NCBI RefSeq assembly: GCF_014647195.1
Contig: NZ_BMOS01000020.1
Coordinates: 1-64,000, forward strand
Length of the DNA: 64,000 nt
Direction of reading: 5' to 3'
Source: Oceanobacillus indicireducens
GTDB lineage: Bacteria; Bacillota; Bacilli; Bacillales; Amphibacillaceae
Shown: one piece after another, positions 1-64,000 of the stretch
How the letters are laid out: each line of letters opens with the position of its first letter
How positions within the stretch are numbered: the first letter of the stretch is position 1
Translations under genes and position numbers: made by a program
The notes under the pieces: generated by a model
What the model saw: only the letters and a program-made list of their open reading frames with translations
The model's database searches: none
Told to the model about the DNA's origin: nothing

Positions 1-1035
1 GTTTACAAAAAGGGCTGCCGTTTCATACATTTTACACTTGCCAAATACACTGAAAACGGTGGAGAAGTTGGGGTATTTGCTGTTAATGTACTTGGAATGA
101 TTATTTTCCTAACCATTTTGATTGAATTATTATATCACTTTGGTATTATGCAATATATTGTCCGTTTTATTGGAGGATTTATTGCTAAAATAATGCAAGC
201 TTCCTATTCCGAATCTACAGCTGCTGCTGCAAATATGTTCGTGGGAAATACCCAAGCTCCTTTAGTGGTAAAACCATATGTCAAAAATATGACTAGATCA
301 CAGTTGTTTTCTGTAATGGTCGGTAGTTTAGCTTCTGTGTCGGGGGCTGTTATGATTGGTCTAGCTGCAATGGGTATACCTTTAGAATATTTACTCTCCG
401 CTGCAGTAATGTCAGCGCCTGCAGGCATCATGATAGCAAAATTCATTATCCCAGAAACAAATGAGATAAATGAAAATGAATGGATGGAAACTTCGGATAC
501 AACCGAAAGCGAACAACCAAAAAGAAATCTAATTGATGTTATTTTTGTAAGTTCGAGAGAGGGGCTAAAATTTGCCGTTAACGTGGGGTTAATGCTCATT
601 GCCTTTATTGGGCTGATTGCATTGGTTAACGGTATATTGGCATGGGGCGGATCATTTTTCGGACTGGATAATATCTCCCTAGAATTGATATTTGGTTATC
701 TATTTGCTCCGGTAGCCTTTATTATTGGAATTCCATGGGATGAAGCGCTCATGGCGGGTAATATGTTAGCCCAAAAACTATTACTGAACGAGTTCGTAGC
801 ATTCGCCAATCTATCTACAATAATTGATACGCTTTCAGAAAGAAGTATCGCAATCTTAACTTTCGCGCTGAGTGGATTTGCGAACTTTGGAGCGGCTGGA
901 AGTATTGTAGGAATGTTATCAGATATGGTACCTCAACAAAAGGCAGTTATTCAAAGACTAATGATGAAAGCGCTAATCGGAGCTACTTTAGCCAATCTTC
1001 TGAACGGCGCCATTGTTGCAATGCTTATTTTCTAA
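1..1035 (+). CDS. nupC: Nucleoside transporter, NupC/CNT family (5' truncated by window)
   Basis: Concentrative nucleoside transporter that imports nucleosides by cation symport across the cytoplasmic membrane. The reading frame is open from base 1, so the N-terminus lies outside the window; the first internal Met is at 97. Visible family features are the LYHFGIMQYIVRFIGG segment, the conserved ESTAAAANMFVGNTQAPLVV core, the SAPAGIMIAKFIIPET stretch and the C-terminal FALSGFANFGAAGSIVGML block. Several hydrophobic helices are present and the protein ends with a membrane helix. A weak hairpin with a short T run follows. Family assignment is firm; the exact substrate is not visible. Confidence 0.88.
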   Translation, partial: VYKKGCRFIHFTLAKYTENGGEVGVFAVNVLGMIIFLTILIELLYHFGIMQYIVRFIGGFIAKIMQASYSESTAAAANMFVGNTQAPLVVKPYVKNMTRSQLFSVMVGSLASVSGAVMIGLAAMGIPLEYLLSAAVMSAPAGIMIAKFIIPETNEINENEWMETSDTTESEQPKRNLIDVIFVSSREGLKFAVNVGLMLIAFIGLIALVNGILAWGGSFFGLDNISLELIFGYLFAPVAFIIGIPWDEALMAGNMLAQKLLLNEFVAFANLSTIIDTLSERSIAILTFALSGFANFGAAGSIVGMLSDMVPQQKAVIQRLMMKALIGATLANLLNGAIVAMLIF

Positions 1036-1086
1036 TAAATCTATACTTGAATACCTCTAAGAATATTATTTAGCATCAATTTTCTA

Positions 1087-1157
1087 ATTAAAGGATGTTT
1101 GCTTCAAGCGAATAACAACGATTGATGTATGTTTGTTTGAATGGTATCCTTTTTAAT
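1087..1157 (+). terminator. Probable terminator after nupC
   Basis: An inverted repeat pairs ATTAAAGGAT with ATCCTTTTTAAT around a long, partly pairing loop that itself contains TTCAA/TTGAA arms. It sits in the gap between nupC and the next plus-strand gene and ends in a T run. The stem is AT-rich, so strength is uncertain. Confidence 0.45.
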
Positions 1158-1187
1158 ATTGGAATATAGATTGAAAGAAGGTCTTTC

Positions 1188-2411
1188 ATGAAAAATACAG
1201 ATCAAACTATCAATAAAGGTCCTTTTAATTTACAGAACCTTATTTTAACAATTGGAATTATATTCGTAGCTTTTAACTTACGGCCTGCTATTACGTCAGT
1301 CGGTCCTTTAATTCGTTTAATCAGAGATGATGTCAATATTTCCAATGGAACGGCAGGGTTGTTGACGAGCTTACCCCTAATTACATTTGCCATTGTATCA
1401 CCAATTGTTCCAAAGTTATCTAGAAAATTAACAAACGAAATTGCATTAATCATTGGTTTACTTTTAATCATTATCGGTATTCTAATTCGTTCTTTCGCAA
1501 TTCTTACCCCGCTATTGCTAGGAACACTTATTATTGGTTCGGGTATTGCAATATGTAATGTCTTATTACCAGGTATAATTAAGGATAATTTCCCATTGAA
1601 GGTTGCACTCATGACAGGTATTTACTCAACAGCTATGAATATATTTGCAGCCTCTGCTTCGGGGTTAAGTTATCCATTTACAAAAATGTTAAATGGAAAT
1701 TGGCAATTATCTCTGCAAATCTGGATGATACCTGCAATCCTAGCTGTCCTTATTTGGATATATATAACTAGGAAAAATACAGTAAACAATGAAGGAAAAC
1801 AAATACAACTAGAAAGTAATAATTCGGCTAATAATCGAATGTGGGGTTCCGCCTTGGCATGGCAGGTTGCAACCCTTTTAGGCTTACAATCATTCTTATT
1901 TTATGTGACGATATCTTGGTTGCCTGAAATGTTGATTTCAAATGGTGTAAGTTTAACGACAGCTGGTTGGCTTCTATCCTTCGCACAGATTATTGGGCTT
2001 CCAGCTAGCTTTTTAGTACCGACCTTTGCTGGTAAAGTGAGATCCCAAAGCCTTATTGCTGTATCGATGGGATTATCAGCTTTCTTTGGTTATAGCGGTC
2101 TTCTGCTAGGCAGCTCGATGCCTATATTGATTATAAGTATTACATTAATTGGCATCACGTTAAATGGCGGGTTCGCATTAGCTTTAACTCTACTAGGCTT
2201 ACGTGCAAAAACCTCTGAACAAGCCTCAGAGTTATCCGGTATGGCCCAGTCAATTGGATATTTATTAGCTGCTGCAGGTCCTTTTGCGATAGGCATAGTA
2301 TTTGATTTAACAACGAGTTGGACGGTGCCATTAATTGTATTAATTCTAATATCTACATTAATAATGATCTTTGGCTTTCTAGCAGGAAGAAATAAATATG
2401 TATTAAATTAA
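1188..2411 (+). CDS. MFS transporter, CynX/NimT (cyanate permease-like) family
   Basis: Twelve-helix major facilitator protein of 407 residues, in the cytoplasmic membrane. The motif FNLRPAITSVGPL at the end of helix 1 is typical of the CynX/NimT/YycB branch, whose members move small anions or nitroimidazole-like compounds. A charged central loop (about residues 195-215) separates the two six-helix halves, and the second half shows GMAQSIGYLLAAAGPF, also family-typical. Start ATG is preceded by GAAAGAAGG. The gene stands alone with terminators on both sides, so context does not indicate the substrate. Confidence 0.82.
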   Translation: MKNTDQTINKGPFNLQNLILTIGIIFVAFNLRPAITSVGPLIRLIRDDVNISNGTAGLLTSLPLITFAIVSPIVPKLSRKLTNEIALIIGLLLIIIGILIRSFAILTPLLLGTLIIGSGIAICNVLLPGIIKDNFPLKVALMTGIYSTAMNIFAASASGLSYPFTKMLNGNWQLSLQIWMIPAILAVLIWIYITRKNTVNNEGKQIQLESNNSANNRMWGSALAWQVATLLGLQSFLFYVTISWLPEMLISNGVSLTTAGWLLSFAQIIGLPASFLVPTFAGKVRSQSLIAVSMGLSAFFGYSGLLLGSSMPILIISITLIGITLNGGFALALTLLGLRAKTSEQASELSGMAQSIGYLLAAAGPFAIGIVFDLTTSWTVPLIVLILISTLIMIFGFLAGRNKYVLN

Positions 2412-2429
2412 ATATGCAACTTTTACACT

Positions 2430-2553
2430 GAGGCAACATTCCAAACTTTGACGTTAATGATTTCTTTTTCCACAATGATCATTACGTTAATCGCAGTCGT
2501 TGCCTCTACAAAAAATAGCCCCCTTGTTCGGCAAATTGGGTAAGGCCTATTTT
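2430..2553 (+). terminator. Structured 3' region and terminator after the MFS gene
   Basis: Two nested structures follow the stop codon. GAGGCAAC (2430-2437) pairs with GTTGCCTC (2499-2506) around inner ACGTTAAT/ATTACGTTAAT copies. Next, AAAAATAG (2511-2518) pairs with CTATTTTT (2547-2554). The second has a T-rich 3' side and is the likely terminator. The outer arm could also serve the minus-strand genes on the other side. Confidence 0.4.
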
Positions 2554-2631
2554 TCTTTGTATATTAGATAATGCCACTCCCTGTTATGAGAATGCTTATC
2601 CTTTAAGATAAGCACCCCATTAGTGAAAAGT

Positions 2632-2892
2632 CTATTTGACGTTGTTAGTAGCGCTTGTAAATTTATTCGGGATAAAATATGCAATTGAAGCAGAAAGAAA
2701 AGCAATAAATATCGCTGGTAGTAGAGAACTATCACTACCTACAATAAACGTTTCTTGGGATAGAAATGTACCCATATTCCGAGCCACCTCCATATCAGGC
2801 GTATATGTAACTGTAATAAATATTCCAGATACTACTTGGGGTAATGTAAATGCTGCAATAAAACTGATGGAAAAAATAATATACTTTTTCAC
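2632..2892 (-). CDS. Small membrane protein of unknown function
   Basis: An 86-residue protein with two predicted membrane helices (about 3-28 and 55-78). I do not recognise the family. The GTG start is supported by a run of six G (GGGGGG) six bases upstream, a strong ribosome binding site. It lies 89 bases downstream of another small membrane protein on the same strand, so the two may be co-transcribed. The pairing of a good ribosome site with a clean two-helix pattern makes it likely to be real. Confidence 0.55.
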   Translation of the reverse strand: MKKYIIFSISFIAAFTLPQVVSGIFITVTYTPDMEVARNMGTFLSQETFIVGSDSSLLPAIFIAFLSASIAYFIPNKFTSATNNVK

Positions 2893-2981
2893 TATTAACC
2901 CCCCATAATATTATTCTTATAATTACATACGTATCCTGAGGAAAAAGGTTTCATTATGTAATAGCTATTTCCCCTCTGAAC

Positions 2982-3482
2982 CTAAAATAAAAAATATAGA
3001 ACAAAAAACAATAAAAGTGTCCATATAAAGGAAATATGTATAGATCTTTGGCTTAGTTGAGAAGCTCTTTGTCTTTTGTGTTCAAATGAAAAAATAAACA
3101 GGAAAATTATAAAAAGGAAATAAACAAGAAACATATAAAATAAGGAACGCCATTGTTCCACCCAAATCATAATAGGTCCAATAGTTCCACCCACTATAAA
3201 CAAGATAACTGATAAAATACCAACAATTGCAGAGATTTTTGGCATGTTTGTCCAAATAGGGTGATTAAGTAAACTTTTATCTTTTTTAGCCTCAAACAAA
3301 AAGATAAAATAAATAAAAGTTACAACTAATGCAACAATGAAAAAAGTACTGTATGAAGAGATTACAGTAGTCCACTCTCCAGATGTTGATTGAACAGTAC
3401 TACCTTCACTTGTATATTCTAACAACCACATAGACACTACAATAAGTAAAATCATTATTATCTGATATAAAGACCACTTCAC
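2982..3482 (-). CDS. Hypothetical four-helix membrane protein
   Basis: A 166-residue integral membrane protein with four hydrophobic segments (about 5-21, 45-63, 85-105 and 115-132, plus a C-terminal one at 150-166). A basic loop, EHKRQRASQLSQRS, precedes the last helix. The start is supported by AAGGAGGA seven bases upstream. No catalytic or binding motif is visible and I do not recognise the family. It is probably the first gene of a two-gene unit with the 86-residue membrane protein that follows. Confidence 0.6.
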   Translation of the reverse strand: MKWSLYQIIMILLIVVSMWLLEYTSEGSTVQSTSGEWTTVISSYSTFFIVALVVTFIYFIFLFEAKKDKSLLNHPIWTNMPKISAIVGILSVILFIVGGTIGPIMIWVEQWRSLFYMFLVYFLFIIFLFIFSFEHKRQRASQLSQRSIHISFIWTLLLFFVLYFLF

Positions 3483-3544
3483 ACTTTCTTCCTCCTTCCG
3501 AATTTATACATATTATACAATAATCACAACGTCTAATTAACAAA

Positions 3545-3604
3545 TATAAAAATAAGAGGATATATGCTCTCATATATAGAACATATTATCCTCTTATTTT
3601 TATA
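3545..3604. terminator. Perfect 18-bp inverted repeat, bidirectional terminator
   Basis: TATAAAAATAAGAGGATA (3545-3562) is exactly complementary to the arm at 3587-3604, with a 24-base spacer. A-rich and T-rich flanks on the two sides would let it end transcripts in either direction. Confidence 0.6.
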
Positions 3605-3636
3605 GTCCATTTAAGAAAAGGAGTGCCTTCTTATTT

Positions 3637-3790
3637 TTATTCTGGTAAATTGTCAAGAGCATATTGCGCTTGCTCTTCTGTGAATTGTTCCCCATATTCT
3701 GAAGTAAGACTATTTACCCTTATCATATTGTTTCCGAAACCCAAATTACCTTGATTTTTAACGGATACCTGCCCTTTTGCCTGCTGGAGA
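3637..3790 (-). pseudogene. Remnant of an Ltp-type lipoprotein domain
   Basis: Reading the minus strand from about 3783 to the stop at 3637-3639 gives a C-terminal peptide containing SEYGEQFTEEQAQYALDNL. This closely matches the repeated motif of Ltp-family (host cell surface-exposed lipoprotein) domains. There is a stop codon just upstream (3793-3795), no start or signal peptide, and the expected FSRxGLI stretch before the motif is degraded. I read it as a leftover of a decayed lipoprotein gene. Confidence 0.5.
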
Positions 3791-3890
3791 AAGTTTAGCT
3801 ATGAAGTTATCCGAATTGGATTTAAAAGCTCTCCTTCTGTTATTATAGGCCTATAAATAATCAAAACGTCTATATTTTACTTTTGCACCT

Positions 3891-4307
3891 TTAGTTTAAT
3901 TTTTTCACTATGGAACCTACTGCAATACCAAATAAAGCGTGTGAGACAGTCCAATAATTCCATGCAGCTACATCATTATATCTAGGCGGCTTGTTTGTTA
4001 AAGCACTGAGGAAATATAATGCTCCCCCACCAACAGAATAAACCAAAACATAAGGGAAAATATTTTTTTCCAAGCGAAATGACTTTAAAACATAATATAG
4101 ACTTAGAGTACTAAGGACACACGTTGCATAATGAAAGCCAATCCCCACACCCGGAATATGCTTATATCTCTTAATAAAAGGAATGTACCCGATGTTATAC
4201 AACAAAGTTTCAGAGGGGTTCCCAGTTATTTTACGGACGACTTTTAGTGAAGCAGCCAGAACTGCACCTGAGAAAATGCCTGTTGCTATAAGCTTTGAGA
4301 TTCCCAT
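3891..4307 (-). CDS. Hypothetical membrane protein
   Basis: A 138-residue protein with about four hydrophobic helices (5-23, 58-75, 83-103, 118-133). A polar segment, NPSETLLYNIGYIPFIKRY, lies between helices 1 and 2, and conserved-looking aromatic-rich turns follow (HYATCVLSTLSLYY, WNYWTVSHALFG). The start ATG follows AGGTGATAAG. I do not recognise a characterised family; it resembles small YagU-like inner membrane proteins in layout only. It stands alone between a decayed lipoprotein fragment and a hydrolase gene. Confidence 0.6.
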   Translation of the reverse strand: MGISKLIATGIFSGAVLAASLKVVRKITGNPSETLLYNIGYIPFIKRYKHIPGVGIGFHYATCVLSTLSLYYVLKSFRLEKNIFPYVLVYSVGGGALYFLSALTNKPPRYNDVAAWNYWTVSHALFGIAVGSIVKKLN

Positions 4308-4402
4308 CTTATCACCTGCTAGATATAGTATAGTTGGCTATACCCCTTCAACAATTTGAATGAAACACTTCGTTTATAAAAGTTGCATCAAACAGCTTCA
4401 AA

Positions 4403-5356
4403 TTATTCAACGAGAACACCATCAAGAAAATCCCCGACTCTTCTCTGGAACTCACTGGTTATGTTATCCATTGCCTTCGTATGCCCCGTCTCAGGGACAA
4501 GCCATAATTCTTTTTCACCACCCGCTTCATTATAAATCTCATGGGCCATGTCAGTTGGAACTAAATCATCATCTTCTCCGTGGATGATGAGAAGCGGTAG
4601 TGTATTCTTTTTAACCTGCTGAGTAGCCGAGCCTTCACCGAGCATATAACCAGCACGAGTCTTTGATATGACACTAGTAACTTCGAGTAGCGGAAATGCT
4701 GGCAGTCCATATAAATGTTGCAATTGATGAGCCAATTCATCCTTTATCGTGCTATAGCTGCTATCAGCGATAATTCCCTTCACCTCTTCCGGCAACTCTT
4801 CTCCACTTGTCATTAATACAGTGGCGGCTCCCATTGAATTTCCGTGCAAAATAATATTCTCCGTTCCATATTCTTCAATCAGCAAATGAATCCAATCAAC
4901 ATAATCCAATCGATCATGCCAGCCATATCCGATATAGTCTCCTTCACTTTCTCCGTGCCCTCGTGCATCTGGAAGTAAAATATCAAATCCCCTATCATAA
5001 TAAAATTTGGCTAACTTCCCCATATCGTCACTGGTGTTACGAAAACCATGGGCAAGGATTACAGCTTTTTGATCGTCCGCCTCATTTTCAATAAATTGCG
5101 CAACCAGACTCAAATCGTCATAAGAATTCATTTCGATTCGCTTAGGTTGCTGATCATCAAACCAGCTATTCGCCTCCTCTAGAAGGGCCTGGTCCTCTTC
5201 GGATGCTACAGAATTAATCGTTGAATCCTCTCGGTGTAATTCTACCTCCGTTCCTCTTTTTATTCCCTGTCCGTAAAAATAATTGCCTGCAAAAATGAAC
5301 CCGATAAATACGACAGCCAGAATAGCCGCTAATGTAATGAGTATTTTCTTTTTCAA
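4403..5356 (-). CDS. Membrane-anchored alpha/beta hydrolase
   Basis: A 317-residue serine hydrolase tethered by an N-terminal helix (residues 5-26), so the catalytic domain probably faces outward. Motifs in order: oxyanion turn ILAHGFRNTSDDM, LLPDARGHGESEGDYIGYG, nucleophile elbow HGNSMGAA, acid in HGEDDDLVP and catalytic His in ETGHTKA. The layout matches the YqkD group of Bacillus hydrolases. The substrate is unknown; small esters or acylated cell-surface molecules are possible. The start is supported by AAGGGGGT. It is a single gene, convergent with nothing close by. Confidence 0.8.
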   Translation of the reverse strand: MKKKILITLAAILAVVFIGFIFAGNYFYGQGIKRGTEVELHREDSTINSVASEEDQALLEEANSWFDDQQPKRIEMNSYDDLSLVAQFIENEADDQKAVILAHGFRNTSDDMGKLAKFYYDRGFDILLPDARGHGESEGDYIGYGWHDRLDYVDWIHLLIEEYGTENIILHGNSMGAATVLMTSGEELPEEVKGIIADSSYSTIKDELAHQLQHLYGLPAFPLLEVTSVISKTRAGYMLGEGSATQQVKKNTLPLLIIHGEDDDLVPTDMAHEIYNEAGGEKELWLVPETGHTKAMDNITSEFQRRVGDFLDGVLVE

Positions 5357-5490
5357 ATAAAAACCCCCTTGTCAGTATTAATTTAATTTTCATTACTCCA
5401 TTATAACAATTAAGATTTGCTTGAATCTATTAAGTATTATACAAAACCATTTGATATAATAGAATATAAATTAGATTAAAGGTGAGATGA

Positions 5491-5973
5491 ATGAAACGAA
5501 TCATATATTTACTAAGCATACTCCTAATTGGAGTTATTTTAACTAGTTGTTCAGCTGCAGACCTATTTGCTGATTTTAATGAGTCAGTACCAGAACCTGC
5601 CAATGCAAATACAGAACAGTTGATAGAGGAAGATGGATATTATACAAGCAAGGATGAGGTTGCTTTATATATCCATACTTTCAATAAACTCCCAGACAAT
5701 TATATTACAAAATCAGAGGCTAGTAAGTTAGGGTGGGTGGCTAGTGAAGGAAACCTCTGGGAAGTAACGGATCAGAAAAGTATTGGCGGCGACAGATTTG
5801 GAAACAGAGAGGGAACCCTCCCTGACAAAGCGAATCGACAGTATTATGAAGCTGATATAGACTACGAAGGCGGCTATCGTGGACCAAAGCGCATTGTTTA
5901 TTCCAATGACGGATTAATTTACTACACCGACGATCATTATGATACATTTACCTTATTATACGGAGATGAATAG
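5491..5973 (+). CDS. Lipid-anchored barnase-type ribonuclease
   Basis: Guanine-preferring microbial ribonuclease of the barnase (N1/T1) fold, exported. The N-terminus is a lipoprotein signal peptide with lipobox LTSC and lipidated Cys20, unlike the freely secreted barnase of B. amyloliquefaciens. The mature domain (about 48-160) aligns along its length with barnase, and all catalytic and binding residues are retained: Lys74 (barnase K27), Arg106 (R59), Glu120 (E73), Arg130 (R83), Arg134 (R87) and His149 (H102). Familiar stretches are KLPDNYITKSEA, GWVASEGNL and SIGGDRFGNREG. The barstar-type inhibitor gene starts one base after the stop. It should therefore be active, with the cytoplasm protected by the partner. 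Confidence 0.93.
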   Translation: MKRIIYLLSILLIGVILTSCSAADLFADFNESVPEPANANTEQLIEEDGYYTSKDEVALYIHTFNKLPDNYITKSEASKLGWVASEGNLWEVTDQKSIGGDRFGNREGTLPDKANRQYYEADIDYEGGYRGPKRIVYSNDGLIYYTDDHYDTFTLLYGDE

Positions 5974-5974
5974 A

Positions 5975-6241
5975 ATGGAACACATCACACTTGATGGGCG
6001 TAAAATGCAGGATAAAGATACAGTACATCAATATTTAAAAACTGTACTGCATCTTGATGAATATTACGGAAACAATCTTGATGCACTATGGGATGCCCTA
6101 AGCACCTCCCATCATCCCCTTGAAATTCGCTTGATTTATCGTGAAGAAATGCTTGAGCAGCTTGGGAGTTATGGAGAGTCCATAATAAAAGTATTTGAGG
6201 ACGTGGCTGAGGAGAATCAGAGGATTGTGTTTAGGAGTTGA
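5975..6241 (+). CDS. Barstar-family ribonuclease inhibitor
   Basis: Cytoplasmic inhibitor that should bind the neighbouring barnase before export. The 88-residue protein shows the barstar pattern: a beta strand with LDG, a helix with the YYGNNLDALWDAL motif, and a second helix containing FEDVAEENQRI. The ATG at 5975 is chosen because GGAG at 5962-5965 gives proper spacing; an in-frame ATG at 5966 would lie too close. Translation is probably coupled to the nuclease gene, whose stop is at 5971-5973. Confidence 0.9.
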   Translation: MEHITLDGRKMQDKDTVHQYLKTVLHLDEYYGNNLDALWDALSTSHHPLEIRLIYREEMLEQLGSYGESIIKVFEDVAEENQRIVFRS

Positions 6242-6461
6242 GTCGGTAGTTGATGGTTGGTTAAGTGATAAGTTCGTAAATATGCTTGCGATTTATACCC
6301 CACCTGAATCTTCCATGGCTAATGTTTGTTTATGTTCTGATAGGTAATTTTAATGCTAGTTACTGTAGAAAAAGATAATTAAAAATCAAATTACATAGTT
6401 GGAAAGTACAGATACAAAATAACAAATAGACTGAATAATAGAACAAATAAGGAGAGAGTCC

Positions 6462-7082
6462 ATGGATATTTTAAAGCTTTTTGTGGCCTTAGCTTTTGGT
6501 TATTTTTTAGGTAGCCTTAATACAGCAGTGATTGTAGGGAAAATATACGGCACGGACATTAGATTCCATGGAAGTAATAGTGCCGGGCTTACAAATACTC
6601 TAAGGGTACTTGGGAAACCTGCTGCAGTTTTTGTTCTTATAGGAGATATATTAAAAGGTACAATTGCTTGTTTTATAGGCTTGTTACTTGGTGTTTACTT
6701 TTATTCGGGAGAGGCAATGGATTCCTTAAGCCTCTTAGCGGCAGGCGCAGGAGCTATTATAGGGCATAACTGGCCGATATATTTTAAGTTTAAAGGGGGT
6801 AAGGGAGCACTTACAGCAGTGGCTGTACTATTTATGATTGACTGGATTATGGGTCTTTTATGCCTTGTTTTTTTTGTAATAATAATAGCTTTAACACGTT
6901 ATGTATCTTTAGGTACCATAGGTGCTACAACACTTATAGCAGTTATTTCATTTATTCCTATTTTTGAGCATACTTTATATTTCAATATATTTGTATGCCT
7001 AATGGCTCTTATAATAATAATTAAACATAGGGAAAATATACAAAGGCTGCTTTCAGGAACAGAAAATAAACTTACTTTTTGA
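6462..7082 (+). CDS. plsY: PlsY-type glycerol-3-phosphate acyltransferase
   Basis: Membrane enzyme that transfers an acyl group from acyl-phosphate to glycerol-3-phosphate, the first step of phospholipid synthesis. Its 206 residues match family length. The conserved motifs are present: SLNTAVIVGK, HGSNSAGLTNTLRVLG (substrate-binding, usually GSGNxGATNxxR) and GHNWPIYFKFKGGKGALT (acyl-phosphate/glycine-rich loop). About five membrane helices are visible. GGAGAGAG precedes the ATG. It stands alone rather than next to parC/parE, and motif 1 deviates slightly from consensus, so it may be a second PlsY paralogue. Confidence 0.85.
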   Translation: MDILKLFVALAFGYFLGSLNTAVIVGKIYGTDIRFHGSNSAGLTNTLRVLGKPAAVFVLIGDILKGTIACFIGLLLGVYFYSGEAMDSLSLLAAGAGAIIGHNWPIYFKFKGGKGALTAVAVLFMIDWIMGLLCLVFFVIIIALTRYVSLGTIGATTLIAVISFIPIFEHTLYFNIFVCLMALIIIIKHRENIQRLLSGTENKLTF

Positions 7083-7513
7083 TTATTACCTACACTGAGG
7101 ATATTGTCGAAATATAAAAATTTAGAATTAGTTAAGCAAACGGTTGTGTTTGTAGAAGATTATAGATAAAAATAGGACCAAACTTTTGCAAACAAATGAT
7201 AAAATCCAGTATTAATTGAAATTGGTGGTAGCACGTATTCTAGTACATTAGAATACGTGCTAAATAATTTACTCTACAATTGTCCAGTTAGTATCTTTTT
7301 CTAGTAGGAGTTCATACTGTGAAAACTGTGTAGCTTTAGTAGTTTCATCTGAATATCTCACAGTGACCTATACTTTTATCTATATAGAACAGCTACATGC
7401 AGATAATTTATTAGTCAACTGATTTACGATTGACAGCTTGTGACTGAGGCATGAGCCTAATACCCTAAAGGAACAAAAAGTCGTGATCGGCGAAGTTGTT
7501 TATTAGGCTAAGA
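7083..7513. other. Intergenic region with two hairpins and a gene remnant
   Basis: No intact gene. A 13-bp stem (AGCACGTATTCTA at 7230-7242 with its complement ending at 7261, loop of six) follows plsY and may end its transcript, although no T run follows. A second inverted repeat, AGCCTAATA (7454-7462) with TATTAGGCT (7501-7509), lies just past the end of the minus-strand gene at 7514. A short decayed coding remnant lies between them. Confidence 0.5.
7269..7385 (-). pseudogene. C-terminal remnant of an unidentified secreted or lipoprotein-like gene
   Basis: On the minus strand the frame ending at 7269-7271 reads VTVRYSDETTKATQFSQY followed by ELLLEKDTNWTIVE. It has protein-like composition and an in-frame TAG just upstream. 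The strand-like pattern with a final W-x-I/V-V-E resembles the ends of small extracellular NTF2- or Tpp-like domains, but I cannot name the family. There is no start codon or ribosome site. Confidence 0.3.
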
Positions 7514-9184
7514 TTAAGCACTATGAAATTTTTCAAACTCCGACTTAAATGCCCTCTTTCGGGAGTGTAGTTTTTTATAGTACTCTATTATCCGCTCTCT
7601 TGCATTTAAATCGCCATTGGACTCCAAGGTTTCACCCAAAGAGGCAATAAGTGCGGCTGCCTTATAATAGCTCTTACGGTAGCCTCCCCCAACGACGGCT
7701 TCTGTTCTTTGGTCTACTACTTTTGATAACCATTGAATATATTTTACATATTGTTCAGCAGATAAATCAATTTTTTCTTTCCAGGTTAGGAACTGATCTA
7801 GAAAGCAATCCCTATTGGAACTCGTATACCCTAGTCTGTGTACGAAACCATTGATAAGCTGTTTTCCAGCTTTTGTAATTTCCGAGTTCTTATTTAGCGC
7901 TAAAATAAAAAGTGGCACAGCTATCCCTATGAAACTGTTACTCCAACCCAGTTTAGTTGTTTCTTTTTTACAATCTTCATAGACAGTTTCAAATTCAGCA
8001 TTAAAAAAAGCTATAACCTTTTTTTGTTCCTTTGAAAGGTTATTTGTTAGTAATTGTCGATTTACTCGATAATCGTAATCTATTTTTTGTTCGGGCAATG
8101 TTTTTGCATATTTTGCAGCTTGGCTTGTTATTTCGCGCCCATCTTCAGTTAATTGAAATAAGCGTAGATAGTTACTTAAACTTGAATCCGAATAAAAGGC
8201 AGCCACATAGCATTTTTCTACCGTTTCATGATGGTCTAAACTATTTGCAGCTTTAGCAGTCAAATCCGCAATTTCAGCTCGAATAATCAGGTTTTTAGGT
8301 AACTGTTGCATTGCTTCAAGTCCGAGTTTTTCACACTCTATCACTTGGTTTTGGTTCAATAGATGCTCACATGCATATTTATACAGTATGGGATGGGTTG
8401 CCGACACGACCTTAGCTGTTTCACATAGTCGATGAATTCCCCCTTGATACATACATGCTTCGATCAATAGCTTCCCTGCCAAATCCCCTTGTTTATTTCC
8501 TAAAAAGGAAATCCAGTCTTCCATAAATAAATCCAGATCCGCAAGCGCCTCAGGGCCTATAATAAATATTTCTTCCATTCTTAGATTTGTTGACATTTTC
8601 CATGTGAAATAATTAAATAATGCAGCAGGTCTCCGTTTTCCTTCCGTAGCCTGATATTTTGCATAGATAGCATGTTTAGCAATATGGTTTAAATCTAATT
8701 CTACTATATTTTCTTCTACAAGATCCTCCAGTTCAAGCTCATCCCACCCTCCAGCATCCCTTTCATTTGCTTGAAACACCATCATGCAAAGCGATTCATA
8801 AATTTTAGCAGCTTGAATGTAATTTTTTTGGTATAACAATTCCTCTGCTTGCTGGAATGCCCTTAACAAATCATTACCAATTTTAAATTCATCGAAATAA
8901 TCGTATTTAAAATCACTATCCCAATAGTTTTCACCGTACACTTCATAGCCAGTGCATTCAAAATAAATTTCTCCACTTTCTATATCTTCACAGAATGCTT
9001 CTATCCATTCCACATCGGGAGTAATTAAATGTTCGCCTGGCTGATCAATTGTAAAGTTTAAAAATGCAATTCTTTTATCTTCTTTCGTGACTCTAGCTAG
9101 ATTGTATATCCAACTATCTTTTTCAGAGTCTGACATACTCGTTAATTTTTTATTAACAATTTCCATGAACTCTTGATAATTCAT
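7514..9184 (-). CDS. Uncharacterised 556-residue helical-repeat protein
   Basis: Soluble protein with no signal peptide or membrane helix. After an acidic N-terminal part (1-110) it is almost wholly helical, with TPR-like helix pairs such as AFQQAEELLYQKNYIQAAKIYESL (here seen at about 109-132). The C-terminus carries AVVGGGYRKSYYKAAALIA and a final basic YKKLHSRKRAFKSEFEKF segment. A VGGxxRxSYxKAA motif of this type also occurs at the C-terminus of SWIM-finger and related solenoid proteins, but no zinc ligands are present here. GGGGTGAT precedes the ATG. It is the second gene of a two-gene unit with the 317-residue protein 64 bases upstream, directly beside a type I restriction operon. Function unknown. 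Confidence 0.75.
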   Translation of the reverse strand: MNYQEFMEIVNKKLTSMSDSEKDSWIYNLARVTKEDKRIAFLNFTIDQPGEHLITPDVEWIEAFCEDIESGEIYFECTGYEVYGENYWDSDFKYDYFDEFKIGNDLLRAFQQAEELLYQKNYIQAAKIYESLCMMVFQANERDAGGWDELELEDLVEENIVELDLNHIAKHAIYAKYQATEGKRRPAALFNYFTWKMSTNLRMEEIFIIGPEALADLDLFMEDWISFLGNKQGDLAGKLLIEACMYQGGIHRLCETAKVVSATHPILYKYACEHLLNQNQVIECEKLGLEAMQQLPKNLIIRAEIADLTAKAANSLDHHETVEKCYVAAFYSDSSLSNYLRLFQLTEDGREITSQAAKYAKTLPEQKIDYDYRVNRQLLTNNLSKEQKKVIAFFNAEFETVYEDCKKETTKLGWSNSFIGIAVPLFILALNKNSEITKAGKQLINGFVHRLGYTSSNRDCFLDQFLTWKEKIDLSAEQYVKYIQWLSKVVDQRTEAVVGGGYRKSYYKAAALIASLGETLESNGDLNARERIIEYYKKLHSRKRAFKSEFEKFHSA

Positions 9185-9248
9185 TGTATATCACCCCGAT
9201 TTTAATTAATTGCGTCTAGGAGAGTGGTACAAACTCTTGTCTATTTGT

Positions 9249-10202
9249 TTACTGCTGTTCCAATCGTGGTAATGCATTTAGCAAGTCTCTTTTTAGGAAA
9301 AGCTTTTCAAATGCTTCGTGAAACAGTTGCGGACGATTGACTTTGTCTCCAGCTTTGACTTCTGAATGAGGCAGTTTTAAACCAGGCACTGGATTTGCTT
9401 CACCTCGTTCACGGCGTAAAGGGATATTCCATCGTTCAAAATCTCTGGATTCCATTAATACTGGAATCATTTTCTTCCCAAAAGATGTTAGAGCAATAGA
9501 CTTTGCAAAGTAATATCCATTTTTATGATAGTGATCCATCCGCTCCTGGTCTTTTTCACTATGCCAAAATCCAAACCATTCGAAATAAAGAAAGAAATAA
9601 TTCCAATGAAAAATAAGATTCGCGAGTAACGGTTGTTTATGAAACTGCAATCGAAATCCTGCCTTTTTATCTAATAACTTACTAATCACATCTGGTAGCA
9701 TAAAATAAATGGAATGGTGGTTATTTCCCACAAATTTGCTCCAATTTAAATCCACCCAAAATGTTTCCAGTAAAAAGAAATATTTCTCTGTATCTGTCAA
9801 TTTATCAAATAAGTTTCGTCGCTCTGTTATTCGTATATATCGTTTACTGAAATCCGCTGATTCCTGTTTGATTAAGGATCCGCCTCGTGCAAGTAAATAG
9901 AAAAAGTGTATGTATGGATAGTGTTCTTGCTGTGTGTTTCGTGTTTCATCTTGTGTTTTAATAGATAATTGTTCATTAATATGAGGGAGATGATTGCTTG
10001 AAATATATCCTTTTGTATTCGTAATTTGAATAGGGTGGTGCTCTATGTATTTGAGAAATCTTTCAAAGTCAATGATAAGTTGAATCGGAAATTTTGTTAT
10101 ATCCTGTGTTAACTTTTGAATTCTCACACCCATATTTGGCGCTTCTTCAGTTGCTTGGTTGAATAAACTGTCAAAGGTTAGCTGTTCCATATTTTTCTTC
10201 AT
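9249..10202 (-). CDS. Uncharacterised 317-residue protein, possibly winged-helix
   Basis: Soluble protein without export signals. Residues 38-80 (FPIQLIIDFERFLKYIEHHP and following TKGYISSNHLPHINEQL) look like a helical segment plus a small winged-helix-like unit. An aromatic-rich central helical region (YFFLLETFWVDLNWSKF, HWNYFFLYFEWFGFWHSE) follows, and the tail is basic. I recall similar segments downstream of pRiA4b ORF-3-like domains, but that domain is absent here. The ATG follows AAGGGAGGGGATTGG. It is co-directional with and just upstream of the 556-residue gene, so the two may act together; role unknown. Confidence 0.7.
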   Translation of the reverse strand: MKKNMEQLTFDSLFNQATEEAPNMGVRIQKLTQDITKFPIQLIIDFERFLKYIEHHPIQITNTKGYISSNHLPHINEQLSIKTQDETRNTQQEHYPYIHFFYLLARGGSLIKQESADFSKRYIRITERRNLFDKLTDTEKYFFLLETFWVDLNWSKFVGNNHHSIYFMLPDVISKLLDKKAGFRLQFHKQPLLANLIFHWNYFFLYFEWFGFWHSEKDQERMDHYHKNGYYFAKSIALTSFGKKMIPVLMESRDFERWNIPLRRERGEANPVPGLKLPHSEVKAGDKVNRPQLFHEAFEKLFLKRDLLNALPRLEQQ

Positions 10203-10436
10203 CCAATCCCCTCCCTTTTATACGATTATAGTTTGAACCTCTCATGACTGAAGTAACGAGATTCTTGGGAATAGTGCATAGCTGACGAATAGTGGCATAC
10301 ACGATTCATCAGCGGTTTCTCTTATTGAGCAAGCTAGCCCCGGAGTATCTACGGTTAGCTTTAACGTTACGTGTGTAATCGTAGACCTTCGTTTAGAGCT
10401 ATTATAAGGCAGCCGCCCCTTCATCCAAAGCTATAA
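10203..10436. other. Intergenic region without recognised gene
   Basis: About 230 bases separate the hsdR stop from the next minus-strand gene. They are slightly richer in G and C than the surroundings and contain no long open frame with a ribosome site. I see no clear terminator. Promoter elements for the 317-residue gene should lie here but none is convincing. Confidence 0.3.
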
Positions 10437-13400
10437 TCAAGCACCTTCAAACGCATCCACCTTCTCATTTATATCATCTATAATACTTAATATCTCCCTC
10501 ACATCCTGGATATTGTCCTCAAACAACTCAGACACGCTGCCTAATGTTCTAAACGGATCTTGCTGTAATACTTGCTTCTCTAAATAACCATTTGCAACAA
10601 CATAATCAATGATTAATCTAACGAACTTAATTTGAGTAGCATTTAACCTCTCATCAGATAGAAACTCAGAAAATGCAGCATTTACTGCCCCGCGGTCCAA
10701 TCCTACAACTTGTCGAACAAGTTTAGTGATGGGAGTATCACCGAATTCATTTTCATAGTCTTCTCGGCTACCTAACTCATGCCATAATACATTTTCTAAA
10801 AATGCAACATCATCTTTTGTTAATGGCTTATTATGCCTTAATTTAAAAATAGCCATTTCATTTTGATGCTCTTTTAAATATTGATTTACTCGTTTTTGGT
10901 AGTTTCTCAAATCGTTTGAACCGTAAATCGGTGTACCGTCAACAATCACGTCAAATGTATCTTGAAAATTGGTATAAAAGGTCTTTCTAGTTTCTTTTTC
11001 TAAGAACTGTACTAATTCACGCATTACTTTACGTACTTCTTCTAGTTCAAAAATATTTGCCTCATCCCAAAACTCTGTTGATTGGACATTTATTAATAAT
11101 TCTCTGTTCTCGTTTATTTTTGGTATCGTTCCTATTTCACTTAATTTTTCAGCAGTATCCATCACAGCCCTGATAGGTTTTGTTGCTCTCTGCGCAGTCA
11201 AATACGCAAGCTCGATTGTATACATTACATTATCAAAGCGTTTCGCCATCTCGTCATCGTCATCTGGGATGATTAAAGGTGCTACTTCTTCCTTTAGTTC
11301 CCTTACATCACTAGTCGTCAAAGCTTTCCAAATATCTTCACCTTGGAACTTATGAATATATTTAATGTTCATCCTCACTTGGAAATTTTCTTCATTTAAT
11401 CTTCGTATCTCCGTAAGTAATTCGTTAATTAAGCGGTTACGGTGAGTAATATAAGCGTCATCCTGATAATCTAATGACTGCAATTCTTTAATGATTTCTA
11501 CTCTTAAATTAAATAATCTTTCCGTTAAACTAACAACAACACTACCTTCGATTCCTTTAGGGTTTTCTCTGAAAAACTCAAAGTTACCAACATAGTCAAA
11601 AATGAGGAAGTATTCTTTATCCTGCCCCGGGCCGAATAAATCTTCACATAACCTCGTGCCACGGCCAATCATTTGCCAGAACTTTGTTTTTGAACGCACT
11701 TTTTTGAAGAACACTAAATTCACAACTTCTGGAACATCAATTCCTGTATCTAACATATCAACTGACACGGCGATATGTGGTTCAGAATCCTTCATTTTAA
11801 AGTCATCAATGATGGAGTGAGCATACTTAATGCTATAGTCCACTTGTTGACAAAACTTGCCACCATAATGCGGATACAAATGATTAAATCTGTCGACAAT
11901 ATGCTCTGCATGCTTTGCATTCTTAGCAAAAATGATCGTCTTGCCGATTCGGTCTCCTCCAGCTACTTTAATTCCTTTTTCCATTAACTCATTCAGCACG
12001 TGATCGACTGTATGGTTATTAAATAGCCACTCGTTTAACGCAGAACCACTGATATAATCAGAGAATGTTTCTTCCTCATCGAACGTCTCTTCATACATTT
12101 GCTTTTCTTCTTCGGATAGATCATCATAGTAAATTCCGTCTTCCATAAATTTAGAAACAGACTCTATTGTTCTGTAATCGACTAAATACTGCTCTTCAAT
12201 TGCTTGTTCAAGTTCATAAGCATATGTCGGATTTCCTGATTCAAGACCGAAAATCTCGTATGTATTGAAATCTATTTCATCCTTGGGAGTTGCTGTTAAT
12301 CCAACGAGGAGGCTATCAAAGTAATCAAAGATAGCACGGTATTTCTTATAGATACTTCGATGGCTTTCATCGATAATGATTAAATCAAAATGCCCTGGCG
12401 TAAATAAAGTTTTCCCGTCCTCACGCTTCGTTCCATCAATTGCATTCATCATTGTTTGATAGGTAGAGAATACTACTCTAGATAACGCTGGGCTCTCTTT
12501 ATCATCTAGTAAATTACATAAACTAAGTGATGGTACTAAATTATTAAAGGAGTTTTTTGCCTGTCTTACTAACTCTTTTCTATCGGCTAAGAATAATACG
12601 TTCTTTACCCAGTTATGACGTACGAGTACATCTACAATTGAAATAGAGACTCTTGTTTTTCCCGATCCCGTCGCCATAACAAGTAAAGCTTCGCGTTGTT
12701 TCGATTCAAATGCTTCACACACATTTACAATGGCTTCTTTTTGATACACACGGTTCGTTATGTCATCTTTTATTTCGATATTTTGTAATGAACGTTTTAA
12801 CTGTCTACGCTCCACTAACTTTATTAAATCAGGTTTGGAGTACACACCAGAAACTTTACGATCTGGATATTCTGTGTCATCCCAAATCCTTGATTCAAAA
12901 CCATTTGTTAAAAAGATAATAGGCCGTTGACCATGCATAACTTCCAAACAGTCAGCGTAAAGTTTTGCTTGTTGTTTTCCTTGATTCACACTAACTGAAG
13001 TTCTTTTTGCTTCAATAAGAGCTAAAGGCTTACCGTTATCGCCAAATAATATGTAATCAACATACCCTGCACCTTTTGCATTAGGCATACCTGTTACTTT
13101 ATATTCGATTAAAATATCTTTATCGAATGTCCAGCCTGCTAGCTTCAAATCAACATCGATATAACGTTTCCGCGTTTCATATTCAGAAATCTCATCCACT
13201 TTAAAGTCATAATCTTTTTCCCGTTGATTGTGAATACGGGTCTCTGTAACTTGTTTTCTAAGTTTCTCGTTCTCAGCTATCATGTCTTCTAATTTACGAT
13301 CTTTCGCGCTTAATTTTTCGAATAGATCTTGATATTCTTCTTTGCGCATCCGAGTTTCGCTACCTGTTAATAATACTTCTTCATTAAATGGTTTAGCTGT

Positions 13401-13787
13401 ATAGTCAACGGAGTAACAATAGTCAATCCAACTCGCAAACTCATGCAAATTCCGTAAAGAAGTGATTGCTTCTTCACGTGAAATATTAGAATTTGTATGC
13501 ACAGCAACATTACCTAATTTCACAATATAGCGAAGTAAAGGGAAGAGGTCATTATCAATGATATCTCTAAATGTTTGTTCATGAATTAATGCTGATAATC
13601 TATCGTCGTAAGGAAGTTTTAATCCCTCATCAAAGCTATAGGTCCATTTTACCGCAAGCTCTAAAGCCCTCCTCGACAAAATAGCTGTCGTAGCAGGGCT
13701 GATTTGTAAACTTTTCTCGGCTTCAAGACAAGCACTTGAAAAGGATTTGTATTGGTCTTTTTCTTTTAGAAATTCAAAGTTGGTCAA
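10437..13787 (-). CDS. hsdR: Type I restriction enzyme, R (motor/nuclease) subunit
   Basis: Translocating and cleaving subunit of a type I restriction-modification complex. The N-terminus (about 1-130) resembles the DUF4145-type domain of EcoKI-like HsdR. A coiled coil follows (145-190), then the PD-(D/E)xK nuclease core (YVDYILFGDNGKPLALIEAK) and the SF2 motor with Walker A MATGSGKTRVSISI, DESH box IIIDESHRS, motif III LTATPKDE and the motif VI-like MIGRGTRLCEDLFGPGQDKE. The C-terminal helical part should contact HsdM. A TTG at 13787 fits the GAAGGTG ribosome site better than the GTG nine bases upstream at 13796. It lies at the end of the hsdM-hsdS-hsdR operon. Confidence 0.95.
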   Translation of the reverse strand: MTNFEFLKEKDQYKSFSSACLEAEKSLQISPATTAILSRRALELAVKWTYSFDEGLKLPYDDRLSALIHEQTFRDIIDNDLFPLLRYIVKLGNVAVHTNSNISREEAITSLRNLHEFASWIDYCYSVDYTAKPFNEEVLLTGSETRMRKEEYQDLFEKLSAKDRKLEDMIAENEKLRKQVTETRIHNQREKDYDFKVDEISEYETRKRYIDVDLKLAGWTFDKDILIEYKVTGMPNAKGAGYVDYILFGDNGKPLALIEAKRTSVSVNQGKQQAKLYADCLEVMHGQRPIIFLTNGFESRIWDDTEYPDRKVSGVYSKPDLIKLVERRQLKRSLQNIEIKDDITNRVYQKEAIVNVCEAFESKQREALLVMATGSGKTRVSISIVDVLVRHNWVKNVLFLADRKELVRQAKNSFNNLVPSLSLCNLLDDKESPALSRVVFSTYQTMMNAIDGTKREDGKTLFTPGHFDLIIIDESHRSIYKKYRAIFDYFDSLLVGLTATPKDEIDFNTYEIFGLESGNPTYAYELEQAIEEQYLVDYRTIESVSKFMEDGIYYDDLSEEEKQMYEETFDEEETFSDYISGSALNEWLFNNHTVDHVLNELMEKGIKVAGGDRIGKTIIFAKNAKHAEHIVDRFNHLYPHYGGKFCQQVDYSIKYAHSIIDDFKMKDSEPHIAVSVDMLDTGIDVPEVVNLVFFKKVRSKTKFWQMIGRGTRLCEDLFGPGQDKEYFLIFDYVGNFEFFRENPKGIEGSVVVSLTERLFNLRVEIIKELQSLDYQDDAYITHRNRLINELLTEIRRLNEENFQVRMNIKYIHKFQGEDIWKALTTSDVRELKEEVAPLIIPDDDDEMAKRFDNVMYTIELAYLTAQRATKPIRAVMDTAEKLSEIGTIPKINENRELLINVQSTEFWDEANIFELEEVRKVMRELVQFLEKETRKTFYTNFQDTFDVIVDGTPIYGSNDLRNYQKRVNQYLKEHQNEMAIFKLRHNKPLTKDDVAFLENVLWHELGSREDYENEFGDTPITKLVRQVVGLDRGAVNAAFSEFLSDERLNATQIKFVRLIIDYVVANGYLEKQVLQQDPFRTLGSVSELFEDNIQDVREILSIIDDINEKVDAFEGA

Positions 13788-13814
13788 TTGTAGCACCTTC
13801 TTTCGTTTCTTCAG

Positions 13815-15002
13815 TTATACTTTCATTCCTTCTTTAAATAGTTCGCCGTTGAAGGATTTGTGGAGAATAGAATCATATAATAAGTTCATTTGCTCTAAAC
13901 TATTTGATAGTAAATTAATATATTTATCGACTTGCTTAACTTTATCTTCAAATGCATTTTGTAAAGATAAATCAGGCACTAAAATATCAAAATTTTTGAT
14001 TTGAGTATAATTAAAAGCTTGTCTAGTAGCACCGATATTTTTATTAACTACATTTTTCTGAAACTCCTCGTTAGCAAAATAATAAGATAAATAGTATGGA
14101 TTAATATACTCATTTAGTCGTATGATACATACATGCTGATTAACATTAGCTTCAAAATCTGCCCCTCTATATACAACACTTCTTCCAATTGATGCACCAG
14201 TAATGTTTAATAATACATCCCGATTATTCAATTGGCTTCTTTTCATACTTTTATGGGTTTCTTCTGAGATGAAAACTACATCTTCTAATCGCAACTCATT
14301 CCACAAGACATTTTGACTTCTAATTAGTGGAACGCCTTCTTTCAAATAGGATGTGCTTCCTCCCTTCGGTGTTGAACCACTAGTTACAAGTAAAGCGAAA
14401 TCTCCTAACTTTGATTTTTTAAAACTATAATTATTTGTTTTAACTGTCCCAAACATATCAACGAAAATACTTTGTTTTAAAGCTGATAAAGCTTCGATTT
14501 GTTGTCGTCTGTTTGTTATTACATTCTCACATGTATTTAGAATTTTTATAATTAATTCCTGTTTTTTAATCGATGGTAAAAATATTTTAATTTTTTTTAA
14601 ATCATTCTTATTAAAGCCAGCTTGTGCGGATCTACTTCCTACGTTTTTGATTAATTTTTGAAAGTATTTTGTTTGCAAAAAGTAGTATAAATACTGCTTC
14701 AATAGTAAAGATGTATCTGGAATACATTTCATTAACGCTACATTATAAGCTCCTTGTAGACCTGTTAGTATTTTCCCAACAGAAGCTCCGTATCTAGCAA
14801 TTAAGACATCATCTTTTTCACAAAGCTTCAGTTTATTATCTAATGGAACGTACTCAGGTTTTGTTGAACTTTGTGTAAAATCTCTAATTTGTAGCATCCT
14901 AACATAACCTTCTGCAGGATTTTGTAACCATAATCTTTTTGGTGGTTGACTTCCTCCTTGAAAATCACACACTGACAATAAATCTACAAATTCATTATTC
15001 AC
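13815..15002 (-). CDS. hsdS: Type I restriction-modification specificity subunit
   Basis: DNA target-recognition subunit that directs both methylation and cleavage. The 395 residues form two target recognition domains, each followed by a helical spacer. The first spacer is around 150-180 (QELIIKILNTCENVITNRRQQIEALSAL); the second is near 345-385 (NAFEDKVKQVDKYINLL). Typical TRD fragments are seen: VLIARYGASVGKI, SRSAQAGFNKNDLKKI, GASIGRSVVYRG and ATRQAFNYTQIKNF. The GTG start overlaps the end of hsdM by eight bases and follows GGAGGAG. The recognised sequence cannot be deduced by eye. Confidence 0.93.
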   Translation of the reverse strand: MNNEFVDLLSVCDFQGGSQPPKRLWLQNPAEGYVRMLQIRDFTQSSTKPEYVPLDNKLKLCEKDDVLIARYGASVGKILTGLQGAYNVALMKCIPDTSLLLKQYLYYFLQTKYFQKLIKNVGSRSAQAGFNKNDLKKIKIFLPSIKKQELIIKILNTCENVITNRRQQIEALSALKQSIFVDMFGTVKTNNYSFKKSKLGDFALLVTSGSTPKGGSTSYLKEGVPLIRSQNVLWNELRLEDVVFISEETHKSMKRSQLNNRDVLLNITGASIGRSVVYRGADFEANVNQHVCIIRLNEYINPYYLSYYFANEEFQKNVVNKNIGATRQAFNYTQIKNFDILVPDLSLQNAFEDKVKQVDKYINLLSNSLEQMNLLYDSILHKSFNGELFKEGMKV

Positions 15003-16464
15003 TTAAGAGCTCCTCCAGTTTATCTAACTCAATTGCAATATTACTTTCTAACTGTTTTATATTCCTCATTAAAATTAGTGGTTCTTCATACTCAATCTCT
15101 TCATGCACAACTTCTTTATATTTATTAATCGACAAGTCATAATCATTCTCTTTAATCTCTTCAAAAGGAACGAAGAATGATTTATCTGTACGTTTTCTTT
15201 CCTTTTCATTATCCAAATTGTGGAATCTCTCAATAATATCCGGAATATCATTCGCCTCAATTGGGCTTCGTTTATCGTCTAGTGAAAACCCATCACTCTC
15301 CATATCATAAAACCAAACGTGATCCGTTCCACCAGACCCTGTTTTCGTAAAGATGAGCACTCCTGTTGAAACTCCTGCGTATGGCTTAAATATTCCACTC
15401 GGCATACTAATAACAGCTTCTAGTTTATTGTTTTCCAATATTTCTTTCCGAATAGCTTTATGGGCATTTGATGCTCCAAATAAAACACCATCCGGTACGA
15501 TGACGGCAGCGCGTCCGCCTTTCTTTAATAGACGTAAGAATAAAGCCAAGAATAGCAATTCTGTTTTCTTTGTTTTCGTCACTTTTAATAAATCATCAGA
15601 CACGGCATCATAATCAAGTGAACCTGTAAAAGGCGGATTCGCTAGTACTAACGTATACTTTTCTTGCTCTTTATTTTGTTCATTTAAGCTATCTTGATAG
15701 CGAATATTAGGGTTATCAATCCCGTGAAGCATCATATTCATCGTACTAATTCTTAACATAGTTGTATCAATTTCAAACCCATTAAACATCGTATTGTGGA
15801 AGTGTTCTTTTAAGTCCCTCGTATAAAACAAATCGTTATGGTTTTTTCTTAGATACTCACTAGCCGATACTAAGAATCCTGCCGTACCAGCCGCTGGATC
15901 AACAATCGTGTCTTGCGGGGTCGGCTTCATTAGCGCAACCATCATATCAATAATTTGTCTTGGGGTTCTAAATTGTCCATTTGTTCCAGAACTCTGTAAT
16001 TTTGATAATAGATACTCGTATAGATCCCCTAATGAATCAACCTCACTGTCAGCACTTGTTGTCTTTGGCAGATCACTAATCCCCGCGACAACTCGAGATA
16101 ATAAAGCCGGCGATGGAATTACAAACACGGCATCTTTAATGTGTTCTGAATATGCAGATCCATCTCCACCCATCCCTTTAATAAATGGAAATACTTTTTG
16201 AGAAACTACTTCAAACATTTCCTCTGGTCCCATTTGCGAGAATGTACTCCATCTTAGCTCAGGTTGATCTTTAGGAAAAATCCCTTCATGTGGCGTCTTC
16301 AGTAACTCCGAATCCTTTTCTTTTCTTTTTTCACGGTCGTCTAAACCTTTTATATAAAGTAAATATGTAAATTGTTCAATAACGGTAAGTGGGTTTGTAA
16401 TTCCACCCGTCCAAAATGATTCCCAAATTTTATCGACTTTGCTTCGTAATTCACCTGTAATCAT
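14995..16464 (-). CDS. hsdM: Type I restriction-modification DNA methyltransferase subunit
   Basis: N6-adenine methyltransferase subunit. An N-terminal helical domain (about 1-130) precedes the catalytic domain, which shows the SAM-binding motif [13 protein letters not shown] (about 185-197) and the catalytic NPPFTGS motif (about 275). The C-terminal region carries the HsdS-contacting helices. The ATG at 16464 has GAGGAG nine bases upstream, so I prefer it to the ATG at 16485, which lies before that site. It overlaps hsdS, and the operon order M-S-R is standard. All three genes look intact, so the system is probably active. Confidence 0.94.
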
Positions 16465-16561
16465 AGTTGATGCTCCTCTATTCATTTCATATATGACTAT
16501 TATACTATATAAACTCCGGCTAAACTATTATCTCTTACCGTGGAATTGATTATAATTCGTC

Positions 16562-17107
16562 TTAATTTGTAGTCCCCACCAAAATCCCAATCTCATCCAA
16601 CTTCCAGCAAACCTCCTCAATCTTCTCCATCGAATCTGCCTCCAACGTATGCAGGTGCAACCCGTTCGTCAGCGAAGATAAATGCGCAACATTCGGTCCC
16701 CGCAAATTCTCATAAAAAAGATCAACTTCCCTTCGATTACTCACCCGAATCGAAGCGGTAATATCCCCATAAACTGGATGATCCACACTCACATCCTTCA
16801 CGGTCACCCCATGATCGACAATAATATACAACTCCTCTAACGTCTGTTCCGGCGTATGGTTCACAACGATTGTCTTTCGCACCAGGTTGTCTTCCGGTTG
16901 ATTGCCCATATAAATATAACCCTGACTTGTTGCGACAACTGGCTCATTCTTTGCCTTTAAAATTGACACATCTTGCACAATCACTTGTCTCGATACATTC
17001 GCTTTTTCCGCGAACTTGGATGCGGTAATTGGCTCTTTCGACTTCTTCAGTTCATTTATAATCAGTTGTTGGCGCTCACTGGATGACATTTTTTCTTTAC
17101 TTTGCAT
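16562..17107 (-). CDS. niaR: Nicotinate-responsive NAD biosynthesis repressor NiaR
   Basis: Transcriptional repressor of NAD synthesis and niacin uptake genes in Firmicutes (formerly YrxA). An N-terminal helix-turn-helix (about 8-60, with ITASKFAEKANVSRQVIVQDV) is followed by a 3H ligand domain with three conserved histidines, seen in VVDHGVTVKDVSVDHPVYG and NGLHLHTLEA. Its 181 residues match the family. AAGGAGAT precedes the ATG. It is transcribed away from nadC, and a 14-bp perfect palindrome lies in the shared promoter region. Confidence 0.93.
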   Translation of the reverse strand: MQSKEKMSSSERQQLIINELKKSKEPITASKFAEKANVSRQVIVQDVSILKAKNEPVVATSQGYIYMGNQPEDNLVRKTIVVNHTPEQTLEELYIIVDHGVTVKDVSVDHPVYGDITASIRVSNRREVDLFYENLRGPNVAHLSSLTNGLHLHTLEADSMEKIEEVCWKLDEIGILVGTTN

Positions 17108-17179
17108 GTCTTCATCTCCTTAATTTATTAAAATTCTTATAATTAGCCCTTGATATTATATTAATTTTGTGTAAATATA

Positions 17180-17193
17180 GGTGTCATGACACC
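17180..17193. promoter_or_regulatory. Candidate NiaR operator
   Basis: GGTGTCATGACACC is a perfect 14-bp palindrome in the 180-bp niaR-nadC intergenic region. Its TGTC-N2-GACA core agrees with what I recall of NiaR sites, and its position suits control of both genes. Binding is inferred, not shown. Confidence 0.65.
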
Positions 17194-17287
17194 CACATAC
17201 ATTATCCCACTCAGCCTATTTTTATGCAATGTATGTGAAGTAATTAACAAGTGAATTCTATTAAAAAGAAAATGGAGCGGACATACT

Positions 17288-18124
17288 ATGAATCAAATCA
17301 AACTACGAAAAATGCTAGAGGACTTTTTTATGGAGGATATTGGCGATCAAGATCTAACGAGTCATGCGATTTTTCCGGCGGAGCAAAATGGAAGCGGTGT
17401 TTTTATCGCGAAGGAATCTGGGATTATTGCAGGTTTAGACATCATTCAACAAGCTTATCATTTACTAGATTCAAAATTAGAAATCTCCCTTCATTATACA
17501 GACGGAGACTATGTGCAACGGGGTGAGAGAATCGCGGAAGTTCGTGGCTCGGTTCGGCCTATCTTAACGGGGGAACGGGTTATTTTAAATCTGGTGCAGC
17601 GAATGAGCGGAATTGCGACATTAACGAATCAATGTGTAGAAACGCTGAATGACTCTTCCATTCAAATATGTGATACGAGAAAGACGACACCTGGCTTACG
17701 CATGCTCGAGAAATATGCGGTAACGGTCGGTGGCGGGAAAAATCATCGGAACGGGTTATATGATGGCGTTATGATTAAAGATAACCATATAACGTATGCC
17801 GGCTCGATTACAAAAGCGGTCGAAAGGGCTCGAAAAGCGCTTGGGCATATGGTGAAGATTGAAGTGGAAACGGAGAATAAAGAAGCCGTGCTTGAAGCAG
17901 TGGAGGCAAAAGCCGATGTGATTATGTTTGATAACCGGACTCCTGAAGAAGTGAAGGAATTTGCGAAGCTCGTGCCGTCCCCAATTATCACGGAAGCGTC
18001 TGGTGGTATTAATCTCAAAAACCTAGCAACTTATGCAGGGACGGGTGTGCACTATATTTCGCTCGGTGCGTTAACCCATTCCGTGAAGGCGCTGGATATT
18101 AGTTTACTTGTGAAAGAAGAATAA
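17288..18124 (+). CDS. nadC: Quinolinate phosphoribosyltransferase (carboxylating)
   Basis: Converts quinolinate and PRPP to nicotinate mononucleotide, CO2 and pyrophosphate in de novo NAD synthesis. The 278 residues match the family, with an N-terminal sandwich domain containing the ILTGERVILNLVQRMSGIAT motif. The barrel domain carries RKTTPGLR, EKYAVTVGGGKNHRNGLYDG, IKDNH, VEVET and MFDN, all substrate- or PRPP-binding. GGAG lies about ten bases before the ATG. nadA and nadB are not beside it. A TAXI-TRAP transporter follows after 34 bases on the same strand. Confidence 0.95.
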   Translation: MNQIKLRKMLEDFFMEDIGDQDLTSHAIFPAEQNGSGVFIAKESGIIAGLDIIQQAYHLLDSKLEISLHYTDGDYVQRGERIAEVRGSVRPILTGERVILNLVQRMSGIATLTNQCVETLNDSSIQICDTRKTTPGLRMLEKYAVTVGGGKNHRNGLYDGVMIKDNHITYAGSITKAVERARKALGHMVKIEVETENKEAVLEAVEAKADVIMFDNRTPEEVKEFAKLVPSPIITEASGGINLKNLATYAGTGVHYISLGALTHSVKALDISLLVKEE

Positions 18125-18158
18125 GAAAATAACTAAGGCTCAAGCAAGGAGAAGCATA

Positions 18159-19166
18159 ATGAAAAACGTTTGGAAGGTGTCCATAATCTTACTTGGATTC
18201 TTACTATTAGTCGCATGTGGAAGCGAAACAAGTTCTAAAAAACCAAATGAACAAAATACGCAGCTTACAACAACAATCAAAGGCGGACGCACTGGCGGAG
18301 CATGGGCAGTGTTTACAGAGGGAATCGCGGAATCAATTCGCCGGGAGCATGGTGGATCATTTATAACAGTCGAGCCTGGAAGCATTATTGAAAATCCATT
18401 AATGGTCGGAACAGGTAGAGTTCCTTTTGGCTTGTCCTATTCAATGACAGCTTATGCGGCTTATAAAGGACTAGAGCCTTATAATCAAGCCTTTCGAGAC
18501 ATTCGTGCCGTCAGTGTCGTTGTACCGGCAAACTATTATCAGCTTTTTACAAGGGAAGAGCTTGGGGTGACTTCGGTTGAGGACTTATTAGAAAATGGTC
18601 CGCTCCACATATCCGTGAATCAACAAGGTTCGGCAGGCGAGGTTATTACCCGGGAAATTTTAAGATTTTACGGGGTAACCTATGAAGATATTATTTCTGA
18701 GGGTGGTTCGGTTGAATTCCTCTCCGGCTCGATGGCTTTTGAACTGATGGCAGATGGTAGGCTTGATGCTGCGGGAAATGCTGAATCCGCTCCTTCCAGT
18801 AATATTATCGAAGCGGCGACAATGACAGATTTAAACATGATTTCTTTTGATGAAGAAATGATTCAGACCGTTGCCGATAATTTAGGGATGGAACCGAACA
18901 CCATCCCTGCTGGCACATATGATTTTCTCACCGAAGACGCTCGGACGGTAAGCACACCGGCCATTCTTATGGTTCATAAAGATGTTTCCGAGGAGGAAGT
19001 CTATGCTGTCACGAAAAGTATTTATAATAATCTAGACTTTTTAGATACCGTTCATGAAGAATTTAAAGCGTTAACGAAAAGAAATATGAGCAATGTTGGA
19101 GCACTCCCGCTGCATCCAGGAGCGGAAAAGTTTTTTAAAGAAAAAGGACTGCTAAAAAATAACTAA
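18159..19166 (+). CDS. TAXI-family TRAP transporter solute-binding lipoprotein
   Basis: Extracytoplasmic substrate receptor of a TRAP transporter, anchored as a lipoprotein (signal MKNVWKVSIILLGFLLLVAC, Cys20). The TAXI fold is visible: TIKGGRTGGAWAVFTEGIAE near the start, then VNQQGSAGEVITREILRFYGV and the C-terminal hinge helix EEVYAVTKSIYNN. TAXI receptors usually bind dicarboxylates such as glutamate or 2-oxoglutarate, but the ligand is not evident. AAGGAGAAG precedes the ATG. It is followed 30 bases later by the fused TRAP permease and preceded closely by nadC, which raises the possibility of a NAD-precursor-related substrate. Confidence 0.9.
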   Translation: MKNVWKVSIILLGFLLLVACGSETSSKKPNEQNTQLTTTIKGGRTGGAWAVFTEGIAESIRREHGGSFITVEPGSIIENPLMVGTGRVPFGLSYSMTAYAAYKGLEPYNQAFRDIRAVSVVVPANYYQLFTREELGVTSVEDLLENGPLHISVNQQGSAGEVITREILRFYGVTYEDIISEGGSVEFLSGSMAFELMADGRLDAAGNAESAPSSNIIEAATMTDLNMISFDEEMIQTVADNLGMEPNTIPAGTYDFLTEDARTVSTPAILMVHKDVSEEEVYAVTKSIYNNLDFLDTVHEEFKALTKRNMSNVGALPLHPGAEKFFKEKGLLKNN

Positions 19167-19196
19167 AGCTTAGCATTCGATAAAGGAGATTGTTCA

Positions 19197-21131
19197 ATGG
19201 TGAACCTAAAAGCACGTATAACTGGCTGGTTTGGGTATGGGTACCGTCGCCAGCTGTCATCCTATCATTTACATATCTTCAGACTGCTTGCTTGTATTCT
19301 TGCAGTCTATCAAATTTGGTCTGTCATTTGGGGGAAATTAGATCCATTGAATCAAATGGCACTGCATTTATCTGGTATTCTTGCAATCGCCTTTTTGCTG
19401 TATGGTTATTCCAGGAAAGCTCACGAAGGGAAAACAACGGAGAATCCGACCTGGATCGATTATACAGCGGTACTCCTCGTTATTCTAGCTGGAGTCTACT
19501 TTTCTATGCATGCGGAGCGTATAGCTGTAAGGATTCCAATTATGGACCCGCTCCCGACTCTTGATTTATTTTTCGGGCTTGTATTTATCGTGTTAGCAAT
19601 TGAAGCAGCCCGCCGGACGATGGGCTTTCCGATTATTGCGATTGTGCTCGCCGGTTTTAGCTATATTTTCTTCGGGCATTATTTGCCGGGGATCTGGCAG
19701 CACCGGGAGTTTTCTTTTACAGACGTCATGCATGAGCTCGCCTTCAGCTATAACGGATTGTGGGGATCTCCAATTTCGGTAGCGGCAACCTTCGTGTTTA
19801 TGTTCCTCTTGTTTGGTGCGTTTTTAAAACAGGCTGGAGCAGGTGAATTTTTCTTTCAATTGTCGACTGCGATTGCTGGGAGAACACGAGGCGGCGCAGC
19901 GAAAGTGGCGGTGTTAACAAGTGCCTTTTTCGGATCTATCTCCGGAAGTCCAACGGCGAATGTTGTTGCGACTGGATCTTTTACGATTCCAGTGAGTAAA
20001 AGAAGTGGCTATAAACCATCTGTTGCTGCGGGTATTGAAGCTGCCGCGTCAACTGGTGGAAGCACTCTACCGCCGATTATGGGTTCATCTGCCTTCTTAA
20101 TGGCCGCGGTAACCCAAATCCCATATGGGATGATTGCGCTTGCTGCAACAATTCCCGCGATTCTTTATTATGTTTCCTTGCTGTTGATGGTTCATTTAGA
20201 GGCAGTGCGTTCTAATATGCCCCGGCCGAAAGAGGAAAATATCCCTGACATTAAAAAGGTTCTGAAAGAAGGCTGGTATCATATTATCCCCTTCATCGTG
20301 CTTATGTATTTCCTTATTCAGGGATATAGTGCAGCAAGAACAGGATTTTACGCAATTCTAGCTATTATCGTCGTAAGCTGGTTTCGCAGAGAGACACGGA
20401 TTGGTTTTAAAGCGACGATTCAAGCACTTGTTGACGGTGCAAAATCGTCCATTCCTGTTACGGCGGCTTGTGCTGTTGCAGGCTTAATCATTACCGCAAT
20501 CATGTCTACAGGACTTGGAGGGAAATTGACAAGTATTGTGCTTGGTTTAACGAGCGGACTTCTTATTCCCACATTACTGCTTGTAATGATTATTTGTATT
20601 GTATTAGGGATGGGCATGCCGGTCGCTGCTGCTTATATTTTAACAGCCATGCTTGCTGCCCCTGCATTAATTGAATTAGGTGTTCAGCCAATGGCAGCAC
20701 ATTTATTTATCGTTTATTTTTCTATTTTTTCAGCAATTACGCCACCAGTTGCAGTTGCAGCTTATGCAGCTGCTGGAATTGCCGAGGAAAATCCGAACCG
20801 AGTTGGCTTAGAGGCCGTAAAGCTTGGAATCGTTGGGTTTATTATTCCATTTATGTTCGTGCTGGAGCCAGCATTGTTGCTGGATGGTTCAATCGGAGAC
20901 ATCGTTCTGGCTGTTCTTACAGCTTTACTTGGTATTGTTGCACTTACTGGAGCGATGATTGGCTGGCTCGTTACGAGTGCGACCGTACTAGATCGTATCC
21001 TTTTATTAAGTAGTGGCTGTTTGTTTGTATTCCCAAGTATCGTTTTGAACATAGCTGGGCTTGTATTGGTTCTCTTTGTTTTCTTCATGCAAAGAGGGTC
21101 GAGGGAGCAGGTTCCTCGAACTATTCAATAA
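19197..21131 (+). CDS. TRAP transporter fused permease (DctQM-type)
   Basis: Membrane component of a sodium-coupled TRAP transporter. Its 644 residues combine the small 4-helix part (about 25-125) and the large 12-helix part (about 140-620), a fusion typical for TAXI systems. Conserved DctM-like segments are FGSISGSPTANVVATGSFTIP, EAAASTGGSTLPPIMGSSAF, MSTGLGGKLTSIVLG, GMGMPVAAAYILTAMLAAPAL and FSAITPPVAVAAYAAAGIA. AAAGGAGATTG precedes the ATG. It works with the receptor encoded just upstream. The C-terminal tail adds extra hydrophobic segments. Confidence 0.93.
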   Translation: MVNLKARITGWFGYGYRRQLSSYHLHIFRLLACILAVYQIWSVIWGKLDPLNQMALHLSGILAIAFLLYGYSRKAHEGKTTENPTWIDYTAVLLVILAGVYFSMHAERIAVRIPIMDPLPTLDLFFGLVFIVLAIEAARRTMGFPIIAIVLAGFSYIFFGHYLPGIWQHREFSFTDVMHELAFSYNGLWGSPISVAATFVFMFLLFGAFLKQAGAGEFFFQLSTAIAGRTRGGAAKVAVLTSAFFGSISGSPTANVVATGSFTIPVSKRSGYKPSVAAGIEAAASTGGSTLPPIMGSSAFLMAAVTQIPYGMIALAATIPAILYYVSLLLMVHLEAVRSNMPRPKEENIPDIKKVLKEGWYHIIPFIVLMYFLIQGYSAARTGFYAILAIIVVSWFRRETRIGFKATIQALVDGAKSSIPVTAACAVAGLIITAIMSTGLGGKLTSIVLGLTSGLLIPTLLLVMIICIVLGMGMPVAAAYILTAMLAAPALIELGVQPMAAHLFIVYFSIFSAITPPVAVAAYAAAGIAEENPNRVGLEAVKLGIVGFIIPFMFVLEPALLLDGSIGDIVLAVLTALLGIVALTGAMIGWLVTSATVLDRILLLSSGCLFVFPSIVLNIAGLVLVLFVFFMQRGSREQVPRTIQ

Positions 21132-21177
21132 CCGAGTGTGAGGAGTCTAACTTTTACCAAGAAACTAAAAGCGGAGC

Positions 21178-21210
21178 AGTTCCCGAATGGGCTTAGCTAG
21201 TTCGGGAACT
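21178..21210 (+). terminator. Hairpin after the TRAP operon
   Basis: AGTTCCCGAA (21178-21187) pairs with TTCGGGAACT (21201-21210). An alternative palindrome CTAGTTC/GAACTAG overlaps its 3' arm. No T run follows, so it may be a processing or attenuation structure rather than a strong intrinsic terminator. Confidence 0.45.
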
Positions 21211-21244
21211 AGCACACTTCCGCCGCGTAGTGCAAGGTAAGAAA

Positions 21245-22051
21245 CTATCCTAAAGCTATTCTTTCATAATGCTTATACAAGGAATGAAATTTACCGGAAT
21301 AATTGACATGCCATGGCTTTTTCTTCCCGCAAAAGTGAATGATCGCTGTATTGTGTATAACGTAATCCATATCAATTTTATTTTTGTTAGCTAAACGATA
21401 ATACAGATAAAACCGTGCATCAAAGTTATATAAGATTTCATCTATATTTTTTATTTTTGCCGAGTATAAACCATTTAAAATATCCTGATCAGGCAAGATT
21501 AACTTTTTCCTGTTTTCCTCCACAAATTTATAAATCTCCTCTTCCTTGATTTCCATCCGTTGACGTTCTAAATTCATTAACAGAACACCAGAATTATAAT
21601 ATTCATCTATTTCATAGCCCGGAAAGCGAATTTTGTTAATATCGCTTAAAATGGAACGATCATGGAACGCAGCAGCGTATAGATATTCCGAAATATCCAT
21701 ATCGTACAAGGTGCGAATTTCATTTATGACCAGAATATCTGGATCAAGATAAAGAATTCGATCGAGCTCTTGCGGTAGCATTTGGTAAGCTAGTAAACGA
21801 TAATACATTTCTTTCGTAAAATGCTTAACAACTGGAGCATTAGAAAAGTGCTTCTCTTTCACTGTAATCACGACAAGCTCCTGACCCTCTTGTTGAATAT
21901 ACCGCATGAGATCATCCAGTTCCTCATCTTCAATAGACGAATGCATTAGATAAATAGCAAAGGATTCTCCAGGGTTATTTACAAAAAGGGACTTCAGCAT
22001 TGTCTTTAATGGATTGATATAATTTGAATTCAACGTTACGAGGATATTCAT
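21245..22051 (-). CDS. Glycosyltransferase family 8 protein
   Basis: Retaining sugar transferase with a GT-A fold, 268 residues, probably cytoplasmic. Family signs are the N-terminal strand and helix MNILVTLNSNYINPLKTMLKSL, the metal-binding DxD in ILYLDPDILV (about 92-101), the YYNSGVLLMNL stretch and the final IIHFCGKKKPWH motif, which carries the second metal-binding His. The acceptor is unknown. It probably uses UDP-glucose or UDP-galactose for cell-surface glycans, as related proteins do. It stands as a single gene with a modest ribosome site (GGTGGG). Confidence 0.87.
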   Translation of the reverse strand: MNILVTLNSNYINPLKTMLKSLFVNNPGESFAIYLMHSSIEDEELDDLMRYIQQEGQELVVITVKEKHFSNAPVVKHFTKEMYYRLLAYQMLPQELDRILYLDPDILVINEIRTLYDMDISEYLYAAAFHDRSILSDINKIRFPGYEIDEYYNSGVLLMNLERQRMEIKEEEIYKFVEENRKKLILPDQDILNGLYSAKIKNIDEILYNFDARFYLYYRLANKNKIDMDYVIHNTAIIHFCGKKKPWHVNYSGKFHSLYKHYERIALG

Positions 22052-22167
22052 GATTTTCTTTTCCCACCCTATTTTTTTATTGCTTCATGACTCAACTTTC
22101 GCACTGCAGAAATTCACATCATTTTCAGGGCCTGACAAACTCACCCGGCAGCCAAAATCCACTCTTG

Positions 22168-23409
22168 CTAGTTATTCACAAATCCACCCGCTTGCTTTAA
22201 AACTTCCATCTCTAATACCGTTACCCCAATTTCTATATCTTTTTCCTCCGTAAATTCATCAGGATGGTGGCTCAGACCATCGACAGAAGGAACGAATATA
22301 AGAGTAGTCGGCCAGCGGGAAGCTGTGTTCATCGCGTCATGCCCTGCACCACTCGCCATAAACATATAAGAAACCCCGACCTCCTCACATGTTACTGCAA
22401 CCGCCTGCGCTAAGTCTTCATCCATCATGACCGGATCATCATTTTGGATGATCTCCATTGAAATTGGTGTCGCACGCTTCTTCTCGATTTGCTCTGCCTT
22501 TTCCTTTATCCGTTCAAGCACCCGTTCACGTGAATCAGCATATATACTGCGGATATCCACCTTGAGTGATGCACTGCCGGGCACGACGTTCATGGCCCTT
22601 GGCGATATATCAAGTACTCCGACAGTTGCGACCGTTTCATATTCATCTTCCAAAAGACCCGCTTCTTCCACTGCTAGCGATAACTCAGCTGCAGCAAGCA
22701 ATGCATCACGCCGATTCTTCATCCCTGTTGTTCCGGAGTGGGAACTCTTCCCAGAAATATGAATTGCTAAACGGAGTGGTGCTGCAATACCTGTTACAAT
22801 ACCGATTTGTTTGTTTTCCTTGATTAACTTTGGTCCTTGCTCAATATGCAATTCGTAAAATGCCTTTACACGTCTATTGCTCTGATCCGCCTGCGGAAAC
22901 TGGTCCAGCTCAAGCCCCTGTTCCTTGACCGCTTCCCTAAGTGACACTCCATTTCTATCCTGCAAGTTTTCCAATGTCGCAAGATCTACCTTATTCATCA
23001 TCACCTTACTCCCAAGGGTCGCGAAATTAAAACGCGATGATTCTTCACAAGTGAAACCGATTAATTCAATCGGATGCTGCGTCCTTATCTCTGCCTCTTT
23101 TATCGAACGGATAATTTCAAATCCAGCTACTACCCCAAGTAGACCATCATACCTTCCGCCTTGGTAAATCGTATCTAAATGAGAGCCAATAATGACGGGG
23201 GGAAGCGAGTCATCCGCACCAGGCAGGCGGACGATAACATTCCCTGCGGCATCAATTTCCGTTTCAAGCCCAAGCAGTGTCCCTTCTCTCATCAAATATT
23301 GCTTTGCGATATATTCCTCGTATGTATAGGCAACCCGCTCAATCCCGCGATCCGTCTCACCCAATTCATTCAATATATGCAGCGTTTCCATCAAGCGATC
23401 GATTTTCAT
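22168..23409 (-). CDS. M20-type N-carbamoyl-L-amino acid/allantoate amidohydrolase
   Basis: Zinc-dependent hydrolase that removes carbamoyl groups from N-carbamoyl amino acids or opens allantoate. Metal and substrate motifs are in order: GSHLDTIYQGGRYDGLLGV, CEESSRF, HIEQGPKL, GAGHDAM and PSVDGLSHHPDEFT. The central dimerisation domain carries the SGKSSHSGTTGMKNRRDALLAA stretch. I choose the ATG at 23409 because GGGGATGAG precedes it; an in-frame ATG also lies at 23424. A nucleoside-deaminase-like gene lies just upstream on the same strand, which would fit purine or ureide breakdown, but the true substrate is open. Confidence 0.87.
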   Translation of the reverse strand: MKIDRLMETLHILNELGETDRGIERVAYTYEEYIAKQYLMREGTLLGLETEIDAAGNVIVRLPGADDSLPPVIIGSHLDTIYQGGRYDGLLGVVAGFEIIRSIKEAEIRTQHPIELIGFTCEESSRFNFATLGSKVMMNKVDLATLENLQDRNGVSLREAVKEQGLELDQFPQADQSNRRVKAFYELHIEQGPKLIKENKQIGIVTGIAAPLRLAIHISGKSSHSGTTGMKNRRDALLAAAELSLAVEEAGLLEDEYETVATVGVLDISPRAMNVVPGSASLKVDIRSIYADSRERVLERIKEKAEQIEKKRATPISMEIIQNDDPVMMDEDLAQAVAVTCEEVGVSYMFMASGAGHDAMNTASRWPTTLIFVPSVDGLSHHPDEFTEEKDIEIGVTVLEMEVLKQAGGFVNN

Positions 23410-23504
23410 AAGACTCATCCCCATTATTTAAAGCATTATGTATACCTATAATTTACAGTATATTCCGCAATAGCTCCAGGAAATTTTTGCATGCACGAAA
23501 ATAA

Positions 23505-23528
23505 GGTCAAGGGGCCTAGTCCTTGACC
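23505..23528 (-). terminator. Intrinsic terminator of the deaminase transcript
   Basis: GGTCAAGG (23505-23512) pairs with CCTTGACC (23521-23528). On the minus strand the stem is followed by TTATTTTC. It lies 34 bases beyond the stop of the deaminase gene. Confidence 0.6.
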
Positions 23529-23561
23529 GAAGCAAAATCATGAGCATAAGTTGTTCAAGCT

Positions 23562-24038
23562 TTATTTCTGGTGCAGCTTGTAATGCAATTCTCTAACCCT
23601 TTCCGCAAGCTCAGAAACTGGCCCATCAACTACCGCACCGCGAATAACGTCTTGAATCGGCAAATTCCGAACAGGCGACGGAGCAACCCCCAGTTCACTC
23701 ATCCATTCCGCAAGCTGCTCCGAAGAACTTGCATATACAATCCGACCTAAACCAACCCAGCCATGAGCCGCAGCACACATCGGACAATGTTCACCTGAAG
23801 TATAAACAGTCGCTTTACTTCTTTCTTCCGGTTTCATATTCTCAGCTGCCCAGCGCGCGATAGCAAATTCCGGATGCTGCGTATGGTCTCCGCTCGCAAC
23901 ATGGTTATGGTCTTCAAAAAGTACCTCTCCATCTGCTGAGACGAGAACAGAACCGAATGGCTCGTCACCTTTCTCTAGAGCGATTTTTGCCAATTCCACA
24001 CAACGACGTAAATGCTTTAAATCTGTATCTGTTATCAT
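23562..24038 (-). CDS. Nucleoside/base deaminase (CDA superfamily)
   Basis: Zinc-dependent deaminase, 158 residues, cytoplasmic. The active-site pair is recognisable: HPEFAIARWA supplies the first zinc ligand and the proton-shuttling Glu (usually HAE), and the second motif is EHCPMCAAA (usually PCxxC). The context GSVLVSADGEVLFEDHN and YASSSEQLAEW is close to guanine/tRNA-adenosine-type deaminases. A Pro at the HxE position and His in place of the first Pro of PCxxC are mild departures. CGAAGGAGG lies before the ATG. The preferred base is uncertain. Confidence 0.85.
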   Translation of the reverse strand: MITDTDLKHLRRCVELAKIALEKGDEPFGSVLVSADGEVLFEDHNHVASGDHTQHPEFAIARWAAENMKPEERSKATVYTSGEHCPMCAAAHGWVGLGRIVYASSSEQLAEWMSELGVAPSPVRNLPIQDVIRGAVVDGPVSELAERVRELHYKLHQK

Positions 24039-24092
24039 ATTGTAGCCTCCTTCGTTTCATGTACCCATATTCTATCTATGTACCCATTCACT

Positions 24093-24989
24093 TTACAAGC
24101 TTTCCGATTCCTTCAGCACCACTTCCTTCGAACCTCCTTGCAACCTTAGAAAGTAAAATATCCCAGCGATAATCAGGATACCACCAACAGCTTCTACTCG
24201 TGTAATCATCTCATTTAAAAGGAATATTGCTAAAACAGAAGCCCCAATTGGCTCTCCTAACGTAGCCATGGATACAGTTGTAGTATTGACATAGTTTAAT
24301 AGCAAATTGAAAATAATATGTGCCCCTGTTGGAAAAATAGCGAGCATCATGAAGACGGCCCAATCATTTGTACTATAACCGGTAAAAGGTATCCCGCCAA
24401 TTAAATTAAAGATAGCAACCGTTACTCCAGCCACAAAGAAGACTAAAAAGCTGTATACCCAATGATTAATTGATTTTACATTCCGTTGCCCGATCATTAA
24501 ATATAGAACAATAGAAACAACGGCAAAGAAAGATAAAATATTTCCCAAGAAAGCGCCAGTCCCGCCTCCTAAATTACCTCCACCAACAATGACAACCCCG
24601 ATAAAAGCAACTCCCATCGCAAACACGGTACGAACATCTACCTTTTCTTTAAAGAAGAGTAGTCCCAGAACTAAAGCAATTGCAGGCTGTAGCGCTAGAA
24701 TTAAAGTAGAACTTGCCACCGTCGTATGATTTAAGGATTCAAACCATAATCCAAAATGTCCGGCTAAAAAGATACCAGCAAATACAATCGCTACCCATTC
24801 TCTCGCACGTATCCCAAGAAATGTTTTCCGATGTTTAATAACCATAGGAAGAATGATTACACATGCCAAAAACATCCGGTACATGACCATAACCGTTGAA
24901 GGTGCATCCGATAACTTCACAAGTATTGCAGATAAGGAGATACAAATAATTGTAATGACTAACAGAATGTTAATCGTTCTCTGCTTCAA
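24093..24989 (-). CDS. EamA-family (DMT) transporter
   Basis: Ten-helix drug/metabolite transporter with two EamA repeats (about 10-135 and 150-285). Family motifs include VMYRMFLACVIILP, TVASSTLILALQPAIALVLG and the second-repeat counterpart TTTVSMATLGEPIGASVLAIFLLNE. TTG at 24989 is preferred because AAGGGAGG lies six bases upstream. An upstream in-frame start would overlap the end of gabR. Because it follows gabR closely on the same strand it may be co-transcribed with it and export an amino acid or related metabolite. Confidence 0.87.
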   Translation of the reverse strand: MKQRTINILLVITIICISLSAILVKLSDAPSTVMVMYRMFLACVIILPMVIKHRKTFLGIRAREWVAIVFAGIFLAGHFGLWFESLNHTTVASSTLILALQPAIALVLGLLFFKEKVDVRTVFAMGVAFIGVVIVGGGNLGGGTGAFLGNILSFFAVVSIVLYLMIGQRNVKSINHWVYSFLVFFVAGVTVAIFNLIGGIPFTGYSTNDWAVFMMLAIFPTGAHIIFNLLLNYVNTTTVSMATLGEPIGASVLAIFLLNEMITRVEAVGGILIIAGIFYFLRLQGGSKEVVLKESESL

Positions 24990-25006
24990 TCGTTTCCCTC
25001 CCTTAT

Positions 25007-26440
25007 TCAATCTTCTTTAAGAATCTCATACAATCGTTCGACCGCTTCTGGAATTTCTTCTCTAGAAATATTAGCAAATCCTAACACAAGCACAATTTTA
25101 TTCCCCCTATCAACTTGCTCTTCCTTTAGCATGAACCGAGTTAAAGGATACAACTCAAGCTTCTTATTCTTCGCCAGCTGAGCGACCTCCTCATATGTCT
25201 TATTCGTTTTAAACTCAGCTAGAAAGTGCAAGCCGGCTCGGATATCCTTAATATGAATATCCTTCTTAAATTTTCGTTTTAATTCTTCAACTAACAACTC
25301 TCGCTTTTCCTCGTAGCTGTTATTCATCCGCTTAATATGCTTAGCATATTCTCCAGTTTCAATAAAGTAGTGAAGCGTATATAAACTGAGCACATTACTT
25401 CCTTGAATCCAACTAGAATATTTACGTCGATATTCCCTTAACAAAGCAGGAGGCAAGACGAAATAGCTAACTCGTAAGCCTGGCATCATTGTTTTTGAAA
25501 AAGTCCCTGTATAAATAACACGCTGATGTCTGTCTAAACTTTGTAAAGAAGGGATGTTATCTGTACCATATTTAAATTCACTATCATAATCATCTTCTAT
25601 AATATAAGTATTCTCCTGGTTCACTGCCCAATTCAGCAATTCCATCCTTTTAGAGATCGGCATAATTATTCCTGTTGGGAATTGATGAGATGGAGTGATA
25701 ATTAAAAGATTTGGATTAAGTTCTTTCACCTCTTTCACATCAATCCCTTTATCATCTAAAGAAATGGGGGCAACTTGATGATTCGTATCTTTTAATTGTT
25801 GATAAAGCCTAGAGTATCCTGGGTTTTCAATAGCTGTCGTAATTCCAGATGGTAACATATTCATTATTTGCCAAAGAAGCGGCTGGGTTCCCGGTCCGAT
25901 TATCACTTGTTCCGGTTCACACACCACTCCGCGGGAAACAGCGATAAGGCGAGCTATCGTTTGCCTGACAAGATAAGGACCTTGTGGGTGAGATATTTCT
26001 GATAGCTCTTTTTTGTGATGTTTAATTGCCATCCTTTCACATTTCATCCATGCTTTAAAGGGAAATATCGAAAGGTCTGTCGACATATGTGATAAAGAAA
26101 TCCAGCCTTCTTTATCATCCTCATACGTCTCTTTTTCTTTCAAATCATCGGGGAAATCCGGTCGCATGGAAAACTCTTGCAGACTCATAAATTGTTTAAT
26201 ATCTTCCACATAATACCCTTTTCTTTCCACGGTATAAATATATCCTTCTGCAAGTAGTTGTTCATACGCGTTCGTAACCGAATTATTACTTACTCCCAGC
26301 TCTTGTGCTAGCTTTCTTTTAGAAGGAAGCTTCTCACCGGGAGCCAATTTATTTGCTAAAATACTCTTTTTCATTTCCAAGTAGATTTGCTGATAGATAT
26401 GCTTTCCAGTATTATCTCGATCAACCTTGATTAACATCAT
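25007..26440 (-). CDS. gabR: GabR-type MocR transcriptional regulator
   Basis: GntR-type winged-helix domain (about 1-75, ANKLAPGEKLPSKRKLAQELG, SNNSVTNAYEQLLAEGYIY) fused to an aminotransferase-like PLP domain (about 110-475). The PLP lysine is in YTGTFSKTMMPGLR and the cofactor-contacting EDDYDSEF motif is present. In B. subtilis GabR uses PLP and GABA to activate gabT-gabD and represses itself; the divergent neighbours here are exactly gabT and gabD. ATG at 26440 follows GGGAG at good spacing. Direct repeats of TTCTGGTAC in the intergenic region resemble its operator. Confidence 0.92.
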   Translation of the reverse strand: MMLIKVDRDNTGKHIYQQIYLEMKKSILANKLAPGEKLPSKRKLAQELGVSNNSVTNAYEQLLAEGYIYTVERKGYYVEDIKQFMSLQEFSMRPDFPDDLKEKETYEDDKEGWISLSHMSTDLSIFPFKAWMKCERMAIKHHKKELSEISHPQGPYLVRQTIARLIAVSRGVVCEPEQVIIGPGTQPLLWQIMNMLPSGITTAIENPGYSRLYQQLKDTNHQVAPISLDDKGIDVKEVKELNPNLLIITPSHQFPTGIIMPISKRMELLNWAVNQENTYIIEDDYDSEFKYGTDNIPSLQSLDRHQRVIYTGTFSKTMMPGLRVSYFVLPPALLREYRRKYSSWIQGSNVLSLYTLHYFIETGEYAKHIKRMNNSYEEKRELLVEELKRKFKKDIHIKDIRAGLHFLAEFKTNKTYEEVAQLAKNKKLELYPLTRFMLKEEQVDRGNKIVLVLGFANISREEIPEAVERLYEILKED

Positions 26441-26456
26441 CAACTTCTCCCTCTCC

Positions 26457-26488
26457 TTCTGGTACCATGTTAATTATAATTCTGGTAC
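26457..26488. promoter_or_regulatory. Candidate GabR operator (direct repeat)
   Basis: TTCTGGTAC occurs at 26457-26465 and again at 26480-26488, a 23-base period that puts both on one face of the helix. The complement, GTACCA, differs by one base from the ATACCA direct repeats described for B. subtilis GabR. The second copy abuts the -35 region of the gabT promoter. Confidence 0.6.
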
Positions 26489-26514
26489 TTTTCATTATAA
26501 CAGAATCTTATAAT
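26486..26514 (+). promoter_or_regulatory. Probable gabT-gabD promoter
   Basis: A consensus -10 box TATAAT (26509-26514) lies 37 bases before the gabT start. The matching -35 position (TACTTT near 26486-26491) is poor, as expected for an activator-dependent promoter, and sits against the downstream candidate GabR repeat. Confidence 0.5.
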
Positions 26515-26550
26515 ATCAGTATAAATACTGAAAATGGGAGGCATTACAAA

Positions 26551-27858
26551 ATGGATGCATTAACTAAAAGTACAAAAGAGTTGCAAGATAAACGAAATAA
26601 ATATATCCCTCGTGGGGTTAGTAATGGAAACTTACACATTGCACGGGATGCACAAGGCTCGACAATTACGGACATCGAGGGAAATGAATTTATCGACTTC
26701 GCAGGGGCGATTGGTACTTTAAACGTTGGACACACACACCCGAAAGTAACGGAAGCAGTTAAAGAACAAATTGATAAATTTTTACATCCCGGCTTTAACG
26801 TTATGATGTATGAAGGCTATATTGAGCTTGCCGAAAAACTTTGCAAAATTACACCTGGAAACTTTGAAAAGCAAGCACTACTCTTAAATTCAGGTGCAGA
26901 GGCAGTGGAAAATGCCGTCAAAGTAGCTCGTAAATATACAGGTAGACAAGCGGTTGTTTCGTTCGTTCGCGGATTCCACGGTCGTACCAACATGACGATG
27001 AGCATGACGAGCAAAGTAAAGCCTTATAAGTTTGGCTTTGGCCCCTTCGCACCAGAAGTCTATCAAGCTCCATTCCCTTATCCGTATCAGAGACCAGAAT
27101 CATTATCGGAAGAAGAATATACCGACCAGGTCATACAGGATTTTAAAGACTTTTTTGTGGAAACGGTTGCACCGGAAACAGTCGCTTGTGTCGTTATGGA
27201 ACCAGTTCAAGGAGAAGGTGGATTCATTATCCCTCCTAAAGAGTTCGTGCAAGCGGTAAGAGAATTTTGCTCGGAGCATGGCATTGTTTTTGTAGCAGAT
27301 GAAATCCAAACTGGCTTTGGACGTACTGGGTCATATTTTGGAATTGATCATTTCGATGTAGTGCCAGATTTAATTACGGTTTCGAAATCCCTTGCAGCTG
27401 GTCTTCCACTAAGTGGCGTTGTTGGTCGTAAAGAAATTCTGGATGCCTCAAATCCTGGAGAACTTGGTGGAACGTATGCAGGAAGCCCTGTTGCATGCGC
27501 CGCAGCATTAGCAGTCATTGATATTATGGAAGAAGAGAATCTACCTGCCAAGGCGGAAATTGTTGGTGAAAAGATTGAAAATAAACTTACAGAACTACAG
27601 GAGAAGTATACGTTTGTCGGTGAGATCCGCCGTCTAGGTGCGATGGTTGCTGTTGAAATTGTCGATAACCGTCAAAATAAAAATCCAGATAAAGAAACGA
27701 CAGCTAAAATTGCTAAATATGCAAACGATAATGGTTTGCTGTTATTATCCGCCGGAATTAAAGGAAATGTCATTCGCTTCTTAGCTCCACTTGTAATAAC
27801 AGATGAAGAATTAAACAAAGGATTAGCAATTCTTGAAGATGCTTTCGCTAATCGATAG
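26551..27858 (+). CDS. gabT: 4-aminobutyrate aminotransferase
   Basis: PLP enzyme converting GABA and 2-oxoglutarate to succinate semialdehyde and glutamate. Class III aminotransferase motifs are visible: FIDFAGAIGTLNVGHTHP, NSGAEAVENAVKVAR, GFHGRTNMT, the EPVQGEGG loop and DEIQTGFGRTGSYFG. The PLP lysine lies in TVSKSLAAGLPLSG. ATG at 26551 is chosen because GGGAGG lies ten bases upstream; an earlier in-frame start would include promoter sequence. The length of 435 residues is normal. gabD follows after 12 bases and gabR is divergent. Confidence 0.94.
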   Translation: MDALTKSTKELQDKRNKYIPRGVSNGNLHIARDAQGSTITDIEGNEFIDFAGAIGTLNVGHTHPKVTEAVKEQIDKFLHPGFNVMMYEGYIELAEKLCKITPGNFEKQALLLNSGAEAVENAVKVARKYTGRQAVVSFVRGFHGRTNMTMSMTSKVKPYKFGFGPFAPEVYQAPFPYPYQRPESLSEEEYTDQVIQDFKDFFVETVAPETVACVVMEPVQGEGGFIIPPKEFVQAVREFCSEHGIVFVADEIQTGFGRTGSYFGIDHFDVVPDLITVSKSLAAGLPLSGVVGRKEILDASNPGELGGTYAGSPVACAAALAVIDIMEEENLPAKAEIVGEKIENKLTELQEKYTFVGEIRRLGAMVAVEIVDNRQNKNPDKETTAKIAKYANDNGLLLLSAGIKGNVIRFLAPLVITDEELNKGLAILEDAFANR

Positions 27859-27870
27859 GAGGAATTAACA

Positions 27871-29262
27871 TTGACAGAATATATTTCAGTAAAGAATCCA
27901 GCAACAGGTGAGTTAATCGAAGAAGTAAAAACAAATACCAATGAAGAAGTTGAACAAGCTATCTTAAGAAGCCACGAAAGCTTTAAGGCATGGTCTTCTG
28001 TCAATGCCCATGAGCGTTCAAGGCTATTACAAAGTTGGTCTCGCCTTATTCAGGAAAATAAAGAAGAAATCGCTAAGGTGATGACGCTAGAAAGTGGAAA
28101 GCCAATTAAAGAGTCGCTCGGTGAAGTCGACTATGCAACAAGTTATATCGATTGGTATGCTGAAGAAGCAAAACGTCTTTACGGACGGACCATTCCGGCA
28201 AACACTGAAACAAAGCGAATTATCATTACACGTCAAGCAGTTGGTCCAGTCGCAGCGATTACGCCTTGGAACTTCCCAGCAGCCATGATGACGAGAAAGG
28301 CAGCCCCGGCACTTGCTGCAGGATGTACATTTGTCGTAAAACCAGCTGCAGAGACACCACTAACAACAATAAAGTTAATCGAACTTGCTCATAAAGCAGG
28401 GATTCCAGAAAATGTGGTACAATGCGTAAATGGTAGTGGTAAAACAATTGGTGATATTTTTACAAGTAGTCCTTACATCCGTAAAATCACATTTACAGGG
28501 TCCACTCCAGTAGGTAAGTCACTCATTACAAAGAGTGCAAATACAGTGCAGCATGTTTCAATGGAACTTGGCGGACATGCACCAGTTATCGTTGCAGCGG
28601 ATGCAGATATCGATTTTGCCGTAACGCAAACCATCGCTTCAAAGTTCCGAAATGCGGGACAAACGTGCATTTGTGCAAACCGCGTCTTAGTACATGAAAG
28701 CGTTGTAGATGAATTCTCTCAAAAACTAGCAAGTGCAGTGAGTCGGCTGAAAGTAGGAAATGGATTGCATGAAGATATAGATGTCGGTCCTGTTATTAAT
28801 AAGAACGGCTTCAATAAAGTTGTTTCTCAGCTAGAAGATGCGGTGAATAAAGGTGCAGAGGTCCTAGCTGGTAACGAATTCGATGCTAACCAAGAAAAAG
28901 GGTACTTCTTCATCCATCCAACTGTTTTAAAAGACGTAAAAGAAGATATGAATATTATGCAAGAAGAAACATTCGGCCCAGTCATTCCAATCACCACATT
29001 TACAGAATTAGATGAAGCAATCAAGATTGCCAATAGCACACCTTTTGGCTTAGCATCTTATTTCTTCACAAATGATTACCGTACAGGGGTTTATTTAAAT
29101 GAAAACCTAGACTTTGGAATTGTCGGTTGGAACGACGGAGCACCATCTGCTGCACATGCACCATTTGGAGGAATGAAAGAAAGTGGAATCGGCCGTGAAG
29201 GTGGCAGTGAGGGAATCGAGCCTTATTTAGAAACGAAATATTTATCAATTGGAAATCTATAA
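27871..29262 (+). CDS. gabD: Succinate-semialdehyde dehydrogenase
   Basis: Oxidises succinate semialdehyde to succinate with NAD(P), completing the GABA shunt. Aldehyde dehydrogenase motifs: [20 protein letters not shown] (cofactor), FTGSTPVGK, the catalytic Glu in [11 protein letters not shown] and the nucleophile Cys in [11 protein letters not shown]. Near the C-terminus, [10 protein letters not shown] and [15 protein letters not shown] are present. It starts with TTG after AGGAGG. The length of 463 residues is slightly short but within range. It is co-transcribed with gabT. Confidence 0.94.
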
Positions 29263-29277
29263 GCTTATTTTAAATAT

Positions 29278-29308
29278 CCGCCAACAGCCCAAACAAGCTG
29301 CTTGGCGG
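29278..29308 (+). terminator. Hairpin after gabD
   Basis: CCGCCAA (29278-29284) pairs with TTGGCGG (29302-29308), followed by a moderately T-rich stretch. The remaining bases to about 29556 are AT-rich with no gene I can support. Confidence 0.55.
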
Positions 29309-29558
29309 TTGTAATCTTATAAATACAGTTTTTATAAAAAGAGAAGGAGAGTTTCAACTTATCAATCCTATTTTAGAATGAATGGATAGGCCTTTAATAA
29401 GCTTGCATTGTTATCATGATTATTAAAAAATCAAGAAATACATTAATGAGTAGTTTCATTCTCTCAAAGCAAGCCCATTTCATTTTAAACTAGCTTTTTA
29501 GGTAAGAGTAGGGTATCAAAAAAAGAAAGTAAAAAAGCAGCATAAGATAATAAATGAG

Positions 29559-29610
29559 AAGACAAGTTCACTAGTACAATATTTTGCTGGACTAATGAAC
29601 TTGTCTTTCT
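29559..29610 (-). terminator. Terminator of the SSS-amidohydrolase operon
   Basis: AAGACAAGTTCA (from 29559) pairs with TGAACTTGTCTT (to 29608), extended by TAGT/ACTA on the loop side. It lies just beyond the stop of the M20 deacylase gene, and TCATTTATT follows on the minus strand. Confidence 0.6.
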
Positions 29611-29638
29611 CTAAGTTATTTAACTATTAAATGATGTC

Positions 29639-30919
29639 CTAGTTATTCTCCTTACACCAATCTAAAATAAATGCAGCAATTGTTTTTGTTACAGTTTTAA
29701 GACTATCTAAGTCAATATATTCATTTGGTGCATGCATATTGGCTCCGCTTGGTCCATAACACGTTGCAGGTATACCAAACTCACCAAATGCACGAAGGTC
29801 AGTAGTCGCAGTGAATGCCAATGATTCCATTTCTTCATTTGTTGTTTTTTTATGTGCTGAAGCTATACGGTTAAAAAGCTCACTATCTTTAGATATTGTA
29901 TATCCTAGTGCATGAAAACCAAAAAATGTAATCTCCGGTGGATTCTCCTTTAGCCAATCATCCTGTTCAGAGGCTTTTAACAACCATTGCTTTACTTCTT
30001 CTTGGACGTCTGATGGATCAGTTCCTGGATAAAACCCTACCCTTGCCTCAAATGTATATTCATTAGGAACACTAGAAGGCCAGTCTCCCCCATATCCGAC
30101 TCCCACATTTACATTTAAAGGATGAGAATGATGGGTAAAATCTGGATGTTTTGGTTGAGCATTAATATGCTTTCTGTAATCTTCCAGCGCCTGAATTAGT
30201 ATTGTTGACTTATTAATCGCATTTTGCGCCATTTCTGCTCGTTCGACATGAGCCCCGCTTCCCTTCACCTTCACTCTCAACCACATAACACCTAATTGCG
30301 AATGAATTCCGCGAAGTTCTGTTGGTTCAGGTATTAATGCACCATCTGCTACAAATCCTTTATCTAGTAATGCTAGTGCTCCGTTTCCTGTACATTCCTC
30401 TTCAATTACTGTTTGAATTAGGAGGTCTGCGCCCAATTTTATATTTGCTTTCTGTAGTGCTTTTACTGCATAGATAGCCGCAGCTACTCCGCCCTTCATA
30501 TCCAATATCCCTCGTCCATACATTTTATTGTCAATGATGGTTGGTATGAATGGGTCCTCTTCCCATAATTGTTTTGGTTCTGCACTTACGACATCAATAT
30601 GACCTTGAAGAATTAAACTTTTTCCCAGTTTTTCTCCATCGGATTTCCATTCCCCAACTAAAACTGGCCGGTCCTCATAATCCCATTCAGGCTTTCCATA
30701 ATTTTCATAAGCGGAAAGACGTTTAGGATCAGGTGAAAACAGAGTAGTTGTTAAATTCATGTCGTCTAAATGTTTCTTAATAAAAATTTGCGTTTCCTTC
30801 TCATTTCCTAATGTACTTTCAAATGATCCAATTGATTTAAGAAAAAGTAATTCTTCCTCCCATAAATCATCAATCGCTTGATTTACTATTTCTAAATTTT
30901 TTGATGTTATGTTACTCAT
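29639..30919 (-). CDS. ArgE/DapE-family M20 deacylase
   Basis: Two-zinc metallopeptidase-like deacylase of 426 residues, cytoplasmic. Metal-binding motifs are seen in order: LQGHIDVVSA (His and Asp start), YGRGILDMKGG (bridging Asp), the VIEEECTGNGA catalytic/metal Glu pair, PEPTELR and the final His in GANMHAPNEY. A lid domain with KVKGSGAHVERAEMAQNAI lies between. Known relatives remove acetyl, succinyl or formyl groups from amino acids. It is the last gene of a four-gene operon with a symporter and a carbamoylase-like amidohydrolase, which suggests use of an imported N-acylated or N-carbamoylated amino acid. Confidence 0.88.
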   Translation of the reverse strand: MSNITSKNLEIVNQAIDDLWEEELLFLKSIGSFESTLGNEKETQIFIKKHLDDMNLTTTLFSPDPKRLSAYENYGKPEWDYEDRPVLVGEWKSDGEKLGKSLILQGHIDVVSAEPKQLWEEDPFIPTIIDNKMYGRGILDMKGGVAAAIYAVKALQKANIKLGADLLIQTVIEEECTGNGALALLDKGFVADGALIPEPTELRGIHSQLGVMWLRVKVKGSGAHVERAEMAQNAINKSTILIQALEDYRKHINAQPKHPDFTHHSHPLNVNVGVGYGGDWPSSVPNEYTFEARVGFYPGTDPSDVQEEVKQWLLKASEQDDWLKENPPEITFFGFHALGYTISKDSELFNRIASAHKKTTNEEMESLAFTATTDLRAFGEFGIPATCYGPSGANMHAPNEYIDLDSLKTVTKTIAAFILDWCKENN

Positions 30920-30966
30920 ACAGGATCCCCTCTTTCATAAAAGTATTCCGATCTACGGTAAAGAAT

Positions 30967-32208
30967 TTATAGTTTCATCTCATCGTTTGCTAACCTTTTA
31001 ATTACACCAAATAATACATTTGCCCCTTTTTCTATATCTTCATCTAAGGTAAGTTCTGATACATCATGACTCTTTCCATTAACGCTTGGTAAGAATATCA
31101 TCGCAGTTGGCCCAAGTTCATTCATATACTTCGCATCGTGACCAGCACCACTTGGGATGCTTTTACTTGTATATCCATATTTCTCAGCGGTTTCCATTAT
31201 CAAATTTCTAAGTTTTTCATTGAATAATGTTGTTTCTGAGTCCCATAAATTTTCAACTTCAAATGAAACGTTTCGTTCTAACGCTACCTTTTCCATTTCA
31301 TCTATCATTTTTTCCAAGGTTTTCATTCTTAAATCATTGTCCATATGACGAACATCTAGTGAGAATACCACTTCACCTGGGACGCAATTTGCAACATCTG
31401 GAGTAACGGAAAGACGACCCACCGTTGCCGTTACACCATACTTAATTGCTGTTTCTTCAATAACACTCATCATTTTCGATGCAGCTGCGAGAGCATCTTT
31501 TCTTAAATGCATTGGCGTAGGACCGGCATGATCGGCCTCCCCGGTTACTGTTATTTCACGCCAATTCATTCCTTGAATCCCCTCAACTCCACCAATAGAA
31601 ATATTTTCACTCTCTAACACAGGTCCTTGTTCAATGTGAAGCTCTAAGAATGCAAAAAAATCCTTTATTCTATTTTCTTGCAATCCGTCATAACCAATTC
31701 GTTTTAGTTCATCTTCAAAACTCTTTCCAGTTCGATCAACCCTACTATATACAAATTCTTTCTCGAATATACCAGCTAGACCACCTGATGCCATCATTGG
31801 TGGTTCAAAACGAGCGCCTTCTTCATTTGTAAAATTAATAATTTCTATAGGTCTAGCTGTCTCAATATGATAGTCGTTAAGTGTTCTTACAACCTCTAAG
31901 GCTGTTAGAACACCTAATATCCCATCGAAACGTCCCCCTCTTGGTTGTGTATCTAAATGAGACCCGATTAAAACAGGTGCCAGATCCCTTTTTCCTTCTC
32001 TTCTTCCATACATATTACCAAAGTCGTCGATACGAACGGATAATCCAGTTTCCTCCATCCAACTCTTAAACAAATCTCGCATTTCTTTGTCTTCATCCGA
32101 GAGCGCGAGCCTTTTCAACCCATTTCCAGGTATTTCGCCTATTTCTGCACTTTTATCAATTGTGTTCTTTAATCTCCTAAAGTTTATTCTTTCCTCGACT
32201 TTTTTCAA
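30967..32208 (-). CDS. Carbamoylase/hydantoinase-type amidohydrolase (M20)
   Basis: Zinc amidohydrolase related to the protein at 22168 but clearly distinct. Motifs: GSHLDTQPRGGRFDGILGVL, TNEEGARFEPPMMASG, LHIEQGPVLE, DHAGPTPMHLRKDALAA, GAGHDAKYM and PSVNGKSHDVSELT. Expected reactions are hydrolysis of N-carbamoyl-L-amino acids or related ureides. A TTG start at 32208 is preferred because GGGGGTGAAGG lies directly upstream; a second TTG at 32223 precedes that site. It is encoded 22 bases after the symporter gene and before the M20 deacylase, so it likely processes the transported compound. Confidence 0.88.
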   Translation of the reverse strand: MKKVEERINFRRLKNTIDKSAEIGEIPGNGLKRLALSDEDKEMRDLFKSWMEETGLSVRIDDFGNMYGRREGKRDLAPVLIGSHLDTQPRGGRFDGILGVLTALEVVRTLNDYHIETARPIEIINFTNEEGARFEPPMMASGGLAGIFEKEFVYSRVDRTGKSFEDELKRIGYDGLQENRIKDFFAFLELHIEQGPVLESENISIGGVEGIQGMNWREITVTGEADHAGPTPMHLRKDALAAASKMMSVIEETAIKYGVTATVGRLSVTPDVANCVPGEVVFSLDVRHMDNDLRMKTLEKMIDEMEKVALERNVSFEVENLWDSETTLFNEKLRNLIMETAEKYGYTSKSIPSGAGHDAKYMNELGPTAMIFLPSVNGKSHDVSELTLDEDIEKGANVLFGVIKRLANDEMKL

Positions 32209-32230
32209 TACCTTCACCCCCAATAAAGAA

Positions 32231-33823
32231 TTACAGCCCTAGCTGAACAAATAAATAACCCCATATCGCAACAGAAATTAAAGTAATCGCGACAGCACTT
32301 AGAATGACTTGTCTATATTGTTTCTTTATCAATGCAAGCCCATTTGGCTTTTTCTGAAATTCTTTAATTGTGATCTTTGCCATACTTGTTTGCTTCATTT
32401 TTGTAAAATACTGTAGCTCATACGTATTCGGCTTTGTTAATAAAGCAATAATAATTAATGATCCAACTGAGAAAACAAGAGCAAGCATAAGTTCATCTAT
32501 ACCCTCAGGAACAGGCATCACACCTCTCCTTATTAGTTCTCCAAAGATAACAAATGTTGTAACACCGATAATCATACTTGATAATGCTGCTTTAGAATTC
32601 ATACGCCTCCATTCAAATGAGGCGATGATTGTCGGCAACCACCCTACCGCAAAGAAGGAACCTGCATAAATAGAAATCCAGTAAATAGCGGATGGTTGCA
32701 TAATAGCAATAAGACAAACCACGGCAGCTACTATGATTTGTGCGATACGTGCGTATAACAAGCTTTGTCTGTCCGTAAGTTTTTTCTCGAATATTCTTTC
32801 GTATAGATCTCGAGAAAGAGCGAAACCAACTAAGACAAATAACGTTGATGCCGTAGATAGAACTGTAGCCATCAATGCAGCAAGTCCAATACCGGCTATT
32901 GCTGGTGGAGTAAACTCCATGAATCCAAAAACCATCACATTATCTGTTGGTGTTATATTCGGAGCAAGTACCTGCATTCCTCCTGCGGCAATAAAAATAG
33001 GAATTTGCATAAGCGGAGCAAAAAACACTCCAATCGATGCAACTTTTAATATAACAAAGTCATTTTTTGCAGGGAAAACACGAGAAACAAGAGCAGGCAT
33101 ACAAGTAAAGAATAAGATCCATACAAGGAATTGAGAAATAGACCAACCAATGGAACGATCCTCTGCTCCTGCTAACGTCCAATATCCTGGTATTGTTTCA
33201 GATAAATTCTTTATTTGATCAAAGCCTGCTTGTCCAATAATCATTGGAGCAATGATGAATGTAATTGCTAACATTGTAAAAAGCATTATCGTATCTGTAA
33301 TGACCACACTGTACATCCCACCAAAGGCTGTAAAAGCAAGTAATGCAATCGTAAATAAAACCATAATTAACTCAAATCTTATATCAATGATTTCACTCAA
33401 TACTAAACCTGCTCCGATAAACTGAACGACACCGTAACCAATTAATCCAATAATCATGATAATTGTTGCAACAACACTAACCCATTTACTTTTAAATCTC
33501 TTTTCAAAGAAATCTGGCATGGTTGTACAATCTAATGCTTTCATTTTTCGACCAATATATACTACTGCAAGTAACGTACCGATCCATGAACCAAACGAGC
33601 CAAGTGTTGAATAGACTAAAGGACCTTCCGTATATGATTGTCCTGCAATACCTAATAATGTCGTAGCACTAAGAAATGTAGCAGCTAATGTACTCACTAT
33701 TAGGATTGTGGATCCTTTGCCTCCCATTGTATAAAAATCATCGCTATTTTTAACGAATTTACTTACTACAGCACCAACAAAGATGTAGATAATCAAAACT
33801 ATAATAAATATTGCAATGGCCAT
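32231..33823 (-). CDS. Sodium:solute symporter (SSS family)
   Basis: Secondary transporter with 13-14 predicted membrane helices, 530 residues. Recognisable segments are the N-terminal DDFYTMGGKGSTILIVSTLAATFLSATTLLGIAGQ, the TAFGGMYSVVITDTIMLF helix (usually GGxxAVxxTD) and ALMATVLSTASTLFVLVGFALSRDLYER, where the Ser/Thr pairs bind sodium in this family. The substrate is not visible. Co-transcription with a carbamoylase-type amidohydrolase and a deacylase suggests an N-substituted amino acid, ureide or hydantoin. AAGGGGGA lies before the ATG, and the small membrane protein gene is 11 bases upstream. Confidence 0.92.
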   Translation of the reverse strand: MAIAIFIIVLIIYIFVGAVVSKFVKNSDDFYTMGGKGSTILIVSTLAATFLSATTLLGIAGQSYTEGPLVYSTLGSFGSWIGTLLAVVYIGRKMKALDCTTMPDFFEKRFKSKWVSVVATIIMIIGLIGYGVVQFIGAGLVLSEIIDIRFELIMVLFTIALLAFTAFGGMYSVVITDTIMLFTMLAITFIIAPMIIGQAGFDQIKNLSETIPGYWTLAGAEDRSIGWSISQFLVWILFFTCMPALVSRVFPAKNDFVILKVASIGVFFAPLMQIPIFIAAGGMQVLAPNITPTDNVMVFGFMEFTPPAIAGIGLAALMATVLSTASTLFVLVGFALSRDLYERIFEKKLTDRQSLLYARIAQIIVAAVVCLIAIMQPSAIYWISIYAGSFFAVGWLPTIIASFEWRRMNSKAALSSMIIGVTTFVIFGELIRRGVMPVPEGIDELMLALVFSVGSLIIIALLTKPNTYELQYFTKMKQTSMAKITIKEFQKKPNGLALIKKQYRQVILSAVAITLISVAIWGYLFVQLGL

Positions 33824-33834
33824 ATGTATCCCCC

Positions 33835-34032
33835 TTAATTTACGTTTGCATTTTTCTCCATTTTATAAGCATCATTAACTTTTCCTTCTTCCTGTAGTTG
33901 TTCGGCTTCTTCTTTTTCCATTTGGCGAATAACTGGAAGGTATTGCTTTCTAAGTATCGTAACTACAATAATAAGAGAAAGAACGGGAAGCAATGTTGCA
34001 TTTAAAAACAAGATTAATACACTTATATTCAT
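33835..34032 (-). CDS. Small single-helix membrane protein encoded with the symporter
   Basis: A 65-residue protein with one N-terminal membrane helix (about 5-26) and a charged cytoplasmic tail rich in Glu and Lys (EKEEAEQLQEEGKVNDAYK). It begins after GAGGTGGTGA and ends 11 bases before the symporter start, so the two are co-translated in practice. Small single-helix partners of SSS symporters are known in other bacteria, which makes an accessory-subunit role plausible. I do not recognise the exact family. Confidence 0.65.
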   Translation of the reverse strand: MNISVLILFLNATLLPVLSLIIVVTILRKQYLPVIRQMEKEEAEQLQEEGKVNDAYKMEKNANVN

Positions 34033-34512
34033 AAAATAATCACCACCTCTACCTTTCTATATCTTTTCAATAAATTTAAAACGCTGCACTAGCGCTATAT
34101 ATACCAATTTTCCAACTTTTCACCAGATACTTATTGAGCTTTTAAGCGGTCACCTCTTTCTTATTCAGTATTTATAATCCATTTAGAGAAAACGGTTACA
34201 GAGTTAGTTATAAAAATCATAATGCTTATTATTACAAGTATTCTGTCTAATGAAAAGTACCAGATGCATATATAATTAGGGTACCAGAATAAAGTTTTAT
34301 ATTGAGTTAAAATGTGTTTAACTTGCTTACTCGGCAAACTAACTCCAATAGTTTTACTAATCTGTCGCTTATCCAATACATGTAGGAAGTTGTTTAAAAA
34401 AACAAAAAGAAGACCATCCGATCAATGGTCTTCTTCCATTTAAAACGCATCTATTATTCCCTTTTTATCCATCATTCCTTATACAATTTCCCCACCCATT
34501 ATGCCTTAGCTT
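34033..34512. other. Intergenic region: weak open frame and a terminator
   Basis: A minus-strand open frame (34161-34376, 71 codons, TTG start) encodes one possible membrane helix but has no ribosome site; I doubt it is a gene. AGAAGACCAT (34409-34418) pairs with ATGGTCTTCT (34425-34434), flanked by A-rich and T-rich DNA, forming a probable bidirectional terminator. The symporter operon promoter must lie between about 34033 and 34160 but I cannot place it. Confidence 0.45.
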
Positions 34513-34720
34513 TTAATCCACTTCGACCTTTACAATTTTTCCTGTATTCATATCAACTTCTACTTCATATTTAACGCCCTGTGCAGTTATGATCTCGACT
34601 TCATATACTCAAATACCTTGTTCTTTCTCTAATTTTACTTTGACGATTTGTCCAGGAACTCAACTACTGCAATGTTCATTGCTTCTTCTATCAATATCTG
34701 TCTATACCGATTATATCCGT
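34513..34720 (-). pseudogene. PepSY-domain protein, decayed
   Basis: Read on the minus strand, two frames together give a PepSY domain: IEEAMNIAVVE in one frame, then PGQIVKVKLEKEQG in the next, an in-frame TGA, and VYEVEIITAQGVKYEVEVD followed by MNTGKIVKVEVD to the stop at 34513-34515. One single-base frameshift and one nonsense codon therefore break a domain that is otherwise well preserved. PepSY domains are usually extracellular and thought to inhibit peptidases or bind metal-related partners. No start is visible. Confidence 0.7.
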
Positions 34721-34861
34721 TATTGTATTCGGTACCTTGCCAATTAGCGATTATTCACATACATTTTCCTCGGAATCTTAGTCGTTTACACTACATCCTA
34801 TTCAGAGATGAGCTGCATGTACCTAACCTGAATGAAAATGGTCAGGTGCCTAGAAGGGAGA

Positions 34862-36169
34862 CTAAAGCGCCTTTTGTTCTGCCATTTGTTGAGCGGCTTC
34901 GGGGGAAGAGCGTTTAGATGTAAAAGGGCGTATATTAAAAATAATATTTAAAACAATCGCTGTTACACTTCCTGCAACAATCCCATTATTCGTTAAAATT
35001 TGGATGCCGGATGGTAAAACAGAGAATAGGTCAGGTACAACGGTTACCCCCAGTCCCATCCCTACCGAGCAGGCAATAATCATCGAATTTTCCGGGGACT
35101 CACTAATCACCCTTCCTAGCATCTTAATTCCTTGGGATACAACCATGCCGAACATTGCAAGCATGGCACCACCTAATACAGCGGTGGGAATAATCGTTGT
35201 TACGGCAGCAATTTTAGGAACTAATCCAAATACAAGCAAGATAATCCCAGCTACGAAGATGACTTTCCGTTTTTTTACACCCGTTAATTGAACAAGACCA
35301 ACGTTTTGTGAGAATGCCGTATATTGAAAAGCATTAAAAATTCCTCCTAATAATACTGCAATCCCTTCCGCACGATAACCTTTTGCTAAATCCTCCTCCG
35401 ATAACGTTCTATCTGTAATATCACTAAGTGCAAAATAAACACCCGTAGATTCCACTAAGGAAACCATGGCAACAAGACACATCGTGAGAACTGCGGAGAT
35501 TTCAAATGTTGGCATACCAAAGTAAAAGACTTGCGGCATATGAAAATAAGAAGCCTCCCCGACGGCACTAAAATTAACTTTCCCTAAAACAGCAGCTACT
35601 AGAGTACCGGCAATAAGTCCGATGATAATGGATATTGACCGGATAAATCCTTTCGAAAAGCGATACATGAAAATGATGAACGTTAAGGTACCAAATCCTA
35701 ATAATAGATTCATTGATGAACCAAAGTCACTAGCCCCTTGTCCTCCAGCTAAATTATTAATTGCAACAGGGATGAGGGTTAATCCGATAATCGTAACGAC
35801 ACTTCCCGTCACAATCGGAGGGAAAAAGCGAACTAACTTCCCAAATATCGTGCTTATCAAAATGATAAAAATTCCTGATGCAATAATCGAACCATATATC
35901 GCTGAGATACCGAATTCTCCGCCAATCGCAATAATTGGTCCAACCGCTGTAAAGGTACAGCCAAGAACGACTGGAAGTCCAATTCCAAAAAAACGGTTGC
36001 TTCCAATTTGTAAAATGGTAGCTACTCCGCACATGAAGATATCGATCGCAACGAGATACGTGAGTTGTTCCGTTGTTAGACCCAGTGCACCGCCGATTAT
36101 AAGTGGGACCAATATCGCGCCTGCATACATTGCAAGTACATGTTGCATTCCTAAAGCCGCTGTTTTCAT
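34862..36169 (-). CDS. pbuX: Xanthine permease (NCS2 family)
   Basis: Proton-coupled purine base importer of the nucleobase-cation symporter-2 family, 435 residues with about 14 membrane segments. Typical stretches: LGMQHVLAMYAGAILVPLIIG at the N-terminus, QIGSNRFFGIGLPVVLGCTFTAVGP (substrate strand), VSLVESTGVYFALSD (family ExxG/TG motif) and the QNVGLVQLTGVKKR motif. It follows xpt after five bases, with AAGGAGG before the ATG, as in the xpt-pbuX operon of B. subtilis. It is controlled by the upstream guanine riboswitch. Confidence 0.95.
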   Translation of the reverse strand: MKTAALGMQHVLAMYAGAILVPLIIGGALGLTTEQLTYLVAIDIFMCGVATILQIGSNRFFGIGLPVVLGCTFTAVGPIIAIGGEFGISAIYGSIIASGIFIILISTIFGKLVRFFPPIVTGSVVTIIGLTLIPVAINNLAGGQGASDFGSSMNLLLGFGTLTFIIFMYRFSKGFIRSISIIIGLIAGTLVAAVLGKVNFSAVGEASYFHMPQVFYFGMPTFEISAVLTMCLVAMVSLVESTGVYFALSDITDRTLSEEDLAKGYRAEGIAVLLGGIFNAFQYTAFSQNVGLVQLTGVKKRKVIFVAGIILLVFGLVPKIAAVTTIIPTAVLGGAMLAMFGMVVSQGIKMLGRVISESPENSMIIACSVGMGLGVTVVPDLFSVLPSGIQILTNNGIVAGSVTAIVLNIIFNIRPFTSKRSSPEAAQQMAEQKAL

Positions 36170-36174
36170 CTAGG

Positions 36175-37225
<1,051 letters not shown>

Positions 37226-37237
37226 AGTCTCAGTAAA

Positions 37238-37296
37238 TAAAAAAACCCAGAAATTCTTACTTCTAACTATGAAGAAGCAAGAATTTCTGAGCGGAT
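37238..37296 (-). terminator. Riboswitch-coupled intrinsic terminator
   Basis: On the minus strand CAGAAATTCTTGCTTCT pairs with AGAAGTAAGAATTTCTG around a short loop, followed by GGTTTTTTTATT. It lies downstream of the guanine aptamer and should be the switch's off-state hairpin. Confidence 0.85.
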
Positions 37297-37360
37297 AGAC
37301 TCGAAATAAAAAGATAAATTTTAACCTGAACGGCAAAATTACCTTTTTGTGCTACTTTTC

Positions 37361-37428
37361 ATAGTCAGTTTATTTACGGTAAACCGGTAGAAACTTGCAG
37401 GCCATATCCCCGCGATTATATGAAAATA
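37361..37428 (-). promoter_or_regulatory. Guanine (purine) riboswitch aptamer
   Basis: The minus strand reads CATATAATCGCGGGGATATG, GCCTGCAAGTTTCTACCGG, TTTACCGTAAATAAACTGAC and TATG, matching the purine aptamer cores of the P1, J1/2, L2, J2/3, L3 and J3/1 regions nearly base for base with the B. subtilis xpt switch. The J3/1 segment reads GACTATG, with C at the specificity position (nucleotide 74), which selects guanine rather than adenine. Guanine or hypoxanthine binding should favour the downstream terminator and switch off xpt-pbuX. Confidence 0.95.
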
Positions 37429-37449
37429 ATATTCGCTTTAAATGTTACA

Positions 37450-37477
37450 AGTATAGCATGAAATCGACATATTACAA
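37450..37477 (-). promoter_or_regulatory. Probable sigmaA promoter of xpt-pbuX
   Basis: On the minus strand TTGTAA (37472-37477) and TATACT (37450-37455) are 16 bases apart and lie just upstream of the guanine aptamer. Confidence 0.6.
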
Positions 37478-37522
37478 GGATTTTTCCTTATGTAAAACCT
37501 TTCAAACAATTTAGACTTAGGT

Positions 37523-37762
37523 ATGATTAGTTTTGCTGGCATTTCTATCCAGATTACATTTGTTGACTTATTTGCCGGTAGTCAAGAAATGAGTGAGCCA
37601 CTTCATCGGTTTGATCAAGATGACTTTCACGTATGGATTACAGTCATCCAGGAAAAATGCGATTACATCGTAACTACAAATACTCGGCGTTTCCCTTCTC
37701 AAATTGGAAATATACAACGAAATCATCCGGGGGATTTTTACGACTTTTTGATTTCAGAATAA
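37523..37762 (+). pseudogene. PIN-domain fragment
   Basis: The last half of this short open frame, EKCDYIVTTNTRRFPSQIGN and QRNHPGDFYDFL, has the pattern of the C-terminal end of PIN ribonuclease domains (xADxIVTxNxxxFP then a xPxxFL strand-helix). The N-terminal catalytic acidic residues and the start of the fold are missing, and no ribosome site precedes the ATG. I read it as the tail of a lost toxin-like PIN gene. Confidence 0.45.
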
Positions 37763-37908
37763 AATCTTAAAACAAATTCCATTCAAGAACAATGATAATG
37801 ATAGAGAAGTTGCAACATGGATGGTGCTTTAGGCATTGATTTTAATATGGATTCTTGTATTTATTTTAATGATGAGCTCATTTATTAATGAATTTTAAAA
37901 TGACTTTA

Positions 37909-38222
37909 AACGGCGTCCACTTTCACTTTCCCAATCTTTTCAACATAGCTATCCCCTCTCAAGATAACTTCGTCAGCTTCATAACGCTATACTCTCTCTA
38001 CTTTGTCCGGCCCACAAACCACAATAACTTTTTCTCCTCTTGCTTTTACTAATTGGATAAATGCGGAGCCAACTCCACCTGATGCCCTTGTTATTAAAAC
38101 ACATCAGCCTTTTCGACTACAACCAGATAGATAAGACTATCAGCTGTTCCATACGAGCAAGGAAATGTTGCCAATTCTTTATCAGATAAACTTGAATGGA
38201 TTACAAAGGCTTCCCCTTTCAT
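37909..38222 (-). pseudogene. Zinc-type alcohol dehydrogenase / quinone reductase, decayed
   Basis: Two minus-strand frames rebuild the middle of a medium-chain dehydrogenase: KGEAFVIHSSLSDKELATFP, CSYGTADSLIYL, then after a frameshift VLITRASGGVGSAFIQLVKA and RGEKVIVVCGPDKVERV, an in-frame TAG, and RYEADEVILRGDSYVEKIGK. The nucleotide-binding glycine motif ASGGVGSA is intact. The N-terminal zinc domain and the C-terminus are gone. It is a clear gene ruin with at least one frameshift and one nonsense codon. Confidence 0.75.
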
Positions 38223-38357
38223 CAGCCTTTTCTGCGCATTTCTTTTCTTCTTTCAACGAATATGAGATCTTCATCATAACATCCTAGTTAGCCGCTATTA
38301 TTTATGATATACTCCTCGCTAGTTGGCTAAATAAGTATATCTGAAAGGAAGTTAAGC

Positions 38358-38993
38358 ATGAAAATTGATTCTCCTAAAATTTCTCCATCTCTATTCACAA
38401 AAAATTTTCAAGATATCTTTTACGAAGAAGACCCGATTCTAGAAATGTGTGAAATCACGGATTCTAATTTCACAAACGAGGCTGTGGATCGTTTACGGCT
38501 ATATAATGCAGTCGTAAGAAATAGCACGTTTACGAATACGGATTTTAGCAATGGCGACATAACAGATGTTCGCTTTGAAAAATGTGACTTATCCAATGTA
38601 GATTTTAGCAAATCATCGATTCACCGAGTAGAGTTTATAAACTGTAAGTTAGTTGGCTGTGAATTTCCAGAGTCATCTATCGGTAATGTAAAATTTGAAA
38701 ATTCCATATTGAACTTCGCCACCTTTGGAAATGCAAAACTTCAAAAGGTTATATTTCAAGAGTCTTCCTTACAAAATGTCGATTTTTATGAATGTAAATT
38801 TAAAAGAATTGCATTCGATGGATGTGATCTCAATGAAGCAAACTTCGAACAGACATCACTAAAAGGAATAGATATAAGTTCTTCAAAGTTTGATTCACTT
38901 ACGGTTTCACTCGAAGCTATCAAAGGTTGCAAAGTCTCCACATACCAAGCTATTCAATTGGCATCACTAATGGGCTTAGTAATAAAAGATTAG
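38358..38993 (+). CDS. Pentapeptide-repeat protein
   Basis: A 211-residue protein made largely of tandem A(D/N)LxX-like five-residue repeats from about 35 to 185, for example NSTFTNTDFSNGDITDVRF, KCDLSNVDFSKSSIHRVEF and NCKLVGCEFPESSIGNVKF. These fold into a right-handed quadrilateral beta-helix. The C-terminal helix (TYQAIQLASLMGLVIKD) may mediate dimerisation. Some relatives protect DNA gyrase by mimicking DNA, others have unknown roles; nothing here chooses between them. GAAAGGAAG precedes the ATG, and it stands alone. Confidence 0.85.
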   Translation: MKIDSPKISPSLFTKNFQDIFYEEDPILEMCEITDSNFTNEAVDRLRLYNAVVRNSTFTNTDFSNGDITDVRFEKCDLSNVDFSKSSIHRVEFINCKLVGCEFPESSIGNVKFENSILNFATFGNAKLQKVIFQESSLQNVDFYECKFKRIAFDGCDLNEANFEQTSLKGIDISSSKFDSLTVSLEAIKGCKVSTYQAIQLASLMGLVIKD

Positions 38994-39542
38994 TACTTTT
39001 ATTAAAATGGGACTTATACAACAATGAAAAAATGTAAAGGCGGGGATGTAAATACGTACGACTTCTAGTTATAGGCATCCCCGCAAGCATTTATTGATTA
39101 AGCTATAGCTTTTCGTTATAGAATTCATGGCATATCTATGTGTCCATATAACTCTTCTCGCTTTCCTCCAATACATGCACTTTAACGAAATTGTATTTTT
39201 AATTAACAGAATGAATTGAATTGCATTACCAATTGCAATGGCACCCCATGACAAATAACCTCATAAGTATACCTTCGTTTATCAAAACTAGTGACTTATT
39301 GCTTTTCCTCTATTTATGGTAAGTTTCGACTTATACTCTGAAGTCGCAATACTCTTTAGTTATTTAGAAAATTTCACTTGATTATTTTGTTTATATTAAA
39401 TACCATATATCTTAACTACAGGTGCTATCAAGTATACAGGCCAGAGGAATACCTAAGGGTATATGTATACATAAAAACACCCATTTCTTTTTAGAATATG
39501 GGTGTAAAAAACGGATGAAAATTTAGTATTGTAGTCTGGATA
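38994..39542. other. Intergenic region with a GC hairpin and a terminator
   Basis: No gene is supported. GCGGGGATG (39040-39048) pairs with CATCCCCGC (39076-39084) after the pentapeptide gene. ACACCCAT (39477-39484) pairs with ATGGGTGT (39498-39505) and on the minus strand is followed by TTTTTATG, a good intrinsic terminator for the HAAS-padR operon. The space between is AT-rich and featureless to me. Confidence 0.5.
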
Positions 39543-40439
39543 CTATTTTGTTGCTGAATTTCGTTTATGCTTTGATATCATACGGTACTCAATTAAGAGT
39601 TCTCCTACAATGGCAAATAGGAATACAGGAAGGGCGTAAAGGATATTAGTCAATATCCAGATAAGAAGAAAGACCCCTATCGCTCCAATCCATAAAGCTC
39701 CGGACAGCATTCCGCGTTTTGTCACTTCTTCTGTATCTTTATAATAGCCTGCGTAGGCTTCGTGATATCGTTCATGCTCCTGCATTAGCCATGGTTTGAA
39801 CCGTTTTTTTTCGGTAAGCATTAAGAAGGCAATAACCAGAACGCCTGGTAATACAAAAGGAACCAGCACCCCCAGGATAGCAGCGGGATCACTGTTTTCC
39901 ATAAAAAAGTGTGAACTGGAGATGGAAATTCCGAATAAAATGGCGCCGACAGCAAGGGCATAGATAAGTGCCCTTTTCCAGTCCATCGGATATTTGGCAG
40001 TTGTTTCTGTCGTTAAACCTAAGTAGGTTAACGCTGCTCCTGCAGGTACAACGAATGGCAGGAAGGAGGAAATAGCAATGAATAAATTATTTCCTGCAGA
40101 AAAATAAGTAATTAGACTCGTAATAATTCCAAACAATAAAACTCCTGCAGCAAGTGTATATCCAATGGCATATCCTGCAGAAAGCTTGGGTTTTGTATCG
40201 ACATACATTTTTCCAATAATCTCCTTCCTTTTTTCTCTGCTTAAATCATCGGCAATTGCTGTAATGTCACCTAATTCTGAGACAGCTTCTGCAAATGCCT
40301 CATCAGATGATTTTCCTGTTTTTTCTAAATCCTGCATGCGGTCCTTTAAATTTATTATGATTTCTTCTTTAAAATCCTCCAGCTCAGCTGTTGATTCATA
40401 TCCGTGAAATAAATCATCGACATATTTTTTTATCATCAT
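39543..40439 (-). CDS. HAAS-domain membrane protein
   Basis: Residues 1-75 form a HAAS-type (DUF1700-like) helical domain (KYVDDLFHGYESTAELEDFK, SSDEAFAEAVSELGDI). Six or so membrane helices follow, in two similar blocks (about 90-160 and 165-220) plus a C-terminal helical pair. HAAS proteins are typical partners of PadR regulators and are thought to sense or relay membrane stress. It begins one base after the padR stop, so the two are co-translated. Function beyond that is unknown. Confidence 0.85.
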   Translation of the reverse strand: MMIKKYVDDLFHGYESTAELEDFKEEIIINLKDRMQDLEKTGKSSDEAFAEAVSELGDITAIADDLSREKRKEIIGKMYVDTKPKLSAGYAIGYTLAAGVLLFGIITSLITYFSAGNNLFIAISSFLPFVVPAGAALTYLGLTTETTAKYPMDWKRALIYALAVGAILFGISISSSHFFMENSDPAAILGVLVPFVLPGVLVIAFLMLTEKKRFKPWLMQEHERYHEAYAGYYKDTEEVTKRGMLSGALWIGAIGVFLLIWILTNILYALPVFLFAIVGELLIEYRMISKHKRNSATK

Positions 40440-40440
40440 A

Positions 40441-40785
40441 TTAATCGTCTTCCTCCTTCAATAATTGATTCAAAATCCGCTGAGTAAATTCCCAATCGGC
40501 GATATTTTGTTTGTATTGTATGCGGCCTTTATCAGTAATACGGTAATATTTTCTCCGGCCACCCTGACTTTCATCTCCCCAATAGGCGACGATACATGCT
40601 TCTTTTTCTAATCGTTTATAGCTGGAATAAAGCGTGGCTTCCTTTAATTGATATAGTCCGTCTGTTCGATCCATGATGGATTTGTATATTTGATATCCAT
40701 AGGCATCGTTTTTTAATAGTATTCCCAACACAATCGTGTCTGTATGACCACGCAATAAATCTGCTGAAATTCTTCCTTCCAACAA
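40441..40785 (-). CDS. PadR-family transcriptional regulator
   Basis: A 114-residue winged-helix regulator with the PadR signature: LLRGHTDTIVLGILLKNDAYGYQI, then LKEATLYSSYKRLEKEACIVAYWG and GGRRKYYRITDKG. The short C-terminal helix (about 88-110) provides dimerisation. PadR proteins usually repress their own operon and respond to small molecules or envelope stress. Two inverted repeats with the core TACTATGAC lie 50-105 bases upstream. It forms an operon with the HAAS membrane protein that follows directly. Confidence 0.9.
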   Translation of the reverse strand: MLEGRISADLLRGHTDTIVLGILLKNDAYGYQIYKSIMDRTDGLYQLKEATLYSSYKRLEKEACIVAYWGDESQGGRRKYYRITDKGRIQYKQNIADWEFTQRILNQLLKEEDD

Positions 40786-40833
40786 AACCCCTCCTTGCCT
40801 TGCAATGACTCTTCTTATCTATAACAAATAAAA

Positions 40834-40852
40834 TACTATGACAGACAAAGTA
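40834..40852. promoter_or_regulatory. Candidate PadR operator 1 (imperfect)
   Basis: TACTATGAC-A-GACAAAGTA has one exact half and one half with two mismatches relative to the perfect copy 38 bases away. Confidence 0.55.
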
Positions 40853-40871
40853 ATTGTTTGTATAAGTATAT

Positions 40872-40890
40872 TACTATGACTGTCATAGTA
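40872..40890. promoter_or_regulatory. Candidate PadR operator 2 (perfect)
   Basis: TACTATGAC-T-GTCATAGTA is a perfect 9+1+9 inverted repeat. The ATGAC/GTCAT core fits known PadR-type operators (ATGT/ACAT-like inverted repeats). It lies in the promoter region of the padR-HAAS operon. Confidence 0.65.
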
Positions 40891-40987
40891 TGTCAATGGA
40901 AAAGTAGTTGTTTAATATTTTTATGTTGGAAACAAGTCCAATTGACCGTAATCATTCGGTTTCTTCGTTATTTTAACCATAGAAAAA

Positions 40988-41024
40988 AGCTTGCAGAGAA
41001 AATACCCTACTATCTCTGCAAGCT
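40988..41024 (-). terminator. Intrinsic terminator of a decayed minus-strand gene
   Basis: AGCTTGCAGAGA (40988-40999) pairs with TCTCTGCAAGCT (41013-41024), and on the minus strand TTTTTCT follows. It lies 75 bases beyond the stop of the coding remnant at 41098. Confidence 0.7.
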
Positions 41025-41097
41025 GAAGACTAAAGTTGCTCCAGTCTTGGTTTCCATTCATAATTGAATCAGCAAATATTTTTTATAGAGGATTCTT

Positions 41098-41367
41098 TTA
41101 TAGAAAGTGAGAAGGATAGTTTTTAATCAAGAATTCTTTCATTTCCTCAGCTGATTTCTTTTGCAAGACAGTCACAATATCATCAGCTAGTAATTTTCTG
41201 TGAGAGCTGCTGGAAAAGCCGATTTGCAACAGTTTATTGATATCATCATCATGCATATAAAATTTCACTTTTAGGGATGTATAGCCTTGTTCTTCAATAA
41301 GTGTAGCAATACATCTTGCTGTATGAAGTGATGTAGATTTGGGAATTTCTCTGCATTTTGATCCAGC
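41098..41367 (-). pseudogene. Truncated coding remnant of unknown family
   Basis: About 90 codons are open on the minus strand between a double stop at 41368-41373 and the stop at 41098-41100, with protein-like content: TSLHTARCIATLIEEQGY, KVKFYMHDDDINKLLQIGF, SSSSHRKLLADDIVTVLQ and AEEMKEFLIKNYPSHFL. There is no good start codon or ribosome site at its beginning, although a proper terminator follows. It is probably the 3' end of a gene whose 5' part was lost. I do not recognise the family. Confidence 0.4.
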
Positions 41368-41504
41368 TTATTACCATAAAATCAAAGTGATAATCCGAAC
41401 GCAGAATACACTTGAAAATGAACTGGTATATTTTCCCAAGTTTTCACTTTCTAAAGTGATTTTTATAAACATGTATGTAATAAATTAAATGGAGGGATAG
41501 CGCT

Positions 41505-41993
41505 ATGCTTGGGAAGCTTTTTAAAAAGAAAGAGAATCAGGAAATTGAATTATTTGCTCCGGTTGACGGTGAAGTAATACCTTTGGAAGAAGTACCTGAG
41601 CCGGTATTTGCTGAAAAAATGATGGGTGATGGAGTTGCTATTAAACCGTCTAATGGTAAAGTGGTATCACCAGTTGATGGAGACATTATACAAGCGTTCC
41701 CGACAAAACATGCGGTAGGGATTAAAGCATGCAATGGAACAGAAATTTTAATTCATATTGGTTTAGAAACAGTTGCATTGGATGGAGATGGGTTTACCAT
41801 CCATGTTAAAGAAGGAGACAAAGTAAAAAAAGGAGATGCACTTGTTGACGTAGACTTGGCAGTGGTAGGTGAAAAAGCAGCAAGTACTGTCACACCCATG
41901 CTTATTACAAATATGAATGATATTGAAGATTTAAATAAACAGAAGTTGAAGCAGGTAAAGGCAAGTGAAGATGTTGTTATTACGGTGAAATAA
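41505..41993 (+). CDS. crr: PTS glucose-type IIA domain protein
   Basis: Phosphocarrier of the phosphotransferase system, 162 residues, cytoplasmic. It accepts phosphate from HPr and passes it to a IIB domain. The fold motifs are FAPVDGEVIPLEEV, MMGDGVAIKPSNG, the first active-site His69 in FPTKHAVGI and the phosphorylated His84 in ILIHIGLETVALDG. It is a stand-alone IIA; the IIBC partner is elsewhere. GGAGGGATAG precedes the ATG. It has no close co-directional neighbour. Confidence 0.93.
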   Translation: MLGKLFKKKENQEIELFAPVDGEVIPLEEVPEPVFAEKMMGDGVAIKPSNGKVVSPVDGDIIQAFPTKHAVGIKACNGTEILIHIGLETVALDGDGFTIHVKEGDKVKKGDALVDVDLAVVGEKAASTVTPMLITNMNDIEDLNKQKLKQVKASEDVVITVK

Positions 41994-42110
41994 AGGGAGC
42001 TGACAATGAACTGATTTTGTTGGGACTCAAAAACAAAACTATACAGTTAGAAAAACCAGCAGCTTTTCAATTTGAAATGGAAAGCTGCTGACTGCGCTTC
42101 TTGGATTCAC

Positions 42111-43955
42111 CTATAGTGGCACAATTAACGGAATGACAATCATCATAATTAGAAATAAAATCAACTGTAATGGAACGCCAATTTTGATAAAGTCAAAGAA
42201 CTTATAGCCTCCTGCCGTCATCACCATGGCATTTGTCGGTGAGGAAACCGGTGTTGAAAATGCCATATTGGCTGCAACTGCAATCGCAACCATGAATGTA
42301 TATGGATTTGCATCAATTGCTAACGCTGCGTTCATGGCAATTGGTGCAAATAGCACGGCTGTAGCTGTATTACTGATGAACAAACCAAAGGTCATTGTTA
42401 AAAAATATAGTCCGGCAAGTATTCCGAGCGCACCAAATCTACCAAGCGAATCAATAATTGCTTCCGATAGGAGAACCATGCCGCCTGTCTTCTCTAAGGC
42501 AGTAGCCATTGGAATCATTGCTGCAATCAAAATGATACTCTCCCAATTCATTTCACTATAAGCATCATCCATATTCCGCAGGCACCCTGTAAGCACCATA
42601 AGCACGGCACCGATTAACACGGAAATGACAGGTGCAAAGACTTCAAATACCATTAACAGAACCATGAACAGCATAATCAAACCGGCAATTGGAGCTTTGC
42701 CAGTAGCCGATGCTTTTCCTGCATACTCCCTCGGCTGACCGATAACAACGACATCTTTTGTTTCCTTTGCTAAGAGTTCAATATCATCCCATGCCCCTTG
42801 AACGAGCAAAGCATCTCCAAATTTCAAGCGCTGGGAAGACATCTTCTGCAGAACATAATCCCCTTTTCGATTAATGCCTACTACATTTAGATTGTACTTT
42901 TCTCTAAAGTCGATTTTTTTAATCGTTTTATTAATAAACGAGGAATGCGGTGTCAATAGTACCTCAACTAAGCCAAGCTCCTTAGAAAGCAAATCAACTG
43001 TCTCATTCCCGTTTTTCTGAAGCTCCAATGAATAATCTTCACATAGCTTTTCGACCATCTTGCTTGAACCTTTCAGTAAAAGCGTATCATTTTCCATGAT
43101 CGTAACAGTTGGACCCGCCATCTGCTGGTAGGAACTCGGGAAAATCCGATAATCTTCATTCGATCTTCTGGCAATTTTAAGAATAAAAATTTGATAAACT
43201 GCAGGCAGTTTCAATTGTGACAAGGCTTTCCCGATCATGTTGGACCCAGCAGATACCTTTACACTGTACAGACTCTCTTCTAAATTATAATCATCCGTCA
43301 ATTGGCTAGGAGAAAGCTGGTGTGCTTTATCACTCGTTCCTTTACTTTTTATATCTGGCAGAAGGCGATTTCTTGTAAAATATAAATAGAGAATACCGAC
43401 AATGAGAGCCGTGATGCCAATCGGTGTAATTTGGAAAAAGCTTAAGGCCTGGTAGCCTGCCTCGCTTAAAGTCTCGCTTGCAATGATATTCGCTGGGGAA
43501 GCGATCAACGTCAGAAGTCCAGTTAGACTCCCGACATAAGATAAAGGAATCAAATACTTTGATGGACTGCTTTTTATACTAATAGCAATACTAATCACAA
43601 CCGGCAGCATAAGCGCAACAGTTCCAGTATTACTCATAAAGGCCCCGACAAAACTGACAATAATCATCAACAGAAAAAAGAGCTTCGTTTCACTGTCTCC
43701 CGCAAAACGGAGCAATAGATTACCAGCTTGCTGGGCAAGACCCGTCCGTAATAATCCTGCACCAACTACAAATAAACCAGCAATCATAATGACTACCGTA
43801 TTTGCAAAGCCTGCTAAAGCTTCCGCAGGTTCGAGAATTCCCGTAATGACTAATGCCATTAGAGCTAATATCGCAACAAGGTCTGCCCGTAAGCGGCTCC
43901 CCATAAAAAGTATTATAGTCACAAACAAAATGATAAAGGTAAGCATCATTTCCAT
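42111..43955 (-). CDS. SLC13-family permease with two TrkA-C (RCK_C) domains
   Basis: Anion permease of the DASS/SLC13-like group with a cytosolic insert. Helices 1-6 (about 3-185) include GFANTVVIMIAGLFVVGAGLL and the NTGTVALMLPVVI motif. Two TrkA-C domains follow (about 210-400, LYSVKVSAGSNMIGKALSQL; VEVLLTPHSSFINKTIKKI). The second helical half has SNTATAVLFAPIAMNAAL and TPVSSPTNAMVMTAGGY. Substrates in the family include sulfate, dicarboxylates and citrate. ATG at 43955 is chosen because AAAGGGGATT lies before it; a longer frame would run into the tandem repeats upstream. Confidence 0.87.
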   Translation of the reverse strand: MEMMLTFIILFVTIILFMGSRLRADLVAILALMALVITGILEPAEALAGFANTVVIMIAGLFVVGAGLLRTGLAQQAGNLLLRFAGDSETKLFFLLMIIVSFVGAFMSNTGTVALMLPVVISIAISIKSSPSKYLIPLSYVGSLTGLLTLIASPANIIASETLSEAGYQALSFFQITPIGITALIVGILYLYFTRNRLLPDIKSKGTSDKAHQLSPSQLTDDYNLEESLYSVKVSAGSNMIGKALSQLKLPAVYQIFILKIARRSNEDYRIFPSSYQQMAGPTVTIMENDTLLLKGSSKMVEKLCEDYSLELQKNGNETVDLLSKELGLVEVLLTPHSSFINKTIKKIDFREKYNLNVVGINRKGDYVLQKMSSQRLKFGDALLVQGAWDDIELLAKETKDVVVIGQPREYAGKASATGKAPIAGLIMLFMVLLMVFEVFAPVISVLIGAVLMVLTGCLRNMDDAYSEMNWESIILIAAMIPMATALEKTGGMVLLSEAIIDSLGRFGALGILAGLYFLTMTFGLFISNTATAVLFAPIAMNAALAIDANPYTFMVAIAVAANMAFSTPVSSPTNAMVMTAGGYKFFDFIKIGVPLQLILFLIMMIVIPLIVPL

Positions 43956-44016
43956 TGGCTTAATCCCCTTTTCGAACATTTCCACTGTATCTTCTATTTT
44001 GGCTGATTTGTGAAAA

Positions 44017-44328
44017 GAAAACAACTGGGGGTTATTCTCCCTTTAGCATGTTCATCTTACTTTAATGGGAAAACAACCGGGGCTTATTCTCCCATCAGCA
44101 TATTCAGCTTACTTTAATGGGAAAACAACTGGGGGTTATTCTCCCATCAGCATGTTCTTCTTACCTTAATGGGAAAACAACCGGGGTTTATTTTCCCTTC
44201 AGCATGTACTTCTTACTTTAACGGGAAAACAACCGGGGTTTATTCCTCCATCAGCATATTCATCTTACTTTAACGAGAAAACAACTGAGGGTTATTTTCC
44301 CTTAAAGGCTAGGAGCACTTAATTGGGA
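44017..44328. repeat. Six-copy 52-bp tandem repeat
   Basis: The landmark GAAAACAAC recurs at 44017, 44069, 44121, 44173, 44225 and 44277, an exact 52-base period. Units diverge by a few bases. Each unit carries a potential hairpin, TGGGA..(GGGGTTATTC)TCCCA, with TTAATGGGAAAAC and TTATTCTCCC arms. The array lies upstream of the SLC13 permease gene, in the space where its promoter and leader should be. Confidence 0.9.
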
Positions 44329-44573
44329 TGATTTGCTTAAATATTTTCAGGGTGCGAAAGTTGAGTTAATAAGGAGTACCCGGAAATGGGTGCTTCGATA
44401 ACTTGAAAAAGCAATCATTTCCGGGCATGAAGGTATATTACGAGTTGCTTTGCAGAACAAAGGCGTAGCGCGGACGTGGCTAGCCCTCGACGCTTAAGTT
44501 ATCACAGCATTTTTATTTCATAGTTTCTTATATGAGATACAAAACGTGAGAACCATACTTAACCAAGCATTAC
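44329..44573. other. Intergenic region with long hairpin and dispersed repeat
   Basis: CCCGGAAATG (44379-44388) pairs with CATTTCCGGG (44416-44425), and the stem continues inward as GGTGCTT/AAGCAAT with one mismatch. It could end the dmkB transcript but lacks a T run. The bases at about 44460-44535 resemble those at about 37165-37235 (shared GCGGACGT, CTCG, TTTATTT and ATAGT blocks). No gene is supported. Confidence 0.5.
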
Positions 44574-45554
44574 TTACATACTTCGCACAAGCAAAGTCGC
44601 CATCACTTCTTGGATAATCGACTTATATTCACCATCAGGAAGCTTTTTTAACTGTTTAATTGCTTTATCTGTATATTTTTCAGCGAGTTGCTCTGCTTTT
44701 TCCAAGCCGTGATAGTGATCAACTAAGTTCATTACTTCTTCGAGATCATGATCAGTCATGGCCTCTCCTTTTGCTAGAAGGTCATGAAATACGGAAGGCT
44801 TATTCTGAAGAACATAAATGAGTGGTAAATTATATATGCCTTGGCGAATGTCTGACATTACTGGTTTACCGAGTGCTGAAAAATCAGACCGATAATCAAG
44901 AATATCGTCCTTAATTTGAAATGCCATACCAATATTATGGCCTATATTCCTGGAAATCATGGTCACTCTGCGCGAAGACTGACTCAATACCGCTCCTGAG
45001 TAGAAACTGATTGCAAATAGTTGAGCTGTTTTCCCAGCAATTCTAGTTAAATAGTCTTTAATTGATACGTTAAATTGATAACGGGAATTTAATTGTTCGA
45101 GCTCTCCACTTAGAATTTTTTCCATTCCACGAGCATTGAATTCTAGATCGGAAAGGGATGTTGCATGATTTGCTAAAATTGTAAAACAAACACTGAACAA
45201 ATAATCACCAGCATAGATGGCAATTTTATTTCCTTCATCGGCATGTATAGTCCGAACACCTCGACGATGACTGGCTTCATCAATGACATCATCATGAATA
45301 AGTGTTGCAAGATGCAAACATTCGATTGCTGCTGAAACTGCGATGGCATCCTCTTTTTTATAGGTTGGGCCAATATTCGAGCATAATAATGTAAAGGCGG
45401 GACGGAGCAACTTTCCGCCTGAATAAACCATTTCTTTGATTCTCTCTTCTACAGCCTTATTACGAACATGAATCCGTGAATCTATTAAAGAAAGCACATC
45501 GGCTAAATCTTGTTTCAACTCTGGATAACTATCCCACATCGCATGTACTTTCAT
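44574..45554 (-). CDS. dmkB: Heptaprenyl-type polyprenyl diphosphate synthase
   Basis: Trans-prenyl diphosphate synthase, 326 residues, making the isoprenoid tail precursor. The first aspartate-rich motif is HDDVIDEA (about 86), the second QIKDDILDYRSD (about 218), and the N-terminal GGKLLRPAF contacts the substrate. AGGAGGT precedes the ATG. Its place beside eetB, eetA and ndh2 matches dmkB (lmo2641) of the Listeria extracellular electron transfer locus. There it supplies the tail for a dedicated demethylmenaquinone. A general menaquinone role cannot be excluded by sequence alone. Confidence 0.9.
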   Translation of the reverse strand: MKVHAMWDSYPELKQDLADVLSLIDSRIHVRNKAVEERIKEMVYSGGKLLRPAFTLLCSNIGPTYKKEDAIAVSAAIECLHLATLIHDDVIDEASHRRGVRTIHADEGNKIAIYAGDYLFSVCFTILANHATSLSDLEFNARGMEKILSGELEQLNSRYQFNVSIKDYLTRIAGKTAQLFAISFYSGAVLSQSSRRVTMISRNIGHNIGMAFQIKDDILDYRSDFSALGKPVMSDIRQGIYNLPLIYVLQNKPSVFHDLLAKGEAMTDHDLEEVMNLVDHYHGLEKAEQLAEKYTDKAIKQLKKLPDGEYKSIIQEVMATLLVRSM

Positions 45555-45557
45555 TAT

Positions 45558-46166
45558 TTATACCTCCTCTTGACTCTGATAGAGAATAGATGATTGCTGT
45601 AAAACTTCATCCTTTATTGTTTTTTCTTTTTTCGTCGTCTCCATTTTTTGCAAATACATATAATAATCAAGCTTTTCTACGTGCTGTAATAAATAATTTG
45701 CGATGATTCCGATTGCGATTCCCGCTAAAATTCCAATGAAAGACAACACTGGTAAATATAGCAATACCGTCCATGTTTGGGCGATGAAACTTGCTACAAC
45801 CAATTGGCCGACGTTATGTAAAATTGCTCCCGCTGCACTCACACCGATTAAGCTAACACGGCTCGGTCCGAGTTTTTTCACAAGCCACATCCCGATAAAG
45901 CTGATTATGGCTCCAGCTGAGCTATACATAAACGTAGAAATGGTGCCACCAAGTAAAGCTGTTAATACAACACGGATACCGACTACTTTTGCAGCATCTT
46001 TTACAGGAAGGGTATAAAGCGCCATAATTGTAATAATATTGGCAAGTCCGAGTTTTGCCCCTGGTGCAAAAGCAAAAGGAAAAGGGATTGCTCGCTCCAC
46101 AATTCCGATAATGACGGCTTGTGCAGCTAATAATGAAATATAGACGAGACGCTCGTTTCGTGTCAT
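45558..46166 (-). CDS. eetB: EetB-like membrane protein (Gx transporter / HepS-type)
   Basis: Six-helix membrane protein of the family annotated as Gx transporter or heptaprenyl diphosphate synthase component I, which resembles ECF substrate-binding subunits. Key stretches are IPFPFAFAPGAKLGLANIITI, GTISTFMYSSAGAIISF and GAILHNVGQLVVASFI. ATG at 46166 follows AAAGGGGGAAA and is preferred over an upstream GTG overlapping eetA. In Listeria the equivalent gene lies between eetA and dmkB in the electron transfer locus and is needed for its function, by an unclear mechanism. Confidence 0.85.
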   Translation of the reverse strand: MTRNERLVYISLLAAQAVIIGIVERAIPFPFAFAPGAKLGLANIITIMALYTLPVKDAAKVVGIRVVLTALLGGTISTFMYSSAGAIISFIGMWLVKKLGPSRVSLIGVSAAGAILHNVGQLVVASFIAQTWTVLLYLPVLSFIGILAGIAIGIIANYLLQHVEKLDYYMYLQKMETTKKEKTIKDEVLQQSSILYQSQEEV

Positions 46167-46198
46167 TCCCTTTCCCCCTTTACTTTTAAAATATTTCC

Positions 46199-46624
46199 TC
46201 ACGAACTGATAATGATGTCGCTCACTGGTTCGTCACTCATCGTTTGAATTTCGATAATCATCCGATGAGGTAGACAAACAATTGTTTCACCTGGTTTACT
46301 GATAAAACCTTGATGGACATCAATCTGATCTGGGCAATTCGCTGATTTAACCCTTATTTCTTCATCAACAACTTCAACTGTATTGTAATTCGAGTCAGAA
46401 GAGAGAATATCAAAGACTTCAACACCTTCATTGCCTGTAAGCGTGACTCGTTGCACTTCTTCATTATCTACAGAAATAACCGCCACGCTTACAGATTCCC
46501 CATCGGCATATTTTGTCTGTATGAAAGTAAAAATAACGAAGGGAAGAAAAGATAAGATGACGAGTGCAATCACGATAATAATATCCCAACGTTTAACCAT
46601 CCGGTATAGCTCTTTCAATTCCAT
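46199..46624 (-). CDS. eetA: EetA-like NusG domain II membrane protein
   Basis: A 141-residue protein with one N-terminal membrane helix (about 15-37) followed by an external NusG_II-type beta domain (about 50-140; NTVEVVDEEIRVKSANCPDQI, ISKPGETIVCLPHRMIIEI). AAGGGGAGAG precedes the ATG. Proteins of this type accompany Gx transporters in flavin-based electron transfer loci, and the order ndh2-eetA-eetB-dmkB here is the same as in Listeria. Two cysteines (SANCPDQI and IVCLPH) are typical of the domain. Confidence 0.87.
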   Translation of the reverse strand: MELKELYRMVKRWDIIIVIALVILSFLPFVIFTFIQTKYADGESVSVAVISVDNEEVQRVTLTGNEGVEVFDILSSDSNYNTVEVVDEEIRVKSANCPDQIDVHQGFISKPGETIVCLPHRMIIEIQTMSDEPVSDIIISS

Positions 46625-46668
46625 CTCTCCCCTTTTACAGGCATGATTAAAATTTACTTCACAGTTTT

Positions 46669-48561
46669 TTATTCTTGATGATCCCTATAGATGCCCCGTT
46701 CTTTTCCATACCACCAGTTACCGACTTTCTCTTGTAAAAACGGCACAACCCAGTAGTCCAGTCCAAACGTTCTGCCGGAACCATTCATTAGAGCAATTGA
46801 TGCAGGAAGGGCCCAAACCTTATCCCAACCGAGCATGGCAGTTAGAGTGAACATGACTAAGAAACCGGAACTTGCTAAGTTTGCAAGCCATGTAAATAGA
46901 CCAAATAGAATCGCCAATCCCATCGCTAGTTCAATAAACACCATCATTTTTTGCATAAAGATAGCCATTTCTGGCGTTGGAAGCATGATTTTCATGATCC
47001 ATTCGAACCAACTAGGCATACTACTTAAGATTGGTGTTGCCCAGTCCCCGGAAGCAGCTTCACTGGCAGCGGCTGTTGCTTCAGTCGCCCCTGATGTTGC
47101 GGTTTGCAGCCATTCAAACGGCATTTTCACGGAGTCGGAAAGAATCCATGAATCTTCACCGAGTCCTTTGAACAGTAATGGCACATTTGACCAGCTGGAT
47201 GTCGCTTTTTCCCAAGTTCCTTCACCCCATAATTTTGTAGCGCCCTCTACAATCCAGAATCCCCCAACAAAGATACGTAGCGGTATGCTCCATAACACGT
47301 TTCCATACCGATTGACAAGATTCCGGAATACATTTCGTTTGTCTTTTGAGTGGAAAAACTCATCGAATATATAGTGGAACATATAGTATCCACTACCGAT
47401 ACCAAATAAATATACGAGGTCCACCATGTACTTAATAAAGTTCGCCAACCAACCGCTGACACGCATCCCCATCAAGTTGGCCACACCATATCTAGTGCCG
47501 ATGGACACCATAAAACCGTGGTACTTTCCTTTATAAGCTTTCTTCTCTCCACCGCTGATTTCACTGATGATTGCATTGGCTGCTGTCCCCGCAGTTAGTT
47601 CCGCTGCCTCGACAATTTGTGGTGTCGGTGTGCCTTCTTCTTCCTCATAGTAAGCTAAATCCCCAACGACATAGACATCATCTAGTCCTTCCGCTTCCAT
47701 ATATTCATTTACTTTTAAGCGTCCAGCTCTAGCGCTTTCCATATTGTAATTTTCCGCATCCGAATTCGCCTTTATTCCTGCCGTCCAAATCAATGTATGA
47801 GTTGGAATGACTTCGCCTGATTTTAAAACGATCTCTTCAGCTTTCACTTCAACGATAGGGGAATTCACTAGAATATTGATACCTTTTTTCTTCATATAGC
47901 GCTCCGCTTTCTCAGCGCTTTTTCGGTCCAACATATTCAAAATCGTAGGAGCCGCTTCGACGAGGTTTAAAGTAATATCTGATTCGTCGAGTTTATTATC
48001 TTTTGCCAACCGTTTTCTCCATTCCATTAGTTCCCCGATCATTTCAACACCAGTGAAGCCGGAACCACAGACAGTAAAGGTCAATAGAGCGCGACGTACT
48101 TCCAGATCGTGTTCTTTGGAGGCCCGGGCTACCGACTTTTCAATGTGCTGACGTAGTTTGACGGCATCTTCAACAGACCAAAGTGTAAACCCATGCTCAC
48201 TTACTCCTGGCGTACCGAAGTCGTTCGGCTCGGCACCCATACCTAAGATTAAATAATCGTAATTGAAAGTACCTTGTTTTGTAGTAATCACTTTATTTTT
48301 ATGATCAACATGTTCAACAACATCCGTTACAAGTTTTACCTTCGTGCGGTTAAACAGTCGTCGCAGGTCAAATTGAACAGCATCTGGCTCAACCCGGTGC
48401 GCCGCGACTTCATGCAATGAAGTCATCATGGTGTGATACGAATCTCGATCAATTAACGTTATCGATACAGAGGGATCCTTTTTATATTTCTTTGCTAGTT
48501 TCTTAGCTGCATGAACACCAGCATAACCGGCACCGATAATCACAATATTTTTTTCTGCCAT
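46669..48561 (-). CDS. ndh2: Type II NADH dehydrogenase fused to DoxX-like membrane domain (Ndh2)
   Basis: Feeds electrons from NADH into the quinone used for extracellular electron transfer. Residues 1-400 are a classic NDH-2: N-terminal FAD site VIIGAGYAGVHAAKKLAKK, NADH site TFTVCGSGFTGVEMIGEL, and the second FAD site VYVVGDLAYYEEE. The C-terminal 200 residues add about four membrane helices with DoxX/TQO-like features (RIFVGGFWIVEGATKLWG, FIELAMGLAILFGLFTWLAN), absent in respiratory NDH-2. AAGGAGTG precedes the ATG. It heads the minus arm (ndh2-eetA-eetB-dmkB) from a promoter at about 48629-48657 with a Rex-like site. Confidence 0.9.
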   Translation of the reverse strand: MAEKNIVIIGAGYAGVHAAKKLAKKYKKDPSVSITLIDRDSYHTMMTSLHEVAAHRVEPDAVQFDLRRLFNRTKVKLVTDVVEHVDHKNKVITTKQGTFNYDYLILGMGAEPNDFGTPGVSEHGFTLWSVEDAVKLRQHIEKSVARASKEHDLEVRRALLTFTVCGSGFTGVEMIGELMEWRKRLAKDNKLDESDITLNLVEAAPTILNMLDRKSAEKAERYMKKKGINILVNSPIVEVKAEEIVLKSGEVIPTHTLIWTAGIKANSDAENYNMESARAGRLKVNEYMEAEGLDDVYVVGDLAYYEEEEGTPTPQIVEAAELTAGTAANAIISEISGGEKKAYKGKYHGFMVSIGTRYGVANLMGMRVSGWLANFIKYMVDLVYLFGIGSGYYMFHYIFDEFFHSKDKRNVFRNLVNRYGNVLWSIPLRIFVGGFWIVEGATKLWGEGTWEKATSSWSNVPLLFKGLGEDSWILSDSVKMPFEWLQTATSGATEATAAASEAASGDWATPILSSMPSWFEWIMKIMLPTPEMAIFMQKMMVFIELAMGLAILFGLFTWLANLASSGFLVMFTLTAMLGWDKVWALPASIALMNGSGRTFGLDYWVVPFLQEKVGNWWYGKERGIYRDHQE

Positions 48562-48612
48562 TGAAAATCACTCCTTAATTAAGCAAATATGAATTGATAT
48601 TTAGTACATGTA

Positions 48613-48630
48613 ATGTTCACCCATTCACAA
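48613..48630 (-). promoter_or_regulatory. Rex-like operator at the ndh2 promoter
   Basis: The minus strand reads TTGTGAATGGGTGAACAT. The left half matches the Rex consensus TTGTGAA-N4-TTCACAA exactly; the right half is weak. It begins inside the -10 box of the proposed ndh2 promoter. Confidence 0.4.
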
Positions 48631-48657
48631 TATAACGCAATAATTTTTTCTTGTCTA
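48629..48657 (-). promoter_or_regulatory. Proposed ndh2 promoter
   Basis: On the minus strand TAGACA (48652-48657) and TATATT (48629-48634) are separated by 17 bases, a good sigmaA-type match about 70 bases before the ndh2 start codon. Confidence 0.55.
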
Positions 48658-48760
48658 TAGCGTTCACACAATAGTCATTTATCATATTTTTTACCATTGG
48701 TACGTTGTAAATGTTAATATAATACTGATTAAGGTTAATCATTCTTCCTTACAAAAATAG

Positions 48761-48789
48761 TTTACATTACAACATTCGCATGCTAATAT
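48761..48789 (+). promoter_or_regulatory. Proposed pplA promoter
   Basis: TTTACA (48761-48766) and TAATAT (48784-48789) are separated by 17 bases, about 55 bases before the pplA start. It should drive pplA-fmnB-dmkA and perhaps the ECF genes. Confidence 0.6.
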
Positions 48790-48799
48790 AAGGGTGAAC

Positions 48800-48817
48800 A
48801 TGTGATTCTATTCACAA
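48800..48817. promoter_or_regulatory. Rex-like operator at the pplA promoter
   Basis: ATGTGATTCTATTCACAA matches TTGTGAA-N4-TTCACAA at all but two positions. It covers the expected transcription start just after the pplA -10 box, the usual place for a repressor. Confidence 0.55.
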
Positions 48818-48841
48818 TAAAATAAGTAAAGGATGATTCAG

Positions 48842-49762
48842 ATGAAGTGGAAAAATTTCATAGGCGTATCAGTTTTAGGGTTTGCATTAACCTTCTCATT
48901 AGCTGCTTGCGGAGGGGAGGATACACCAAGTAAAGATAATGAGGCAGATCAGGACGCAACTACTGAGGAAACAGAAGAAACGGTAGCTAAAGAAGTCGTA
49001 GCAGGAGCACCTCTACAAGACGGGACCTATTCATTATATGAAACTGAAATAGGGGAAACTGGCTGGAAAGTCGTTATGGAAATGACAGTAGAAGATGGAG
49101 AAATCACTTCTTCAGATTTTAATTATGAAAATGAAGACGGTGAGTTAAAGACAGAGGATGAGGAATACCAGGAAATGATGGCGGAAGAGTCCGGTACAGG
49201 CCCTCAAGATTTCATCCCTGAACTGAATGATACTCTCGTGGCCAATCAAAATGCTTCAGAAGTGGAAGTAGTTACTGGTGCAACAAGTTCATCTCATACA
49301 TTCATCAACTATGCTCAACAGTTGATCCAAGCAGCACAGTCTGGTGACACAACACCAATCGAAATTGAAAATACAAATGAGCTTGTCGATGGTGAATACA
49401 GTCTTTCAGAGAAAAACATTGACCAAACCGGCTGGAGAACGGAACTTACCATTACAGTTGAGGACGGAAAAATCACTGAATCCGATTTTGTTTATCTCAA
49501 TGAAGATGGAGAGTTAAAAATCGATGATGATGAGTACCAAGAACAAATGGCGGATATTTCCGGCACAGGCCCTCAAGATTTTATTCCTGAATTGAACGAG
49601 GCACTTGTTGAGACACAAGATGCTAATGCCGTAGAGGTTGTTTCTGGTGCGACATCTTCAAGCAAGTCTTTCCAAATGTACGCTGCACAATTAATCAATG
49701 CAGCCCAAAAAGGGGACACAACACCAATCGAAATTGACAATATCGTTTATGCGGAAGAATAA
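48842..49762 (+). CDS. pplA: PplA-like flavinylated lipoprotein with two FMN-binding repeats
   Basis: Surface lipoprotein that carries covalently bound FMN and passes electrons to outside acceptors. The signal peptide ends in LAAC (Cys23 counted from this start). Two tandem repeats of about 120 residues follow an acidic linker. Each starts with DGTYSL/DGEYSL and W-K/R-x-E/V, contains SGTGPQDFIPELN, and ends with the flavinylation motif (TGATSSS, modified Thr148; SGATSSS, modified Thr271). ATG at 48842 is preferred because AAAGGATG lies nine bases upstream. The flavin transferase gene fmnB follows directly. Confidence 0.93.
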   Translation: MKWKNFIGVSVLGFALTFSLAACGGEDTPSKDNEADQDATTEETEETVAKEVVAGAPLQDGTYSLYETEIGETGWKVVMEMTVEDGEITSSDFNYENEDGELKTEDEEYQEMMAEESGTGPQDFIPELNDTLVANQNASEVEVVTGATSSSHTFINYAQQLIQAAQSGDTTPIEIENTNELVDGEYSLSEKNIDQTGWRTELTITVEDGKITESDFVYLNEDGELKIDDDEYQEQMADISGTGPQDFIPELNEALVETQDANAVEVVSGATSSSKSFQMYAAQLINAAQKGDTTPIEIDNIVYAEE

Positions 49763-49850
49763 AGAGAACATATAAGTTACTTGATGGGAAATTAGAAAAA
49801 CGATTTAGCTTCTAATTTCCCTCCTCAAGTTTAATGGAAAGTGGTGAGGA

Positions 49851-50903
49851 ATGATGAAACACTTTAAATGGTTTTGGGTTAGTTTACTCATACTGCTTGT
49901 CGGGTGCGGCGTGTCAGCCGAAACAGAAGGCGTGACAGTAGAGCCGCATAGTAAGACGGATTTTCTAATGGGAACAGTCGTAAGCGTCAAAATTTACGAT
50001 GAAGACAAAGGGGACGTGCTTGAACCGGTTTTTAACCAAATTGAGCAGTTAGCCGATGAGCTTTCTTCCAACGAGGAAGGTTCTGTTATCGATGAAATTA
50101 ATCAACTTGCCGGGTCAGCACCAGTTGAAGTTCCAAAAACGACCTATGACCTTATAAAGGAAGGGAAACGTTATTCAAAATTAGCAGATGGCTCATTTGA
50201 TATTACGGTTGGTCCATTGACAAATCTTTGGCGCATCGGTTTTCCGGATGCAAGAAAACCAGATCAATCTGAAATTGATCAAGTATTACCGCTAATCAAC
50301 TATCAATCTGTTCAACTTGATGAACAGGAGAGAACAGTGTTTCTCATGCAGGATCAGATGCGGCTAGACTTAGGCTCCATTGCGAAAGGTTTTATAACGG
50401 ATCAAATTGCGAAAACATTAAAAGAACATGATGTATCTTCAGCAGTTATTGATCTTGGTGGAAACATTTATGTTTTAGGAGATAGTCCCCAATCGGGGGA
50501 TACATGGACGATTGGCATTCAGGATCCTTTTCAAGCACGAGGTGAAACCGTCGGAGTTATCAAACAAAAGGATAAAACGGTTGTGACTTCCGGTATTTAT
50601 GAACGGAAATTGGAAGTAGATGGACAAATCTATCATCACTTATTAAATCCAAAAACCGGCTACCCATACGACAATGATATTGCAGGTGTTTCCGTCATAA
50701 CCGATTCTTCTACAGATGGTGATGCGTTATCAACGATTTTATTCACTAAAGGATTGAAAGACGGGTTATACTTTGCGGAAAATATGAGTGGTGTCGAAGC
50801 AATATTCATCAGTCGCGATAAAGAAGTATATACGACATCCGGTTTGAAAGGAAATTTTGAGCTAACTAATGATCAATTTAAATTAGTTGAATGGAGAGGA
50901 TAA
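49851..50903 (+). CDS. fmnB: FAD:protein FMN transferase (ApbE/FmnB)
   Basis: Attaches FMN from FAD to Thr of [S/T]GA[T/S] motifs in exported proteins, here the two sites in the neighbouring lipoprotein. It is itself a lipoprotein (LLILLVGC lipobox). Motifs: DFLMGTVVSVKIY at the start of the domain, the YSKLADGSFDITVGPL stretch, LDLGSIAKGFITDQIA, VIDLGGNIYVLG, HHLLNPKTGYPYDND and DGDALSTILFTKG, which include the FAD- and magnesium-binding residues. The length of 350 is normal. The ribosome site GTGAGGA is close to paired ATG codons at 49851 and 49854. The dmkA gene starts four bases after it. Confidence 0.95.
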   Translation: MMKHFKWFWVSLLILLVGCGVSAETEGVTVEPHSKTDFLMGTVVSVKIYDEDKGDVLEPVFNQIEQLADELSSNEEGSVIDEINQLAGSAPVEVPKTTYDLIKEGKRYSKLADGSFDITVGPLTNLWRIGFPDARKPDQSEIDQVLPLINYQSVQLDEQERTVFLMQDQMRLDLGSIAKGFITDQIAKTLKEHDVSSAVIDLGGNIYVLGDSPQSGDTWTIGIQDPFQARGETVGVIKQKDKTVVTSGIYERKLEVDGQIYHHLLNPKTGYPYDNDIAGVSVITDSSTDGDALSTILFTKGLKDGLYFAENMSGVEAIFISRDKEVYTTSGLKGNFELTNDQFKLVEWRG

Positions 50904-50906
50904 GCC

Positions 50907-51851
50907 ATGTCAATCCGCACATTTTTAAATTTAGTAGAAATCAAAACAAAAATTGCCAGTTTATTCCCCTTCCTACTTGGACTTTTATTTGTATTATACC
51001 GTTATGGAACTTTAGATTATATCAATACAATTTTATTTTTTAGCAGCATGCTCATTTTTGATTTGACAGCAACGGCAATTAATCAATATATGGACTATCG
51101 GAAAGCAACTAGCGATAGCTACCGGAAAGAAAGGAATATTATTGGACAAGCAGCTATTCCCGAGCGGCTTGTGATTACGACTATCATCTCCATGCTTGCA
51201 ATTTCCTCAGCACTTGGGATCTGGCTTGTCTCCCAAACTGATTTATTGGTTTTATTCATCGGGATGCTTTGCTTTGCAGTCGGCATCTTTTATACTTTCG
51301 GTCCGATCCCTTTATCCCGTATGCCACTCGGTGAAGTGTTCTCAGGTGTCACAATGGGCTTCGGAATTCTTTTCCTCACCGTATATGTCAATGCTTTTGA
51401 CAAGGGGATTGCGAATATTTCTTGGCAGGGAAGTTCCTTTCTTTTGAAGTTTGATATCCTCTTATTACTAGAAATTGGCCTGGTTTCCTTACCATGCGTT
51501 CTTACCATTGCTAATTTAATGCTCGCCAATAACATTTGTGATTTAGAGGAAGATATCGCTAATCACCGTTATACGCTTCCTTTCTACATCGGTAAAAAAT
51601 ATGCAATTTGGCTGTTTAACCTATTGTACATCGTTACATTTATCGCAATTTCTGTAGCAGCATTGCTCGGTATCCTGCCAAAAGCACTTCTGCTTTCACT
51701 TCTAATGATAAAACCGGTTTACAGTCATGTTGCTGCGTTTAATCAGAAACAAAGCAAAACGGAAACATTCCCACTCGCCGGAAAGAACTTAGTTTTAGTA
51801 AATGGGACTATCGCCATCTTAATGTTAATTGTGATTGCTATACCGGCTTGA
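50907..51851 (+). CDS. dmkA: UbiA-family prenyltransferase (DmkA, MenA-like)
   Basis: Membrane enzyme that joins a polyprenyl tail to 1,4-dihydroxy-2-naphthoate, giving demethylmenaquinone. Eight or nine helices are predicted in 314 residues. The two aspartate-rich motifs are NQYMDYRKATSDSYRKERN (about 55-75) and NNICDLEEDIANHRYTLP (about 209-226). In Listeria the paralogue in this locus makes a separate quinone for extracellular electron transfer. It probably uses the product of dmkB on the opposite arm. Start after GGAGAGGATAAGCC, four bases downstream of fmnB. Confidence 0.9.
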   Translation: MSIRTFLNLVEIKTKIASLFPFLLGLLFVLYRYGTLDYINTILFFSSMLIFDLTATAINQYMDYRKATSDSYRKERNIIGQAAIPERLVITTIISMLAISSALGIWLVSQTDLLVLFIGMLCFAVGIFYTFGPIPLSRMPLGEVFSGVTMGFGILFLTVYVNAFDKGIANISWQGSSFLLKFDILLLLEIGLVSLPCVLTIANLMLANNICDLEEDIANHRYTLPFYIGKKYAIWLFNLLYIVTFIAISVAALLGILPKALLLSLLMIKPVYSHVAAFNQKQSKTETFPLAGKNLVLVNGTIAILMLIVIAIPA

Positions 51852-51882
51852 TATCGCAAGCTTGCTCAAGGAGGGATGAAAT

Positions 51883-52692
51883 ATGGCACCGATCATCGAA
51901 GTAAACAATTTGACCTATCGATATGATCTCCGAACAGAGACGAAGGCCCTTCTCTCTGTATCGTTCACTGTTCATCGCGGTGAATGGTTCGCGATTATCG
52001 GCAACAATGGATCTGGAAAATCAACACTTGCCCAATTGCTCACCGGGCTACTCGAACCCCAGCAAGGGTCCATTTTTATCGCTGATATGGAGATGACGGA
52101 GAAATCGAAATGGGAAATTAGGAACCGGATTGGGGTCGTTTTTCAAAATCCGGACAATCAATTTATAGGATCAACTGTACAAGATGATGTTGCTTTTGGA
52201 TTGGAAAACTTGAATATGGACTATAAAGAAATGAAAAAACGAGTTTATGAAGCGCTGAAAATGGTTGGCATGTTTGAATATCGGCTGTATGATCCTTCCC
52301 ATCTCTCCGGGGGACAGAAGCAGCGTGTAGCTATCGCAGGTGCTTTAGCCATGAAGCCAGACGTATTAATATTAGATGAAGCCTTTGTTATGCTTGATCC
52401 AAGAAGCAGGCGTGAACTTCTGGAGACTATCCATGAGTTAAAAGTGAGCGCCGATTTAACGGTCGTTTCCATTACCCATGATATGACCGAAGTGGAGGCA
52501 GCTGATAGAGTCGTTGTCCTAGATAACGGTCAGGTTACGAATATTGGTAAACCAAGGGAAATTTTTACCCAAGAAAAGGAGTTGACCCCACCTCTTGGTG
52601 AAAAACTTCGACGTGCATTAGCGAAACGCGGGGCAAACGTACCGCAATCCTATATGTCACGGGAAGAAGTGATGTGTTGGCTATGGAAATAA
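51883..52692 (+). CDS. ecfA1: Energy-coupling factor transporter ATPase 1
   Basis: ABC ATPase of an ECF-type vitamin importer, 269 residues. Walker A GNNGSGKST (about 38-46), Q-loop VFQNPDNQF, signature HLSGGQKQR, Walker B VLILDEAF and switch His in SITHD. The acidic residue after Walker B is followed by AFVMLDP rather than the usual PTxGLDP. AAGGAGGG precedes the ATG. It forms the coupling module with the next two genes. The locus position corresponds to the ECF component of the Listeria extracellular electron transfer locus, which works with a flavin-specific S subunit encoded elsewhere. Confidence 0.92.
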   Translation: MAPIIEVNNLTYRYDLRTETKALLSVSFTVHRGEWFAIIGNNGSGKSTLAQLLTGLLEPQQGSIFIADMEMTEKSKWEIRNRIGVVFQNPDNQFIGSTVQDDVAFGLENLNMDYKEMKKRVYEALKMVGMFEYRLYDPSHLSGGQKQRVAIAGALAMKPDVLILDEAFVMLDPRSRRELLETIHELKVSADLTVVSITHDMTEVEAADRVVVLDNGQVTNIGKPREIFTQEKELTPPLGEKLRRALAKRGANVPQSYMSREEVMCWLWK

Positions 52693-53540
52693 AGATGGAA
52701 GGAGTCTCCGCTGATTACGTAATTGGACCAATTCGCAACTCGCTCGTTCTACAATCCATTGATTTACAAATAGAGTCCGGTTCGTATTCTGCTATCGTCG
52801 GACATACAGGTGCTGGAAAATCAAGCTTACTGAAAACGATCAACGGACTCTTGCTCCCGACTGCAGGAAAAATTGAAGTTGGCCAGGACATCATTAAACA
52901 AAAGAATAATAAACAAGCTCTAAAAAACATTCGAAAAAAAGTCGGGATGGTCTTTCAATTTCCAGAGGCGCAATTGTTTGCTGAAACGGTTGAAAAAGAC
53001 ATTTGCTTTGGTCCACTAAACTTCGGTGTACCGCTAAAACAGGCACAACAGATTGCAAAAGAAGTCATGCAACTTGTCGGACTCCCCCTTCATCTCTTGA
53101 ATAAATCTCCACATTCATTATCCGGTGGACAAAAACGCCGCGTTGCCATTGCAGGAATACTAGCAATGGAACCAGAAATTCTCGTACTAGATGAACCTGG
53201 TGCCGGCTTGGACCCAAAAGGAAAAAATGAGATCATGAGGTTAATTAAGTCACTGCACCAGGAGCGTAATTTGACCACTATCCTCGTAACCCATGATATG
53301 GATGACGTTGTGCACTATGCGGACAAGATCATTGTGATGGAAAATGGACGCATTGTAAGGAATGGCGATTTGCGATCCGTTTTTTCAGATCGTCTAGCGA
53401 TTAAAAAGTGGCATCTTGATCTACCTGAAGCGTATCAATTTCAGTTGGAAATTGAAGAAAGAACGGGCATGGAACTACCACAGATTTGCTTTACTGTTGA
53501 TGAACTTGCTGATGCACTGATGGAGGTGGGCCTCGCGTGA
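52674..53540 (+). CDS. ecfA2: Energy-coupling factor transporter ATPase 2
   Basis: Second ABC ATPase of the ECF module, 288 residues from a GTG start with GGGAAG upstream; an ATG at 52683 is the alternative. It overlaps the end of ecfA1 by 19 bases, so translation is coupled. Walker A GHTGAGKSS, VFQFPEAQLF after the Q-loop (typical of EcfA2), signature SLSGGQKRR, Walker B ILVLDEPGAGLDP and switch LVTHD are all intact. It pairs with ecfA1 and binds EcfT through its coupling groove. Confidence 0.93.
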   Translation: MLAMEIKMEGVSADYVIGPIRNSLVLQSIDLQIESGSYSAIVGHTGAGKSSLLKTINGLLLPTAGKIEVGQDIIKQKNNKQALKNIRKKVGMVFQFPEAQLFAETVEKDICFGPLNFGVPLKQAQQIAKEVMQLVGLPLHLLNKSPHSLSGGQKRRVAIAGILAMEPEILVLDEPGAGLDPKGKNEIMRLIKSLHQERNLTTILVTHDMDDVVHYADKIIVMENGRIVRNGDLRSVFSDRLAIKKWHLDLPEAYQFQLEIEERTGMELPQICFTVDELADALMEVGLA

Positions 53541-54334
53541 ATAAATTATCGTTAGGCAGGTATGTACCCGGGGATTCAATTCTTCACCAACTGGACCCGC
53601 GGGCAAAGCTTGTCAGTGGTTTTTACTTTATAATCGTCCTATTTATCGCAAACAATTGGCAAACTTATCTATTGCTTTGGCTGTTTACATTAGGTGTCAT
53701 GCGGTTATCAAAGGTTCATTTGTACACTTATTTTAGAGGGGTCCGCCCTTTGATCTGGCTCATCCTGTTTACTGTGGTGCTACAGATGTTATTTACGGCA
53801 GGAGGAACAATCTATGTCGAATGGGGTCCAATCAGAATATCAGAATTTGGCCTCATTAATGGGGTCTATATCTTTTGCCGGTTTGTAATGATTATATTCA
53901 TCTCCACTGCGATTACATTAACAACGAAACCAATTGATTTGACTGATGGAATTGATTCATTGCTAGGCCCTTTACGAAAGCTCAACATCCCAGTCGATGA
54001 AATATCTCTGATGTTATCTATTTCATTACGGTTTATCCCCAACCTTCTAGATGAAACCCAGAGAGTCATGGACGCCCAACGAGCCCGGGGAACTGAATTT
54101 GGTGAAGGCTCGCTCGTCCAACAAATGAAGACTCTCGTTCCAATCTTTCTCCCGCTCTTTACAAATTCGTTAAACCGGGCAGAGGAATTGGCGAATGTGA
54201 TGGAAGTCAAAGGATATCAATCTGGCATAAAACGATCATCATTCCGTAAACTCAGATGGAAAACATGTGACACTATTACCCTATGCGTAATGGCTGCACT
54301 AACCATAGGGCTCATCCTATTACGCCTTAATTAA
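53537..54334 (+). CDS. ecfT: Energy-coupling factor transporter membrane subunit EcfT
   Basis: Membrane scaffold linking the two ATPases to a substrate-binding S subunit. Its 265 residues carry about five helices and the two coupling motifs, AQRARGTEFG (about 182) and the second, MEVKGYQSG (about 224). The N-terminus LGRYVPGDSILHQLDPRAK is typical. It overlaps ecfA2 by four bases. No S subunit lies in the window; riboflavin or another flavin precursor is the likely cargo from locus context, though EetB-like proteins have also been proposed as partners. A bidirectional terminator follows. Confidence 0.92.
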   Translation: MNKLSLGRYVPGDSILHQLDPRAKLVSGFYFIIVLFIANNWQTYLLLWLFTLGVMRLSKVHLYTYFRGVRPLIWLILFTVVLQMLFTAGGTIYVEWGPIRISEFGLINGVYIFCRFVMIIFISTAITLTTKPIDLTDGIDSLLGPLRKLNIPVDEISLMLSISLRFIPNLLDETQRVMDAQRARGTEFGEGSLVQQMKTLVPIFLPLFTNSLNRAEELANVMEVKGYQSGIKRSSFRKLRWKTCDTITLCVMAALTIGLILLRLN

Positions 54335-54374
54335 CATAGTAGGAATAGATAGAACCCTATTTTTCAAAATAAAA

Positions 54375-54425
54375 AGTGGCTGATTCAGTAAAGGGGCCAT
54401 CAAAGCCCTTTTGAAAAAAGCCACT
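54375..54425. terminator. Bidirectional terminator between ecfT and the LiaF-like gene
   Basis: AGTGGCT (54375-54381) pairs with AGCCACT (54419-54425), with an inner stem AAAGGGGC/GCCCTTTT. CCTTTTATTT follows on the plus side and an A-rich arm lies on the other, suiting two convergent genes. Confidence 0.75.
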
Positions 54426-54484
54426 TCCTTTTATTTCTATACCTTTATAACTTTCATTCGTAGTTTTGATGGTTCCTATGTTTT

Positions 54485-55141
54485 TTAATTCCTAATCTCA
54501 ACCCCGCCCAGAATCGTCAAGCAGTTGATTTTTAATACGGAAACTTCCTCTTTTTCTCTTCTGACTCTTGTCTTATCCTCCCAACCACCAAGGATAGGCA
54601 TTCCAGATATTTCAACCTGGACATTGTCTGGAACCTTCATTTCCACCCCACCTAGCACCGTCGTTAAATCAAGAGAAGCTCCATCCATAATAACCGCATC
54701 ACGGAGATCTATTTCCGCTCCGCCTATAATTGCCGTCACAGACCCACCTTGAAAGGTTTGGGATTGACTATTAATCTCTGCACCGGAAAATAGCACGAAT
54801 GTGTCTAAATCACTTTCCGTATGGAAGCTTTTTTCTCGTTTGACCCTTGTAAAGAGAATGACAATACCGAGAGCAATAAAAATAATCGGCCAAATGTAAA
54901 CTTTTAAATTCAAATTCAACCATTGATTCACGAGAAATAAAAGACCGACCAATAAGAACAATAGACCTGAACTTGCTGACGAATGCTTCCGATTGATCAG
55001 CTGAACGACGCCGATGATGATTAAAATAAACGGCCACCAATTAGAGAATAACTGCGGTAAATCAATGATATCCGCTTGATGCAGAAGAAAACCTAGACCA
55101 AATAAGAGAAACAGCATACCTAACCAGATTCTTCCCGACAT
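54485..55141 (-). CDS. LiaF-like membrane protein
   Basis: About 218 residues: four membrane helices in two pairs (about 4-55 and 60-100) followed by a cytosolic or surface beta-solenoid domain (about 115-218) of the cell-wall-active antibiotics response (LiaF C-terminal) type, with repeats such as FSGAEINSQSQTF, AIIGGAEIDLRDAVI, TVLGGVEMKVPDNV and ILGGVEIRN. LiaF inhibits the LiaRS stress system in Bacillus, but no liaR or liaS lies here, so it may be one of the related proteins of unknown role. ATG at 55141 has GGAAGGAGGT in front; an earlier Met lies before that site. Confidence 0.83.
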   Translation of the reverse strand: MSGRIWLGMLFLLFGLGFLLHQADIIDLPQLFSNWWPFILIIIGVVQLINRKHSSASSGLLFLLVGLLFLVNQWLNLNLKVYIWPIIFIALGIVILFTRVKREKSFHTESDLDTFVLFSGAEINSQSQTFQGGSVTAIIGGAEIDLRDAVIMDGASLDLTTVLGGVEMKVPDNVQVEISGMPILGGWEDKTRVRREKEEVSVLKINCLTILGGVEIRN

Positions 55142-55343
55142 GACATACCTCCTTCCATTACCGTACACAATGATATAATTCGGATTGATTACAGTATTTT
55201 AGATTTTTTGTCCATCTTCCTACTCATAATACGTATCAAACAGATTGTTTATGTTTCCTGCACACTCCCAACTTGCTTTAGCTTTCTCCCACAATATCCC
55301 CAATTTTACCATCATGAAGTTCCTTTTCAACCTTTGAGAATTT

Positions 55344-57641
55344 TTATTCCTCATCTAATACAAATGGTGTAAATGCATGGTAGATTATATCGATATCCTT
55401 ATATTTCTCACGAATCCTTTTTCCATCTCCTTCTGTTATTGACTCATCAGGAACTGCTTCAGGATCTGTTAAACTATGATAAGATGGATTCTCACTCGTG
55501 TCCCTTTCATACCCAGCTTTCCATTGTTTCGTTCCATCATCATTTAACTCATAAAACATATATTGAATCATAGAACCGGCACGTACAGATGAATCCGTAC
55601 GAATTGTTCCATCTTTATAAATGTTTATATTCGTACGGATTGCATTTTCAAAGACCTTAACGGGTTCTTTATCTTGCAAGGCATATATCTCACAAATCTC
55701 TGCTCTTACATCATCGCGGTAAACACCTAACACTAATTCCGGGAGACCATCGCCATTTATGTCCCTTAACTCATACCCATAATCAGATGAAAGGGGCTGA
55801 GGTTCATAATGGAGAGGCCCTAAATCTAACTTGTCCAATTCACTCTGTTCCCACTCCTCACGAATAGCTGTACGATAAGTTTCTATCAGCTTGTTATAAT
55901 AAGGATATTCATTCAAATAGGTTTCGATCACTGAGCTATTATGAGGATGTTCCTTTAAAAATGCAGTCATATTCAACATTGGATAAGATTGCTTCTTATA
56001 TTCGCTGTCTTCTATCTTCACGTTATCTTTTACATCCTCTTCTGCACTATCCAACAAGAGTTCCTTTACATCACCTGCTTCCATATCAGGATTATAAGAC
56101 CATACAAGCGCTGCTGCCCCAGATACCATAGGTGCCGCATAAGATGTTCCACGTACCGGTTCCTCATCCTCTTTGCTTGGATCGTCATATAATTCGCTAG
56201 CAGGTGCTACGATATCTATCACATCGCCATAACTAGCCCATTCAGGTGATTGGTAGCCATCCTTATCTTCTGTTTGTTCGGCTCCTCCTACAATGATAAT
56301 ATGGTTTAAAAATTCCTCGATATCTTCTAACTCATCTACTGCCAAAGCGGACGCTCGGGTATATGTAACCTTATTAATATTCGTAAATATACCAGTATAC
56401 TTTGCTTCTAAGGACGTATCCCATTCCTCTTCGTCTGTTCGACTATAACCGTTACCAGCACTCTGTATTATCAAAAATTCACCGTTTTTTTCAGATTTCA
56501 AAAGTTCATCTAAGGCTATAATCAGTTGTACGGAAACCTCATCATTTGAATTCTTGTGTGCGTCCAAATATTTGTCATATCCGTCATCTTGTTCAGCATC
56601 ATCCTGAAAGAATCTTTTAATCCCATTTTCTACTTTATTCCTCTTTACCTTACTCATAGGTGGATTACCCCATGAATTATTAATAACCTTCACATCGGAA
56701 ACCTTCGTATCGCCACCGTCTTGAATATCATTTATATGGCAAATAAGTTCCGCTTCAGACATGCTTCCAATACTGGCTTCAATATTGTCAGCAATTTCAT
56801 CTTCAGATATATCTCCCATACTAGTAAATTTTATTTCTGCAATTGGTTCCGCAACACCACGGATTGTTTCAGCATTCTTATCTGCCGCTATTGTTTTCGT
56901 AACTAAATTTGCATGTCTCTTATACTTTGCACCTTCTGCATTCTTCACTATATTAACGCTACTTTTGTCAATGGTACTGTCATCGATATCATTACCCTTT
57001 TTACCCAATTTCCCACTTTCTAACACAGCAACTTCCACCTGTTTAAATTCGCCTTTATGATTATCCATATAATACCAAGCAGAATATGCATTAATTGCTT
57101 CAGCCCACCAATTAACCCCGTCTGGATTAACTTCATCGACTTTCCTTGAATCCATCTGCCCGCCATTCCCACTCAAATCCGAAACAAATGATGGTGTTGA
57201 CGAACCTGCATACTTCACCAATTCATCACTCTTCAAGCGATCCACAAGTTGATTTAGTTCCTTTAATGACTCCTCTTCCACTTGAATCTGAAGCATATTA
57301 ACCGAACCTTGTATCTTTCCAACTACATGGCCGTCCACTACATTAGCAAGTTCTTCCGCTTGCTCGTCCGATACTTCCGAAACGAGATAAAGATTCAATA
57401 GATTTTCGTAATAGAAAACTGCTTCTTCGCTGTCGTACCCAATCTCCTCATTAGTAGGGGTGTAAACAAAATCTCCATTCTCATAAGTAATTGTCTCATC
57501 TTGATTTTCTTCTTCTGACTCCTCTTCCACGTACGCATCCTTTGACTGGTCGTTATTTTTACCTTTCAAAAGAAAAGCGCCACTAATAAGGATTATGGCA
57601 ATCAAAACGATAGATAATAACGTGGTTTGACTTTTTTTCAT
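55344..57641 (-). CDS. Membrane-anchored subtilisin-family (S8) protein with Glu in place of catalytic Asp
   Basis: An exported 765-residue protein with an N-terminal anchor helix (8-26), an acidic linker and a propeptide-like region (about 75-150). The S8 domain follows (about 165-560). The His region is reduced to KRHANLVTKTIAA (His243, usually HGTHVAGTIAA), the oxyanion Asn397 is in IIQSAGNG, and the nucleophile Ser500 is in RGTSYAAPMVSGAAAL. The strand that normally carries DTG reads VAVLESG, placing Glu208 where Asp is expected. The C-terminal part (about 600-765) has DINGDGLPELVLG, a calcium-binding FG-GAP-like loop. GGAGGTATG precedes the ATG. Substrate unknown; activity may be reduced. 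Confidence 0.8.
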   Translation of the reverse strand: MKKSQTTLLSIVLIAIILISGAFLLKGKNNDQSKDAYVEEESEEENQDETITYENGDFVYTPTNEEIGYDSEEAVFYYENLLNLYLVSEVSDEQAEELANVVDGHVVGKIQGSVNMLQIQVEEESLKELNQLVDRLKSDELVKYAGSSTPSFVSDLSGNGGQMDSRKVDEVNPDGVNWWAEAINAYSAWYYMDNHKGEFKQVEVAVLESGKLGKKGNDIDDSTIDKSSVNIVKNAEGAKYKRHANLVTKTIAADKNAETIRGVAEPIAEIKFTSMGDISEDEIADNIEASIGSMSEAELICHINDIQDGGDTKVSDVKVINNSWGNPPMSKVKRNKVENGIKRFFQDDAEQDDGYDKYLDAHKNSNDEVSVQLIIALDELLKSEKNGEFLIIQSAGNGYSRTDEEEWDTSLEAKYTGIFTNINKVTYTRASALAVDELEDIEEFLNHIIIVGGAEQTEDKDGYQSPEWASYGDVIDIVAPASELYDDPSKEDEEPVRGTSYAAPMVSGAAALVWSYNPDMEAGDVKELLLDSAEEDVKDNVKIEDSEYKKQSYPMLNMTAFLKEHPHNSSVIETYLNEYPYYNKLIETYRTAIREEWEQSELDKLDLGPLHYEPQPLSSDYGYELRDINGDGLPELVLGVYRDDVRAEICEIYALQDKEPVKVFENAIRTNINIYKDGTIRTDSSVRAGSMIQYMFYELNDDGTKQWKAGYERDTSENPSYHSLTDPEAVPDESITEGDGKRIREKYKDIDIIYHAFTPFVLDEE

Positions 57642-58099
57642 TACGACATACCTCCTCGTAAAACCCTTTCTAAGATTAAAAACATTTCATTTGTGCCTTG
57701 TTAATTTTGCTTATTTGAAACTAGTATGTCAATATTTTTAAGCAGAAAGACCACAATTGTTGTATTGACATATGCTTAAAAGCTGGACAAAAACAGTTGA
57801 GGAGCTTTAATCACTTGAAGAGCTGAATTCGAGTTCGTTCGGGCGATTAGAGAGGCTTTAATCTACCGAAAAAGCTAGATTGGAGTTTGTTCGTGTGATT
57901 AGAAGGGTTTTAATCTACCGAGGAATCTGGCTTAAAGTTCGTTCAGGCGATTAGAGAGGCACAGATTTTAATCAACATCTGAAACACTTACCTTATTCAC
58001 TTACGCACAGTGAAGCCATTTTTACTACATAATTACAAAATTGTCATATCCTCCTTCCTGTTTATGATAAAATAGTACTAAAAGAAAAGGGTGATGAGG
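57642..58099. other. Intergenic region containing tandem repeats
   Basis: No gene is supported. An inverted pair, TATGTCAATA (57725-57734) with TATTGACATA (57761-57770), lies upstream of the repeat array. The remaining DNA holds the imperfect three-copy repeat and the promoter of the NERD-helicase gene. Confidence 0.5.
57804..57962. repeat. Three-copy imperfect 51-52-bp tandem repeat
   Basis: Units begin with G(C/T)TTTAATC at 57804, 57855 and 57907. Each contains AG(C/T)T..GAGTT(C/T)GTTC and ends with GATTAGA(G/A)(A/G)GG. TTTAATC and GATTAGA at the unit ends can pair, so each unit is a potential hairpin. The period is close to that of the 44017 array, though the sequences are different. Confidence 0.75.
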
Positions 58100-60016
58100 A
58101 TGGCAATTTGTGTCCCTGAAACGATACGGCGCACAGCAACGGCTGGTGAGCGGATTATGTTTCATACGCTAAAAAGATATTTACCAGATGATTATATCGT
58201 GTACTATGAACCAGATATTAAGGGCGTTCGACCTGACTTTGTCATTATCGCCCCGGATATAGGACTTATCGTACTTGAAGTGAAAGACATACTGAAATCT
58301 ACTTTAATTTCACTCAATCAGGATGAGTGGGAACTACATACGACAAACGGTGAACAAACAACGATCATTAATCCAGTTTTACAAGCAAAGAACAATATGT
58401 TTCATATCTCCAATCAGTTAAAGCGCGATACAAACCTAATTAACCATGAAGGAAAGTATAAATACAGGCTAAAGTTCCCTTGTGGATACGGGGCAGTTTT
58501 TACAAGAATGTATCAGAAAGATTTTATAAAAGAAAATCTTTATCACGTCGTCCCACCTGAGCTATCACTCACACGTGACGAGATTGATCCAGACCATGAA
58601 AACTTTGACGAAGAGATTTTAATAGAAAAAATTTGCAATATGTTTACGGTTCCATTTCGGCTGAGAGAAGCATTAACCTATGAAGATGTAAATGCTATTC
58701 GTTATCACCTTTTCCCTGAAGTACGTATTAGTGCTGAATTTAAACATTCCATCCCGCATCAGAATCAATTACTATTGTCATTACGGGATATTAAAACAAT
58801 GGACCTGCATCAGGAAAATTTAGCAAAACAACTCGGAGATAAAAACAGGTTAATCCGCGGAGTTGCGGGTAGCGGGAAGACATTAATTCTTGTCAGTCGG
58901 GCAAAGTTACTAGCAAAAGAACACCCAGATTGGAAGGTTCTTATTCTCTGTTACAATATCTCTCTCGCGCAAAGTATCCGTCAAATGCTTACATTTATGT
59001 TTGAAGAGCAAATGGATATATTTGATTTAGAAGAGGACGGAGAAGAGCAGCCAAATCAACGGCATAATATTGAAGTTTACAATTTCCATGCTTGGTTGAC
59101 TCATGAGTTAAAATTGAAAGAATCCATCGTTCCTGCCATAAACCAAAAAGTAAAAGAAAAAGAAGTTATCCTGCCCCAATATGATGCAATCCTCATTGAC
59201 GAGGGACAAGATTTCGAACCAGAGTGGTTACAGCTTGTAAGTAATCTATTGAATCCCGAAACGAAATCGTTGCTCCTTGTAGAAGACAGGGCACAGGATA
59301 TTTATAAGCGCAAACGAAGCTATATCCAAGATACAGGCTTAGATTTTCGAGGGAGATCCAAGATTCTTAACATCAATTACCGGAACACTTCCCAAATCGT
59401 AACGTTCGCTTGGGACTTTTATCAGCATCATTCCGCACTCAAAAATAAAGTAAAAGAAAAACAATTTGAAGGTGAAATCATTGCACCGAAGAGCACATTA
59501 AGAAAAGGACCAGAACCAGCAATTATTAAAAGAAAGAGCTTCAAAGAAGAGATAAACTTCATTGTAAAGATAATGCAAAAGCTGCATACGGAGAAAAATG
59601 TTCCTTATGATGAAATGGTTATCCTCTACCGCGTCAAGAGGGACCGTACAACAAATTATATCGATATGATCGCCTACCTGTTGAAGCATGCCGATATTCC
59701 TTATTACTGGATAACGGAAAGCTCGGAAACAAAACATCAATATGAAAAAGATGACGGTAAAGTGAAAATCAGTACAATCGATTCAAGTAAAGGGCTCGAT
59801 TTTCAAGCTGTTTTCATTGTAAATGTAGACAATATGCCATTCGCGCTGGAAGAAGATAAAGAACGTGAGGCATCCTTGTTATATATTGCAATGACTCGAG
59901 CGCAAAATTATTTAACTGTTAGTTATTCGGATGAATCGGAATTTACTGGTTACTTTAATCGGGTGTTAGAAGAGAGAGAAGAAACGAAGAAGGTCTCGCG
60001 ATTGGATATACAGTAA
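58100..60016 (+). CDS. NERD-domain helicase (UvrD-like, superfamily 1)
   Basis: About 638 residues. The N-terminal NERD domain (about 12-130) is nuclease-related, with GVRPDFVIIAPDIGLIVLEVKD as its DxxD/ExK-like core. The helicase follows: Walker A RGVAGSGKTLILVSRAK (about 250), Walker B-like LIDEGQDFEPEW (about 370), motif IV-like ILNINYRNTSQIV, motif V TIDSSKGLDFQAVF and motif VI LLYIAMTRAQNYL. Such proteins probably unwind or process DNA in repair or defence. ATG at 58100 has AAAGGG at correct spacing; the GTG at 58091 does not. A strong terminator follows. It lies a short way from a restriction locus. Confidence 0.9.
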   Translation: MAICVPETIRRTATAGERIMFHTLKRYLPDDYIVYYEPDIKGVRPDFVIIAPDIGLIVLEVKDILKSTLISLNQDEWELHTTNGEQTTIINPVLQAKNNMFHISNQLKRDTNLINHEGKYKYRLKFPCGYGAVFTRMYQKDFIKENLYHVVPPELSLTRDEIDPDHENFDEEILIEKICNMFTVPFRLREALTYEDVNAIRYHLFPEVRISAEFKHSIPHQNQLLLSLRDIKTMDLHQENLAKQLGDKNRLIRGVAGSGKTLILVSRAKLLAKEHPDWKVLILCYNISLAQSIRQMLTFMFEEQMDIFDLEEDGEEQPNQRHNIEVYNFHAWLTHELKLKESIVPAINQKVKEKEVILPQYDAILIDEGQDFEPEWLQLVSNLLNPETKSLLLVEDRAQDIYKRKRSYIQDTGLDFRGRSKILNINYRNTSQIVTFAWDFYQHHSALKNKVKEKQFEGEIIAPKSTLRKGPEPAIIKRKSFKEEINFIVKIMQKLHTEKNVPYDEMVILYRVKRDRTTNYIDMIAYLLKHADIPYYWITESSETKHQYEKDDGKVKISTIDSSKGLDFQAVFIVNVDNMPFALEEDKEREASLLYIAMTRAQNYLTVSYSDESEFTGYFNRVLEEREETKKVSRLDIQ

Positions 60017-60083
60017 TTTAATAAGTAAGTTTTTGAATATAGGGGTTAAGGTCTCCTGTTTGCAACTTAATTGAAATCACTTG

Positions 60084-60128
60084 CGAAACACTTAGCTCAG
60101 CTAGTAGCTAAGTGTTTCGTTTTTTCTT
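60084..60128 (+). terminator. Strong intrinsic terminator after the NERD-helicase
   Basis: CGAAACACTTAGCT (60084-60097) pairs with AGCTAAGTGTTTCG (60106-60119), followed by TTTTTTC. The stretch from here to 60308 holds no gene I can see. Confidence 0.88.
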
Positions 60129-60308
60129 TATTTATGATAGAGGGCTCACTAAGAATGGACTCAGCACATAAATATTGGGCGTTGGTACAAATTATTAAAC
60201 ATCGCTCTTTACCTAAACTACTCCTTTAGTGGAAAGTTGGGTTTAGTCCCTCCCTCTTCTTCTAAAGGGGTAAAGGAATAAACAATTTTAGATGACTTAT
60301 TTTATTGT

Positions 60309-60548
60309 TCAACTGATAACCTCTTGTTTATGCGCCATGAAGTCATCGAGCACTTCATCCTTCTCTCGCTTGGGTACATCAAAATGGTCAAGTGTTTCAG
60401 CTAAAAGGTTACCGGCAGCATCAAACTCTTCCTCTGTAAGCTTCATATCATAATGTGTCGGTTCTAAATCCAGAGAATCCCGGTTAGGCTCTATACTGAC
60501 GTAACGATGAGGACCACCTGCTTTTTCACAAACCCATAAGGTAGTCAA
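60309..60548 (-). pseudogene. Fragment of a group 1 truncated hemoglobin
   Basis: The 79 codons end in EEEFDAAGNLLAETLDHFD and VPKREKDEVLDDFM, matching the C-terminal two helices of group 1 truncated hemoglobins. The preceding KAGGPHRYV fits their GGPxxYTG turn, with a possible proximal His in LEPTHYDMKL. The N-terminal helices and the usual TGRDMxxAH segment are missing or altered, the frame opens with TTG without a ribosome site, and an in-frame TGA lies just upstream. I read it as a decayed globin gene. Confidence 0.45.
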
Positions 60549-60576
60549 AACCTTGAAACCTGCTCCGCGTCAACTT

Positions 60577-60756
60577 CTATTTGCATACCAGTCCTTCAGA
60601 AAAGACATTTATCAAAAGGTTTATTTTCTCAATGAAAGAATAACTTATATTACTTTCAGGGGAAGACACGAAACCCAACCATCCATTCTCTTTCCCAAAC
60701 ACCAACTCCACTGTTCTCGTCTGTCCATTCCTGTGCATGGAAATAATCACTTCCAT
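60577..60756 (-). CDS. Possible small protein, unknown
   Basis: A 59-codon frame from ATG with mixed polar and hydrophobic content (MEVIISMHRNGQTRTVELVF, KENGWLGFVSS, SYSFIEKINLLINVF). It has no convincing ribosome binding site and no recognised family. It sits just upstream of the globin fragment, in the same orientation, within a stretch of apparent decay. It may be a remnant rather than a gene. Confidence 0.25.
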   Translation of the reverse strand: MEVIISMHRNGQTRTVELVFGKENGWLGFVSSPESNISYSFIEKINLLINVFSEGLVCK

Positions 60757-60988
60757 TGATAGATGTCTCTTTAAAAATATGCACTATGTTGAATAATTAC
60801 TACCAGTTGACCCAGTCGTAAATAGCCAAATAACTTGCAAATATTTAACTTAATATATATTATTGTCTTAACATTCTCTTTACCTGCTATCTCTTCTTAT
60901 CCTCGAATATACAATTTTCTTTCTCTTCTCTATCCGTCATCTAGAGATTCCATTTTTCAAATTCAAAAAACTTTGAGGTGATAATATC

Positions 60989-61621
60989 ATTAATAGCATT
61001 TTGTCTTATCCTACTAGAGGACATTATGGGAATTTTAGTTATCGTGGGAATTGCTCTGGTTATTTAATTAAGGATATTTTAAATTACTACAGACCACGTA
61101 ATTTCTTAGAGTGTTTTGCCGGAAGTGGAACAGGCTTTGATGTAGCAAGAGAATTAGGATATACCAACAGTATCCATCTAGACCTCAATGACCGGTTTGG
61201 TAACTTTAATCTATTAACGGATGAATTACCAAAAGGTGCAGACCTCGTATTTAGCCACCCTCCCTATTGGGACATAATTCAGTATTCAGGAAAAGATAAT
61301 ATGTGGGGAAAAGAACCACATAAAGATGATTTATCACACATTCGTGACTATGAAGAATTTATACAAAAGCTCAATTTAATTAACAAAAAAGTCTATGGAA
61401 GTTTAAACACTGGTGGTAGACATGTAATTCTCATTGGTGATGTCAGGAAAAAGGGAAAGTATTATTCAATAATTAAGGACATGACATGGTACGGGGAATT
61501 AGAGGCACATTTAATAAAAGCCCAGCACAATACAAGAGGTCAAAGTAAAAAATATACTCGCTACAATTTCATCCCTATAGCCCATGAACATATAATGGTT
61601 TTTGTTAAGCCACATGTTTAA
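60989..61621 (+). CDS. Small DNA methyltransferase with SHPPYW motif; probable ATT start
   Basis: A SAM-dependent methyltransferase of about 210 residues. The SAM motif is NFLECFAGSGTGFDVARELG, motif IV is VFSHPPYWDIIQYSG (usually DPPY or SPPY), and the N-terminus has SYPTRGHYGNFSYRGNCSG, which I recall from phage- and island-borne DNA methylases. The TTG at 61001 has no ribosome site at proper distance, whereas GAGGTG (60975-60980) lies eight bases before an in-frame ATT at 60989, giving the expected start NSILSYP. It lies 170 bases before the two-domain adenine methyltransferase and may belong to the same restriction locus. Its modified base is uncertain. Confidence 0.75.
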   Translation: MNSILSYPTRGHYGNFSYRGNCSGYLIKDILNYYRPRNFLECFAGSGTGFDVARELGYTNSIHLDLNDRFGNFNLLTDELPKGADLVFSHPPYWDIIQYSGKDNMWGKEPHKDDLSHIRDYEEFIQKLNLINKKVYGSLNTGGRHVILIGDVRKKGKYYSIIKDMTWYGELEAHLIKAQHNTRGQSKKYTRYNFIPIAHEHIMVFVKPHV

Positions 61622-61790
61622 GTTTGAGAAACCTCAGTATCTCTCTCCATTCCATCAATTTAAATCCTAATTCTATTATCAGCCATCGACATTCCAAAGA
61701 TAAAAGCTCCTTACAAGAGTTTCCGTTTCGATTAAGTTGATCTTCAGTTATAATAAAGAAAGAGTGTAATGATATGAGGATGATTAAAAG

Positions 61791-63686
61791 ATGCGACAAG
61801 AGAAATTATTTGAAGAAAGTAAATATATAAAACCACGCCCAGTTCTAAAATGGGCTGGTGGTAAGACCCAAATGCTAGATATACTAGTTCCAAATTCTCC
61901 AAAAAAGTATAATAAATATATTGAGCCTTTTGTAGGTGGTGGGGCTTTATTTTTTGAACTCTCACCGGAGGACGGGATCATAGCAGACTCAAATCCAGAT
62001 ATAATAAATTTATATGAAATTATTGCGGAAGACGTTGATGGACTCATCGATATACTTAAAGAAATGAAAAATGAAGAGGAATTTTACTATACAATCAGAG
62101 CAACAGATCCTACAACACTAACAAAAACTGAGAGTGCCGCAAGAACATTATACTTGAATAGGACTTGCTATAATGGTTTATATCGTGTAAATAAAAAAGG
62201 GCAATTTAACGTCCCGTTTGGAAAATATAAAAACCCTAAAATATGTGATGAGGAGAATCTTAGGGCAGCAAGTAGAGTATTAAAAAGTACAAAGATTATT
62301 CATAGTGATTATATAGACGTACTTCGTAAATATGCAGAGCCAGGAGATTTTGTGTTTTTAGATCCTCCGTATATCCCTATATCACAGTATTCGGATTTTA
62401 AGCGATATACTAAAGAGCAGTTTGACGAAGAAGATCAGAAAGTTTTAGCAGAAGAAGTTAAGAGGCTACGAGATATAGGATGTCATGTTCTTTTGACAAA
62501 TTCAAACCACCCATTAGTTCATGAATTATATAAAGAATTTGAAATTAGTGTGCATCAAACAAAAAGAAATATAAATAGCAAAGCTTCAAAAAGAATAGGG
62601 GAAGATGTACTCGTAAAGGCTGAACCATTTAAGAGAAGAATAATAGGAGAGCCAAAAGAAATTTCCAAGGAAATGGAAAAATTTCCTCCAACTAGGTTTA
62701 TGGGAAGTAAAGAAAAGCTACTAGGTTATATATGGGGAATAGCATCACAATTCAAATTCGAGAGTGTGCTTGATCTGTTTAGTGGCAGTGGGGTAGTTAG
62801 CTATATGTTTAAAACACAAAACAAACAGGTACTTAGCAACGACTACATGTCTTTTTCTTCAAACATAACAAAAGCTTTGGTGGAAAATAATCATGTTGTC
62901 CTAGATGAAAAAGACATAGAAATAGTTTTTGATGAAACCACATTAACTGATAACTTTGTATCTACAACCTTCCAGGGTTTATATTTCAATGATGAAGATA
63001 ATGCCTTTATAGATTTAGTTCGTGCCAATCTAGATAAGTTAGAAAATGATATAAAACAATCACTTGTTTTAGCAGCGTTAGTTCGTGCCTGTTTAAAAAA
63101 GAGACCTAGAGGAATTTTCACCTATACTGGTAACCGCTATAACGATGGAAGGAGAGATCTCACATTATCACTAAAAGAACAATTTTTAGAAGCAGTTGAA
63201 GCGATTAATGGAGCAGTATTTGATAATGGAAAAGAAAATATTTCTCGAAATGAAGATTCACTCTCAACAGAACTGAGTGCTGACTTAGTCTATATTGATC
63301 CACCTTATTACAGCCCTCTGAGTGATAATGAATATGTTAGGAGATATCATTTTGTAGAAGGATTAGTAAAGAACTGGAAAAACGTAGAAATGCAATGGAA
63401 TACAAAAACAAAAAAGTTTAAAAATTACCCTACTCCATTTAGTACTCTAGAAGGTGCATATAAAGCCTTTGATAGGCTATTTGAACGACATCAAAATAGC
63501 ATATTGATAGTATCATATTCATCCAATTCATTACCTACAAAAGAGGAAATGTTAGCAATCATGACAAAGTATAAAAAAAATGTTGATGTTGTTTCTGTTA
63601 ATCATAAATACTCTTTTGGAAATCAGGGACATAAAGTTGGGAATAATAAAAATACTGTTGAAGAATATTTATTTGTTGGATATTAA
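61791..63686 (+). CDS. Two-domain D12-class adenine DNA methyltransferase (M.FokI layout)
   Basis: A 631-residue fusion of two N6-adenine methyltransferases. Domain 1 (about 15-285) is Dam-like: KWAGGKTQML, EPFVGGGALFF, TLYLNRTCYNGLYRVN and catalytic FLDPPYIPISQY (about 190). Domain 2 (about 300-631) has RFMGSKEKLLGYIWG, LDLFSGSGVVSYMFK, CLKKRPRGIFTYTG and catalytic YIDPPYYSPLSDNEYV (about 500). Two catalytic sites in one chain are typical of enzymes guarding asymmetric type IIS targets, one strand per domain, as in M.FokI. The following gene is an AlwI-like endonuclease. No strong ribosome site is visible; GAGGATGATTAAAAG is the best upstream match to the ATG at 61791. Confidence 0.92.
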   Translation: MRQEKLFEESKYIKPRPVLKWAGGKTQMLDILVPNSPKKYNKYIEPFVGGGALFFELSPEDGIIADSNPDIINLYEIIAEDVDGLIDILKEMKNEEEFYYTIRATDPTTLTKTESAARTLYLNRTCYNGLYRVNKKGQFNVPFGKYKNPKICDEENLRAASRVLKSTKIIHSDYIDVLRKYAEPGDFVFLDPPYIPISQYSDFKRYTKEQFDEEDQKVLAEEVKRLRDIGCHVLLTNSNHPLVHELYKEFEISVHQTKRNINSKASKRIGEDVLVKAEPFKRRIIGEPKEISKEMEKFPPTRFMGSKEKLLGYIWGIASQFKFESVLDLFSGSGVVSYMFKTQNKQVLSNDYMSFSSNITKALVENNHVVLDEKDIEIVFDETTLTDNFVSTTFQGLYFNDEDNAFIDLVRANLDKLENDIKQSLVLAALVRACLKKRPRGIFTYTGNRYNDGRRDLTLSLKEQFLEAVEAINGAVFDNGKENISRNEDSLSTELSADLVYIDPPYYSPLSDNEYVRRYHFVEGLVKNWKNVEMQWNTKTKKFKNYPTPFSTLEGAYKAFDRLFERHQNSILIVSYSSNSLPTKEEMLAIMTKYKKNVDVVSVNHKYSFGNQGHKVGNNKNTVEEYLFVGY

Positions 63687-63704
63687 TGATGAGGTGAGAA
63701 ATAA

Positions 63705-64000
63705 TGGCTTCTCCATGGCATTTTGGAAATACCACTGTTAGAAATCCAGTGAGAATAAGGGATGGCTTAATTGTCATGAAAAACCCGACTCTTAACGGTA
63801 ATCTCATAGGCAAAAACCAAGAGAGCTTATTAGCATACGAACTCAATAAAGCTGGGGTTATAAAATTGGGTACCAAACCAGACTTCTTTGGACGAAAATG
63901 GAGAGCTTGTTTTTCTCAATTGGGATTTATTACTCATAAATTTAAAAGGAACTTAAGATCAGGTGAAATGGATCCTAAAATTCATGAAGTAGTTAAAGAG
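63705..64000 (+). CDS. AlwI-like type IIS restriction endonuclease (3' truncated by window)
   Basis: Ninety-eight codons are visible before the window ends. The start MASPWHFGNTTVRNPVRIRD and GRKWRACFSQLGFIT resemble the N-terminal region of the AlwI family of type IIS endonucleases (AlwI, PleI, MlyI and N.BstNBI relatives). GAGGTGAGA precedes the ATG, 18 bases after the stop of the two-domain methyltransferase. Type IIS cutters need methylation of two different strand sequences, which fits that partner. The catalytic part is outside the window, so activity and specificity cannot be judged; AlwI itself cuts next to GGATC. Confidence 0.75.

Follow-up and report, generated by a model that had tools for sequence, protein, structure and literature searches.

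The 64,000-nucleotide stretch of Oceanobacillus DNA analysed here (the window) contains ten intact ORFs between positions 44574 and 54334, four on the minus strand and six on the plus strand. All ten proved to be real and to lie where the preliminary description had placed them, and the identities proposed there agreed with Pfam and NCBIfam matches and with tblastn identities to Listeria. The features of the locus are the following:

44574..45554, minus strand: dmkB, polyprenyl diphosphate synthase (PF00348, 4.8e-60; 49-54 % to DmkB of Listeria loci)
45558..46202, minus strand: eetB, by homology an ECF-S-like flavin-exporter subunit that binds FAD (PF07456, 4.4e-49; function of the Listeria orthologue, PMC9973259)
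46199..46624, minus strand: eetA, NusG_II-domain protein (PF07009, 5.5e-31)
46669..48561, minus strand: ndh2, type II NADH dehydrogenase with a C-terminal membrane domain (PF07992, 3.1e-43)
47083..47103, minus strand: TATSGAT, flavinylation-like motif of doubtful significance in a predicted extracytosolic loop of Ndh2
48562..48832, no strand: promoter region between the two divergent operons, read from the sequence
48801..48816, no strand: TGTGATTCTATTCACA, Rex/Fnr-type palindrome, the sole exact TGTGA-N6-TCACA in 64 kb
48833..49762 (likely true start 48842), plus strand: pplA, lipoprotein with two FMN_bind domains (NF041941, 390 bits, cut-off 325; PF04205, two stretches)
49274..49285, plus strand: PplA flavinylation motif 1, TGAT, acceptor Thr151 of the 309-aa ORF (motif scan)
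49643..49654, plus strand: PplA flavinylation motif 2, SGAT, acceptor Thr274 of the 309-aa ORF (motif scan)
49851..50903, plus strand: fmnB, extracytosolic ApbE-type FMN transferase (PF02424, 2.7e-87)
50907..51851, plus strand: dmkA, MenA-like DHNA prenyltransferase (UbiA in Pfam; NF009926, 387 bits, cut-off 316)
51883..52692, plus strand: ecfA1, ECF ATPase (ABC ATPase in Pfam; TIGR04520, 349 bits, cut-off 315)
52674..53540, plus strand: ecfA2, ECF ATPase (ABC ATPase in Pfam; TIGR04521, 354 bits, cut-off 330)
53537..54334, plus strand: ecfT / fmnA, ECF-T subunit (CbiQ/ECF-T, PF02361, 1.4e-43; 55-60 % to FmnA in those Listeria loci where the hit is unbroken)

The NCBIfam cut-offs were passed by PplA, under the model name 'extracellular electron transfer flavoprotein PplA', by DmkA and by both ECF ATPases. 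When the proteins were compared by tblastn with Listeria cossartiae L109, best-segment identities of 48-69 % were obtained (EetB 69, Ndh2 68, DmkA 58, FmnA 58, FmnB 55, EetA 50, DmkB 50 and PplA 48 %). The match claimed earlier to lmo2634-2641 stands for eight genes, the Listeria cluster having eight (ndh2, eetA, eetB, dmkB, pplA, fmnB, dmkA and fmnA, divergent as in the window; PMC9973259), but not for the two ECF ATPases, which the window adds between dmkA and ecfT and which none of 19 Listeria loci has there at 40 % identity or more. Completeness of the gene set and its assignment to the flavin-based extracellular electron transfer (EET) system of Listeria are supported. Gene families, orthology, motifs, conserved order and a conserved box are the basis of this reading, by which an Oceanobacillus species very probably has a full flavin-based EET locus of the Listeria type. 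The system type is already known, and this locus is a further member of it.

Contigs of relatives were searched with an Ndh2 alignment and the best 80 of 398 relatives were kept, yielding 79 loci in which rarer architectures are undersampled; an earlier contig scan with PplA as the sole query gave no matches. The divergent layout had been described as a departure from Listeria, but all 19 Listeria loci fetched among these best 80 relatives were divergent (L. monocytogenes was not among them), and orthologues in the same arrangement were found in Bacillaceae, Sporolactobacillaceae and Listeria. The pplA-positive loci of the first two families (Caldibacillus thermoamylovorans, Bacillus kwashiorkori, Lederbergia, Sporolactobacillus) have the gene content of the window, ECF ATPases included, although Lederbergia-type loci (L074, L075, L080, L122) lack dmkA and, unlike in the window, pplA and ndh2 occur as an additional pair in Caldibacillus and B. 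kwashiorkori.

In PplA, ATG 48842 is the likely start rather than 48833, with TAAAGGA at 48827-48833. Each of its two FMN_bind stretches carries [ST]GAT, led by Glu rather than Asp (E-V-V-[ST]-G-A-T); replacement of that Asp by Ala in a model protein had minor effects only (PMC12052999). As PplA was the sole FMN_bind protein found in the genome and has two such stretches, it is the obvious target of FmnB. Residues S247, H263 and D291 of FmnB correspond to the catalytic triad of the Listeria enzyme (PMC8906456) by a constant offset of ten, a correspondence of sequence position and not of structure, and were at least 95 % conserved across 52 FmnB proteins from loci of the best 80 of 398 relatives. 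Comparison of FmnB between pplA-positive and pplA-negative loci revealed mild residue shifts only, and no catalytic residue was lost.

From these assignments, a pathway can be proposed in which Ndh2 would pass NADH electrons to a dedicated demethylmenaquinone made by DmkA and DmkB, FAD would be exported by EetB as S subunit together with EcfA1, EcfA2 and EcfT/FmnA, FmnB would cleave it and link FMN to the two PplA threonines, and either flavinylated PplA or flavin in free form would reduce outside acceptors such as iron(III). It is plausible that this strain reduces iron(III).

The direction of the flavin step differs from that given in the preliminary description, where flavin-type import was proposed. 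ECF transporters are usually importers, and PF07456 carries the Pfam name 'Heptaprenyl diphosphate synthase component I', so that the module could be read as a flavin importer and EetB as a component of heptaprenyl diphosphate synthase. In Listeria, however, EetB binds FAD and cannot replace RibU, which serves uptake, whereas EetB, FmnA and the ATPases supply FAD outside the membrane and are required for PplA flavinylation (PMC9973259), which makes the importer reading unlikely. FmnA is able to replace EcfT in RibU-dependent import (PMC9973259), so that the T subunit may still serve import to some extent. Deletion of eetA in Listeria was without phenotype (PMC9973259). ECF ATPase genes lay inside the EET locus in 40 of the 41 Bacillaceae and Sporolactobacillaceae loci from the best 80 of 398 relatives, and are the rule in these families.

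The genes might otherwise serve mainly as a second respiratory branch feeding electrons from NADH through quinone to membrane oxidases, with PplA as a minor side path, since respiration also uses Ndh2 and quinone genes; moreover, L. plantarum without PplA gave an equal anode current, PplA being dispensable there (PMC8837199). Against this, the EET gene set recurs as a unit across relatives. The possibility, raised earlier, that the genes stand closer to ordinary respiratory paralogues was not borne out for Ndh2 (Pyr_redox_2 plus a weak DoxX match in Pfam), which is 76 % identical to that of O. halophilus and 66-69 % to those of Listeria over the full length, compared with 29-31 % for the Ndh2-like paralogues of its own genome, whose matches stay within residues 3-408 of 630. 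FmnB, EetB and PplA are not known to take part in ordinary respiration. A mainly respiratory role is regarded as highly improbable.

It was also considered whether FmnB flavinylates the extracytosolic loop of Ndh2, PplA then being one of two covalent flavin carriers. Of 54 Ndh2 proteins from loci of the best 80 of 398 relatives, 41 have a [ST]GA[ST] motif in this loop, which is flanked by predicted membrane segments; the TATSGAT of the window is among them. Ala, Ser and Gly are abundant in the loop, however, a leading Asp is present in only 6 of the 54, and 21 of 22 pplA-positive loci retain the motif against 20 of 32 pplA-negative ones, the opposite of what is expected of a PplA substitute. 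A second flavin carrier in Ndh2 is therefore very unlikely, and Ndh2 is not favoured as the missing FmnB target in pplA-less loci, the motif being commoner where pplA is present. A second ApbE in the window genome (G000:C26) adjoins an FMN reductase that bears an SGAT tail at its C terminus; such pairs are already published (PMC11334425), and this ApbE was rejected as an explanation of pplA-less loci because its pairing is of the published type.

With at most one mismatch, the TGTGA-N6-TCACA box was found in 63 of the 79 EET loci (best 80 of 398 relatives), compared with 0.016 per 400 bp elsewhere in those loci. A Rex consensus with up to three mismatches occurred 10 times in the window against an expectation of 7.3, which is no enrichment; the exact form, not the loose consensus, is the informative one. 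The only CcpA-type match in the window lay away from the locus, and this pattern was discarded as a regulator site. The final control for the box gave 10 of 776, taking every ATG ORF of at least 200 aa, chance ORFs included and intergenic composition unmatched; it replaced earlier controls (random stretches, 125 of 1660; ORFs, 33 of 381) that still included EET or lipoprotein promoters. Judged by its pattern, the box is of Rex/Fnr type, the two being indistinguishable here. As both operons leave one divergent region with this box, expression probably responds to a surplus of NADH or a shortage of oxygen.

Among the Oceanobacillus EET loci found here, that of the window stands apart by its pplA. 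Five congeners have an EET locus without it, and a search of their genomes for FMN_bind proteins gave none. Other pplA-less loci (Aquibacillus, Paraliobacillus, Amphibacillus and others), like those of Oceanobacillus, keep the remaining genes as in the window, with dmkB or eetA absent in some; Lactococcus likewise has a pplA-less locus and still gives current (PMC8837199). In an eight-gene tree the window grouped with B. kwashiorkori, Caldibacillus and four Sporolactobacillus (SH-aLRT 98), a placement among pplA-positive loci that bears on horizontal gain of the locus, but AU tests on a quick tree were mixed: the window and Oceanobacillus as one clade were rejected without Gracilibacillus (p 6e-7) but not with it (p 0.175), and all pplA-positive loci as one clade were not rejected (p 0.56).

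A beta-helical lipoprotein unrelated to PplA, with a flavinylation-like motif, was detected in all 36 pplA-less entries tested (35 genomes) and in none of 17 pplA-positive and 22 EET-negative genomes. This exclusion fails elsewhere, as G419 and all five Paenibacillaceae-like genomes examined carry the lipoprotein plus a PplA-like gene. Its gene is often near EET genes, and many copies have the TGTGA-N6-TCACA promoter box, as EET genes do. A relaxed motif, D..[ST][GTASV]A[ST], was present in 61 of 67 distinct lipoproteins, with G at the key place (canonical D-x-x-[ST]-G-A-[ST]) in only 13 of the 67. DAVTGAT, from Texcoconibacillus or Litchfieldia, is an example of the canonical form, whereas the member from O. 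oncorhynchi is of a TTAS type. ApbE was found in all 47 lipoprotein-bearing genomes searched and in the five pplA-less Oceanobacillus entries.

The lipoprotein contains no known flavinylated domain (FMN_bind or others): at E 0.01 Pfam gave only Bactofilin, in 11 of 19 members (best 8.6e-5), and weak matches to the NCBIfam PplA model were seen in 6 of 19 (best E 0.0032). A PDB sequence search gave nothing convincing, and Foldseek against the PDB with a two-domain model gave no match at E 0.001 or below. VIA-align placed the model with beta-helix proteins at Z up to 11.7, the usual best without a clear match being 7 to 8, a likeness of predicted shape and not of function. On the Ndh2 tree, the exchange of pplA and lipoprotein required four changes per label, but well-supported branches provided only two pairs that are independent of each other, a number too small for a sign test.

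One more organism, an Oceanobacillus, thus joins those with a full flavin-based EET locus, with the direction of the ECF step corrected. The lipoprotein may be an undescribed substitute for the PplA carrier, its flavinylation being putative. More broadly, and with somewhat less than even confidence, the EET carrier of Bacillaceae could be exchangeable, PplA being replaced by this unrelated right-handed beta-helical lipoprotein, flavinylated by FmnB at the motif behind its lipid anchor and co-expressed through a shared Rex/Fnr-type box, in which case the Oceanobacillus of the window would be the odd PplA bearer of its genus. The lipoprotein is a concrete and easily tested candidate for the electron carrier of pplA-less EET genomes and, if this proposal is true, would represent a new fold among flavinylated carriers.

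Ten intact open reading frames were found at 44574-54334:

Genes of the EET locus (44574-54334)
minus strand: dmkB, eetB, eetA, ndh2
plus strand: pplA, fmnB, dmkA, ecfA1, ecfA2, ecfT/fmnA

Each assignment was consistent with Pfam matches, and PplA, DmkA and both ECF ATPases passed the curated NCBIfam cut-offs, bearing out the ten-gene locus for flavin-based extracellular electron transfer (EET) proposed in the preliminary description. Ndh2 was also distinct from ordinary respiratory paralogues, its nearest relatives in the same genome (3.87 Mb, 89 contigs) being 29-31% identical over at most residues 3-408. PplA was the sole protein found by an FMN_bind search of this genome, and EetB occurred in six of 28 Oceanobacillus genomes, this one counted. 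The window's locus is a complete, well-founded representative of an already described system. The Ndh2 loop at 47083-47103 reads TATSGAT; [ST]GA[ST] was retained in 41 of 54 Ndh2 proteins, with no preference for pplA-less ones.

Residues S247, H263 and D291 of FmnB matched, through a constant offset of ten, the S257/H273/D301 catalytic triad reported for Listeria, and PplA carries two sites (E-V-V-T-G-A-T and E-V-V-S-G-A-T), as does Listeria PplA, with flavinylation sites reported at T143 and T265 (PMC8906456). A second ApbE-family gene (G000:C26:41193-42014; L143:5489-8096) adjoins an FMN reductase/PAS protein with two SGAT motifs at its C-terminus, resembling published FMN_red substrates (PMC11334425).

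The divergent layout had been thought to differ from that of Listeria, but all 19 fetched Listeria loci (L. monocytogenes itself not in the set) were divergent too, one strand carrying pplA, fmnB, dmkA and fmnA and the other ndh2, eetA, eetB and dmkB, except that fmnB had no match in L102 and L103, nor eetA in L099. The difference lay in ecfA1/ecfA2, present in the window's locus and absent, at ≥40% identity, from all 19 Listeria loci. The ecfA1-ecfA2-ecfT genes were in the fmnB operon of 40/41 Bacillaceae and Sporolactobacillaceae loci, four of them without dmkA (L074, L075, L080, L122); the remaining locus (L083) was interrupted by a contig end. Loci L030-L043, 14 from other members of the class, included none with ECF orthologues at ≥40%, and pplA was seen in 13 of them; in the other (L040), near a contig end, ndh2 and dmkB were the sole matches. 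A second pplA-ndh2 pair lies behind dmkB in Caldibacillus thermoamylovorans and Bacillus kwashiorkori (L071:14681-17623, L079:11029-14053). Listeria EetB is reported to bind FAD, and PplA flavinylation to require EetB, FmnA and the ECF ATPases unless external FAD is supplied (PMC9973259); the flavin-type import earlier assigned to the ECF module was therefore not upheld. As the same source reports eetB adjoining ECF-A genes in 796 genomes, the arrangement seen here is known in outline.

An exact TGTGA-N6-TCACA palindrome lies in the divergent region (48801-48816), with no other exact copy in the 64-kb window. With at most one mismatch allowed, 63 of the 79 fetched loci had this box within 400 bp upstream of ndh2; in the rest of those loci it occurred 0.016 times per 400 bp. 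It would be equally compatible with Rex (NADH sensing) and Fnr (oxygen).

The same locus was found without pplA in five Oceanobacillus genomes (G008, O. halophilus G018, O. oncorhynchi G019, O. neutriphilus G020 and O. sojae G434), where the ndh2-fmnB gap is just 340-460 bp and thus leaves no space for the gene. No FMN_bind protein was found in the first four genomes, nor in O. sojae (G471); across the 47 genomes of fetched loci, such proteins were detected in 16/16 pplA-positive and 9/31 pplA-negative ones. The FmnB triad residues were at least 95% conserved among 21 pplA-positive and 31 pplA-negative proteins. Since FmnB is conserved in loci without pplA, it should have an alternative target or task there. 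Lactococcus, whose loci also lack pplA, is reported to produce current but to reduce iron little, if at all, in the conditions applied (PMC8837199).

When the surroundings of pplA-less loci were scanned for D-x-x-[ST]-G-A-[ST], a lipoprotein family was found, the first two members, which are related, lying directly after eetB in Texcoconibacillus and near the locus in Litchfieldia.

Examples of lipoprotein genes
L116:13064-14035, plus strand, Texcoconibacillus
L086:15230-16201, minus strand, Litchfieldia
L129:4361-4927, plus strand, O. neutriphilus
L082:4354-4905, plus strand, O. oncorhynchi

In a survey of 75 genome entries, the lipoprotein was present in all 36 that have EET Ndh2 and lack pplA at the locus (O. 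sojae is represented twice, by G434 and G471, hence 35 genomes), and was absent from the 17 EET-positive, pplA-positive genomes, the window's among them, and from 22 Oceanobacillus without EetB. Four of the 36 were Alkalibacterium and Lacticigenium (L123, L126, L128, L131), where dmkA-ndh2-dmkB are the sole grouped EET genes, with no match to fmnB, eetB or pplA in the fetched flanks; these genomes have an ApbE at another site and the lipoprotein. Among 30 named pplA-less Bacillaceae loci, the gene lay inside the fetched 10 kb in 18, frequently beside dmkB or ecfT, and as a fragment in a 19th (L076); in the remaining 11 it was on a different contig from the best ApbE.

The protein consists of a lipobox, an acidic linker, the motif and a domain, single or duplicated, modelled by AlphaFold2 as a right-handed beta-helix (mean pLDDT 85.0 and 83.5 for two models; most residues >90, linker <50). 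The best VIA-align Z scores were 11.7 (3.3 Å, 122 residues) and 9.8 (2.5 Å, 107 residues). Pfam gave weak Bactofilin matches alone, and NCBIfam weak matches to lipoprotein models (E down to 3e-6), including the PplA model in 6/19 proteins (best E 0.0032), which we take to reflect similar linkers and signal peptides. Of 67 distinct lipoproteins, 61 carried the relaxed motif D..[ST][GTASV]A[ST] and 13 had the canonical G; three of the six without it were Halolactibacillus two-domain copies. In a model protein, changing the motif G to A reportedly cut flavinylation roughly by half (PMC12052999). The motif is flavinylation-like, and its T-T-A-S forms are hypothetical flavinylation sites.

The box, with at most one mismatch, preceded 44/67 distinct lipoprotein genes: 31/44 in Bacillaceae/Carnobacteriaceae (23 exact) and 13/23 in the Paenibacillaceae-like set plus G419 (none exact), compared with 10 of 776 control ORFs (two exact). 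Of 24 copies in fetched loci on a contig other than that of the best ApbE, 19 had the box, 13 exactly.

In a wider sample of 398 class members, with at most eight candidates scored per genome, 19 had lipoprotein matches; those in G098 and G369, short and weak, were set aside. The 17 retained genomes were G419 and 16 of a family (f30) that is Paenibacillaceae-like, judged from its genes. A long Ndh2 match (37-39%) in 16/16 f30 genomes, one with an internal stop, and ApbE in 17/17 support an EET link of the lipoprotein. Mutual exclusion with PplA is not general, because a PplA-like gene (23-26%) adjoined ndh2 in all five f30 genomes examined of the 16, and G419 also has both. No lipoprotein gene was near EET genes in seven f30 regions read (six genomes). 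A divergent EET-like cluster is present in Paenibacillaceae-like L252, L253, L254, L256 and L257 (pplA-like 23-26%, ndh2 35-37%, dmkB 30-33%), and G202 also has fmnB-eetA-eetB-ecf genes nearby (L255). Support for an exchange between pplA and lipoprotein comes from four changes on the Ndh2 tree, two of them on well-supported branches, and from two on an eight-gene tree.

Among the titles and abstract openings consulted, none pointed to a lipoprotein of this kind in EET, and the flavinylated proteins named in the part of PMC11334425 consulted (FMN-bind, NqrB/RnfD, DUF2271, Flavodoxin_4, FMN_red) do not include it; as far as this literature goes, the family appears undescribed. Having PplA is the exception, not the rule, for the Oceanobacillus EET loci found here, and the value added by comparing the window with its relatives is that it points to the beta-helical lipoprotein as a candidate, testable stand-in for PplA.
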